Source: Chitinivibrionia bacterium (lineage in GTDB: Bacteria > Fibrobacterota > Chitinivibrionia > Chitinivibrionales > Chitinivibrionaceae). From it: a stretch of 42,650 nucleotides of DNA. The notes under the pieces were generated by a model that was given only the letters and a program-made list of their open reading frames with translations, made no database searches and was not told where the DNA came from. Position numbers and translations under genes: made by a program. The stretch is taken from positions 1 to 42,650 of the forward strand of contig WRAZ01000016.1 in assembly GCA_009779925.1 (NCBI GenBank), in the 5' to 3' direction. Positions within the stretch are counted from its first letter, which is position 1, and every line of letters starts with the position of its first letter. Of this stretch, positions 1 to 42,650 are shown in pieces.

Positions 1-123
1 CGCCGTTTCGCAGAGCATAAGCATTTCCGCCAAGTCCTCTTCAAAAATAATTTTCGGCGTTTTTGCTATGTGAAGCCCCGCCAGCACGACCGTTTCGGCT
101 TTGGTTGTTTTTTTGTCTATCAT
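1..123 (-). CDS. hflX: HflX-like GTPase, N-terminal fragment (cut by window edge)
   Basis: Forty-one codons read leftward from an ATG at 121-123 and run off the left edge. A GGGGG-containing ribosome binding site lies just upstream. The peptide starts with a short polar stretch (MIDKKTTKAE), followed by TVVLAGL and, near the edge, LAEMLMLCETA. This matches the N-terminal beta-alpha unit of HflX GTPases (ER/AExAxLVGV, then LEELxxLxxTAG). HflX is a ribosome-splitting GTPase that rescues stalled 70S particles. No G motif is inside the window, so the call rests only on N-terminal resemblance. The gene follows yhcG on the same strand after 27 bases, so they may be co-transcribed. Confidence 0.5.
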   Translation of the reverse strand, partial: MIDKKTTKAETVVLAGLHIAKTPKIIFEEDLAEMLMLCETA

Positions 124-150
124 TATATTTTTCCCCCTTCTTTCTGTTTT

Positions 151-1188
151 TCAGTTCGCTGTCTTTTCCAACCTCATTTTCGCTACTTCAACAGCAATTC
201 TTAATTTTTGCTCCAACAATTTTTTATCGGGCAATTGCGTCATATAATCGGCAACTTTGATATTGCTGTTTTCCAATTGCAAAAGTTCTATGTGCTCTTC
301 GCTTTTTCCTGCGCACAAAATCAGTCCTATCGGCGGATTTTCCCAATCTTGCTTTTCGTATTTTTCAAGCCATCTTAAATAAAGTTCCATCTGACCTTTA
401 TATGCCGCTTTGAATTTTCCGATTTTCAGGTCTATTGCAACCAAACATTTTAGTTTTCTGTGAAGAAACAATAAGTCCAGGTAATAATCTTCGTTGTCTA
501 TAGTCATTCTTTTTTGACGGGCAATAAATGCGAAATCACTGCCGAGTTCAGCGATAAAACTTTGCAATTCTACCGCTATTGCCGTTTCTAAATCGTTTTC
601 GCAATATTTGTCTCGCAAACCCAGAAAATCAAGAAAATACGGGTCTCTAAACACCAAATCAGGCGTTAGTTTTTGTTCGTTTTTCAGTATTTCTAAGTCG
701 TGTTTTATAGTTTCTTCGGGCTTTTTGCTTATGGCAGTTCGTTCGTAGAGCATCGAGTTTATGCGTTCTCTAAACACTCGCACACTCCATTTTTCCATAC
801 TGCACATTTCAATATAAAAATCCCGCATTAACGGGTCTTCAATGGGTATTACTGCCAAAATGTGCGTCCAACTTAATTTTCGTATCAGCGATACGACAAT
901 CTTTTCTTCAGGGAAAACGTTGTAAAACTGCATCATTCTGCGAACATTTTTCTCTGCAAATGTGCTTCCGTATTCTTCCGACAATTCTTTGCATAAGTTA
1001 GATGTTACCTCTTTGCCGTAAACGCTTGAACGGCTTTTGTCTTGCAATTCTGCCGCAATGCGTTTACCAACCTGCCAATACAGCATAGTCATTTTCGAAT
1101 TAACCGCAACGGCAACTTGAAGTTTGCTTTGTTCTATCAGCGTTTTTATGTCGGCAAATAAGTTGCCTTGGATTTCTTTTTTTGACAT
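151..1188 (-). CDS. yhcG: YhcG-type PDDEXK nuclease (DUF1016)
   Basis: The protein has 345 residues, usual for the YhcG/DUF1016 family. An in-frame ATG exists 39 bases further upstream (1227), but AAGGAG stands directly before the ATG at 1188, so I use that start. The N-terminal half (about residues 10-150) is the DUF1016 helical/winged-helix domain, with MTMLYWQVGKRIA and FAEKNVRRMMQFY. The C-terminal half carries the PD-(D/E)XK nuclease core: DPYFLDFLGL, then YYLDLLFLHRKLKCLVAIDLK, where an Asp and IDLK give the D...(D/E)xK metal site. The family consists of predicted endonucleases, often found beside restriction or mobile genes; the biological substrate is not established. It lies next to an accessory patch with Abi remains, which suits a mobile, defence-type gene. 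Confidence 0.9.
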   Translation of the reverse strand: MSKKEIQGNLFADIKTLIEQSKLQVAVAVNSKMTMLYWQVGKRIAAELQDKSRSSVYGKEVTSNLCKELSEEYGSTFAEKNVRRMMQFYNVFPEEKIVVSLIRKLSWTHILAVIPIEDPLMRDFYIEMCSMEKWSVRVFRERINSMLYERTAISKKPEETIKHDLEILKNEQKLTPDLVFRDPYFLDFLGLRDKYCENDLETAIAVELQSFIAELGSDFAFIARQKRMTIDNEDYYLDLLFLHRKLKCLVAIDLKIGKFKAAYKGQMELYLRWLEKYEKQDWENPPIGLILCAGKSEEHIELLQLENSNIKVADYMTQLPDKKLLEQKLRIAVEVAKMRLEKTAN

Positions 1189-1600
1189 TTTGTCTCCTTT
1201 TTTCTGCAACAAAAATACGTTTTGCACAACATCACCTCTGCGAATTTTCGTTATTTTTCTTTTTTTGAAAGCGGAATTAAAATATACATTAATAATAACG
1301 CGAGGTTTTCTTGTTTTTTGCTAATATTCCACAAAAAAACATCAAATAACAAAACTACTATCAAACAAATATTATTTTACTGACTGCGAAAACAATGATT
1401 GTGGGCAAAATCCCACTTTCTGTGTATATTTCTTCTGGTTATCTCGGAAGGAGAACTGCCTTTACAGGTTGTTCTGCCTAACTTCTGATATAACCAATAC
1501 AGATTTATTCATTGTTTTCGCAAAAAATATGAATTACTGGCAGGACAGCCTTTTTCCTCTGTTCTTGCTTTAACTTTTCAACTTTTAAGGAGGTTGTATT
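1189..1600. other. 412-base intergenic region with a structured element
   Basis: No supported gene lies here. The left part (1189-1380) is the divergent upstream region of yhcG and is AT-rich. The centre (1386-1521) holds nested inverted repeats described separately. The right part (1522-1600) leads into the lipoprotein gene and ends with its AAGGAGG ribosome binding site. Confidence 0.6.
1386..1521 (+). ncRNA. Candidate branched structured RNA or leader
   Basis: GCGAAAACAATGA at 1386-1398 is the exact reverse complement of TCATTGTTTTCGC at 1509-1521, giving a 13-bp closing stem. Inside it are two further hairpins. One is 1401-1405 with 1412-1416 (GTGGG/CCCAC, 6-base loop). The other, long and interrupted, is 1436-1442 with 1490-1496 (TGGTTAT/ATAACCA), continued by 1445-1450 with 1482-1487, 1452-1456 with 1471-1475, and 1459-1461 with 1466-1468. 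This fold looks like a three-way junction. I do not recognise it as 6S, SRP or tmRNA. It could be a leader of the lipoprotein gene 80 bases downstream, an independent small RNA, or a short MITE-like element. The strand is assumed from the downstream gene. Confidence 0.4.
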
Positions 1601-2005
1601 ATGGGAAAAATTAGGTTTCTTAAAATGGCGTTAGTTGTGGTGTTTGCCTTGCTGGCGAGTTTTTTTGTAGCTTGTTCAGGCGGCGGAGGGTCGGGTGGTG
1701 GAGGTAATGGCGGTGGCGGTAATATTGATAATTCGCTCGTAGGGATTTGGGCAGAAAACACACCGGAAGCAGGTTATTTCTTCGAGTTTTTTTCTGACGG
1801 AAAAGGAATTGAACACTATATTGATTTTGAAGCAGGAAGAATAGAACAAATACCTTTTGAATGGTGGGTACCATCCAGAAATCAAATCTGTATTATTGGG
1901 GAGATTGAATTTGATGGCTGTAATTCTTACGATATAAGAAACGGTGATTGGATTTTTAAAGGTGGTATATATCAAAGAGTTAATTCTCTGCCAACATTAC
2001 CGTAA
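1601..2005 (+). CDS. Small lipoprotein with Gly-rich linker
   Basis: The protein has 134 residues and starts behind a strong AAGGAGG ribosome binding site. Residues 1-24 form a lipoprotein signal peptide with a lipobox ending FFVAC, and Cys25 is the predicted lipidated residue. It is followed by a low-complexity Gly/Ser linker (residues 26-40). The mature domain begins NSLVGIWAEN and continues with short beta-like segments (YFFEFFSDGKG, QICIIGEIEF, WIFKGGIYQRV). The 'LVGxW' opening resembles lipocalin-like lipoprotein domains, but the similarity is too short to name a family. A stem-loop terminator follows at 2036-2060, so it appears to be a single-gene unit. Function unknown. Confidence 0.75.
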   Translation: MGKIRFLKMALVVVFALLASFFVACSGGGGSGGGGNGGGGNIDNSLVGIWAENTPEAGYFFEFFSDGKGIEHYIDFEAGRIEQIPFEWWVPSRNQICIIGEIEFDGCNSYDIRNGDWIFKGGIYQRVNSLPTLP

Positions 2006-2035
2006 TGTGTTTTGAGTATCAATTAGTTTTTTTGC

Positions 2036-2060
2036 AGGGCGTAGAAAATACGCCCTTTTT
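2036..2060 (+). terminator. Rho-independent terminator of the small lipoprotein gene
   Basis: GGGCGTA (2037-2043) pairs with TACGCCC (2049-2055) around a GAAAA loop and is followed by five T residues. It stands 31 bases past the stop codon. Confidence 0.75.
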
Positions 2061-2074
2061 CAGTTATTTGCGCC

Positions 2075-2146
2075 TCACTCAAAATCATCCAAGTTCAAAA
2101 TTCGTTGAACGTCGAGTTCTTCTTTGCGGTAATTGTATTCGGTTTG
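2075..2146 (-). pseudogene. Remnant of the 3' end of a small membrane-protein gene
   Basis: The minus strand encodes QTEYNYRKEELDVQRILN and then LDDFE and a stop. The same peptide, with Asp for the first Asn, ends the intact gene at 2777-2968. The DNA is about 96% identical over 72 bases (three differences seen), but no matching upstream part is present here. It is best read as a truncated duplicate. Confidence 0.7.
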
Positions 2147-2334
2147 CGGAAGAGAATAGAACGGGAAGATACTAATAGCATCTTCCCTGACATCGCACTG
2201 AAAGTTTGTTTTTCAACAGGGACAATCAGGCTCTACACTACAAATATACTATTTTTCCCGCAACAAATGCAAGCATTTTATTATTTTTGTGCAAAAAAAA
2301 ACATTGTTTTCTTGAAAAGAAGGGAAATTTTAAA

Positions 2335-2707
2335 GTGAATTACGGCGATTGTGAAAGGCATTTATCTAAGTCCAGAATGGAAAAATATAAGCGGGCTTGC
2401 GGCGGAAACGAGGAAAAAGCGTTTGAGTTATACATACAAAATATTCAAGCCTCAAAGAATTTTTACGGCACGCTGAGTTTATTTGAAGTGGCTTTGCGAA
2501 ATGCTATAAATGAGCATTACAAAAATAACTTAGAGAATGACGATTGGATTTTAAATCAAGCTGACAATGGATTTTTTACCGAATTTAATTCAAAAATACA
2601 CTCATTTTCTCGGACTTCCCGACGATTTCTTGGAAAGCGTTGAGTCGCCTGTTGCGGATATTAAAAAACTGAGGAATTTTTTCTCGTCATCGGAAGATAT
2701 TTTTTGA
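2335..2707 (+). pseudogene. Abi-type abortive-infection gene, truncated and frameshifted
   Basis: The reading frame starts at a GTG (2335) with AGGGA upstream. The first 70 codons match the N-terminal part of the Abi_2/AbiD-F family: LSKSRMEKYKRACGGNEEKA, then LYIQNIQASKNFYGTLSLFE and VALRNAINEHY, ending in DDWIL. Full family members have about 200-300 residues. Here the frame closes at 2643 after 102 codons; a shift of one base near 2600 would extend it with LGLPDDFLESVESPVADIKK to a stop at 2705-2707, still too short. Intact members give phage resistance by abortive infection. This copy is probably dead. It sits between the two copies of the 72-bp repeat, which suggests it arrived or decayed through a rearrangement. 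Confidence 0.65.
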
Positions 2708-2740
2708 AGAAATGAGAAAAGGTAGGGAATAGTTGTGGTA

Positions 2741-2757
2741 GCGTATTGCATACGCCC
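2741..2757. repeat. Single-arm REP-like palindrome
   Basis: GCGTATTGCATACGCCC is identical to most of one arm of the long palindrome inside rsmE (28996-29018), and it forms a 6-bp hairpin by itself. It is preceded by GTGGTA, close to the GTAGGG start of the family. Confidence 0.55.
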
Positions 2758-2776
2758 TCTTTCATTTTTTACACTC

Positions 2777-2968
2777 TCACTCAAAATCATCCAAATTCAA
2801 AATTCGTTGGACGTCGAGTTCTTCTTTGCGGTAATCGTATTCGGTTTGTAGCAAAAATTCGATTTGCAACAGGTAGTTTATTATGTTGTTGAGCGTTTTG
2901 CTCAAGACCTGAAATGTCAGAAAAAGCCCTACAAGGACAAGCCCGCTTATCAAAAAGTGTTGGGTCAT
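2777..2968 (-). CDS. 63-residue single-span membrane protein
   Basis: I choose the ATG at 2968 because GAGG stands six bases before it; a further ATG at 2989 lacks a site. The protein has one hydrophobic helix (about residues 5-26, FLISGLVLVGLFLTFQVL), then an amphipathic stretch (NNIINYLLQIEFLLQ) and a charged tail ending LDVQRILNLDDFE. It is divergent from pepA. I recognise no family. The tail is duplicated at 2075-2146, where it is the only part preserved. A small inner-membrane protein of unknown role is the most that can be said. Confidence 0.6.
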   Translation of the reverse strand: MTQHFLISGLVLVGLFLTFQVLSKTLNNIINYLLQIEFLLQTEYDYRKEELDVQRILNLDDFE

Positions 2969-3074
2969 TTTTACCTCAAAAAAATTCAAAATTCAATGTT
3001 CTGTATGAAAAAATAGTTTTTGCCGCCGCAAGAAAGTATTTTTGTGGCAAAAAATAAAGCGAAAGGAAAAAATT

Positions 3075-4445
3075 ATGGAAATTCTTAACACAAAAAACAT
3101 TGAAGCACGCATATTGTTTTTGTATGAGGACGATGAAAAGCCCGTCGATTTTGAAGCAAAAGCAGGCTCGGTTGCAACCCGTTATGACGGCGAAAACGTT
3201 ATAATTTACGCAGGGCTCGGCAAAGATAATAGCGATATGCAGGTCTTTAGAAACGCTGTTGCCGACGCGGTGCGCGCCGTAAATAAAATAAAAAGAAAAA
3301 GCGTAGAAATCGTATTGCCGCAAAAAAACACGGAATATGCAGCGGCGGCAGTCGAGGGCGCGGTGGTGGGGAATTACGCTTACGACAAATATTTGAGCGA
3401 GAAAAAATCCCGCGTTGAAAATTTGCACATAGATTTTGACGGCGCGGCGGATATATTGAATTCCGTAAAAATTATCGGCGAATGCGCGGATTTTACGCGT
3501 GATATAACCAACGATAACGCCGCCGTGGTCAATCCCGAATATTTGGCGAACGAGGCGAAAAAAATAGCCGAAAGCAACAAAAATATGACAGTGGAAATCC
3601 TTGACCACAAAGAAATCCAAGAAAAAGGGCTTGGGCTTTTGTGGGCGGTCGGAAAGGGCTCGGCAACTCCTCCGCGGCTTGCAATAATCAAATACAACGG
3701 CGACAAAACGAATGACAAATACAGTGCAATCGTCGGAAAAGGACTTACTTTCGACACGGGAGGGCTCAATCTGAAACCGTCGGGCTCAATGGAAACAATG
3801 CGGCACGATATGGCGGGTGCGGCGGCGGTTTTGGGTGTTGCGAAAGCGGTGGCGGCGCTTAATCCGAAAATCAACTTTTTGGCGGTAGTTCCCACTGCTC
3901 AGAGCGCAATCGGAAAAGACGCGTTTTTCGTCGGCGACGTTTATAAAGGTTATTCCGGAAAGACGGTCGAAGTGCTTAACACCGACGCGGAAGGGCGCTT
4001 AATTTTGTCGGACGCGATTTCGTATATAATAAAAAATTACGCTCCGACAGAAATTGTCGATATTGCCACGCTTACGGGTGCGATAGTCATTGCTTTGGGC
4101 GATACGGTCGCTGGAATGTTCTCAAACAACGACGATTTGGCGAAAAGAATCTTTGAAGCGGGCGAAAAAACAGGCGAGCCCGTTTGGAGAATGCCGATAA
4201 GACAAGAGCACAGAGAAGCGGTAAAAAGCGACATCGCCGATATTCAAAACACCTCGACAATGAAGCGTAGCGCAAGTTCGACGACAGCGGCGACTTTTAT
4301 CGAAAGTTTTGTGGAAGATTTGCCTTGGTGCCACTTGGACATCGCAGGAACTTCGTGGAACGAAAACGCCGCCAAAGGAATGAGCCCGAAGTTCGCGACG
4401 GGTGTTTGTGTTCGGTTGTTGTGGGAGTATCTGAATAACAGATAA
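3075..4445 (+). CDS. pepA: Leucyl aminopeptidase (M17 family)
   Basis: This cytosolic two-metal exopeptidase releases N-terminal amino acids from peptides. The start at 3075 is preceded by GAAAGGA; an upstream in-frame ATG at 3042 has no such site. The protein has 456 residues. The variable N-terminal domain covers about 1-150 and the catalytic domain about 160-456. The family signature NTDAEGRL is at residues 302-309. The metal and catalytic residues expected for M17 are all present: Lys222 and Asp227 in GKGLTFDTGG, Asp245 in MRHDMAGA, and Asp304, Glu306 and Arg308. A terminator follows at 4469-4498. Confidence 0.95.
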   Translation: MEILNTKNIEARILFLYEDDEKPVDFEAKAGSVATRYDGENVIIYAGLGKDNSDMQVFRNAVADAVRAVNKIKRKSVEIVLPQKNTEYAAAAVEGAVVGNYAYDKYLSEKKSRVENLHIDFDGAADILNSVKIIGECADFTRDITNDNAAVVNPEYLANEAKKIAESNKNMTVEILDHKEIQEKGLGLLWAVGKGSATPPRLAIIKYNGDKTNDKYSAIVGKGLTFDTGGLNLKPSGSMETMRHDMAGAAAVLGVAKAVAALNPKINFLAVVPTAQSAIGKDAFFVGDVYKGYSGKTVEVLNTDAEGRLILSDAISYIIKNYAPTEIVDIATLTGAIVIALGDTVAGMFSNNDDLAKRIFEAGEKTGEPVWRMPIRQEHREAVKSDIADIQNTSTMKRSASSTTAATFIESFVEDLPWCHLDIAGTSWNENAAKGMSPKFATGVCVRLLWEYLNNR

Positions 4446-4468
4446 ATTTACTTTTTCGATTATTTTCA

Positions 4469-4498
4469 AAGGCAAGCCGGATGGTTTGCCTTTTTTTT
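4469..4498 (+). terminator. Terminator after pepA
   Basis: AGGCAAGCC pairs with GGTTTGCCT (one G-T pair) and is followed by eight T residues. Confidence 0.8.
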
Positions 4499-4556
4499 GT
4501 TGGCATTTAGTATTTTACCTAAAACTGATGAATGCAAATTTTCAAAGGAAACAAAA

Positions 4557-5960
4557 ATGGCTCAACTTGCAACTGTGGCGGTCGTAGGTCGTCCGAATGT
4601 CGGAAAATCGACGCTTTTTAACAGGATATTGAACAGAAAAATCGCGGTTGTTGATGACAGACCGGGCGTCACCCGCGACCGAAATTATATGGACGCAGAA
4701 TGGTGCGGCACGCATTTTACCATAATCGACACGGGCGGAATGGTGCCGCAGTCAGGCGAAAAAATGGAGCAGGAAATAAACCGTCAGGTCGAAATCGCCA
4801 TAAATGAGGCGGACGTTGTTTTGTTTTTGGCTTCGGCGGACATTGAGCCGACCGACCTTGACTGCGAAATAGCCAAACGCCTGCGAAAACAATGCTGTGA
4901 AAAACTGGTTTTGGCGGTAAACAAAACCGAAGCGCCCTCTGCCGAGCTGGTTATGCAGAGTTATTGGAGTTTGGGATTGGGCGAGCCGCTTGCAATTTCG
5001 GCGCTTCACGGAAAAGGCGTGGGCGATATGCTCGATAAAATCGTCGAAAAAATAAAAGGCATAACAAAGAAAAAAGAAGAGATAAATTACGCCGTAAAAA
5101 TAGCTGTTGTCGGTTGTCCGAACGCAGGAAAATCGTCGCTCATAAACAAAATTTTGGGCGACAAACGAATGATAGTCAGCGAAATTGCAGGCACAACCCG
5201 CGACAGCATAGACACCACCATTGACTACAACGGAAAAACGATAAAACTAATTGATACGGCAGGGCTTCGCAAAAAAGCGCGAGTAAACGACGACGTGGAA
5301 TACTACTCAAATTTGCGTTCTATCGGCAGTATCGGACGTTGCGACGTAGCGGTTTTATTGGTGGATACCGCGCGAAAACTGAGCGAGCAGGATATGAAAA
5401 TCGTGGCGCACATAAAAGAAGAGCGCAAGGGCTTAATTATCTGCTGGAACAAGTGGGACATCATCGAAAAAGACGGCAAAACCTTCGATTCTTTGGTGAA
5501 AGCCACCCGCGACGAATACAAGGACTTGGAAAATATTCCGATGCTTTCGATTTCGGCGATGACAGGGCAACGGGTCGCCGAGGTAATGAAATTAACGCTG
5601 AGAATTAAAGAAAATTCGCAAAAAATTGTAGCAAAAACCGAACTCGAAGACCAATTTTTCTCTTGGACGCGCCGAAATCCGCATCCATATATAGTAGGAC
5701 AATCGGTGCGCTTTTTGGGTATAAAGCAACAGCCAAGCCCGTATCCGCATTTTGTAATTTTCTGCGCAAATCCAAAGCGCGTTTCGGAGGATTATATTCG
5801 CTACCTGAAAAACAGAATTTACGCGGCTTACGGTTTTGAGGGCTCGTTTGTCGTCATTGATTTTAAGGGACCCGGCAGAAGCGGCGCAAAAAACAGAGAG
5901 CAGTTTTCCGGCTACCGAGACGGCGGCGGTGATTACGATGATTATGAGGGAGACGATTAA
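4557..5960 (+). CDS. der: Ribosome assembly GTPase Der (EngA)
   Basis: Der has two GTPase domains and acts in 50S subunit maturation. The ATG at 4557 follows CAAAGGA; upstream in-frame codons lack a site. It has 467 residues. The first G domain has P-loop GRPNVGKS (11-18), PGVTRD and DTGG; its G4 motif reads NKTE rather than the usual NKxD. The second G domain has GCPNAGKS (186-193), AGTTRD, DTAG and WNKWD. The C-terminal KH-like domain follows, and the last 25 residues form a Gly/Asp-rich acidic tail (GGGDYDDYEGDD). It stands alone between a terminator and a REP-like palindrome, and the 12-mer TAGTATTTTACC lies about 40 bases upstream. Confidence 0.96.
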   Translation: MAQLATVAVVGRPNVGKSTLFNRILNRKIAVVDDRPGVTRDRNYMDAEWCGTHFTIIDTGGMVPQSGEKMEQEINRQVEIAINEADVVLFLASADIEPTDLDCEIAKRLRKQCCEKLVLAVNKTEAPSAELVMQSYWSLGLGEPLAISALHGKGVGDMLDKIVEKIKGITKKKEEINYAVKIAVVGCPNAGKSSLINKILGDKRMIVSEIAGTTRDSIDTTIDYNGKTIKLIDTAGLRKKARVNDDVEYYSNLRSIGSIGRCDVAVLLVDTARKLSEQDMKIVAHIKEERKGLIICWNKWDIIEKDGKTFDSLVKATRDEYKDLENIPMLSISAMTGQRVAEVMKLTLRIKENSQKIVAKTELEDQFFSWTRRNPHPYIVGQSVRFLGIKQQPSPYPHFVIFCANPKRVSEDYIRYLKNRIYAAYGFEGSFVVIDFKGPGRSGAKNREQFSGYRDGGGDYDDYEGDD

Positions 5961-5968
5961 AAAATTTC

Positions 5969-6041
5969 CGTAGGGGCGGGGTTTGCCCGCCCTAAAACGC
6001 AGAATCGAACGAATGCAGGGCGGGCAGACCCCGCCCCTACG
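5969..6041. repeat. REP-like palindrome between der and panB
   Basis: Two 25-base arms (5969-5993 and 6017-6041) are inverted copies with one mismatch. Each outer end reads CGTAGGGGCGGGG. The loop has 23 bases. There is no T-tract, so it is more likely a dispersed repeat than a simple terminator, though it may stop transcription after der. Confidence 0.8.
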
Positions 6042-6064
6042 TATAATGAAAGGAACGCATAGTG

Positions 6065-6856
6065 ATGAAAAACCAAAAAACAATAGCAATGCTTACCTGT
6101 TATGACGCGCTTACGGCAAAAATAGCCGAGGACGCGGGTATCGACTATTTGCTTGTAGGCGACAGCGCGGGAACAAATGTTTTGGGCTACAAAAGCGTAA
6201 ACGAGGTAAAACTCGACGATATGATATTCTTGACAAAATCGGTAAAGCGCGCCAACACAAAATGCAAAATAATTGTGGATTTACCGTTTGAGGCGGTTTA
6301 CGAAAACAGCGAAAACATAGTTCTGAGCGCAAAAAAATTGCTTGAAGCAGGCGCAGATATGGTGAAACTCGAAATAGAAAAAGAAACTCAAGAATTGCTT
6401 AAAACGCTTACGGAAGCGGGCATTCCTGTCTGCGCGCATATCGGCTATACTCCGCAAACATCATATCTTGAAGTTTCCGTTCAAGGCAAAGACGCCGTTC
6501 GCGCAAGAAAATTGGTAGAATTTGCAAAAACCTCGCAACTTTACGGCGCTCAAATGCTTGTTTTGGAGTTAATCCCCGCAAATTTGGCAAGATACATAAG
6601 CGAAATTTTAAAAATTCCCACAATCGGCATAGGTGCAGGGCAATTTTGCGACGGTCAAGTGCAGGTTTGGTGCGACATTGCGGGCTTTTCTGAGAAAACG
6701 TACAAACATTCTCATTTGTTTGCAGATGCAAAAAGCGCGCTTTCGGCGGCATTTTCGGATTATGCGACGCAGGTGAAAAGCGGCGAGTTTCCGACGGAGG
6801 CGAATTCCACGCTTGTTGATGATGAAATACTCTTTCACACTCTCTGCCGCAAATAG
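6065..6856 (+). CDS. panB: 3-methyl-2-oxobutanoate hydroxymethyltransferase
   Basis: PanB makes ketopantoate from alpha-ketoisovalerate and methylene-tetrahydrofolate, the first step towards pantothenate and CoA. The protein has 263 residues, the normal length. Family motifs in order are MLTCYDALTAKIAEDAGID, LLVGDSAG, VDLPF, EAGADMVKLE, AHIGYTPQ (family GHIGLTPQ) and IPTIGIGAG near the C-terminal side. The start is uncertain by one codon: a GTG at 6062 immediately precedes the ATG at 6065, and AGGA at 6051-6054 serves either. No panC or panD is visible nearby. The thyX-like gene begins 27 bases after the stop; both enzymes use methylene-tetrahydrofolate if the latter is a true ThyX. Confidence 0.94.
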   Translation: MKNQKTIAMLTCYDALTAKIAEDAGIDYLLVGDSAGTNVLGYKSVNEVKLDDMIFLTKSVKRANTKCKIIVDLPFEAVYENSENIVLSAKKLLEAGADMVKLEIEKETQELLKTLTEAGIPVCAHIGYTPQTSYLEVSVQGKDAVRARKLVEFAKTSQLYGAQMLVLELIPANLARYISEILKIPTIGIGAGQFCDGQVQVWCDIAGFSEKTYKHSHLFADAKSALSAAFSDYATQVKSGEFPTEANSTLVDDEILFHTLCRK

Positions 6857-6883
6857 TATTTTACCCATCAAAAGGAGAAAAAA

Positions 6884-8227
6884 ATGAAAATAACTGTAAT
6901 ACCGATAATTCCTCCCAAAGCGGCGCAGGACTTAACTGCAGTCCCCCCCGAACTTTTGGCGAGCGTTTTGGCGAAATATTCCCGCTCTAATTTAGGAATA
7001 GACAAGATTTTGGAAGGCGTAGACAAGGAAAATCCCGACGCGAGCGTTGAAAAAATATTTAAATTTGTCGATTACGGACACGCGAGTATCGGCGGAATGA
7101 CGGGCTCTATCGCAATTTGTATCGACGATTGTTCTATGTTTTTGGCTTATAAGATTTTTGAAATCGCGCAATTGGTCGATGGGCAGGAATCCAGCACCCG
7201 CTACATAAAAATGGCGCCCGAAAGTTTAATTTCGCCCGACGAAATCGGTATTCCCAAAGATTTGCAAAGCGAATGGAGTGAAGTTTTGAGCGAGGCGTTT
7301 GAAATTTATAATCGCGAATATCAAAAATTAGACGAATTTGCGACAAAATATCCCGAAAAACTACGGATTTCTCCGAATGAAAACGAAAAATTCCGTCAAA
7401 GAATACTCAAAAATTATGCGCTCGACAGAAGTCGCGGGTTTATTCCGTTTGCTACAAAAACTTCCGCCGCGTATCTTATGACGGCGCGGGTTTGGTGTCA
7501 AACGCTCAAGGAATTGGAAGCGCTTCCGCTTGTTGAAGTGCAAACTGCCGCTAAGGGAATTCGCGAACAATTGGCGAAAATCGCGCCGAATTTGATAAGA
7601 CACTCGTTTGCCGACGGTGCGAGCAAGTATCAGGCGGAGCGTTTGCTTAATTATTCCGCCGAATATATTCAAAAAAACGGCGTTGAGACAAAGAATATTC
7701 CCGACGAGGTTTTTGTGCAGACATTCGACGAAAATCCCTCGTTTATGCCGAAAATCGACACCGTCGAAAATTCGTTTGCCGAAAAGACTAACAGATACAG
7801 CGTTGTCGGCGGCGACATAAAAAGACAGGTGGTGAAATTTGCGTTCAACAATATTGCAATCGCAGAATTGCGCGACCTAAACCGCCATCGTTGCGGAAAT
7901 AGATTTACGCCTCTTGCGCCTGTAGGCTTTTATTTACCGCCCGAATTGGCAAACGAAAATTACAGCGAATTCTTTGAAAAATATTCAAATCTGCTTAAAA
8001 AACTTGCCGAGCGCAACTTGCATTATTACGGATATTTACTCGGAACGCAAGTTGCGTTTGAACACAGTGCGCACCTCGACAAAGTGATTTACGAAATCGA
8101 ATTGCGAACAGGAAAAGGCGCGCATTTCAGATACGCCGAACACTTGGAAGCGGTAGCAAAGAAACTGATAGAAAAATCTCCCGAGTTAAAGCCATATATC
8201 CAGATTGGCGAGGCGGAGCCGGAGTAA
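6884..8227 (+). CDS. Two-domain ThyX-like protein (flavin-dependent thymidylate synthase family)
   Basis: The protein has 447 residues, about twice a usual ThyX subunit. AAAAGGAG precedes the ATG. ThyX converts dUMP to dTMP with FAD and methylene-tetrahydrofolate and normally carries RHRxxSxNExSxRY. Here the motif is divided. The first half (about 55-240) has YGHASI and then VDGQESSTRYIKM (98-110), keeping the SxRY end but with no RHR. The second half (about 315-440) has NRHRCGNRF (333-341) but then FTPLAPVGFY in place of SxRY. Each half resembles a ThyX fold: DRSRGFIPFATKTSA in the first, IYEIELRTGKGAHFRYAEH in the second. A fused duplication with complementary loss is the simplest reading. 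Whether it is an active synthase or a derived flavoprotein cannot be decided here. Confidence 0.8.
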   Translation: MKITVIPIIPPKAAQDLTAVPPELLASVLAKYSRSNLGIDKILEGVDKENPDASVEKIFKFVDYGHASIGGMTGSIAICIDDCSMFLAYKIFEIAQLVDGQESSTRYIKMAPESLISPDEIGIPKDLQSEWSEVLSEAFEIYNREYQKLDEFATKYPEKLRISPNENEKFRQRILKNYALDRSRGFIPFATKTSAAYLMTARVWCQTLKELEALPLVEVQTAAKGIREQLAKIAPNLIRHSFADGASKYQAERLLNYSAEYIQKNGVETKNIPDEVFVQTFDENPSFMPKIDTVENSFAEKTNRYSVVGGDIKRQVVKFAFNNIAIAELRDLNRHRCGNRFTPLAPVGFYLPPELANENYSEFFEKYSNLLKKLAERNLHYYGYLLGTQVAFEHSAHLDKVIYEIELRTGKGAHFRYAEHLEAVAKKLIEKSPELKPYIQIGEAEPE

Positions 8228-8240
8228 TAATTCAATTACG

Positions 8241-8302
8241 AATTACGAATTAAAAATTACGAAAGGGAAAAACTCGTAATTCGTAATTTTTAATTCGTAA
8301 TT
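8241..8302. terminator. Long AT-rich palindrome between convergent genes
   Basis: A 22-bp arm at 8241-8262 is perfectly repeated in inverted orientation at 8281-8302 around an 18-base loop, built from AATTACGAATT units. It lies between the convergent thyX-like and wzi-like genes and touches the stop codon of the latter. It probably acts as a bidirectional terminator, or is a dispersed repeat. Confidence 0.65.
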
Positions 8303-9728
8303 ATCTTGCGTTCCAGCCAAGTCCGATAGCGGCATTCAGGGACAGTCCAAAGAACGGCGAAGTTTTTGACGTTCCGGAAACTCCCTCTGTTCTGAAATTC
8401 TGTATTCCGCCGTAAAGTTCTACCGTGTTGTGCTTAAATTCGTAAATTGCCGAAAGCCACGTGGCTGTTTCGCGGCGAACGTTTCCGTAGGGAATTCTGT
8501 CGTTGCGCGTTCCTAAAAGGTAGTTGTGATTGTAGCGCAAGTTTATATCTCGCTCTCCTTGACGAAGAAGCCAGAAATACAACTCTGTTCTTAGACCGAT
8601 TCTTTCAAAATGACGACCGAGTTTTCCCCAGAAAAGCTGATTGTCGGGACCGAGCGGACTGCCTATAAACGCGTCTCTGTTCAGGTATCTTCCGAGATCG
8701 CCGGACATACTGTTATAAACGAAGCTGTTTATTTGTCCGCCCTCAAAAAATCCGTAAAGAATATTTGGGATATTAAATCTTGTTCCCGCGACAAAGCCGA
8801 TAAGATTTTGTATGCTTTTGGACGCGTCGTCTTCGTCCATTTGGAAGTCGTCCACAAGTAATTCGCCGTAAATTTGCAGGTTTTTGTCTAAGAAATTTGC
8901 ATAAGCATCAAGTCCGACCAAGGTATTGCTACCCCAGTTTCCGTATCGCCAATTGGACATTTGCGCATAGTGAAACGGGAAAATCGGAATTAAATAAGGA
9001 ATTTCAAAAGAGCGGTTTACGCCTCCGTAGATTATTGCTTGTTTTAAGGCAAGTCCCCACAATTCACGATAAAACTCTATTCTGCCTGCTGAAAAAAATC
9101 TGTGTATCGGCATTATATGGTTATCCAAATAACCGTTGCCGGGCGGCTCTCTCCATTCTTGGCTACTGAGTTGCGTTGCAAGTCCGCGAATGGTAAAAGG
9201 TCCTATTTGGTATTGTTGATAAAGTCCGACAAAACCAGTATTGTAGTCAGAAAGCATAAGCCCGCCAAGCTCCGACGGTCCCCAATTATAGTATTCTTTT
9301 CCGAGTCCTATTTTAATGTATTCGTTTGGCGTAAATGTTAAAAATGCACGATATAAATCAAATGTGCTTCTTGACCCTGTATCGCTTCTGTCCCCCGGGC
9401 GCGCCCAATCTACCGTTCTGCCGTGAACCGCCCGATTATCGAAAAAACCGCTGAATACAAGTTGCAAGTAATCGTTGCCTATGGAGTCTATAAAATACAA
9501 TATTACTCGTCCGCTTTGGTCAACATTTTCGCTGAAAGCAGCGTCCATTCTTGCCCGAAAAGTTAAATTTTGCGGTTCCCAAAACGCTGAATTTGTTTGC
9601 AATTCTAATCTGAAAACGCTGTCTCTGTCAGCAGTTCTGTGAATATTTGGCTGTAAAGGTAGCGGCAAATTTGCGAATGACATTGCCGCGCAAAGCGCCA
9701 AAAACAAAACGATTTTTCTTATATACAT
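8301..9728 (-). CDS. Wzi-like outer-membrane beta-barrel (capsule assembly family)
   Basis: The protein has 475 residues and begins with a signal peptide (1-19, cleavage after AMSFA). AAGGAG precedes the start. The mature part is rich in alternating aromatic strands typical of outer-membrane barrels. The segment IKIGLGKEYYNWGPSELGG followed by LMLSDYNTGF matches the capsule-assembly Wzi family pattern (a GxxxxxWGPG-like run and then LLxSD). Wzi-type proteins sit in the outer membrane and help anchor exported polysaccharide at the surface. The glycan operon at 10917-20713 is on the same strand, upstream across the rpn-like gene, which supports a role in surface glycan display. The last residues do not end in the usual aromatic barrel signal (GLGWNAR), a small oddity. 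Confidence 0.7.
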   Translation of the reverse strand: MYIRKIVLFLALCAAMSFANLPLPLQPNIHRTADRDSVFRLELQTNSAFWEPQNLTFRARMDAAFSENVDQSGRVILYFIDSIGNDYLQLVFSGFFDNRAVHGRTVDWARPGDRSDTGSRSTFDLYRAFLTFTPNEYIKIGLGKEYYNWGPSELGGLMLSDYNTGFVGLYQQYQIGPFTIRGLATQLSSQEWREPPGNGYLDNHIMPIHRFFSAGRIEFYRELWGLALKQAIIYGGVNRSFEIPYLIPIFPFHYAQMSNWRYGNWGSNTLVGLDAYANFLDKNLQIYGELLVDDFQMDEDDASKSIQNLIGFVAGTRFNIPNILYGFFEGGQINSFVYNSMSGDLGRYLNRDAFIGSPLGPDNQLFWGKLGRHFERIGLRTELYFWLLRQGERDINLRYNHNYLLGTRNDRIPYGNVRRETATWLSAIYEFKHNTVELYGGIQNFRTEGVSGTSKTSPFFGLSLNAAIGLGWNAR

Positions 9729-9785
9729 ATTATTTACTCCTTAAATACAAAAATCCTTAGAAAAATACATTTTGCCGTAAATAAA

Positions 9786-9807
9786 AAGGGCGTATTTCTG
9801 CGCCCTT
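9786..9807. repeat. Short GGGCG palindrome
   Basis: AAGGGCG (9786-9792) pairs with CGCCCTT (9801-9807) across an 8-base loop, in the upstream region shared by the wzi-like and rpn-like genes. It resembles the cores of the GTAGGGGCG family but lacks the ends. It is not followed by a T-tract on either strand. Confidence 0.45.
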
Positions 9808-9978
9808 AGGAAAAATGGTAAAAATGTTTTTTATGCCAATATTTGTCTTTTTAAGTTTTCGATTTTGGAGATTTAGTATATTCTTATTTATACATCAAAT
9901 TTTTTTGCATTTTTCCTCTTCTTGCGGTTTTGTTGGCGGCGCAAAACGTATATTATCCTAATAAATATGGAGGAGATT

Positions 9979-10869
9979 ATGGAAAAAGAAAATGTAGTAA
10001 TTGCCAATCCGATATATGACGCGGTGTTCAAACGTCTTATGGAAAACAATAAAATCGCGAAATTTCTTGTCGGGACTATATTGGATTGTAAGGTAATATC
10101 TCTTAAAGCAACTATTCAAGAGCATACCGACCCGAACAAAAAAAGCGGGGCGCTTACTCTTTATCGCAAAGATTTTTCCGCTGAAATACAAGATAAAAAC
10201 GGTAATAAAAAAACAGTGATTATAGAAATACAAAAAGCAGGAAATTTTGGCGACATTCCACGTTTTAGAGATTATTTAGCTGTAGAATATGCAAGAACAG
10301 GATATCCGATTATTGCAATATACATATTAGGATTTAATTTGTCTGTCAATTCGCCTGCTTTTGTCGCATTTCCCGAATACAAGGATTTGCAGACAAATCA
10401 AAATTTAACTGTTAACGACAATTTTGTGGAACATTTAACTCACAAAGCGTATTTTGTGCAGACGAAAAGAATAAAACAAAGTTTGAACACAAAACTTGAT
10501 GCCGTGTTGTCGATATTTGCACAAGAAAATTTTGCTTCGAGCGATAAGACGACTAAAAGCTTTCCTGCAGAACAAAATATTCCCGAAATACAGGAATTGC
10601 TGACTGTTTTACAACACGTGGCGGCGGATGAGAAAGTGCGCAAGGAACTTGAAAAGGAATTATATTATCAGCGTTATTTAGAGCAAACTTACGGAGAAAA
10701 AGATAAGAAAATTGCCGAACAAGCCGAAGAAATCGCGGATAAAGAGGCTGAAATCGCGGATAAAGAGGCTGAAATTGCGGATAAAGAGGCTGAAATTGCG
10801 AACCAAGCCGAAGAAATCGCCCGATTGCGCGCTGAACTGCAGGCGAAATTAGGCAAGGAAAAGCCATAA
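9979..10869 (+). CDS. Rpn-family PDDEXK nuclease/transposase-like protein
   Basis: The ATG at 9979 is chosen because GGAGGAG stands five bases before it; the ATG at 9967 is part of that site. The protein has 296 residues. It opens NPIYDAVFKRLMENNKIAKF, and its core DFSAEIQDKNGNKKTVIIEI then QK has the D...ExQ pattern of the PD-(D/E)XK nuclease family transposases (PDDEXK_2, Rpn relatives). Rpn proteins are DNA endonucleases linked to recombination; many homologues are solitary genes of unclear role. The C-terminal 70 residues form a charged coiled coil, in which EIADKEA occurs three times. At DNA level this is a 21-bp tandem repeat. The gene is solitary and convergent with the glycan operon. 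Confidence 0.85.
   Translation: MEKENVVIANPIYDAVFKRLMENNKIAKFLVGTILDCKVISLKATIQEHTDPNKKSGALTLYRKDFSAEIQDKNGNKKTVIIEIQKAGNFGDIPRFRDYLAVEYARTGYPIIAIYILGFNLSVNSPAFVAFPEYKDLQTNQNLTVNDNFVEHLTHKAYFVQTKRIKQSLNTKLDAVLSIFAQENFASSDKTTKSFPAEQNIPEIQELLTVLQHVAADEKVRKELEKELYYQRYLEQTYGEKDKKIAEQAEEIADKEAEIADKEAEIADKEAEIANQAEEIARLRAELQAKLGKEKP
10729..10800 (+). repeat. 21-bp tandem repeat in the rpn-like gene
   Basis: Units at 10729-10749, 10750-10770 and 10771-10791 differ by at most one base, and a partial fourth unit ends at 10800. Each codes for EIADKEA, so copy changes would stay in frame and lengthen or shorten the coiled coil by seven residues. Confidence 0.9.
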
Positions 10870-10916
10870 AGAAAGACAACAAATGCTTGATATTCTACAG
10901 CAACAAGATTTCGACA

Positions 10917-11909
10917 TCAATCTCTTGTTAAAAGCAAATTACCATAATACCCTCTATACCACTCTACAAATTTTCGTAATCCTGTTTCTATGGGAGTATT
11001 CGGTTTAAAATCGAAATCGGTTGTTAAATCGGATACGTCTGCGAAAGTTTGATATACGTCTCCGGGTTGCATCGGTAAAAATTCTTTCGGGGCTTGTTTG
11101 CCGATAATCTTTTCCAAAGTTTCTATAAAATACATCAGCCGTTCAGGTTTGTTGTTTCCTATATTATATATTTTATACGGCGGTTTGGTGTTTTCTCTTT
11201 TAGGCGGACAAAAAAGCATTTTCTCTATACACGATACTATGTCGTCGATATAAGTAAAATCCCGATACATATCACCGTTGTTGAAAATTTTAATCGGTTC
11301 GCCGTTTATGATTTTTTTTGTGAAGCTGAAATACGCCATATCAGGTCTGCCATAAGATCCATAAACGGTAAAAAAACGAAGCCCTGTAGTAGGAATATCA
11401 TACAGATGGCTGTATGTATGAGCCATAAGCTCGTTGCTTTTTTTGGTTGCGGCGTATAAACTTATAGGATTATCGACATTGTCTTTCGTCGAAAAAGGCG
11501 TTTTTTCTTGATTTCCGTATATAGAACTCGAAGAAGCATACAATAAATGCTTAACGGGATATTTACGGCAGATTTCCAAAATATTGAAAAAACCTGTAAT
11601 GTTGCTTTCCAAATAAACTCTCGGATTCTCAATTGAATATCGCACTCCCGCTTGTGCCGCCAGATTTACCACTATTTCGGGGCTATAATCCGAAAATAAT
11701 TTTGCAATGTCGTCATTATTTGCCAAATCGCCTTTGACGAAAGTGAAATTTTTATGTTTTTTCAAAATTTCCAAACGGCTCAACTTTAAGTTTACGTCGT
11801 AATAATCGTTGAGATTATCAAAACCTACAATCGTAATTTCGCTTTCCAACAACTTTTGGGATAAGTGAAAACCCACAAAACCTGCCGCTCCGGTGATTAA
11901 AACAGTCAT
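10917..11909 (-). CDS. NAD-dependent UDP-sugar epimerase (UDP-glucuronate 4-epimerase type)
   Basis: The protein is an extended short-chain dehydrogenase of 330 residues. The Rossmann motif TGAAGFVG is at residues 6-13, YASSSSIYG carries the catalytic Ser region, and YAATKKSNE gives the catalytic YxxxK. The segments DNLNDYYDVNLK and TVYGSYGRPDMA are typical of UDP-glucuronate 4-epimerases, which supply UDP-galacturonate for polysaccharides. GalE or related 4-epimerases are alternatives. It is the last gene of the glycan operon, 21 bases after the preceding GT2 gene. Confidence 0.88.
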   Translation of the reverse strand: MTVLITGAAGFVGFHLSQKLLESEITIVGFDNLNDYYDVNLKLSRLEILKKHKNFTFVKGDLANNDDIAKLFSDYSPEIVVNLAAQAGVRYSIENPRVYLESNITGFFNILEICRKYPVKHLLYASSSSIYGNQEKTPFSTKDNVDNPISLYAATKKSNELMAHTYSHLYDIPTTGLRFFTVYGSYGRPDMAYFSFTKKIINGEPIKIFNNGDMYRDFTYIDDIVSCIEKMLFCPPKRENTKPPYKIYNIGNNKPERLMYFIETLEKIIGKQAPKEFLPMQPGDVYQTFADVSDLTTDFDFKPNTPIETGLRKFVEWYRGYYGNLLLTRD

Positions 11910-11930
11910 TTCTTTGCCTCCGTATTTCTT

Positions 11931-12764
11931 TTATTCCTGCTTATCTAATAATTTCTTGCGCAATCTTGAATTATATGCAAATTTTACAAGCGTTTTAGGC
12001 AGAAGACGTAAAGTCAGTCGCGAAATAGGGTAAACATACAAATGTGTAAGTTTATGCAAAGACCAAATCCCTTTCATATAAATACCGAATTCTCTGAAAC
12101 TTTTTGCATACCCTCTTCTTTTGAAAAACGCTGAATTTATTAAAAGACAATATAAAATTTCCGGCAAACTATCTATCCGTAAATCCTTTTTTAACGCCTG
12201 AAACCACAAGTCAATGTCTTGGCTTAAGCGCATTTTCAAAGAATAATTTATCTTTTCAAAAGCATTTTTACGAAAACAAACCGTCGGGTGTGCCAGCGGA
12301 GAGCCTTTAGCAATATATTTTTTAATATTTTGCCGCGGATACCTTTTTATATCAATTTTTTCGTCGTTTTCATTTACCTCCAAAATCGCTGTTCCCAGAA
12401 TATCAACATCGGGATTTTCGAGCATATATTTTACTTGCGCTTCAAAACGCTTCGGCAAAGAAATGTCATCCGCGTCCATTCTGAAAACAAAATCTTCGTT
12501 TTCGAGCACATTTACCAATTTATTCAGAGTGCAACTCAGCCCTATGTTTTTTTCGTTTCTTTCGATTTTATAGACCAATTTGCAATCTGTAATTATCTCT
12601 TCCAATTCTTGCGGAATTTCGCCGTCTATTCCGAGGTATATTCGGATTTTTTCGCGAGGATAAGTTTGCTCGGCGATTGAATTAAATGCCTTTTTCAAAA
12701 GGTTGGGTTTGTCGTTTTGGTAAACGGACATTATTACGGCGACTGTCGGGAGGTGGTTAGGCAT
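11931..12764 (-). CDS. Family 2 glycosyltransferase
   Basis: The protein has 277 residues. The N-terminal GT-A fold shows VAVIMSVYQND, then FNSIAEQTYPREKIRIYLGI, and the metal-binding region FRMDADDISLPKRFEAQ. The C-terminal part is basic with a weakly hydrophobic stretch (LTHLYVYPISRLTLRLLPKT). It transfers an activated sugar onto a glycan acceptor at the cytoplasmic side of the membrane; donor and acceptor cannot be told. Its first eight bases overlap the end of the upstream fusion gene, whose last codons contain the AGGAG ribosome binding site, so translation is probably coupled. Confidence 0.9.
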   Translation of the reverse strand: MPNHLPTVAVIMSVYQNDKPNLLKKAFNSIAEQTYPREKIRIYLGIDGEIPQELEEIITDCKLVYKIERNEKNIGLSCTLNKLVNVLENEDFVFRMDADDISLPKRFEAQVKYMLENPDVDILGTAILEVNENDEKIDIKRYPRQNIKKYIAKGSPLAHPTVCFRKNAFEKINYSLKMRLSQDIDLWFQALKKDLRIDSLPEILYCLLINSAFFKRRGYAKSFREFGIYMKGIWSLHKLTHLYVYPISRLTLRLLPKTLVKFAYNSRLRKKLLDKQE

Positions 12765-15222
12765 TGTGTTCTCCTATTGCAATACAGTAAAGTTGGCGTT
12801 TACCCGAATAAACGGAATCAAAGAAAACGTATTTTCCGTCAGGCGAAAAACGGGGATGCAAATCACAACGAGTTTCGCCTGAATATTTAAGCCCGTGAAA
12901 AAACTCCCCTAATTCTTTTTCTTCACTTGTTTTCAGATTAAACAAAAACAAATGTTGCATTCTTGCTTTATCGGGATAAGTATCTGCGACAAAACATTCC
13001 CCAAACACATTCGGGTGTCCGTCTCCCAATTTATTTAAGCGATTACCAATAATTTTCGTGAAATTTCCCGTATCGGTATTAATTTTGTTGTAGGCGTCTG
13101 TTCCGTCGGGAGAGCGCAAATAAGCAAGCACATTTTTATTGTCCGCCCAAAAGCAATGGCTTACCATCCCGTAATCGGATAATAACTTTAAATTTCCTGT
13201 TTTTGAATCCGCAAGAAACAATCTGTCAAAGCGTTTTTTTCTGACGTAGTATCGGTGTATAAAAATAAATTTATCACCATCGGGAGAAATCATTATATGA
13301 TTAACCGAGTGAAGAGCGTCGCTAATGTTATTGCTCTGACCTATGGAACATACAGTTTTCATATCTACGAGAAGCGTTGTTTCGCCATTGTTGTAATTTA
13401 CTTTCCATATACCGTCATTGGCAATATCGGTTAATTCCTTGGTGTTAAGCATAGGTAGAGTTCGATAACCATAATCAGGGCATAATGACATAAGGCGACG
13501 ATAATTTAATGAAAAATAATATTCGGTTTTATACGAATCCTGAACAGGTTTGTCAAAGCTTTTCAATTCACTCAAAGATACCGCAGACCATACACGAGCG
13601 ATATATATGTTTTTCTCCGCATCAAAATCGTTAAATATAAAAATGTCGTTCGACAGCCATTGCACTCGGCAACCCTGTTGCCAATTATACGTTTGTACAG
13701 GTATTTCCAGCAATGTTTTTTTTGTGTTAAATTCCTGTAATATAACAGAAATGCCTTTGTTGTTTTTAGGGGCGGTATTTGTCGGACACTTACAACTATA
13801 AAACAGTATATATTTTCCATCCGGACTGAGCGGCGTCTTGTCGTAATACCCCCAAAACGATTCATTGTTCCCGTCTTTGATTACCCGAATGGAATAATCT
13901 GTTTTGTGGTTATAGTTTTTCTTATACATCAGCCAAGATATGAGTTGATATGTTTTTTTCACAAACTGTTTTATCTGCGGATAATCGGCAAGCCATCGTG
14001 CGATAATGCGTTCTTTTTTTCCGAATTCGCCGGTATTTGTTGTTAAGGTTGAGGGTAAAACCTCTCTTCCCAAAAATTTTTCAAAGAAGTTCTTATCAAT
14101 TATATTGATTTTCATTAAGTCAAAAGAACTATTCAGTTTTTGAGAATTTTCATAGTAAAATGATGTGCAAGGATTTTTATTCAATGCGTCAAGATATTGG
14201 TTATATTCGAGCCCCCCGCTATTCATAACACCCAACATAGCGCGTTCCTTATATTTTGCAATATCGTCATAAAAGAATTTATAGTGTAGTAAAAAAGCGG
14301 CAGCACCTTTTGTTTCAAAATTATACTTATATGGATAATTTTGGTGTATTCCAATTAACATTTCTTTAGAAAGTTTAATTAGTGAATATTTCGCAAGTTG
14401 TGGGCTGTTGGAAAAAACACGCTTTCTCGGACCTCCATTTACCCATTGACTAGAAAAATATTTTGCCAAATAATATGTGTCTGTATCAAAATAGCAATAA
14501 GTGTTCAATATCTCATTTATGCTATTAACTTTTTCAGTTAAATTGCCTTTGGGATACATATCTATCATCGGAGATAATACACTATTTATTTTGCAACTTT
14601 CTAGAAAATCAATATATGAATTTATGTTTTTTGTCTCTATGCTCGGATACATAAACAATTCGTCTGAATCAAGCACTAAATACCATCTGTTGTACCCCAA
14701 AAAATCTGCTACTTGCCTTCTCCACGCATCTTTTACCGTAGCATTAAAGGTTTCATTTACAACAAACAATGAAACATCGGCTTGCTCTTTAAGCCATTCA
14801 AATGTTCCGTCTTTTGACATATTATCTATATATGCAAAATGTTTAACACCTATTTTTCTATGATGTTCGACCTGTAATTTAATCTTTTCCAAATCGTCTT
14901 TTACCGCACAAAGCAATATTGGGTCATTTTCTTGCAATGTTGGCAGTGAAGATTTGACAGGTTTTACCAATTTTTTCCGGTAAGCATTTAGATAAGCACT
15001 TACAAATCCACTGCGACTATATGAAAATTGATAAAGTGCGTTCTTAAAATCCTTAATATCTTCATTATGTAAGTGTATCGCCTTATAATCACTTTTGCTT
15101 TTTTTTGTCAATCTGAACATTCTTGCAACACATATTAAAAGAAACATAGGTTTCTTAATAAAATTCATAGCAATCGGATTAGAGCTATACCTTATTTTAA
15201 TTGCAAAGGATTTTCTTTCCAT
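12757..15222 (-). CDS. Glycosyltransferase fused to a C-terminal beta-propeller
   Basis: The protein has 821 residues. A GAAAGGA site stands before the ATG. Residues about 100-390 form a GT-A domain of the Glyco_tranf_2_4/GT92-like type: ILLCAVKDDLEKI, HFAYIDNMSKDGTFEWL, and the DXD-containing WYLVLDSDELFMYP. From about residue 455 the sequence changes to a WD40/TolB-like propeller with repeated Asp-box blades: LSPDGKYILFYS, ISPDGDKFIFIH, LRSPDGTDAYN, FSPDGKYVFFDS. The last blades resemble oligogalacturonate-lyase-type propellers. I know of no standard family with this order, so the fusion may be lineage-specific. No signal peptide is seen, so the propeller should be cytoplasmic. It overlaps the upstream wzy-like gene by 31 bases. 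Confidence 0.8.
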   Translation of the reverse strand: MERKSFAIKIRYSSNPIAMNFIKKPMFLLICVARMFRLTKKSKSDYKAIHLHNEDIKDFKNALYQFSYSRSGFVSAYLNAYRKKLVKPVKSSLPTLQENDPILLCAVKDDLEKIKLQVEHHRKIGVKHFAYIDNMSKDGTFEWLKEQADVSLFVVNETFNATVKDAWRRQVADFLGYNRWYLVLDSDELFMYPSIETKNINSYIDFLESCKINSVLSPMIDMYPKGNLTEKVNSINEILNTYCYFDTDTYYLAKYFSSQWVNGGPRKRVFSNSPQLAKYSLIKLSKEMLIGIHQNYPYKYNFETKGAAAFLLHYKFFYDDIAKYKERAMLGVMNSGGLEYNQYLDALNKNPCTSFYYENSQKLNSSFDLMKINIIDKNFFEKFLGREVLPSTLTTNTGEFGKKERIIARWLADYPQIKQFVKKTYQLISWLMYKKNYNHKTDYSIRVIKDGNNESFWGYYDKTPLSPDGKYILFYSCKCPTNTAPKNNKGISVILQEFNTKKTLLEIPVQTYNWQQGCRVQWLSNDIFIFNDFDAEKNIYIARVWSAVSLSELKSFDKPVQDSYKTEYYFSLNYRRLMSLCPDYGYRTLPMLNTKELTDIANDGIWKVNYNNGETTLLVDMKTVCSIGQSNNISDALHSVNHIMISPDGDKFIFIHRYYVRKKRFDRLFLADSKTGNLKLLSDYGMVSHCFWADNKNVLAYLRSPDGTDAYNKINTDTGNFTKIIGNRLNKLGDGHPNVFGECFVADTYPDKARMQHLFLFNLKTSEEKELGEFFHGLKYSGETRCDLHPRFSPDGKYVFFDSVYSGKRQLYCIAIGEHNA

Positions 15223-16436
15223 TTTATTTTCCTTTCTATTTGTTGTGAAACTGGCAATTTATACAGTTTTAGATTGCGAATTACAAGGCATAAAAAAAAC
15301 ATAGTTCCAACGGAGATGTATGCGTTTTTGAACGAAAACGAAGTATTGAATTGGAGAAAAAACATAAACGAAGCCGCCGCAAAGCCAACAATAGCAGGAT
15401 TATGCGAATATTTTCTAAAAATGTATATTAAATCGGAAAAGTAATTAAAAACAAACAGCAAAAACGGCACCAGCGCAACAAAACCACCCATAACAAAGAC
15501 ATCTAAAAAAATATTGTGAAAATAAAAAAATGTGGAACCATGCCCAAATGCAGAACCTGTTCCATAACCAAGAAAAGGACGTTGCAATATGAGATGTATT
15601 GCCCGTTTATACCCGACAATACGAGGTTCTGTCGAAGTGTTTTCCGTAAGTCTTGTAAGCCTGTTTAATTGTTGAAGTTCAACAGAAGGCATAATAAAAA
15701 TAGCAAAAAAAACAACAACAAGGATTGCAAACATAATTATATAAAGTTTATTTGACAGTTTTATCTTGTTGTTGAATGCTATATTACCTGCAATAAAAAG
15801 AAAGCCCACCAATAAAGGAAAAATAATGCCTGATCTGCTTAGTAATGTTGTAATCGCAAGTAATAAAAGTAAACTGCCTGATGTATAAAAGATTTTTTTC
15901 CAAATCTGACTGCTACAGCAAAATAAAATCGATAAACTATATGCGAGGGCTGCGCCGATAGGTAGGCTAACAGTCAAATAATGTTGTCCAAATTCTCGGC
16001 TTGTAGGTATTCCTATTGTCAGTTGCCAAACTGCTAACAATATACCCCAAATAAAAATAAGTGTTCCAACAACCTTTAATCTTTCGAGGTTAGCAAGGTG
16101 AGCTATGCAAAAAAAAGCAATAAGCAAATAAGCATAATCAATAAATTCATTTAGCGAAATATCTGTATAGTTTATCAGTTGTAAAGTCATTATTAAAAAA
16201 AACAAAAAAATTATACAAAAGCAATTTGAACAATAATTGTTAATACTACTCTTGTTGTTTAGGTTTAAAAGCATTGCGACAACTATTAAGCCTAAAACAC
16301 CGACATTAATAATTGTGCCGGAATGAATAAGTTTTACTGACGGTATCGAAAACAGAAGAAACATCGATACTGCAGGAAGTATAGTTCTGTAGAAATATAC
16401 AATTTGCTTGTTTATATATTTTTCTAAAGCTAACAT
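15192..16436 (-). CDS. O-antigen polymerase/ligase (Wzy/WaaL-like)
   Basis: The protein has 414 residues and about eleven hydrophobic segments. A large loop contains RLTENTSTEPRIVGYKRAIH and then RPFLGYGTGSAFGHG and FHNIFLDVFVMGG, the pattern of the O-antigen ligase/polymerase Wzy_C domain (RP..G.G.G...HN..L). Such proteins polymerise or ligate lipid-linked repeat units on the periplasmic face. Together with the Wzx flippase in the same operon it implies Wzx/Wzy-dependent export. The ribosome binding site is weak (AAGAG). Its 3' end overlaps the start of the fusion glycosyltransferase. Confidence 0.85.
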   Translation of the reverse strand: MLALEKYINKQIVYFYRTILPAVSMFLLFSIPSVKLIHSGTIINVGVLGLIVVAMLLNLNNKSSINNYCSNCFCIIFLFFLIMTLQLINYTDISLNEFIDYAYLLIAFFCIAHLANLERLKVVGTLIFIWGILLAVWQLTIGIPTSREFGQHYLTVSLPIGAALAYSLSILFCCSSQIWKKIFYTSGSLLLLLAITTLLSRSGIIFPLLVGFLFIAGNIAFNNKIKLSNKLYIIMFAILVVVFFAIFIMPSVELQQLNRLTRLTENTSTEPRIVGYKRAIHLILQRPFLGYGTGSAFGHGSTFFYFHNIFLDVFVMGGFVALVPFLLFVFNYFSDLIYIFRKYSHNPAIVGFAAASFMFFLQFNTSFSFKNAYISVGTMFFLCLVIRNLKLYKLPVSQQIERKIKWKENPLQLK

Positions 16437-16445
16437 TTTTTACTC

Positions 16446-17369
16446 TTACTTCGGTTTAATTTTCTTTAAAAACTCTCTGATTTCCGGGAAATATTCAATA
16501 ACAGCCCTTAATTGCTTATCGTTTCCGCCTTGTGAATTATAGCTCCAAAGAGATGTTTCTGTTGCCAGTATAGGGTCAATAGGACGACTGCGAAAACAAC
16601 TGTCCGAAATAACAACATATGGACATTCTGCTTCAAAAGAACTTTTATTTAATATTGCCATAGCCCAGAACCAAATATCATCAGCACAAGGGGCAAGTTT
16701 TAAGAATAATTCTTTGTTCGTAATTTCCTTATAAAAACATTTTGGCGGATATAGAACACCTGTATAACCAAGTGGGTTAGCGCATTCAAATTTGTCCACT
16801 GTATGCCCCCACTGATTAAACGAAAGCAGGTTGTGATTTTCATCAACTTTCATTCTTCTTGCGCCGTGGCATATAATTTTTCGAGGATTTTTCTTATGCA
16901 ATTCTTTCAACTGCTTAAACCAATTTTGCGGATAATCAATGTCGTCATCAGCTGTAATTATGAAGTCATCGGGGAATTCCAGCAAAGCAGGAATAAGTTT
17001 TGTATATGACCTTATGTCTTCGCAAAAATGTATTTCGAGCCCTTTGGCGGTTAATTTTTCCATAATTGGCGGAAGATTTTTTTTGTCATCATATCCTACC
17101 CATAAGACTATTTTGTCGGGTTTAATACTTTGATTCAGAAGTGTAATTATTGCATAAGGCGCAGTTTCCGTTAAACGTTTCCCGTAAGAAGTCAGTGAAA
17201 CAATGTATCGTGGAGAATTTGTGCACTCAAGTGATTCAAGTGTCGAAATAAGTTTTAGTTTTTGCCGTTTTGTATAATCTGCGTAAATATTTCTGTAGCC
17301 ATCAAGCAATTTCGGCGGCAAAATAAGTTTAACGAAGTTTTTAATAATGCGCATAAATTTTCCTTTCAT
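16446..17369 (-). CDS. DXD glycosyltransferase
   Basis: The protein has 307 residues. It starts at an ATG that shares ATGA with the upstream stop codon, with AAGGAG before it; a second ATG five codons in (17354) is also possible. The sequence SPRYIVSLTSYGKRL opens a GT-A fold, followed by KIVLWVGYDD and FIITADDDIDYPQNWF, where the Asp run is the likely metal site. Later come GYTGVLYPP and CADDIWFWAMA. This is the pattern of small bacterial GT-A enzymes in capsule clusters, but no CAZy family can be assigned from sight. Confidence 0.8.
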   Translation of the reverse strand: MKGKFMRIIKNFVKLILPPKLLDGYRNIYADYTKRQKLKLISTLESLECTNSPRYIVSLTSYGKRLTETAPYAIITLLNQSIKPDKIVLWVGYDDKKNLPPIMEKLTAKGLEIHFCEDIRSYTKLIPALLEFPDDFIITADDDIDYPQNWFKQLKELHKKNPRKIICHGARRMKVDENHNLLSFNQWGHTVDKFECANPLGYTGVLYPPKCFYKEITNKELFLKLAPCADDIWFWAMAILNKSSFEAECPYVVISDSCFRSRPIDPILATETSLWSYNSQGGNDKQLRAVIEYFPEIREFLKKIKPK

Positions 17370-18385
17370 AGGTAATTCTCCTTTTCTTTTTTATAGTTAT
17401 AAAACAAAATAGATTGTTTTATATAGTTCATACTGAGTAATAATGTTTTTATTGTTTTTTTTAGAATGCTAAATATCTTTTCAAATGGAGAAAACAACTT
17501 TGGTCTTTTCGAGAATGCATAAAACGATTCAGAAGTAAAAACGGTGTAATCATTCCCTGAAATAACCCAATGCGGTGTCGGGTATCCGTGCTTGGGGGAT
17601 TTAATTTCATATAGATTTTCTTCTGTTAAAGTTCCGTTTCCTTTTAGTGAAAGCGGTAAGTTTTTACTGAAATTTCCGTATTCAAATTTGGTAGTAGCAA
17701 AGTAATGTAGAATTTTTGCTTTTGACAAATAATTTAATCCGTTTTCTACCTGACAATTCCAAATGCCGTTTAACTCTGAAATTGGAAATTTAAAATATGC
17801 ATTTGCGAAAGCTAAGGAAATTTGATCCCCAAAAGATTTTTCGTCTTCAAATGAGTTCCAGTATTCATTCCATTTATAGAAAAAATCAGAATTTTCTCTA
17901 CATTCTTTTACAAACAAAACACCTCCATTGAAATAATATTTCTCTATCGGTATATTATTCTTAGATACTTTTCTAAATTTACTAATAACACCTCTGTTTG
18001 TTCTTAAATGCTCAAATTCCATATGTCTGTCAGGCACAGCCGCCAATTTATAGCCGCAATCCCAAATACTCTCTAAGTTTTCGCAAATAATTGTATCGCT
18101 GTCAATATATAAAAAATCTCCATTGACTAAATTTCTCATACTTGTTTTTAACCGTCTGCTTCTGTTCTTTTGGCTTACATTCTCGTCAAATGTTTTTACA
18201 ACAATTTCGTTTACGACATTTTTAAGATTAAATTTTCTTTCGTTAAGATTTTTATCGGTTTTGTCGTCAATAAGCAACGATACAAATGCGTTTTCATTGT
18301 GAATACGCAAACTTGTTATGCTGACAAACGCTTGTTCGGCGTAATAATCTTTGTCAGTTGATGATAAAACATACAAATATTTCAT
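17366..18385 (-). CDS. GT8-like glycosyltransferase
   Basis: The protein has 339 residues. AAGGAG lies nine bases before the start. The N-terminus YLYVLSSTDKDYYAEQAFVS is typical of GT8-like enzymes that open with a nucleotide-sugar-binding strand. GDFLYIDSDTII has the DXD metal site, YYFNGGVLFVK matches the family FNSGVL region, and KSFGDQISLAFA and KILHYFAT give the family's DQ and H motifs. It probably transfers a hexose from a UDP donor. The coding sequence begins with a 4-base ATGA overlap on the flippase gene. The C-terminal 40 residues are basic and may contact the membrane. Confidence 0.8.
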   Translation of the reverse strand: MKYLYVLSSTDKDYYAEQAFVSITSLRIHNENAFVSLLIDDKTDKNLNERKFNLKNVVNEIVVKTFDENVSQKNRSRRLKTSMRNLVNGDFLYIDSDTIICENLESIWDCGYKLAAVPDRHMEFEHLRTNRGVISKFRKVSKNNIPIEKYYFNGGVLFVKECRENSDFFYKWNEYWNSFEDEKSFGDQISLAFANAYFKFPISELNGIWNCQVENGLNYLSKAKILHYFATTKFEYGNFSKNLPLSLKGNGTLTEENLYEIKSPKHGYPTPHWVISGNDYTVFTSESFYAFSKRPKLFSPFEKIFSILKKTIKTLLLSMNYIKQSILFYNYKKEKENYL

Positions 18386-19923
18386 TTTATTTTACTCCTT
18401 AATTTATTTACAACCATTTGCTTTTCACTTTTACTAAGCCCTACAACAAAAACACTCCCCGCCGCCCAAACCAAAGCAAACGCCCAAACTCCCACAGAAG
18501 AAAAAACTGATTTTGAAAAGAAATAATGCAAAACAATTGGAAGCGAAACAGCAAAGAAAGTAGTTTTTGATATTGGCAAAAGAACATTCACAAAATATTT
18601 CCGAAGCGAAAAACCAAGTTGCATTTTTAATACGATTACCAAGTTAATAAACACAACAATTGCCTGTAAAACAATTGCCGTAATAAAAATATACACAGGC
18701 GATAATTTATTTACGCCGATAAAAACAGCACAAAGCAAAATAAGCAATCTGCTGACAATATTAACAACAGTTATCGCCCGCAGTTTCCCCACAGCCGCAT
18801 TCGCCTGACTTATCGGATGTCCTAAAACTCTTTGCAACGCCTCCAACAAAAACAACTGTGCAAAAATCGTCGCATATTTAGGATAATCTCCAAGCCATAA
18901 ATAAAGCGCTGTATCAATTTCCAAAATAAAAGGGAGTGTTAATATTAAAAGCAAATAAAAATTTAACCTCGATGATTTTGTAATTAAATTCCAAAGTCTT
19001 TGCCTATCATTTTTAGCATAACTCATAACAATTTGCGGTTGAGTTGCCGTTAACGCATTATTCGAAAAAGAAGAAATCGCAATAAATACTTGATTAGCAA
19101 TTCCCTGCGCCGCGTTCACAATAGGACCATAATACAAATTCAATACAATATTCAACCCTTGAAATCTAATAATATAAGAAACAGAAGCAATGATCGAATA
19201 AAAATTATACCCCATCAAACTCCGAACACTCTCCCTCGCCCACGCAAACCGAACCCTACACTCCTCAAAATTCCGGCGACAATAAACAAACAAAATCAAT
19301 TTCCCCAAAACCACAACACCCAACCACAAACCCGACAACGCCACCAATTTATCAAACGGCAAAACCACCAACAAATACACAGCAATAAGTTTTGCAACAA
19401 CATCAAAAATGCTCAACTTAGCATAAAAACTAAATTTTTCGTGCGCCCTTATCGCCCCATCAAACGGAGCAAAAAACACCGCCACCACAAACGAAATCAC
19501 CGAAAACTGATAAACCCAAAACGCCGCATTTGCTCTTTCAAGCGGAATAACAAGTTTATTCTGCAGAAACCACAATCCCACAGTTTGCGCAAGAATTACC
19601 GCTAAAACTATAAAAATAACGTGCAAAGAAAGCGAATTTGAAAAAATTTGTTTTAATTTCGCAAAATCGCCTTTTCCCATTTCCACAGAGAGAAACCGTT
19701 GTGTTGTGCTTGCTAAAGAACTCGTCAAAAACGACAACATTGCCACCACACCGCCGACAACATTTTTTATTCCGAAATCTTCAACGCCGAGTTGCTCTAA
19801 AATAATTCGCGTCGTAAATAACGACACAAACATCGTTATTATCTGACGAAAATATAACGCAAGCGTATTTTTCGCAATTCTCTTGTTGTTTTCAGCGTTT
19901 GTCGGCAAATTAACCTCGTTCAT
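18382..19923 (-). CDS. Polysaccharide flippase (Wzx/MATE-like)
   Basis: The protein has 513 residues and about 14 hydrophobic helices. Its N-terminus NTLALYFRQIITMFVSLFTT with RIILEQLGVEDFGIKNVVGG is typical of the Wzx/polysaccharide-biosynthesis (MOP) exporters, which move undecaprenyl-linked repeat units across the inner membrane. I use the ATG at 19923, which lies inside the last codons of the upstream GT2 gene; an in-frame TTG at 19932 is also possible. No strong ribosome binding site is seen, suggesting re-initiation after the upstream gene. Codon use is very AT-rich, like the rest of the operon. Confidence 0.9.
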   Translation of the reverse strand: MNEVNLPTNAENNKRIAKNTLALYFRQIITMFVSLFTTRIILEQLGVEDFGIKNVVGGVVAMLSFLTSSLASTTQRFLSVEMGKGDFAKLKQIFSNSLSLHVIFIVLAVILAQTVGLWFLQNKLVIPLERANAAFWVYQFSVISFVVAVFFAPFDGAIRAHEKFSFYAKLSIFDVVAKLIAVYLLVVLPFDKLVALSGLWLGVVVLGKLILFVYCRRNFEECRVRFAWARESVRSLMGYNFYSIIASVSYIIRFQGLNIVLNLYYGPIVNAAQGIANQVFIAISSFSNNALTATQPQIVMSYAKNDRQRLWNLITKSSRLNFYLLLILTLPFILEIDTALYLWLGDYPKYATIFAQLFLLEALQRVLGHPISQANAAVGKLRAITVVNIVSRLLILLCAVFIGVNKLSPVYIFITAIVLQAIVVFINLVIVLKMQLGFSLRKYFVNVLLPISKTTFFAVSLPIVLHYFFSKSVFSSVGVWAFALVWAAGSVFVVGLSKSEKQMVVNKLRSKIK

Positions 19924-20713
19924 AACGCACAATTTTGTGCTTATGTTTGTTTAAGTGAGTAGTCTCGTTTATAATTACCTTTTCTTTGCGTATTTTTTCT
20001 GTTCCGAATACTTTTTGAGAAAGTCGTTCCAGCAAAGACGGGCGGATATGGGTTAGTGTGTAAATAATCTCATCGACCGCCTTAACTGTTGCGGCATAGT
20101 GTCCGAGCAGGCAGGAAAACATTACATCGTTGGCGACAGAAGTTTCGTCAAAAAGAATGTTTTGACGTTCTACAAGTTCTCTTTTTATCATTTTTGCCCA
20201 CGGGGCGCTCCATAAATAACGTATGTAATCTTCGGCGTCTTTGGTTTTTGCAAGATAGTTGTCCACCAGCTTATTAAACTTAAAATTACGCGTTGCGGAT
20301 ATGTTTGTATTATCCGAATAACAACTGCAACTTTTGAAATAAACAATATCTTCAGAGGCGTCAGCTTGTGCAAATAAATGCTCAAACGCATTTTCGGTAA
20401 AGAAATCGTCGGCGTCGGCAAATAAGAGCCAATTTCCTTTGGCGTGTTTCATTCCGACGTTTCGTGCATAGCTCGCGCCTTTGCCTTCTTTATATGTTAG
20501 ATATATTTCTACAAATTCGTCTTTTAAGTCGGACAAATCATTGAAATCGGCAAATTGCTCGTCGCTGTTATCATCAACGACAATTATTTGAATATCTTGC
20601 GTTCGAGGAATTGATCCAAGACAACGCTTTAATAAATCCGGCGTGTTTTTGTGTGGTATAATAACAGAAAACCGCACATTTTCCGCTTTTTGTAAGACTT
20701 TTTTTATACTCAA
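19910..20713 (-). CDS. Family 2 glycosyltransferase with TTG start
   Basis: The protein has 267 residues. FSVIIPHKNTPDLLKRCLGS then IQIIVVDDNSD, GKGASYARNVGMKHAKG and LLFADADDFF form a complete GT2 GT-A domain, with the DAD metal site. No ATG is available before the domain. The TTG at 20713 has GGAGG eight bases upstream and leaves twelve residues before the first strand, so TTG initiation is likely. This is the first gene of the glycan operon. A possible promoter lies about 140 bases upstream. Confidence 0.87.
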   Translation of the reverse strand: MSIKKVLQKAENVRFSVIIPHKNTPDLLKRCLGSIPRTQDIQIIVVDDNSDEQFADFNDLSDLKDEFVEIYLTYKEGKGASYARNVGMKHAKGNWLLFADADDFFTENAFEHLFAQADASEDIVYFKSCSCYSDNTNISATRNFKFNKLVDNYLAKTKDAEDYIRYLWSAPWAKMIKRELVERQNILFDETSVANDVMFSCLLGHYAATVKAVDEIIYTLTHIRPSLLERLSQKVFGTEKIRKEKVIINETTHLNKHKHKIVRYERG

Positions 20714-21025
20714 CCTAAATCCTCCCTGTCCTCCCTATCTTTCGCCCATATTTTTGTATTTAAACAGAGGAACACGTATATGGTTGCTCTGCCGAAAATT
20801 CTTAACTTTTCGCCAAAAAAACGTCGAATATACCTATCGTCATTACAATACAAATTATATAGAGAAACAGGCAGGGCAGAACAACCCTACAAAGAAGTTA
20901 TTAGCCCAATCTCTCTAACATTTTTTTGACGAAAAGCGGGCAGAGCCCACTAGTCGACGTTTTTTTGGCACTGGGAAAATACTATTTGTCTGTAGCGGAA
21001 TGGGGAATTTCTAAGAATTTTTCCC
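20714..21025. other. 312-base intergenic region upstream of the glycan operon
   Basis: No gene is supported. It holds the possible operon promoter (20854-20884), remains of GC-rich repeats (GGCAGGGCAG near 20870, GGGCAGAGCCC near 20939), a near copy of the dispersed 12-mer (GGGAAAATACTA at 20973-20984) and a hairpin touching the nadA stop (GGGGAA/TTCCCC, 21002-21026). Confidence 0.55.
20854..20884 (-). promoter_or_regulatory. Possible sigma-70-type promoter of the glycan operon
   Basis: On the minus strand TTGTTC (20879-20884) is followed after 19 bases by TATAAT (20854-20859). The spacing is two bases longer than ideal; TATATA two bases earlier gives 17. It is the only such pair I noticed in this gap. 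Confidence 0.3.
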
Positions 21026-21955
21026 CTAAAGCATAACTTTTTTACTGATTTCTATCATATCTCTGATGGATTTTTCGGCACTTTTCATAATTTGTGCGTC
21101 TAAGATTATTTCGGGCGACAAGGTTTCGAGTGAACTTGCCAGTTTTTCGAGAGTTATTTTTTTCATATTCGGACAGAGCGCGTTTTTGCTTGCCAAAATG
21201 AAGTTTTTATCGGGATTTTCTTTGCGCAGACGATGAAGCATTCCGTCTTCTGTGCCTACTATGAATGTTTTGGCACTGCTTTGTTTTGCGAATTTGCTCA
21301 TTTGACCTGTGGATAAAATTTCGTCGGCGAGGTCGCAGATTTCTTTGGGGCATTCGGGGTGAACCATAGTCGCCGCGTCGGGAAAGCGGTTTTTGAGTGC
21401 AATGATTTCTTCGGGCAAAATTCTTGCGTGAGACGGGCAATATCCGTCCCATACTATAAATTTTCTGCCTGTGCGTTGGGCTACTACCCGTGCAAGCCAT
21501 TGGTCGGGAACGAAAATTATTTCTTGATTTCTGTCGAATGCGTAATCTACAATTTTTGCGGCGTTGCTCGAAGTACAGCACAAATCCGCCTCTGCTTTAA
21601 CCTCTGCCGAACTGTTTACATAGCACAAAACTTTGGCGTTTGGATGCTGTGCTTTAAGTTTTCGCACGTCGTCGGCGGTAATCATATCTGCCATCGGGCA
21701 TCCTGCTTTCAGGTCGGGAAGCAGAACTATTTTGTCGGGGGAGAGCACTTTTGCGGTTTCTGCCATAAATACAACGCCGCAAAAAACAATAACTTTTTCC
21801 TCGACTTCAGCCGCTTTAACAGACAATTCCAAAGAGTCGCCCGAAAAATCCGCAATGTCCTGAATTTCGGGGCGCTGGTAGTTGTGCGCTAAGATTATTG
21901 CATTTTTTTCTTTGCGCAACTTTTGTATTTTTTCGATTAACTCAATATTTTCCAT
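21026..21955 (-). CDS. nadA: Quinolinate synthase
   Basis: NadA condenses iminoaspartate with dihydroxyacetone phosphate to quinolinate in de novo NAD synthesis, using a [4Fe-4S] cluster. I use the ATG at 21955, preceded by AAGGGA; the longer open frame to 22003 lacks a site. The protein has 309 residues, the usual length of the short form. The three cluster cysteines are present: Cys86 in KAGCPMAD, Cys202 in HPECP and Cys261 in ALCPNM. Other motifs are LAHNYQRPEIQDIADFSGDS and CYVNSSAEVKA. No nadB or nadC is nearby. It is divergent from lepB. Confidence 0.96.
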   Translation of the reverse strand: MENIELIEKIQKLRKEKNAIILAHNYQRPEIQDIADFSGDSLELSVKAAEVEEKVIVFCGVVFMAETAKVLSPDKIVLLPDLKAGCPMADMITADDVRKLKAQHPNAKVLCYVNSSAEVKAEADLCCTSSNAAKIVDYAFDRNQEIIFVPDQWLARVVAQRTGRKFIVWDGYCPSHARILPEEIIALKNRFPDAATMVHPECPKEICDLADEILSTGQMSKFAKQSSAKTFIVGTEDGMLHRLRKENPDKNFILASKNALCPNMKKITLEKLASSLETLSPEIILDAQIMKSAEKSIRDMIEISKKVML

Positions 21956-22035
21956 TAAAATCCCTTCTTTTTTCGTAGAAAATACAATTTTATCACTCGG
22001 CAAAACATATTTTTAGTTAATTACAGGAGATTTTT

Positions 22036-23112
22036 GTGGAAAAAGACATCAAAAAAGTAAAAAACAGTGAAAAAGTGGCTGAAAATAGCGAAAAAAAAGC
22101 CCGCAGTGAGAAAGAAGGCATTCTAAACTTCGGCAAAGAAATGGTTTCGGCGCTTATAACGGCGTTCGTATTTATTGTATATGTGATACAGGCGTTCACA
22201 ATTCCGACGGGGTCTATGGAGAGGTCGCTTTTGGTGGGCGATTTTCTTTTGGGGTTAAAATTTATTTACGGCGCGCCCGTTTTTCCCGATATTCCTTTTG
22301 TGTACGAAAACTATTTGCGCTTTCCCGGATTTCGCGACCCGCAACGCGGCGATGTTGTGATTTTCCGCTTTCCCGGCTTTGAAAGAAAAGACTACATTAA
22401 GCGATTTGTCGCAGTTGCGGGCGACACGGTAAGCATTAACGGAAAAGACGTGTTTGTAAACAGTCGCAGACTAACGCCTCCGCCTAACGCACAGTGGGAA
22501 TTCGGCGGAAATCTGCGACCAAGCGTTCGTTATTTCGATAATCTGTATATTCCCCGACGCGGCGATACCATAGACATTGCAAATGCGCCTTTGCGGGAAT
22601 TTTTCTTTTACAAATTGCTTATCCGCCAAGAACACCCTCGCGCAAACGTGCAATCGCAGTTTAGGCTTTTGGTGAACGACAAGGATTACAGCGACTCCAC
22701 AATTATACTGAATATTGACGGACGACTTCACCGCGGTATTTTTTCTTCGACCGATTTTCTTACGTTGGACAGGCATTCGGACTGGACTTTATACCAAAGC
22801 CACTTTAATTTGTATCTGAATCAGTTCAGCGAAGAAGACAACGTGCGAATTGAGCAAAGATTGTTCAAAAACGGACAAGAAATTTTGCTGTATGTTTGCC
22901 GCTACGACAACTATTTTTCGCTCGGCGACAACCGCGACAATTCGGCAGACAGCAGATATTGGGGATTTGTTAACAGGAATTTTGTGAAAGCGAAAGCGTT
23001 TATTATTTATTTTTCGCTTGACGAAAAAGTTCCCGCTTTCCTTTTGCCGTTGAAAATCCGATGGAACCGTCTCGGAAAACTAATACGAAATTGGGACGGC
23101 TACACAGAATAA
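22036..23112 (+). CDS. lepB: Signal peptidase I, enlarged
   Basis: LepB cleaves signal peptides at the periplasmic face of the inner membrane. The start is GTG with AGGAG nine bases upstream. It has 358 residues. A charged cytoplasmic head (1-34) is followed by one transmembrane helix (about 35-54). The catalytic serine is Ser60 in PTGSMERSLL and the lysine is Lys122 in DYIKRFVAVAGD; the conserved GDNRDNSADSRYWG box begins near residue 297. About 165 residues lie between the lysine region and that box, longer than in compact homologues, and contain an extra beta-like insertion. HemW follows 25 bases later. Confidence 0.94.
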   Translation: MEKDIKKVKNSEKVAENSEKKARSEKEGILNFGKEMVSALITAFVFIVYVIQAFTIPTGSMERSLLVGDFLLGLKFIYGAPVFPDIPFVYENYLRFPGFRDPQRGDVVIFRFPGFERKDYIKRFVAVAGDTVSINGKDVFVNSRRLTPPPNAQWEFGGNLRPSVRYFDNLYIPRRGDTIDIANAPLREFFFYKLLIRQEHPRANVQSQFRLLVNDKDYSDSTIILNIDGRLHRGIFSSTDFLTLDRHSDWTLYQSHFNLYLNQFSEEDNVRIEQRLFKNGQEILLYVCRYDNYFSLGDNRDNSADSRYWGFVNRNFVKAKAFIIYFSLDEKVPAFLLPLKIRWNRLGKLIRNWDGYTE

Positions 23113-23137
23113 CGCAATAAAAATAGGGGAGCCTTGT

Positions 23138-24250
23138 ATGATTTCTTTATATTTCCACATTCCTTTTTGCGAAAAAAAGTGCAATTATTGCGATTTCTAT
23201 TCTGTAAACGCCGACGACGAGCAAATCAGAAATTATATTGCTATGCTTAAAAAAGAAATAGCGCTCAGAAAAACAAACGAAACAGTCGAAACCATATTTT
23301 TCGGCGGCGGAACACCGTCCATTCTTAAAGAAAGCGAATTTTCCGAGATTGCCGACTTTATTAAGGCGAACTTTGAATTGTCGCCGAATTGCGAATGGAC
23401 TATCGAGGTAAATCCCGAAAGTTTTACGGAAGAAAAAGCAGAAAATTGGCTGAAGCACGGCGTAAATCGGCTTTCGCTGGGTGTTCAGTCGTTGATAGAC
23501 GCGGAGCTTGGAATTTGCGGCAGACCCCACACAGCAGAGCAGGCTACGGCGATTTTGCAAAGTGAAATCCTGCAAAAATTTGCGAGCGTAAGTGTGGATT
23601 TGATATATGGACTTCCCGAGCAGACAGTGAAAACATTTGCATCGGGTTTGCAGTCAGTCATCGGGTATCCGGCGGTAAATCATATCTCCCTTTATGAATT
23701 GACAATCGCCGAGAATACGCGTTTTGAATTTGAGCGCGAAAAATATCGCTTTCCTGCCGAAGAAGAAATTGAAAAAATCGTGGAATATTCGCGACATTTT
23801 TTGAAAGAGTTCGGCTATGAGCGCTATGAAGTTAGCAATTTTTCGAAAGAGGGCAAACGTTGCCGTCATAACGAACAGTACTGGAATGGCAGTAAATATA
23901 TGGGTTTTGGGGCGGGCGCGCATTCATTTGACGGAAAAAACCGTTTTGCAAACTATTCGGATTTGCACAAATACGAGCAATCATTGGAAGATAACATTCT
24001 TCCGATTGTTTTTTGTGAAAAATTAGACAGCAAGCGCAGGCGGTTGGAATTTTTAATGCTTAGCTTAAGGACGGTCAACGGCTTTTCGGTGTCGGGTTTT
24101 CGCAGGAAATTTAAGCAAGATATTCTTTTGCAGAATGAAAATTATGTCCAAAACCTTGTAAAAGACGGCTATATGATAATTGACGGCGACATCTGCAAAC
24201 TTACAGATAAAGGCTTGGACATAGCCGACGGGGTTGCCGCGCGTTTATGA
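23138..24250 (+). CDS. hemW: HemW-type radical SAM protein
   Basis: The protein has 370 residues, preceded by AGGGGAG. Its N-terminus ISLYFHIPFCEKKCNYCDFY contains the radical SAM cluster CxxxCxxC (Cys11, Cys15, Cys18). FFGGGTPS, VNPES, GVNRLSLGVQSL and SVDLIYGLPEQT follow in the order known for HemN/HemW proteins, with NYWNG-like NEQYWNGSKYMGFGAGAHSF further on. HemW proteins act as heme chaperones rather than as coproporphyrinogen oxidases. The short N-terminus, without the HemN extension, favours HemW. Confidence 0.93.
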   Translation: MISLYFHIPFCEKKCNYCDFYSVNADDEQIRNYIAMLKKEIALRKTNETVETIFFGGGTPSILKESEFSEIADFIKANFELSPNCEWTIEVNPESFTEEKAENWLKHGVNRLSLGVQSLIDAELGICGRPHTAEQATAILQSEILQKFASVSVDLIYGLPEQTVKTFASGLQSVIGYPAVNHISLYELTIAENTRFEFEREKYRFPAEEEIEKIVEYSRHFLKEFGYERYEVSNFSKEGKRCRHNEQYWNGSKYMGFGAGAHSFDGKNRFANYSDLHKYEQSLEDNILPIVFCEKLDSKRRRLEFLMLSLRTVNGFSVSGFRRKFKQDILLQNENYVQNLVKDGYMIIDGDICKLTDKGLDIADGVAARL

Positions 24251-24328
24251 GAAAAAGGCGAAAAATTCATTTTTATGCAGTTTATTTCACTTTTCGTTTT
24301 GATAATATAGTATATTTATTACAATGCT

Positions 24329-24374
24329 AAATATTAATTGAGCAAATTAGACTGAGTTTGCCCAATTAATATTT
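24329..24374. terminator. AT-rich hairpin after hemW
   Basis: AAATATTAATTG (24329-24340) is the inverse of CAATTAATATTT (24363-24374), and GCAAA/TTTGC continues the stem after one mismatch. It lies between hemW and the first chemoreceptor gene, about 80 bases past the hemW stop. It lacks a long T-tract, so it could instead be a leader structure. Confidence 0.45.
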
Positions 24375-24511
24375 AATTATTATTTAGGTTGGTCGAAGAG
24401 TTATGGGAATGCTTTTTGATATTTTTTATGGGCGGCGTTTTATCGTCTTGTTAAAAGAAAACAATTCGTTTTTTTATTCAAATAAATTACTTAACAAAAA
24501 AGGAGTATGCT

Positions 24512-26446
24512 ATGTTTAGCAAACTTAAATTAAGCGCAAAGGTAACTTTGCTGGCAGGGGTGCTGTTGTTTATTACGGCAATTTTGGGTGTTGTGGCGGC
24601 GATTAATATGTATTCGGCGGGAAGAACGTCGGACTTTATCGCTTATGAAATTATTCCGTCGTTGGGCATTTCAATCCCTATGATGGATGCTTCCGATGAA
24701 TTTCTTTTGAACTTTACGTCTTATTCGTACACAAACGATAAGAAATATACCGAGGCTATTCGCAACAGCTTAGGCGACATCGAAAGAGAAATGGGCAGAG
24801 CGCGCGAATTGCTCAGAAATGCAAACGACCTTCCGACTCTTGAAAGCAGTGTCGCTCAATTAGAGGCGATGTTGAGAGGATTAAGGGCAAGCTGCGATAC
24901 AATGTTTGATTTGGGAGAAAGACAAACTCAGCAACGCGCTTTGGTAAGAACAATCGGCGCAAATATAATGACGTCGATTTTTAATCTGAGAACAGCAATG
25001 GATAATGATACTCGCGGACAATCTTCGCAGGCGGACAAAGACCTTGTGTTCTACGCTTTATACAGAAACGCCGACAATATTATCAATGTAAATATTTTCG
25101 TTCAGAATACGGATACGACCGGCGCCGCGGCTCTGCTCAGAGATGTCGGTGATCTTACTTTGTGCAGACAAATTCACTCTTCTCCCACGCTTTCAGCTGA
25201 ATTCAGAACTTCTGTCGGCAGTTTGATAAGCATAAGAGAGTCATACGTAGCGGCTCTGGCGGAATATCTCAGATTACAAGCGCAAAGAAACGGCGTTGCC
25301 GGCAGATTATTTGTAAACCTTGAAGAAATGGGCAACGTTATAGATAATTTGGTAAACGTAACAAAAGATAAAGCGCAAAGCGACACGAGCGCGGCGGCAA
25401 CGGCTTTGGACATAAGTATTTTTATAACGTTTACATTGTTGATTATTGCGGTTATTTTGGGAATTATTTTGAGTATGATTATTATAAACTCAATTGTAGG
25501 ACCTATCAATCTCTCAATTCAGGAACTTTTTGCGGGCGGCGACCAAGTTAATGCGGCTTCGGGGCAGATTTCGGAAACATCTCAGGCAATGGCGAGCGGC
25601 GCAAGCGAACAAGCGGCAAGTTTGGAAGAAATCTCCGCTTCACTTAACGAGATTACATCTATGACAAAACAAACCGCCGACAACGCAAGAAACGCGGAAG
25701 CAATTGTTCAGGACAGCGTTCAAAAAGCGAAAGACAGCCAAGAAGCGATGAACCGTCTTCAAGGCGCGGTAGCGGATATAAGAAAATCAAGCGACGACAC
25801 GGCAAAAATCCTTAAAGATATTGACGATATTGCTTTCCAGACCAACCTTTTGGCTCTTAATGCGGCGGTTGAAGCGGCAAGAGCAGGCGAAGCGGGTAAA
25901 GGTTTTGCGGTTGTTGCGGAAGAAGTAAGAAACCTTGCGCAAAGAAGCGCCGAAAGTGCGAAGAAAACAGCGGCGCTTATCGAAAGCTCACAGCAAAGCA
26001 GTATGAACGGCGTAAATTTGGCTGACGAAACAGCAGAGGCTATCGAAAAAATCGCCGAAGCGTCTAAGAAAATCGCAATGATAGTCGGCGAAATTACTTC
26101 TGCGGCGGATGAGCAATCTAAGGGCGTTTCGCAAGTAAACGTTGCAATCAGCGATTTGGATACTGTTACCCAGTCTAATGCAAGCGCGTCCGAAGAATTG
26201 GCGGCAAGCGCGGAAGAGTTGAGCTCACAAGCAATGTCTATGAACCAGTCGGTACGCGATTTGGTAAGAATAGTAAAAGGCGAGAAAGAATACGAGGCGG
26301 TAGCGAAAATGACAAAAACATCTCGTAGCGCTGTACGTAAACAACCCGCGAAAATTTCCTACACACCTACAGCTTCCGCTCCGAAAGCGGCGGCAAAAGC
26401 GGAGACCTTAATTCCGTTTGACGACGATAATTTCGGCGGATACTAA
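24512..26446 (+). CDS. Methyl-accepting chemotaxis protein 1
   Basis: The protein has 644 residues, behind AAAAAAGGAG. One transmembrane helix covers about 10-32 and a second about 300-325; the roughly 265 residues between them are helical, probably a four-helix periplasmic sensor. After the second helix there is only a short, HAMP-poor link ([20 protein letters not shown]), and the signalling helix then begins. The hairpin tip [20 protein letters not shown] with [20 protein letters not shown] is the invariant receptor core that binds CheW and CheA. The protein ends in a linker rich in Ala/Lys/Pro and the tail [12 protein letters not shown]. It is the first of two tandem receptors and is closed by a strong terminator. 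Confidence 0.95.
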
Positions 26447-26459
26447 TCCGTTAAATGTC

Positions 26460-26500
26460 GCGGGGGATTTGATACTTGTCAAATCTCCCGCTTTTTTTTT
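26460..26500 (+). terminator. Terminator after chemoreceptor 1
   Basis: A 13-base arm at 26460-26472 pairs with 26479-26491 (one mismatch) and is followed by nine T residues. Confidence 0.88.
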
Positions 26501-26581
26501 ATTTTTTATTTATTATTTTATATTGAAATTTATTGTTAAAAAATCAGTTTTATATTTTTTTAGGAGGGTGGAGGGTAGGTT

Positions 26582-28189
26582 ATGTTCAAGAATATGAGCC
26601 TTGGTAAAAGAATTGCAGTAGGTTTTTTTGCCGTTGTCTTTTTAATGCTGTTGCAGGTTGCTGTGGTCAGCGTAAGGTTGGCGAGTGTGGTCAAAAAGTC
26701 TGACATTGTCGCTAATGAGTTTAATCCCGAAGTTTTCATTTTGGGCGAGCTGTATGACGAACTTTCATCGTTTATCGCTTACGGAAATTATTTTTATTTG
26801 TCTGACGGCAGTGAAGAATTTCGCGATAAAGCATTGGAAATGGCGACAGGTTTTGCGACGCATATCCAAGAACTTCGCGATTTGTCTGCGGTCGCTCCAA
26901 ACATTAAAATTAGGGGGCATATAGACGTTTTTGCAAGAAGGTTAGACGAAGCCGAAAGAAATTTTGCCGAGCTTATTGTTTTAAAGACCGAGAAGCATCG
27001 TCTTCTGTCCCAAAATATCGAGTTAAGTTCGCAATTCAGCGCAAATCTATCTGCCGCTTATGAGAGATTTACGGCAGTTAAATACATTTTGTATGATTTG
27101 AACGAGTTTTATTACGCGTCGAGTATGGCAGGCAGTGAAAACGCAAAATATGTTTCGGACGCGCTGTTTTTTACAATCTTGATTTTGGTGATTGGTTTGT
27201 TTATTGCGGTAATTTTGTCGATTGTTTTCTCGAAAATTGTGATAGACGCGACTTCAGGAACAATCAAAAAGGCGATTTCGGGACTTTCGGAAGTTGCAAG
27301 CAGATTGTCGGCGGCAAGCGACGAAATTTCGCAGGGCGCGCAAGGAATGGCGAGCGGCGCAAGCGAGCAGGCGTCGAGTTTGGATTTAATCTCGTCTTCT
27401 CTTAACGAAATAACATCAATGACAAAGCAAACCGCCGATAATTCAAAAAACGCAAACTCCGTTGCCGACGACAGCGTAGAAAAAGCGATAGGCAGTCAAG
27501 ATGCAATGCGTCGTCTTCAGGAAGCGGTAGCCGAAATAAGAAAATCAAGCGACGATACCGCCAAAATACTTAAGGACATCGACGATATTGCTTTCCAAAC
27601 CAACCTTTTGGCGCTTAATGCGGCGGTTGAAGCGGCAAGAGCGGGCGAAGCGGGCAAGGGTTTTGCGGTTGTTGCCGAAGAAGTCCGAAATTTGGCGCAG
27701 AGAAGCGCCGAAAGCGCAAAGAAAACCGCCGTTCTTATAGAAAGCGCGCAACAAAGCAGTTTAAAAGGTGTTAGTTCTGCAGAAGAAACAGCATCGGCAA
27801 TAGAAAAAATAACGGAAGCGTCCAAAAAAATAAACATAATTGTCAGCGAAATCTCCTCTGCCACCGCCGAGCAATCCAAAGGCGTTTCGCAGGTAAACAA
27901 TGCGGTAGCGGAAATGGAGCAGTTGACGCAATCGAATGCGAATACGTCCGAAAATTTGGCGACAAACAGCGATGATTTAAGCAACCAAGCAATGATTTTG
28001 AACAATTTGGTCGGCGACCTTGTAAAAATAGTAGATGGCGAAGCCGCATACGGAAAGAGCGGCGGCAGGATTGCCGCTAAAAAACCTGTAGCAAAAATCG
28101 CCTATAAACCGACAACAAATTTAACAAAGTCTCCTGCAAAAGCGGATAATTTAATTCCCTTTGACGACGATAATTTTGGAGCTTATTGA
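26582..28189 (+). CDS. Methyl-accepting chemotaxis protein 2
   Basis: The protein has 535 residues behind GGAGGGT. Transmembrane helices are at about 11-33 and 193-220, with a shorter periplasmic helical domain (about 160 residues) unlike that of receptor 1. From SGASEQA onwards the signalling domain is nearly the same as in receptor 1, including the tip [20 protein letters not shown], and the tail is again [10 protein letters not shown] then AY. The two genes thus look like a duplication in which the sensor part diverged or was exchanged. A HAMP domain is not obvious; the second helix runs almost directly into the signalling helix. Confidence 0.95.
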
Positions 28190-28197
28190 TTAAAGAT

Positions 28198-28243
28198 TAG
28201 TATTTCTCCGCACCCCCTTGACAGAGGGGTTGGTAAAATACTA
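28198..28243. repeat. Small palindromic element with TAGTATTT ends
   Basis: TAGTATTT at 28198-28205 is the inverse of AAATACTA at 28236-28243, and ACCCC/GGGGT makes an inner stem. The right end GGTAAAATACTA (28232-28243) is the reverse complement of the 12-mers before der (4508-4519) and the thyX-like gene (6854-6865). It lies between receptor 2 and the tRNA genes. Confidence 0.55.
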
Positions 28244-28262
28244 TTTTAGCCCCGTTATTTGT

Positions 28263-28345
28263 GGAAGACTAGGCTAATGGTAAGTCAGCGGTCTTGAAAA
28301 CCGTCGCCGCAAGGCTTGGGGGTTCAAATCCCTCGTCTTCCGCCA
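28263..28345 (+). tRNA. tRNA-Ser (UGA)
   Basis: The acceptor stem GGAAGAC pairs with GTCTTCC, followed by G and an encoded CCA. The anticodon stem GCGGT/ACCGT closes the loop CTTGAAA, giving anticodon TGA. The extended variable arm (GCCGCAAGGC) is as expected for class II tRNA-Ser, and the T loop is TTCAAAT. Confidence 0.93.
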
Positions 28346-28361
28346 CTAATGGATTTCCAAC

Positions 28362-28446
28362 GGAGGAATCGCGTAATGGTATCGCAGCGGTTTGCTAAAC
28401 CGTGACCGGCAACGGTTTCCGGGTTCGATTCCCGGTTTCTCCGCCA
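28362..28446 (+). tRNA. tRNA-Ser (GCU)
   Basis: GGAGGAA pairs with TTTCTCC (one G-T pair), with CCA encoded. The anticodon loop TTGCTAA gives GCT. A long variable arm and T loop TTCGATT are present. It follows tRNA-Ser(UGA) after 16 bases, so the two are probably one transcript, perhaps with rsmE. Confidence 0.93.
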
Positions 28447-28464
28447 TTTTTTTTCTTTGTGCTT

Positions 28465-29232
28465 ATGAACTTAATACTAATAAAACCAAGCGATTATATT
28501 GCAGAAAATATTGCAGAAATTTCAGATTTCCGCTTTGAGCACATCAAAGTAGTTTTGAAAGTGCAAATTGGCGCAATTCTCAAAATAGGGGAGTTGAACG
28601 GCAAAATTGGCACAGGAAAAATTGTGCAAATCTGCGATAAAAGCGTAAAATTAGAGACGGTTTTCGATAAAAATCCGCCCGCCAAAAATTCAGCGACGCT
28701 TTTTTGCGCTCTGCCGCGACCAAAGGTCTTTCGCAGGGTTTTGCTTAACGCTGTGTGTTTCGGTGTAAAAGAAATTCACTTTTTTCAGTCATTTAAGGTA
28801 GAAAAATCATATTGGCAAAGTCCGTTTTTGTCGCAAAAATCACTTGACGAAATTGTCGAAAACGCGCTTATGCAGGCAGTAGATACAGTTTTTCCAAAAA
28901 TTTATTTTCATAAATCGTTCAAGATTTTTGTAGAAGATATTTTTGCAGAAAAGGCGAAAAGTTTCCCGTGCGTGGTGTTTCATCCGAGCGACGACGTAGG
29001 GGCGTATTGCATACGCCCAAATTGCGCGAAGATTGAGGGCGTATGCAATACGCCCCTACAGCGTGGTGTCGTTATCGGTCCCGAAGGTGGTTTTACCGAT
29101 TATGAAATAGATATGTTTCTGAAAAATAACGCCAAAATTGCAAGTTTGGGCGAAAGAATTTTACGGGTTGAGCAAGCGGTAAGCGTTGTTTTATCGCAGT
29201 TTAACTGCGATAATCTAAAAAAACGCGAATAA
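28465..29232 (+). CDS. rsmE: 16S rRNA m3U1498 methyltransferase, with a repeat-derived insertion
   Basis: RsmE methylates U1498 of 16S rRNA and has a SPOUT knot fold. I use the ATG at 28465; an upstream ATG at 28402 lies inside the tRNA. The protein has 255 residues. The N-terminal PUA-like part covers about 1-70. The SPOUT part includes FCALPRPKVFRRVLLNAVCF, the cofactor motif IGPEGGF and LGERILRVEQA (family LGxRILRxETA). Between the fifth strand region and IGPEGGF the DNA holds a 64-bp GTAGGGGCG palindrome (28996-29059), translated in frame as VGAYCIRPNCAKIEGVCNTP and LQ. Length is otherwise within the family range, so the protein may still work. No ribosome binding site is obvious, and the gene follows the tRNAs by 18 bases. 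Confidence 0.88.
   Translation: MNLILIKPSDYIAENIAEISDFRFEHIKVVLKVQIGAILKIGELNGKIGTGKIVQICDKSVKLETVFDKNPPAKNSATLFCALPRPKVFRRVLLNAVCFGVKEIHFFQSFKVEKSYWQSPFLSQKSLDEIVENALMQAVDTVFPKIYFHKSFKIFVEDIFAEKAKSFPCVVFHPSDDVGAYCIRPNCAKIEGVCNTPLQRGVVIGPEGGFTDYEIDMFLKNNAKIASLGERILRVEQAVSVVLSQFNCDNLKKRE
28996..29059. repeat. REP-like palindrome inside rsmE
   Basis: Two perfect 23-base inverted arms (28996-29018 and 29037-29059), starting GTAGGGGCGTATTGCATACG, surround an 18-base loop. No stop codon arises in the rsmE frame. Confidence 0.92.
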
Positions 29233-29238
29233 TTTTCT

Positions 29239-29267
29239 GTAGGGGCGGGTTTGAAACCCGCCCCTAC
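29239..29267. terminator. REP-like palindrome between convergent rsmE and VWA genes
   Basis: GTAGGGGCGGGTTT (29239-29252) is perfectly repeated in inverse at 29254-29267 around a single G. It sits 6 bases after the rsmE stop and 2 bases from the VWA stop, so it belongs to the GTAGGGGCG family and may terminate both genes. Confidence 0.75.
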
Positions 29268-29269
29268 GA

Positions 29270-30559
29270 TTAGTCGGGGAATTGGACGTTGTGTAAGTGA
29301 TAACGCACTGTTTTTGCGATAAATTCGTTTGTGGTTGTTCCGCCGTTAATTATATCGTGAAGCGCTATCATTTCATTCCAGAAAAATTGTATGCTTCGTG
29401 TGTTTATGTCGTTGCGGATATGCCCGAGGCGAGTTTCGAGCAGTGTGCGAAATCCTTCGGCGTATGCTCTGCGAAATGCGCGGTTGCCGACTTTTAATTC
29501 GTCGATTGTCTGTGCCATATTCCAAAGTAATTGAAATTTAATAATTTCTTCCGCTCTGTCGGCGAAATGGCTACTGTTGCCTCTCGCCAAACTCACTCTG
29601 AAAGACGCGCTTCCCGACAAATTTGAGCGCATAGCTATATTTTCGTAATTAAAGTCGATTTCGATATCACTGTTTCTTCGCGGGCGGTTTCTTAATTCAA
29701 AAAACAAATTTGCCGTATCGCCGGGGATTAGTTTGGGAAGAAACACTCTTCGCACATAAACGCTGTCTCCGAAACGTCTTATTTCCATTCCGTCGCGAGT
29801 CATAAGTTCTATTTCTATGTTGCTTGAATGCACGGGGGAGGCAATTCGCGGCGCCATTCTTTCAAAGCGCGACCGAAGTAAATCGGCTCTGTCTCTGCCG
29901 ACAAAATACGCACGTCCGCCTGTTTGTTCTGCGACTGAAATTGCGGCAATTTCATCAAAGTCGTCGCCGTATCCGATTGTATAAACTTGTACGCCCAGTT
30001 TTTTCATTTCTTCAATCATTTTAGGAGCGTAAGAATTGCCGAAGCCGTCTTCCAAAGTTTCGCCGAGAACCGAGAACACAAGCGAGCGACCGCCGTTTCG
30101 TCGTCCTTGATTTTGCTCAAATTCATCGACAATCATTCTGAGAGCAGGCTGTACATCGCGTCCTCTCTCGGTGCTTAACTCCGTAAGTAAACTGTTAATT
30201 CGCTCTCGTCCCGTAAATCCGATTGGCGAAATCGGCAGAATTAGGCGGGCAAAATCGCTGTAAACAATAATGCCGAAAAAATCTTGGTCGGAAAGTTGGC
30301 TGACAAGGTGTCGTCCGCCCATAATCATTTCTTGGCGAACTGTGCCTGCAAATCGCTCGCTGACATCGATTGCATACAATACCTGAAGCGGTTCCGCACC
30401 GCTCTGATTGCGTGATGTATCGGTGTAAACGGTTATCATTAACGGGAATGTTTCGGCGTTTTGCGTCCATTCGCGGTATCGGGAAGTCGGCATAATTTCC
30501 AGCGAAAAAGCGCTTGCAAAAAAGCCGAAAATCATTAAAAAAATTGTAGTTTTTTTCAT
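29270..30559 (-). CDS. Secreted von Willebrand factor A domain protein
   Basis: The protein has 429 residues with a signal peptide (1-19, FASAFS). The VWA domain covers about 55-240: the first MIDAS strand reads LYAIDVSERF (Asp65, Ser67), so the usual DxSxS lacks its last serine. DQDFFGIIVYSDFARLILP and GVQVYTIGYGDDFDEIAAIS are typical of the fold. A beta-sandwich-like region (about 245-335) and a helical C-terminus follow. VWA proteins bind proteins or other ligands, often via metal; this one should be periplasmic or surface-located. It is 13 bases after lptB, with its own GAAGGAG site, and could be an envelope factor transcribed with lptB. Ligand unknown. Confidence 0.85.
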   Translation of the reverse strand: MKKTTIFLMIFGFFASAFSLEIMPTSRYREWTQNAETFPLMITVYTDTSRNQSGAEPLQVLYAIDVSERFAGTVRQEMIMGGRHLVSQLSDQDFFGIIVYSDFARLILPISPIGFTGRERINSLLTELSTERGRDVQPALRMIVDEFEQNQGRRNGGRSLVFSVLGETLEDGFGNSYAPKMIEEMKKLGVQVYTIGYGDDFDEIAAISVAEQTGGRAYFVGRDRADLLRSRFERMAPRIASPVHSSNIEIELMTRDGMEIRRFGDSVYVRRVFLPKLIPGDTANLFFELRNRPRRNSDIEIDFNYENIAMRSNLSGSASFRVSLARGNSSHFADRAEEIIKFQLLWNMAQTIDELKVGNRAFRRAYAEGFRTLLETRLGHIRNDINTRSIQFFWNEMIALHDIINGGTTTNEFIAKTVRYHLHNVQFPD

Positions 30560-30572
30560 TTTTTATTCTCCT

Positions 30573-31304
30573 TCAATCTAATTTGAAGTTTCTGCCCAAA
30601 TAAATTTTTCGGGCGTGTTCGTCTTGAGCAAGGTCTTGGGCGCTTCCCTGAACAAGAATTTCGCCGTTTGCCATAATATACGCTCTGTCGGTTATGCGAA
30701 GCGTTTCGCGAACGCTGTGGTCGGTAATTAAAATTCCGTATCCTTTCGCTTTCAGTTCGTAAACTACCGACTGAATATCCTCGATTGCAATCGGGTCAAC
30801 CCCCGCAAAAGGCTCGTCGAGGAGAATAAAATCGGGCTCTATGGCAAGAGTTCGCGCGATTTCGACGCGTCGTCGCTCGCCGCCCGAAAGCATATAGCCT
30901 TGGCTTTTTCGCACGTGTGTAATTCGCAATTCTTCGAGTAATTGCTCTACTTTTTCTTTTCGGCGTTTTCGCGGAATGCTTGTTTGTTCCAAAATTCCCA
31001 TTATGTTTTCTTCTACCGAAAGTCGCCTGAAAACCGATGCGTCTTGCGGTAAATAACCTATTCCGAGGCGCGCTCGTTTATACATAGGTATTTTTGTAAT
31101 TTCTTTGTTGTCAAGAAAAATTTTTCCGCTGTTTGGGCGCACAACTCCGACTATCATATAGAAAGTGGTGGTTTTTCCCGCGCCGTTAGGTCCCAAAAGC
31201 CCGACGATTTCACCTTGGTTTACTTCGAGCGATGTCTTGTTTACGACGGTTTTTCTGCCGTAAACTTTAAGCAAACTTTCGGTTTTTATCGTCCTTTTTT
31301 CCAT
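30573..31304 (-). CDS. lptB: LPS export ABC transporter ATPase LptB
   Basis: LptB powers lipopolysaccharide extraction from the inner membrane in the LptB2FG complex. The protein has 243 residues. Walker A is GPNGAGKTT (38-46), the Q-loop lies in GYLPQDASVFRRLSVEENI, the signature is LSGGERRRVE (139-148), Walker B is FILLDEP (159-165) and the switch His is His196. The sequence VFRRLSVEENIMGILE and ITDHSVRETL are specific to LptB among ABC ATPases. Its ATG overlaps the upstream decarboxylase stop codon (TAATG), so translation is coupled. Neither lptC nor lptA is adjacent, unlike the common arrangement. Confidence 0.93.
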   Translation of the reverse strand: MEKRTIKTESLLKVYGRKTVVNKTSLEVNQGEIVGLLGPNGAGKTTTFYMIVGVVRPNSGKIFLDNKEITKIPMYKRARLGIGYLPQDASVFRRLSVEENIMGILEQTSIPRKRRKEKVEQLLEELRITHVRKSQGYMLSGGERRRVEIARTLAIEPDFILLDEPFAGVDPIAIEDIQSVVYELKAKGYGILITDHSVRETLRITDRAYIMANGEILVQGSAQDLAQDEHARKIYLGRNFKLD

Positions 31305-32728
31305 TATGCCACCACTTCGATAGTGCGCGCCGCGTCGATATTATTTACGTTGCCGCCTAAATCGAGTATCATTTGTATGTACTCGACAGAATGTTTGCTG
31401 ATTTTTTCACCGGGGCATAAAACAGGAATACCCGGAGGGTAGGGCACAACTGCCGCAGTCGAAATTCGTCCTACCGCATTACTTAACGAAACACGCTCAG
31501 ATTTCATTTCAAACGCCTCTTTTGGTAAAAATGCTCGTTCGGGAATTATATCTAAACGCAAGTCTTTCATAGGTAGTTCCGGTCGATTTTTGTTTTCTTC
31601 GTGAATAACGGAAAGCGCATTAAAAAGCGCTTCAAAGTCTGCTTTATTGTTATCCATTGTTGTTATAAATACAACATTAAACGCGTCGCAAAGTTCGGGG
31701 TAAACATTAAATCTCTCTATCAATTGTTTGCTTAATTCAAAGCCCGAAATTCCAAGTTTTCTGCTGTGAACTACAATTCGCGTAGGGTCAAAATTAAAAA
31801 CATCGGCGTTTTGGTCGGCAATTGAAAGTTTAGGTAAATTTTTCATTTTTATTTTGAGTTCGTCTATGTTTTCCTGCAGTTCTCCGAGCAATTTTTCGCC
31901 TTTTTCTGCAACTATTTGCCGCGCAATATCGAGCGACGCTATCAAAATATAAGACGGGCTTGTTGATTGGAGCATTACCAGATAATGTTTCAAGGTTGTA
32001 AGGTTAATAAGTTCGGAATTTACGTGCAGAAACGAAGCCTGCGTAAGAGCAAGTAAGGTTTTATGCGCCGATTGAATACAAATGTCCGATCCGCCCTCCA
32101 TTGCGCTTTCGGGAAGTTTTGCGTGAAACTTAAGGTGAGGTCCGTGCGCTTCGTCAACTATCAGCGGCAATTTGTGTTGGTGGCAAACTTTAGAGATTTC
32201 GCGAATATCCGAGCATACTCCGTAAAAATTGGGCGAAGTGATGAGAACGCCTTTTGCGTCGGGATTTTCGCCGAGCGCTTTTTTTACCGCTTCGGGCGTG
32301 ATGTGAGCCGAAATTCCGTATTCTTCGTTGTATTCGGGTGAGATATAAACAGGAATTGCTCCTGCAAGAGTGAGCGCGGCAATCACGGATTTGTGGCAAT
32401 TTCGTCCGACAACAAGCTTGTCGCCGTGTTTACAAAGAGCCATAACAGTTGCCAATATTCCGCAAGAAGAACCATTTATCAGGAAAAAGGAGTGCTTTGC
32501 GCCAAAAAGTTCAGCGGTTAATTCCTGCGCTTCTTTTATTATTCCTTCGGGAAAATGCAAGTTATCTGTTCCCGGAATTTCTGTGATGTCAATTTGTGGA
32601 ATGTAATCTATAAAATCCTGCGGAAATCCTCTGCCGTGTTTATGTCCCGGCATATAAAACGATGTCGGTTTGGTATCGACATAATTTTTTAACGCAGTAA
32701 AAATCGGAGTATTTGCTTGCGTCGGCAT
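31304..32728 (-). CDS. Orn/Lys/Arg decarboxylase family PLP enzyme
   Basis: The protein has 474 residues, from the ATG at 32728 with AGGAG upstream (an earlier ATG at 32761 has none). It contains FYMPGHKHGRGFP near the N-terminus, FLINGSSCGILA, IVDEAHGPHLKFH (Asp192, His195) and the PLP lysine in QSAHKTLLALTQ (Lys223). This is the fold-type I group III family, with the short form lacking the N-terminal wing domain. It decarboxylates arginine, ornithine or lysine to a polyamine or precursor; substrate cannot be assigned. It is the first gene in a unit with lptB and the VWA gene. Confidence 0.9.
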   Translation of the reverse strand: MPTQANTPIFTALKNYVDTKPTSFYMPGHKHGRGFPQDFIDYIPQIDITEIPGTDNLHFPEGIIKEAQELTAELFGAKHSFFLINGSSCGILATVMALCKHGDKLVVGRNCHKSVIAALTLAGAIPVYISPEYNEEYGISAHITPEAVKKALGENPDAKGVLITSPNFYGVCSDIREISKVCHQHKLPLIVDEAHGPHLKFHAKLPESAMEGGSDICIQSAHKTLLALTQASFLHVNSELINLTTLKHYLVMLQSTSPSYILIASLDIARQIVAEKGEKLLGELQENIDELKIKMKNLPKLSIADQNADVFNFDPTRIVVHSRKLGISGFELSKQLIERFNVYPELCDAFNVVFITTMDNNKADFEALFNALSVIHEENKNRPELPMKDLRLDIIPERAFLPKEAFEMKSERVSLSNAVGRISTAAVVPYPPGIPVLCPGEKISKHSVEYIQMILDLGGNVNNIDAARTIEVVA

Positions 32729-32760
32729 ATTGTTTCTCCTGTTATAGTTGTTAAATTGCA

Positions 32761-32790
32761 AAAAGGGCGGGCAATTACTCCCGCCCCTTT
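32761..32790 (-). terminator. Terminator after pnp
   Basis: On the minus strand GGGCGGG and CCCGCCC pair around an 8-base loop and are followed by five T residues. It separates pnp from the decarboxylase gene. Confidence 0.85.
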
Positions 32791-32809
32791 GTTCTTAAAC
32801 GACAAAAAC

Positions 32810-34894
32810 TTATTGCAATTCTTTTGCTGCTTTTACCGAAAGGCGAACCTTTCCTTTATCCATTCCTACCAATTTCACATCGACGATGTCGTCGAGTTTT
32901 AGGTAATCGCTCACGTTTTGAACGCGCTTGTCGTCGAGTTCGGAGATGTGAACAAGTCCTTCTTTGCCCGGCAAGTATTCCACAAATGCGCCGAAATCAA
33001 CGATTGACTTCACTTTTGCGGTGTATGTTCTGCCGATTTCGGGCTCTTCCATTTGCGCGTCTATCATTTTGAGAGCCGCTTCTGCGTTTTCGCGAGTTTT
33101 GCCCGCAACTTGCACTGTTCCGTCTTCTGCAATATTTATGGTTGCGCCCGTCGCTTCTTGCAATGCTTTAATGTTTTTGCCTCCGGGTCCTATAAGTTCG
33201 CCGATTTTGCTTTCCGGAATTTTGGTTGTCAATATGCTTGGCGCAAAATTGCTTACGTTTTTACGCGGAGCCGAAATCGTCTTGTTCATAATGTCCAGAA
33301 TGTGCATTCTTGCATCACGAGCCTGAGCCAATGCTTCACGCATAAGTTCGGGCGTAATTCCGTCGATTTTTATGTCCATCTGAATAGCGGTAATACCTGT
33401 AGAAGTTCCTGTTACCTTAAAGTCCATATCGCCCAAATGGTCTTCCGTTCCCAAAATATCGGTCAAAATCGCTGTTTTGTCGCCCTCTTTAATAAGACCC
33501 ATTGCAACGCCCGCAACCGCCGCTTTAATCGGAACACCCGCAGCCATAAGCGCAAGCGAACCGCCGCAAACAGAAGCCATCGAAGAAGAGCCGTTCGACT
33601 CCAGAATTTCGCTGACAATGCGGACTGTGTAGGGGAAATGCTGCTCGCCGGGGATTACGGGTGCAAGCGCGCGTTCCGCCAAGTTTCCGTGTCCGATTTC
33701 ACGTCTGCCTACGCTTCCCAGTCTTTTGCATTCGCCAACCGAATACGGAGGGAAATTGTAGTGCAAATAGTAGGTTTTGCGATAATCTCTTTGCAAGCCG
33801 TCGATAATTTTTTCGTCGGACTTAATTCCGAGTGTGCAGGCAGCCAAACTTTGCGTTTCGCCTCTTGTGAAGACAACCGAGCCGTGCGCTCTGGGCAAGA
33901 AATCCAATTCTATGTTGATAGGACGAACGACATCCAAACCTCTGCCGCCTATACGTGCGCGCGTATCCAAAATGGTGTTGCGCATATCGGTATATTCGAG
34001 GTCTTCAAAAGCCGCTTTAATGTCTTTTTCTTGCTCGGGATATTTTTCCGCAAGAGCCGCAACCGTTTCTTTTTTGAGTTCGCCGACTTTTCCGTAGCGC
34101 TCTTCTTTTATTCCCAAGAACGAATATTCGTGCAAACGTGCGCCTACATATTCCGCAACGTCTGCGTCGATTTGCTTGTCTCTGCCTTCGGGCGCGGTGT
34201 ATTCGGTCGGTTTTACTCCCATTTCGGCGAGCAATTCTTTTTGCATATTAACGAGAGTTTTGATGTGCGAATGCGCAAACATAATCGCCTCAATCAAATC
34301 TTCTTCGGGGAGCTCGTAAGCGCCGCCCTCGACCATCATAATTGAGTCGGCAGTACCTGCAACAATGAGTTCCAAGTCGCTTTTTGCCATTTGCTCAAGA
34401 GTTGGGAAAGCAATAAGTTGTCCGTCAACTTTTCCGACGTTTATACCCGCCAAAGGCTCGTTAAACGGCAATTCTTTCGACATGCAAAGCGCGAATGACG
34501 ACGAAATAACGCCGCAAGCGTCGGGTTTATATTTGTCGTCAACCGAGATAACCGTGTTTACCAATTGCACTTCTCTTACATAACCCGCAGGGAAAAGCGG
34601 GCGAATTGGACGGTCGATAATTCTTGCGGTCAAAACCTCGTCGTCGGACGGCTTGCCTTCTCTTTTGAGGAAGCCACCGGGGATTTTACCTGCCGCGTAT
34701 GCTTTTTCTATGTATTCCACCGTTAAAGGGAAAAAATCCTGCCCCGTAGCCTCGGGTCCCGCGCAAGCCGTTGTTAAAATCATACTGTCGCCTATGCGTA
34801 CAGTTGCCGAGCCGCCTGCTTGTTTTGCAATTCTGCCCGTTTCTAAGGTGATTTCCGCATCACCGATTTTTACTGTCTTTGTGTGAATAGCCAT
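32810..34894 (-). CDS. pnp: Polyribonucleotide nucleotidyltransferase (PNPase)
   Basis: PNPase degrades RNA 3' to 5' by phosphorolysis. The protein has 694 residues behind AAGGAG. The first RNase PH core starts the protein (ITLETGRIAKQAGGSATVRI, GGFLKREGKPSDDEVLTARI with IDRPIRPLF), and an all-alpha linker follows. The second, catalytic core has FTRGETQSLAACTLG, VGRREIGHGNLAERAL and SIMSGVPI-like SVCGGSLALMAAGVPI, with DFKVTGTSTGITAIQMDIK. The KH domain (IGPGGKNIKALQEATGA) and S1 domain (GRTYTAKVKSIVDFGAFVEY) end the protein almost without a tail. No rpsO is directly upstream, unlike in many bacteria. Confidence 0.97.
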   Translation of the reverse strand: MAIHTKTVKIGDAEITLETGRIAKQAGGSATVRIGDSMILTTACAGPEATGQDFFPLTVEYIEKAYAAGKIPGGFLKREGKPSDDEVLTARIIDRPIRPLFPAGYVREVQLVNTVISVDDKYKPDACGVISSSFALCMSKELPFNEPLAGINVGKVDGQLIAFPTLEQMAKSDLELIVAGTADSIMMVEGGAYELPEEDLIEAIMFAHSHIKTLVNMQKELLAEMGVKPTEYTAPEGRDKQIDADVAEYVGARLHEYSFLGIKEERYGKVGELKKETVAALAEKYPEQEKDIKAAFEDLEYTDMRNTILDTRARIGGRGLDVVRPINIELDFLPRAHGSVVFTRGETQSLAACTLGIKSDEKIIDGLQRDYRKTYYLHYNFPPYSVGECKRLGSVGRREIGHGNLAERALAPVIPGEQHFPYTVRIVSEILESNGSSSMASVCGGSLALMAAGVPIKAAVAGVAMGLIKEGDKTAILTDILGTEDHLGDMDFKVTGTSTGITAIQMDIKIDGITPELMREALAQARDARMHILDIMNKTISAPRKNVSNFAPSILTTKIPESKIGELIGPGGKNIKALQEATGATINIAEDGTVQVAGKTRENAEAALKMIDAQMEEPEIGRTYTAKVKSIVDFGAFVEYLPGKEGLVHISELDDKRVQNVSDYLKLDDIVDVKLVGMDKGKVRLSVKAAKELQ

Positions 34895-34987
34895 TCACAT
34901 CTCCTTAATTAAATATATAAACTGCTGTTTTCGGGGGTAAAAATAATATTTGCCAAAGGGAAATGCGTTGTTGTGATGTAAATAATG

Positions 34988-36109
34988 CTATTTCAAAACA
35001 TTAAAGCCTAAGATTTCCAACTCGTTCCTCAATTTTTCGGGAGCATTTTTTATTGAGTAATGCTTAAATTCAAGGCGTTTTTGATAGTTCTGCCGCAATT
35101 TTTTAAACATTTTCTTGCGATTTTCGACATCTTTTTCACTCAAAATGCACTCAAAACTTCGCGTATCACAGTCCAATGGGCAACATTTCAGCAAAATTTC
35201 GCTTATCGAATTACCGAATTCTATGGTTCGCGTTTCAATTTTTGCAAAAACCTTGCTTTCAAAATCGAAAATCGGCATTTTTGAAAAATGTGCGCAACAC
35301 GCGTCGTAAATCATTTTTGTTCCGTTGATTTTTCCGTCGAACGAATGTCCTGCGATATGCGGGGTGTGAAACATACAATTTTTTGCCAAATCTATATTTA
35401 TGTCGGGTTCATTTGCCCAAACGTCGATTACGGGCGCTTCCATTTTGGGGCTCGCTTTAAGAAGGGCTTCTTCGTCGCAAACCGTGCCTCTGCTTGCCTG
35501 AATTAAGAGCGCGCCGTCTTTGATTTTCGCGAAAAATTTGCCGTCGAGCAGATTTTGTGTTTTGTATTCGCCCGATTTTGTCAGCGGGACGTGAACGGTT
35601 ATAATGTCGCTGTTTTGAGCAAGGAAATCTAATGATGAAAATCCTTTTTCGCCTGTCTTTTCGCGAATAGGGTCGTTGAGAATGGTTTTTATTCCGAGAT
35701 TTTTCAGGATTTCGGCAAGCATTCCGCCGATATTTCCGACGCCGATAATTCCGACTGTTTGGTTTTGAGGCAGTAGTCCTTTTTTTTCGCAAAACGCGTA
35801 AATTGCCGTTAATGCGTATTCGGCGACGCTTCTTGAATTACAGCCTGTCGCCGCCGAAAATGCTATGTCCGCTTTTTGCAGATATTCGGTGTCGATGTGG
35901 TCGGTTCCGCCTACCGCGCTTCCTACGAATTTTATATTTGTGCCCGAAAGCAGATTTTCGTCGATTTTTGTTGTGGAGCGGACAATTAACGCGTCGAAAT
36001 CGCGAATGTTTTCGCAAGTTAAGTCCTTTTGCTCGAATAATTGCGCTTCTCCAAGCGTTTCAAACGCCTCTTTTGCGAATAAAATATTTTTGTCAATTGC
36101 GATTTGCAT
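34988..36109 (-). CDS. pdxB: Erythronate-4-phosphate dehydrogenase
   Basis: PdxB oxidises 4-phosphoerythronate in DXP-independent pyridoxal phosphate synthesis. The protein has 373 residues, with GGAGG upstream of the ATG. It is a D-2-hydroxyacid dehydrogenase: the NAD motif is GVGNIG (123-128), and the catalytic Arg207, Glu234 and His251 are in place. HIAGHSFDGKINGT at 251-264 matches the PdxB-specific motif (HIAGYSxEGKxxGT), and a C-terminal extension of about 95 residues corresponds to the PdxB dimerisation domain. Related dehydrogenases such as SerA lack that motif. Confidence 0.92.
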   Translation of the reverse strand: MQIAIDKNILFAKEAFETLGEAQLFEQKDLTCENIRDFDALIVRSTTKIDENLLSGTNIKFVGSAVGGTDHIDTEYLQKADIAFSAATGCNSRSVAEYALTAIYAFCEKKGLLPQNQTVGIIGVGNIGGMLAEILKNLGIKTILNDPIREKTGEKGFSSLDFLAQNSDIITVHVPLTKSGEYKTQNLLDGKFFAKIKDGALLIQASRGTVCDEEALLKASPKMEAPVIDVWANEPDINIDLAKNCMFHTPHIAGHSFDGKINGTKMIYDACCAHFSKMPIFDFESKVFAKIETRTIEFGNSISEILLKCCPLDCDTRSFECILSEKDVENRKKMFKKLRQNYQKRLEFKHYSIKNAPEKLRNELEILGFNVLK

Positions 36110-36208
36110 GAGTTCCTCCGAGGCAAAAATAATTTATGTGCAGTATCTATTGCGCCGAGAGAGGGAAATATTGTATTTTAAAGCGAACTTTTATGAAAGG
36201 AAACACAA

Positions 36209-36730
36209 ATGAACCTTGACTCGGTTATAAGAAAAGTGCCGGATTTCCCAAAGCAGGGAATTTTGTTTTACGATATAACATCGGTTTTTATGAACCCGCA
36301 GGCGTTGGATTTTACAACAAAAAGAATGCTTGAAGAATTTGAAAACGACAAGATTGACGCGGTGATTGCCGTGGAAAGCCGCGGCTTTGTTATGGGCTCA
36401 ATTTTCGCCAAAGAAAAGAAAGTTCCGATGATACTTGCCCGTAAAAAAGGCAAACTTCCGTGCGAAACCATAGAAGAAAGTTATGAACTCGAATACGGCT
36501 CGGCGACTTTGGAAATTCATAAGGCAGATATTGAAGCAGGCAAAAATTACCTTATTATAGATGACTTGATTGCGACGGGCGGCACATTGGAGGCGGTTGC
36601 CAAAATGGTGGAAAAAAGCGGGTCGAATGTTGCAGGCATATTTTCGATAATCGCGCTTCCTTTTTTAGGTTTCGACAAGAAAATCGGAAAATATAAAACT
36701 GTAGTATTGCAGGAATATCACGGAGAATAA
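36209..36730 (+). CDS. apt: Adenine phosphoribosyltransferase
   Basis: Apt salvages adenine to AMP with PRPP. The protein has 173 residues, behind GAAAGGA. VPDFPKQGILFYDITSVF is the typical N-terminus, AVESRGFVMGSIFA and LARKKGKLP follow, and the PRPP-binding motif YLIIDDLIATGGTL is at 114-127. It is divergent from pdxB and 36 bases before the DUF1573 gene. Confidence 0.97.
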   Translation: MNLDSVIRKVPDFPKQGILFYDITSVFMNPQALDFTTKRMLEEFENDKIDAVIAVESRGFVMGSIFAKEKKVPMILARKKGKLPCETIEESYELEYGSATLEIHKADIEAGKNYLIIDDLIATGGTLEAVAKMVEKSGSNVAGIFSIIALPFLGFDKKIGKYKTVVLQEYHGE

Positions 36731-36765
36731 CGCGTTTTGCGCAAAGGGTATAAGGAGGATTATTT

Positions 36766-37470
36766 ATGAATAAGAAAATTATTTTATTTTTAATTTCGGC
36801 GGCGACAATTTTGCTCGCAAATCCGAGATTTTTTACGGAAAACAGAGATCACGACTGGGGAACGGTTGAGATGGGCGACAGAATTTTACGCCATACGTTT
36901 CAGGTGGTGAACCAAGGAACCGACACTCTGCGAATAAACAGTATTCGTCCGAGCTGTGGTTGCGCGGTTGCCAAATTCGACTCGATAATCGCTCCCGGCA
37001 GAACGGGCAGAATTGTCGGCGAATTTAATATGAGAGGCAGAACAGGTATGCAAAGAAATTCGCTGACCGTTATTTCAAACGACCCCGAAGAGCCGCAAAT
37101 TCGTCTGACTATGGCTACTTTTATTACAGCGCCCCTCGATATTGTCCAGAGATGGATGAGTTTGCATTCCGACAGAGGCAGAGTGCGCGGAACTGTGTCA
37201 TTTTTGACGCAACAGACTAATTTTGTCATAAATTCTGCGCAATATACGGCTAACACCGACCGTGCCGACGCTATTGTGGTAAGTACGACCCAAACAAGCA
37301 GAAGCGGTCCCGATGAAAACGGCAATTTCAGATACGATTTTGACTTTCATTTTGTCCGAAATGTCGATAGATTTGAGAACGGAACCTTGACTTTTAACAC
37401 AAACGTTTCCGCAAGACCGACAGTGTCTTCAAATATTTCGATTGAACCGCTTAGAGACGCAGTATATTGA
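36766..37470 (+). CDS. Exported DUF1573 protein
   Basis: The protein has 234 residues behind AAGGAGG and has a signal peptide (about 1-18). Residues 25-125 fit the DUF1573 family: HDWGTVEMGDRILRHTFQVV, then NQGTDTLRINSIRPSCGCAV with the hallmark PSCGC, and a beta-sandwich of ASH/MSP type (GRIVGEFNMRGRTGMQRNSL). The C-terminal 110 residues are less conserved and have a second beta-rich region. The family is periplasmic or surface-located and of unknown function. It is followed after 27 bases by the Hpt gene. Confidence 0.85.
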   Translation: MNKKIILFLISAATILLANPRFFTENRDHDWGTVEMGDRILRHTFQVVNQGTDTLRINSIRPSCGCAVAKFDSIIAPGRTGRIVGEFNMRGRTGMQRNSLTVISNDPEEPQIRLTMATFITAPLDIVQRWMSLHSDRGRVRGTVSFLTQQTNFVINSAQYTANTDRADAIVVSTTQTSRSGPDENGNFRYDFDFHFVRNVDRFENGTLTFNTNVSARPTVSSNISIEPLRDAVY

Positions 37471-37497
37471 TTTTTCTAAGGACATAAAATTAAAGCA

Positions 37498-37983
37498 GTG
37501 AATACATTCACTATAAACTTCAGAGGAAGAAAGGCGGTTAAATTGCTGAATTTTATTATAGACAAAATAAAAAAATGCGACGGCAAAAAGTCGGCGCCAC
37601 TCGACAATAAAGAAAGCCGTTCGCCCGATTGGCAACCCGACTGCATTGATGTTAGGGAGGGAACAATGCGCTTCGGCAATAATTTCAAATCGTATTTGAG
37701 GATTTTGAAGTCGTTTTGCGAAAACATTTCCGAACTTACAGAAAAAATCAAAAATCCGACAGCGGAAAACCTGTCGGATTACGCAATAAGCGTTCACGGA
37801 ATAAGAGGCGGTTGCCTTGCTATTTCGGCAAACACTTGCGTAGCGCGGGCTCAAGAATTGGAACTTGCGGCAAAAGCAGGAAATCTGGACGAGGTCTTAC
37901 GCAAAAACGGCGAGTTTATCGAACTCTTGGAAGAAACGATTACCCAAATTAAAGAGTTTACAGAGCTTAAAGAAAAAGAATAG
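37498..37983 (+). CDS. Histidine phosphotransfer (Hpt) domain protein
   Basis: The protein has about 161 residues. The Hpt domain covers residues 48-155: it opens CIDVREGTMRFGNNFKSYLR (family GIDxxxGLxRxxGN), and the phosphorylated histidine is His100 in ISVHGIRGGCLAIS (family HxLKG). Hpt proteins pass phosphoryl groups between hybrid kinases and response regulators; no partner is in the window. The start is unsure. GTG at 37498 is the only standard early start but lies 15 bases from AAGGA, while an ATT at 37489 has ideal spacing. An ATG at 37666 has AGGGAGGGA before it but would cut the first Hpt helix. The N-terminal 45 residues are basic and match nothing I know. Confidence 0.8.
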   Translation: MNTFTINFRGRKAVKLLNFIIDKIKKCDGKKSAPLDNKESRSPDWQPDCIDVREGTMRFGNNFKSYLRILKSFCENISELTEKIKNPTAENLSDYAISVHGIRGGCLAISANTCVARAQELELAAKAGNLDEVLRKNGEFIELLEETITQIKEFTELKEKE

Positions 37984-38099
37984 TTTTTATTTGAGTTTTT
38001 GAAGAGTTAACTCCTTGAAAATCGAAAAAACGGTTTCTTAATTTTGGCGAACATTGTTTGCCAAATCTCTAAAATACCATATTTCCACAACCCCACCCC

Positions 38100-38230
38100 C
38101 GCTACAAAAAAACGACCGTTTTTTTGCGTCGTTTCATAATATACTAAATGCCTGTAAATAAAGCAAGGGTTTTATGAAAAATCTTGATAAAAAAACGCTA
38201 CAAAAAAACGGTGGTTATTTTGTAGCGTTT
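38100..38230 (+). promoter_or_regulatory. Repeat-hairpin leader before the Ig-repeat lipoprotein
   Basis: CGCTACAAAAAAACG occurs at 38100-38114 and again at 38196-38210. The second copy forms a perfect 13-bp stem, 38193-38205 with 38218-38230 (AAACGCTACAAAA/TTTTGTAGCGTTT), followed by a T-rich stretch. Either copy could pair with the same 3' arm, so the element could act as an attenuator or end a short RNA. The rest of the gap between 37984 and 38280 shows only AT-rich sequence. Confidence 0.45.
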
Positions 38231-38280
38231 TGGTTTTGTTTCCGTGTCCCAAAGAAACTTAAAAAAAGGAGTTTGTAGTT

Positions 38281-41200
38281 ATGGAAAAGTGGAAATTGAC
38301 GGCTTTTCTGGCATTGGCGAGTATTTTGTTTTTATTGATTGCTGCGGGATGCAGCAACGACGACGGCGACAACAAAGAACAGGAAGAACAAATGACTGTT
38401 CCTCAAGCGCCGCCGACAGTGGACGGTATCGGTGAATTAACAAGGGGTGAAGACATTCCTACAACAGTGATTCCTGCAAATGCGACTGTTAATACTCGCG
38501 AAGTGCAGGAGTTTTTAGATTTGTATAGGGCTACCATAGGTATGGGTGGTATGAGATTGTCGGCGGGTACGTCGGGGAGAGCGGCGCGTTCCGCAGCTCA
38601 AAGGACATACGTCGTTAGAGGCGATATTTACGGCGGCGTGAGAGTAACGCACGAAAAAGCGGGTATTATCAATACGGGTAATTACGAGTTTGAAAGTATC
38701 GGCAACGAGTTTTTCGACTTTTCTAACGCGGATGGCTTGTATTTGGGCGGCTCGGTTGGGTATTTAATTACCCAAACAAAAAATGCGAGCAGTGTTACAA
38801 CAACACAAAGAGTTAACGGAACGGTACGCTTTAACGGCGCGTTCAGAGGTGAAATTGCATTTAATAACCTTGTGGTTGAAAACGGGCGTTTAATAAGCGG
38901 AACATTCCGATTGATAAGCGGAGGCGCAACTGTAGATCTCCCTGTCGATTTGCTTGAAGATTTTATTTTCTGGGAAGAATTTGAGACTACCCCGAACATT
39001 CCTCAACCGACATTTGTTCCCGTGACAAGGATTAATGCTGATATTCCGACTACGGTAAGAGCAGGTAGCACTCTTGCTTTGCTTGCAAGCGTTTCTCCTA
39101 TGGAAGCGACAAACAGAAGAATAACCTGGACGGTTGATGGTGGCGCAAGCATAAGCGCGCAAGGAGTAATTACCTTTGGTCAGGTACCGCCTTCAAACGG
39201 TATCGTTAGGATAACGGCGACTATTCCGAACGGAAGAGCAGAAAGCGGAAGCTCGGAAGCCGCCAATTATACTCAAAATTGGCCGGTAAGAGTAGTTGCC
39301 GCAAACGAGTTTGTTCCTGTCGAGACTATAAGATTTCCGATTCCGGATATCGTAGGGCAAAATCATACTCTCGTATTTTCGCTTGATCCTGCGAGAGTTC
39401 TTCCCGAAAACGCGACAAACAGGCAAATAACTTGGACTGCAGAGGGAGCAACTTTGCAAACAACTGCCGGTGTAGTTACGGGAATTTTATTTGACACGCT
39501 CGGAAGAGCAACAATTACTGCAACGATAGCCAACGGAGCAGCGCAAGGCAGAGATTATGTGCATCCTTCTTGGGACATATTGGTGGAGGAGAGAATAACT
39601 CCTGTAACCAACATAAACGCAAATATTCCGTCGGAAGCTTCTGTGGGAAGCGTATCTACGGCAAATGTTTCCGTTATTTCCGCCGCCGCGACTAATCAGG
39701 AAATTGTTTGGACAATTTCTCCGGCGGACATCGGTACAATAATCAATACTCAAGGTACTGCCGGTGGTAACGCAGGTATTGTGATTCAGTGGCATTCCGC
39801 GGGAACAGCCAGAATAACCGCAACAATAGTAAACGGAACTGCACAAGGCAGAAACTACACGCAGACTTGGAGCGCGACAGTGGTCGCAGGCGATACTCTG
39901 CCGACTTTCGTTCCTGTCAGAGAAATAAGAGCGGACATTCCGCAAACTATTACGTCCACGGGAGGAAGAATAGACCTTAGCACCGCAACGGTCTTGCCAG
40001 AAAATGCTACCAATCAAAACATAGTTTGGACTGTGCCGACGGGTATTACGGGAGTACGGATAGTAGGTGAAGCAATTGTTTTTGAGCCGCCTCTCCTTAT
40101 AAACACGAATATCGCGATAACAGCGATGATAGCGAACGGAACAACTGCGACCGGAACACCGACCGACGGAATTTCAGGCAATTACATACAGACTTGGTCG
40201 ATAACGATAGTTGACGGCGGCGATCCGGACTTTATCCCCGTTGAAGACATAATAATCAATCACCCGGCAGAAGTGCAACAGGGGACATCATCAACATTTA
40301 TTGTTAGAGTTATTCCCGAAAATGCGACAAACGCTCATTTGTTGACAGTGTCGGTTGAGCCTGAGACTGTAGGACGACTTGTGCAAGGTGGAAGCGCCAA
40401 TATAATAACGTGGCTTGCGGCAGGAACTGCGACAATTACCGCTTCAATAGGGGACGAAACAGGAGGTATGACAGCTTTCTTGCCTGTAAGAGTATTACCA
40501 AGCGGCGGCGACGATGATTCGACGTTTGTTCCTGTTGAGAGCATAGACGCAGGAAGATTTATTCCGCAGACAATTCAGCCCGGTTCTCACCGAATAGTTG
40601 TTCGCAGTTCTGAAGTTTTGCCGGCAAATGCTACTAATAAAAACATAGTTTGGAGCGTTCTCGATATGAATAACAATCCGCTTGTCGGAGCGCAAGTCGA
40701 AAACAACGAAACAGTTGTTTTACCTGCCACCGTTGCTGTTCCCAATCTAAGTTTTATGATAGTAGCGACAATTGCAAACGGAAGAGCGGAAACAGGCGCA
40801 AACACAGATTTCACGCAAACTTGGACAGTGAGGGTAGTCGGCGGTGGCACGGATCCCAGACCGAGTATAACTGCAGACATTCCGAGCACGATTACTCTGA
40901 CAACTCCGAGAACTACGGGCAATTATCCATTTCAGGTTGTTCTTCCTGCCGGTGCGACGTATATTGGAATTGAGTGGATGAGTTCTGATCCGAGTATCGC
41001 CGCTATAGTTTCCAATCCTGCCGGTATTCCCGGAGCCACAGGTAATGCAGTTAGTATCAGCTGGCTTTCTGCGGGAGATGTTACAATAACAGCAACAGTC
41101 ATTTACCAAACGACAGCCGACGGAGAAATGGTAGATAATGCTATTACGGAAAGTTGGAATGTAACCGTACGAGACGCAGGTAGCGGTACGGGCTTTGTTC

Positions 41201-42174
41201 CTGTCACAGGAATACGATTAGCCACTACCGCAATGCCTTTCCCGACGCAAGCTCAAATGGGGACTTCTACAACGGCTATATTGGTGAATATTGAACCGCG
41301 AGGCGCGGCAACTATAGGCGATATACGATGGACTGTTAATCCGCAAAACGCAGCTGTTATACAACCGGCTGCTGACGGTAGTAATTTAATTACTGTCAAT
41401 TGGCAAACTATGCCGAATGCAGGACCTGTAACTATAACAGCGACAATACCAAACGGAACATGGAGCGATGACGGCAATAGTCGAGTTGATTATACGCAGG
41501 ATTGGGTGGTGAATTTAACGCTTCCCGGCGGTGGTCAGCCGAACGTTGTTCCTGTTGATACGATATTATTTCAAGGGTTTCCGACGACAGCGCAATTAAA
41601 TCAATCGTTTCATCTTGGGAATGCGCAAGTTTTTCCTCAAAGCGCGAACAGACAAATTTCTTGGAGCGCCAACAATGCAACCATAAATCAAGTTGCAGGC
41701 AGCAATAATCCTACAGTAGTTTTTGACAGATTGGGAACGGCTGTAATAACCGCGACGATTGCGGGAGGAGCGCTGTCCGGCGGAGTTGCAATCGATTACG
41801 TGCAGAGTTGGACAGTGACGGTAGTCAGCGGCGGTGATGGCGGTGATGATCCGACTGACCCTACTATAGATGTCGATTTCCCGGGTGGAGTTGTAACGGG
41901 AACTCCGACTACGCATACCTTTCAAGTTATACCCGGCAATGCGACTAATCTGCAGGTTCTGTGGGAGATTTCTTCGCCGCATAGTATAACGTCCACCCCC
42001 ATCACCTCCAACGGTATGGGAACGCTAACAATTGATTGGAGAAATCTTCCTGCCGGAACTACTATGGAAACGGCTACAATAACGGCGATGATAACTGGCA
42101 TAAGTGAAGACGGAAATGCAGTCAATTATACGCAGAGTTGGGAGGTACCTGTACGCTACAATCCGTGGCTATAA
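38281..42174 (+). CDS. Giant lipoprotein with ten Ig-like repeats
   Basis: The protein has 1297 residues, behind AAAAAAGGAG. Residues 1-23 are a lipoprotein signal with lipobox LIAAGC (Cys24 lipidated), followed by an acidic linker (NDDGDNKEQEEQ). A unique beta-rich region covers about 60-240. From residue 245 about ten repeats of 95-115 residues follow, each opening with FVPVxxIxxxIP, then VLPxNATNxxIxWTV, a hydrophobic middle, xATITATIxNG and closing xYxQTWxVxVV. This is the bacterial Ig-like (Big/BID) pattern. The repeats diverged strongly, so they are old. The protein should be anchored in the outer membrane and probably acts as a stalk or adhesin; no enzymatic domain was found. A terminator follows at 42198. 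Confidence 0.87.
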   Translation: MEKWKLTAFLALASILFLLIAAGCSNDDGDNKEQEEQMTVPQAPPTVDGIGELTRGEDIPTTVIPANATVNTREVQEFLDLYRATIGMGGMRLSAGTSGRAARSAAQRTYVVRGDIYGGVRVTHEKAGIINTGNYEFESIGNEFFDFSNADGLYLGGSVGYLITQTKNASSVTTTQRVNGTVRFNGAFRGEIAFNNLVVENGRLISGTFRLISGGATVDLPVDLLEDFIFWEEFETTPNIPQPTFVPVTRINADIPTTVRAGSTLALLASVSPMEATNRRITWTVDGGASISAQGVITFGQVPPSNGIVRITATIPNGRAESGSSEAANYTQNWPVRVVAANEFVPVETIRFPIPDIVGQNHTLVFSLDPARVLPENATNRQITWTAEGATLQTTAGVVTGILFDTLGRATITATIANGAAQGRDYVHPSWDILVEERITPVTNINANIPSEASVGSVSTANVSVISAAATNQEIVWTISPADIGTIINTQGTAGGNAGIVIQWHSAGTARITATIVNGTAQGRNYTQTWSATVVAGDTLPTFVPVREIRADIPQTITSTGGRIDLSTATVLPENATNQNIVWTVPTGITGVRIVGEAIVFEPPLLINTNIAITAMIANGTTATGTPTDGISGNYIQTWSITIVDGGDPDFIPVEDIIINHPAEVQQGTSSTFIVRVIPENATNAHLLTVSVEPETVGRLVQGGSANIITWLAAGTATITASIGDETGGMTAFLPVRVLPSGGDDDSTFVPVESIDAGRFIPQTIQPGSHRIVVRSSEVLPANATNKNIVWSVLDMNNNPLVGAQVENNETVVLPATVAVPNLSFMIVATIANGRAETGANTDFTQTWTVRVVGGGTDPRPSITADIPSTITLTTPRTTGNYPFQVVLPAGATYIGIEWMSSDPSIAAIVSNPAGIPGATGNAVSISWLSAGDVTITATVIYQTTADGEMVDNAITESWNVTVRDAGSGTGFVPVTGIRLATTAMPFPTQAQMGTSTTAILVNIEPRGAATIGDIRWTVNPQNAAVIQPAADGSNLITVNWQTMPNAGPVTITATIPNGTWSDDGNSRVDYTQDWVVNLTLPGGGQPNVVPVDTILFQGFPTTAQLNQSFHLGNAQVFPQSANRQISWSANNATINQVAGSNNPTVVFDRLGTAVITATIAGGALSGGVAIDYVQSWTVTVVSGGDGGDDPTDPTIDVDFPGGVVTGTPTTHTFQVIPGNATNLQVLWEISSPHSITSTPITSNGMGTLTIDWRNLPAGTTMETATITAMITGISEDGNAVNYTQSWEVPVRYNPWL

Positions 42175-42197
42175 CTTGCAAAAAATAGTTTTAACCC

Positions 42198-42232
42198 AAA
42201 AAGAGAGGCAACTTCGTTTGTCTCTCTTTTGT
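42198..42232 (+). terminator. Terminator after the Ig-repeat lipoprotein
   Basis: AAAAGAGAGGCAA pairs with TTTGTCTCTCTTTT (one mismatch) around a CTTCG-type loop; the T-tract is part of the 3' arm. Confidence 0.8.
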
Positions 42233-42351
42233 TTTGGATTAGAGTTCAACAATAAAATGCAAGCGTTTCGTAAAAAAACCGAAAAATTGCAGATAAATGT
42301 GAAAATACGTGTTGGAATATGGTATTTTAAGATAGATGGAAAGGAATGACT

Positions 42352-42537
42352 ATGAAGAGTTTATTTGAACATTTGGCGGCGTGGTGCAATGCTATGAGTG
42401 CAGGTTCTTTTATTGGCGGTGTGTTATTTAACACTATTGGTATGAGACAGGATTTACAGTTTGCTGGTTTTGGCGTTGTGCTTTCTTTGTCTTTCTTGCT
42501 TTTGGGGTGTTTCTTCAAATTGAAAGGGGGTAAGTAA
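42352..42537 (+). CDS. Two-span small membrane protein
   Basis: The protein has 61 residues. AAGGA stands six bases before the ATG at 42352; an ATG six bases earlier touches this site and is rejected. It has two hydrophobic segments (about 13-29 and 36-55) and ends KLKGGK. Its stop shares TAATG with the next gene, so the two are probably translated together. I recognise no family; it could be part of a small-membrane-protein pair. Confidence 0.65.
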   Translation: MKSLFEHLAAWCNAMSAGSFIGGVLFNTIGMRQDLQFAGFGVVLSLSFLLLGCFFKLKGGK

Positions 42538-42650
42538 TGGAGGGATTTATTTTACTCGGCGGCGGAACATTCGCAGGTGGTCTTATAGTTGGCATTTGCG
42601 CAATTATTGCAGACAAAAAAATAAAACAGAGAGAAGCAGCAAAGTTAGCG
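42537..42650 (+). CDS. Small membrane protein, cut by the window edge
   Basis: Thirty-eight codons are visible. The sequence MEGFILLGGGTFAGGLIVGI then CAIIADKKIKQREAAKLA shows one Gly-rich hydrophobic helix followed by a charged segment. GGGGG upstream, at the end of the preceding gene, can serve as ribosome binding site. Confidence 0.6.
   Translation, partial: MEGFILLGGGTFAGGLIVGICAIIADKKIKQREAAKLA

Follow-up and report, generated by a model that had tools for sequence, protein, structure and literature searches.

A translated GTAG-type REP doublet in rsmE of a Chitinivibrionia bacterium and its in-frame siblings

The palindrome at positions 28996-29059, inside the rsmE gene of a Chitinivibrionia bacterium, is a GTAG-type REP doublet (an HH dimer, REPIN-like) with its GTAG ends facing outward, and it is read in frame as part of RsmE. 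This is an already described kind of event that is unusually common in this genome, ordinary in kind and remarkable in extent. Taken as a whole, the explanation that we consider likely is that of a mobile GTAG REP doublet, in frame in rsmE, probably tolerated there and spread by a REP-associated tyrosine transposase (RAYT). The window analyzed here is the whole 42.65-kb contig (C16), which belongs to a 2.5-Mb genome (G000) of 88 contigs and 97.6% completeness. It was compared with a genome of the same genus (G001), which is without the REP family found in rsmE (family A), and with 168 genomes of the phylum. By RsmE match the closest named relative is the Chitinivibrionia MAG WRFX01, from whose record we infer that the relatives belong to Fibrobacterota.

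The element consists of 64 bp, in which two identical inverted 23-bp units (GTAGGGGCGTATTGCATACGCCC) enclose an 18-bp spacer, just as the initial annotation had described it, and the rsmE frame translates it as VGAYCIRPNCAKIEGVCNTPLQ (Table 1). Each arm forms a hairpin by itself: its short palindrome closes on a small loop, rests on a base of three G-C pairs and carries an unpaired GTAG head. Because each arm is thus a REP, the whole element is a REP doublet, and the REP-like character first ascribed to it is borne out. The RNA form of the 64-nt element has a folding energy of -47.7 kcal/mol (z = -10.8).

Table 1. Positions of rsmE, the parts of its REP doublet and two neighboring repeats in the window.
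Feature	Position	Strand	Remarks
rsmE, 16S rRNA (uracil-1498-N3)-methyltransferase, 255 aa	28465..29232	+	Reads through the palindrome; Pfam Methyltrans_RNA 1.8e-27; NCBIfam NF008700 2.6e-70
Left REP unit, family A, GTAG head + hairpin GGGCGTAT-TGC-ATACGCCC	28996..29018	+	Read VGAYCIRP; 75 exact genome copies
Spacer AAATTGCGCGAAGATTGA, 18 bp	29019..29036	+	Read NCAKIE; length and AAAT start as in other 64-bp doublets (AAATCGCCGACAGAAATC), interior differs
Right REP unit, family A, inverted	29037..29059	-	Read GVCNTPLQ in the rsmE frame; 23-bp inverted copy of the left unit
Double-foot palindrome GTAGGGGCGGGTTT-G-AAACCCGCCCCTAC, 29 bp, single	29239..29267	.	Intergenic, between convergent rsmE and the gene at 29270-30559(-)
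Family B REP doublet, 25-bp spacer	5970..6040	.	Units 5970-5992 and 6018-6040; intergenic, between ORFs 4497-5960 and 6062-6856

In the window GTAGGGGCG is present six times where 0.11 would be expected; genome-wide it has 223 occurrences and the reversed pattern three, an excess that excludes chance. The repeats are high in copy number and dispersed, with 87 family A units at up to two mismatches (75 of them exact) and 54 units of a second family, B (GTAGGGGCGGGGTYTGCCCGCCC); the reversed controls gave none for either. Units of both families have a GGG/CCC stem base and stand nearly always in facing pairs, of which we catalogued 63 (37 A, 26 B), each made of inverse REPs with GTAG outward and 16-52 bp of spacer between. 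The 29-bp "double-foot" palindromes make up a third family; for them and for single REPs the counts cover 405 kb around GTAGGGGCG sites. Both intergenic copies named in the initial annotation exist, the upstream one as a family B doublet and the one beside rsmE as a single double-foot palindrome. The window also holds a single family A unit with a mutated head (GTGGTAGCGTATTGCATACGCCC) at 2735-2757. Two further inverted repeats were seen there: an A-T rich one at 8234-8302, built of AATTACGAATT units and unrelated to the REPs, and a 35-nt pair, 86% complementary and 58 nt apart, around CGCTACAAAAAAACG motifs at 38100-38227.

G001 contains one GTAGGGGCG against the 223 of the own genome and no full family A unit, so that the REP expansion would either postdate the split from G001 or have been followed by wholesale loss there. 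Read outward, the first base beyond a doublet end is a purine in almost every case (A 0.54, G 0.43, C 0.01, T 0.02). The doublets show no target-site duplication of 1-15 bp.

Within rsmE the reading frame carries neither stop nor shift, as had been claimed for it, and the ORF matches Methyltrans_RNA and NF008700. Its ATG start is that of the relatives; a longer GTG start was rejected, since it would overlap a tRNA-Ser gene. The protein is 70-71% identical to its G001 orthologue. A genome search found no second rsmE-like gene, and the other matches in the own genome were short and to the REP-encoded part. In the alignment of RsmE homologues, a check already proposed with the initial annotation, neither the palindrome nor equivalent residues appear in G001 rsmE or in any other aligned homologue, and the frame is kept. 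This comparison indicates that the REP doublet entered rsmE after the split from the nearest sequenced relative. The addition of about 22 residues, as first put forward, holds for what the element encodes; the protein itself is only 9-12 residues longer at this site than its relatives. The net gain over the G001 orthologue is 11 and not about 22, a length that does not support clean insertion without loss. The insertion may have cost about 11 linker residues, the linker of this lineage may already have been short, or the spacer may be partly native. Since the element has no stop in its V-G-A frame and changes the net length by a multiple of three, rsmE stays open.

The rsmE spacer may derive from the element or from the native linker. 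On the latter reading only the arms would be new, put around the native linker or converted onto it, and NCAKIE would be old RsmE sequence. Removal of the arms alone leaves a linker nearer to homologue length than removal of the whole element, G001 has NLRIFD where the own spacer reads NCAKIE, and spacers vary from copy to copy. The rsmE alignment first favored this reading, which was weakened once spacers proved common to unrelated loci: spacers like AAATCGCCGACAGAAATC recur there in both orientations with small changes (many others are unique), and such identical or near-identical spacers support movement of doublets together with their spacers. Most spacers start AAAT or end ATTT, which likewise suggests that the doublets may travel with them, and the spacers of several loci exceed the corresponding G001 interval in length or bear no relation to it. 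We now regard a purely native spacer as improbable, and prefer insertion of the doublet as a unit.

A second question is whether the inserted doublet inactivated RsmE, leaving a young pseudogene or a dead enzyme. Inserts of the same kind stand in frame in murC, mutL and mnmE, and the rsmE frame is fully open with IGPEGGF and the C-terminal motif residues intact. Pairwise dN/dS against G001 is 0.23 overall and 0.13 downstream of the insert, values that mostly reflect the time before insertion. These observations weigh against loss of function, in favor of which it counts that the insert adjoins the cofactor motif IGPEGGF and that E. coli grown in the laboratory can do without rsmE. The site itself, the linker from VVFHP to IGPEGG, also speaks for tolerance. 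The solved relative 3kw2 aligns through the insert region with a linker of similar length, so the site is naturally length-variable, which makes a tolerated loop the likelier outcome. A structure model of RsmE (prediction with two sequences) reached a pLDDT of 32, too poor for use. We give little credence to inactivation; RsmE with the insert is probably still functional, and the inserted peptide probably forms a loop on its surface. Retention of the element in rsmE for some use, as an expression-tuning mRNA hairpin or a peptide loop with a new binding role, would fit the very stable hairpin. It seems extremely improbable to us, since the element also occurs between genes and within many genes unrelated to one another, gives no hint of site-specific conservation in rsmE and is absent from all relatives.

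The rsmE case is not unique, as emerged when other palindromes were sought inside genes, a search that the initial annotation had also proposed. Of the 63 doublets, 32 lie within stop-free ORFs that are 150 aa or more in length and extend 30 aa or more to either side of the doublet. One of these (C27:19636) was excluded as an antisense artefact that is intergenic against G001. The 31 credible cases fall in 19 separate genes and in 12 paralogues of one family. The separate genes encode MurC, an HrpA-type helicase, MutL, TruA, MnmE, BioB, fumarase alpha, a ComEC-like competence protein, two ketoacyl synthases, an ABC-F protein, a glycosyltransferase, a radical-SAM/DUF2344 protein, an MMPL-type protein, a heptaprenyl diphosphate synthase component, an ABC transporter and RsmE; two more are long ORFs with no Pfam match, one of which has a G001 orthologue. 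Alignments of MurC, TruA, MnmE and BioB with solved homologues break or show gaps at the REP peptide, which amounts to 22-31 extra residues. Two hosts carry more than one element: the MurC ORF (L008) reads through a 62-bp doublet and, apart from it, through a 29-bp double-foot copy (G000:C1:219954 and 220297), and the ABC transporter (L023, G000:C2:129875-130064) has, between its membrane and ATPase domains, a B doublet that encloses an A doublet, each of them in frame.

The frame GTA-GGG (V-G-A) is used in 17 of the 19 genes. Both flanks could be matched in G001 at nine loci, of which the four genic ones differ by 33, 51, 87 and 102 nt, all multiples of three, and the five non-genic ones by 51, 69, 74, 83 and 113 nt. 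Doublet length is 1 mod 3 in 15 of 20 ORF cases, among which the artefact C27:19636 is included (p = 1.7e-4 against 1/3); doublets outside ORFs show the same tendency (15 of 30), and the two groups do not differ significantly (Fisher p = 0.14). The 405 kb contain 26 double-foot REPs, of which 12 are translated in frame within ORFs of 200 aa or more. A fixed rule by which the unit plus 2 nt makes a multiple of three suits most doublets; it was dropped because it fails for the translated 29-bp double-foot copies, which require another change. As for the idea that the repeats are pre-adapted to translation, being stop-free through the RAYT frame, copies outside ORFs were not significantly more open in the V-G-A frame than in the other one.

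Having observed so many dispersed copies, we looked for their mobilizer. No Y1/RAYT transposase was detected in G000 (97.6% complete) or G001 by a search that recovered the positive controls G016 and G075, and no cognate tnpA-REP gene was detected in the own genome. RAYT-like genes are present in 52 of the 168 phylum genomes, including most of the other REP-rich ones (G017, G019, G023, G030, G033, G038, G055). The best NCBIfam match of three RAYT-like proteins is REP_Tyr_transpos, below its cut-off. RAYT subclass 2.4, or RAYT group 4, has "double-foot" REPs and long REPs whose stem base consists of three G-C pairs, and is marked by in-frame REPs within the REP transposase genes, in tnpA between HuH and Y (Quentin et al., 2018; PMC6006769). 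The Fibrobacterota RAYT-like ORFs match the subclass 2.4 motifs NH[IFV]H, WQ and YIxNNP. GTAGGGG/CCCCTAC REPs lie inside the gene in 18 of 29 such ORFs, a share biased upward, since the 29 are the best matches to a profile from three REP-bearing ORFs; most of these REPs follow the HUH motif at a distance of 5-27 residues, and V-G-A is their usual frame. RAYT-like ORFs of related genomes with in-frame internal REPs are found at L237:952-1755, L239:1168-1932, L236:1453-2145 and L245-L274, and the one in L237 has four tandem in-frame copies (VGADLRVCPEMHVCAQRPLS).

The REPs of the own genome look like orphans of a subclass-2.4-type system, a link that we draw because of resemblance and distribution and not because of a resident enzyme. 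Two REP hairpins that can fold in single strands, with a short spacer, would form one of a recently expanded set, spread on single-stranded DNA by a RAYT (TnpA-REP) nearest to subclass 2.4. The mobilizer may have been lost, may be missing from the assembly or may act from elsewhere. In rsmE the doublet would have landed in a linker of already variable length, and the insertions surviving in genes would be only those that are in frame, stop-free and tolerable.

The 12 paralogues with doublets belong to a family with a type IX secretion C-terminal domain (CHU_C, 29.3 bits against a cut-off of 27 for the insert-free form). An extra in-frame segment, nearly always recognizably palindromic, occupies one loop, between GNVVF and WNLTN, in 37-38 of 42 extracted paralogues (e.g., L018, L028, L065, L068, L139, L150, L275-L324); the four copies in G001 have no such insert. 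These segments comprise 18 double-foot, 10 B and 2 A inserts along with singles or pairs of about five other families, some not of the GTAGGGG type, so that about eight palindrome families meet at this loop; the insert of L307 is unclassified. In L308 and L317 the insert is a double-foot REP with its own loop interrupted by a second palindromic piece (GGGAGACAGGGTCTCC), again in frame. A tree of the flanks, which has many weak forks and might be scrambled by gene conversion among the paralogues, requires 18 changes of family label; the minimum would be nine, and shuffled labels average 22.2. All 10 B-type copies have the same spacer, and 10 changes are needed for them, of which at least seven are forced by well-supported branches. 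This pattern suggests exchange of palindromes at the tail loop. On a tentative proposal, about which we are more doubtful than hopeful, the loop would be more than a place of tolerated accidents: paralogues would exchange about eight palindrome families there, and the secreted proteins would thereby become more diverse.

These results illustrate, with an insert-free genome of the same genus for comparison, that coding sequence can be colonized by a mobile repeat in the form of readable peptide, and that its inserts reach enzymes usually counted as essential. Translated inserts confuse annotation and structure prediction, and they are natural experiments in insertion tolerance. Should the tail loop indeed serve for such exchange, REPs that are non-autonomous would contribute to protein diversity and would no longer count only as parasitic or regulatory DNA.

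REPINs have been described mainly as extragenic elements with a resident RAYT. The doublets resemble them in being two inverted REPs with a variable spacer (Bertels and Rainey, 2011; PMC3116915), may like them be dispersed as a unit, and differ in that many are translated and that no RAYT was detected in the own genome. With Rickettsia palindromic elements (RPEs) they share in-frame translation in many unrelated genes, whereas their GTAG ends, sequence and lineage are different; the element works like an RPE and is not one. According to one survey, the ends of some RPEs are CGTC (Di Nocera, De Gregorio and Rocco, 2013; PMC3733652), while the rsmE element ends in GTAG/CTAC. CGTC repeats are not known to have a transposase of their own. 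To subclass 2.4 REPtrons the likeness lies in the stem base of three G-C pairs, the double-foot REPs and the RAYT-like ORFs of the phylum with internal REPs; unlike those REPtrons, the own genome has REPs without a detected transposase, and its REPs lie in dozens of host genes too.

Finally, as in the GTAG REPs of the 2013 survey, GTAG stands at one end of a short G-C-based hairpin, and the repeats face each other in pairs at 20-100 bp with GTAG outward. In-frame insertion was thought at first to be unreported for this repeat type, a view that the available text of PMC3733652 and PMC6006769 contradicts. The former describes GTAG REPs inside known genes of several species, many as dimers coding for 20-30 residues, in hosts that include DNA repair proteins and pseudouridine synthases. 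That same text does not mention the phylum, nor was the unit GTAGGGG found in it. Most REPs in the survey are intergenic, with Opitutus terrae the richest in intragenic GTAG REPs, whereas here about half of the doublets lie in ORFs. Judged against the available text of both papers, what is new is a lineage that neither mentions and an unusually high intragenic share.
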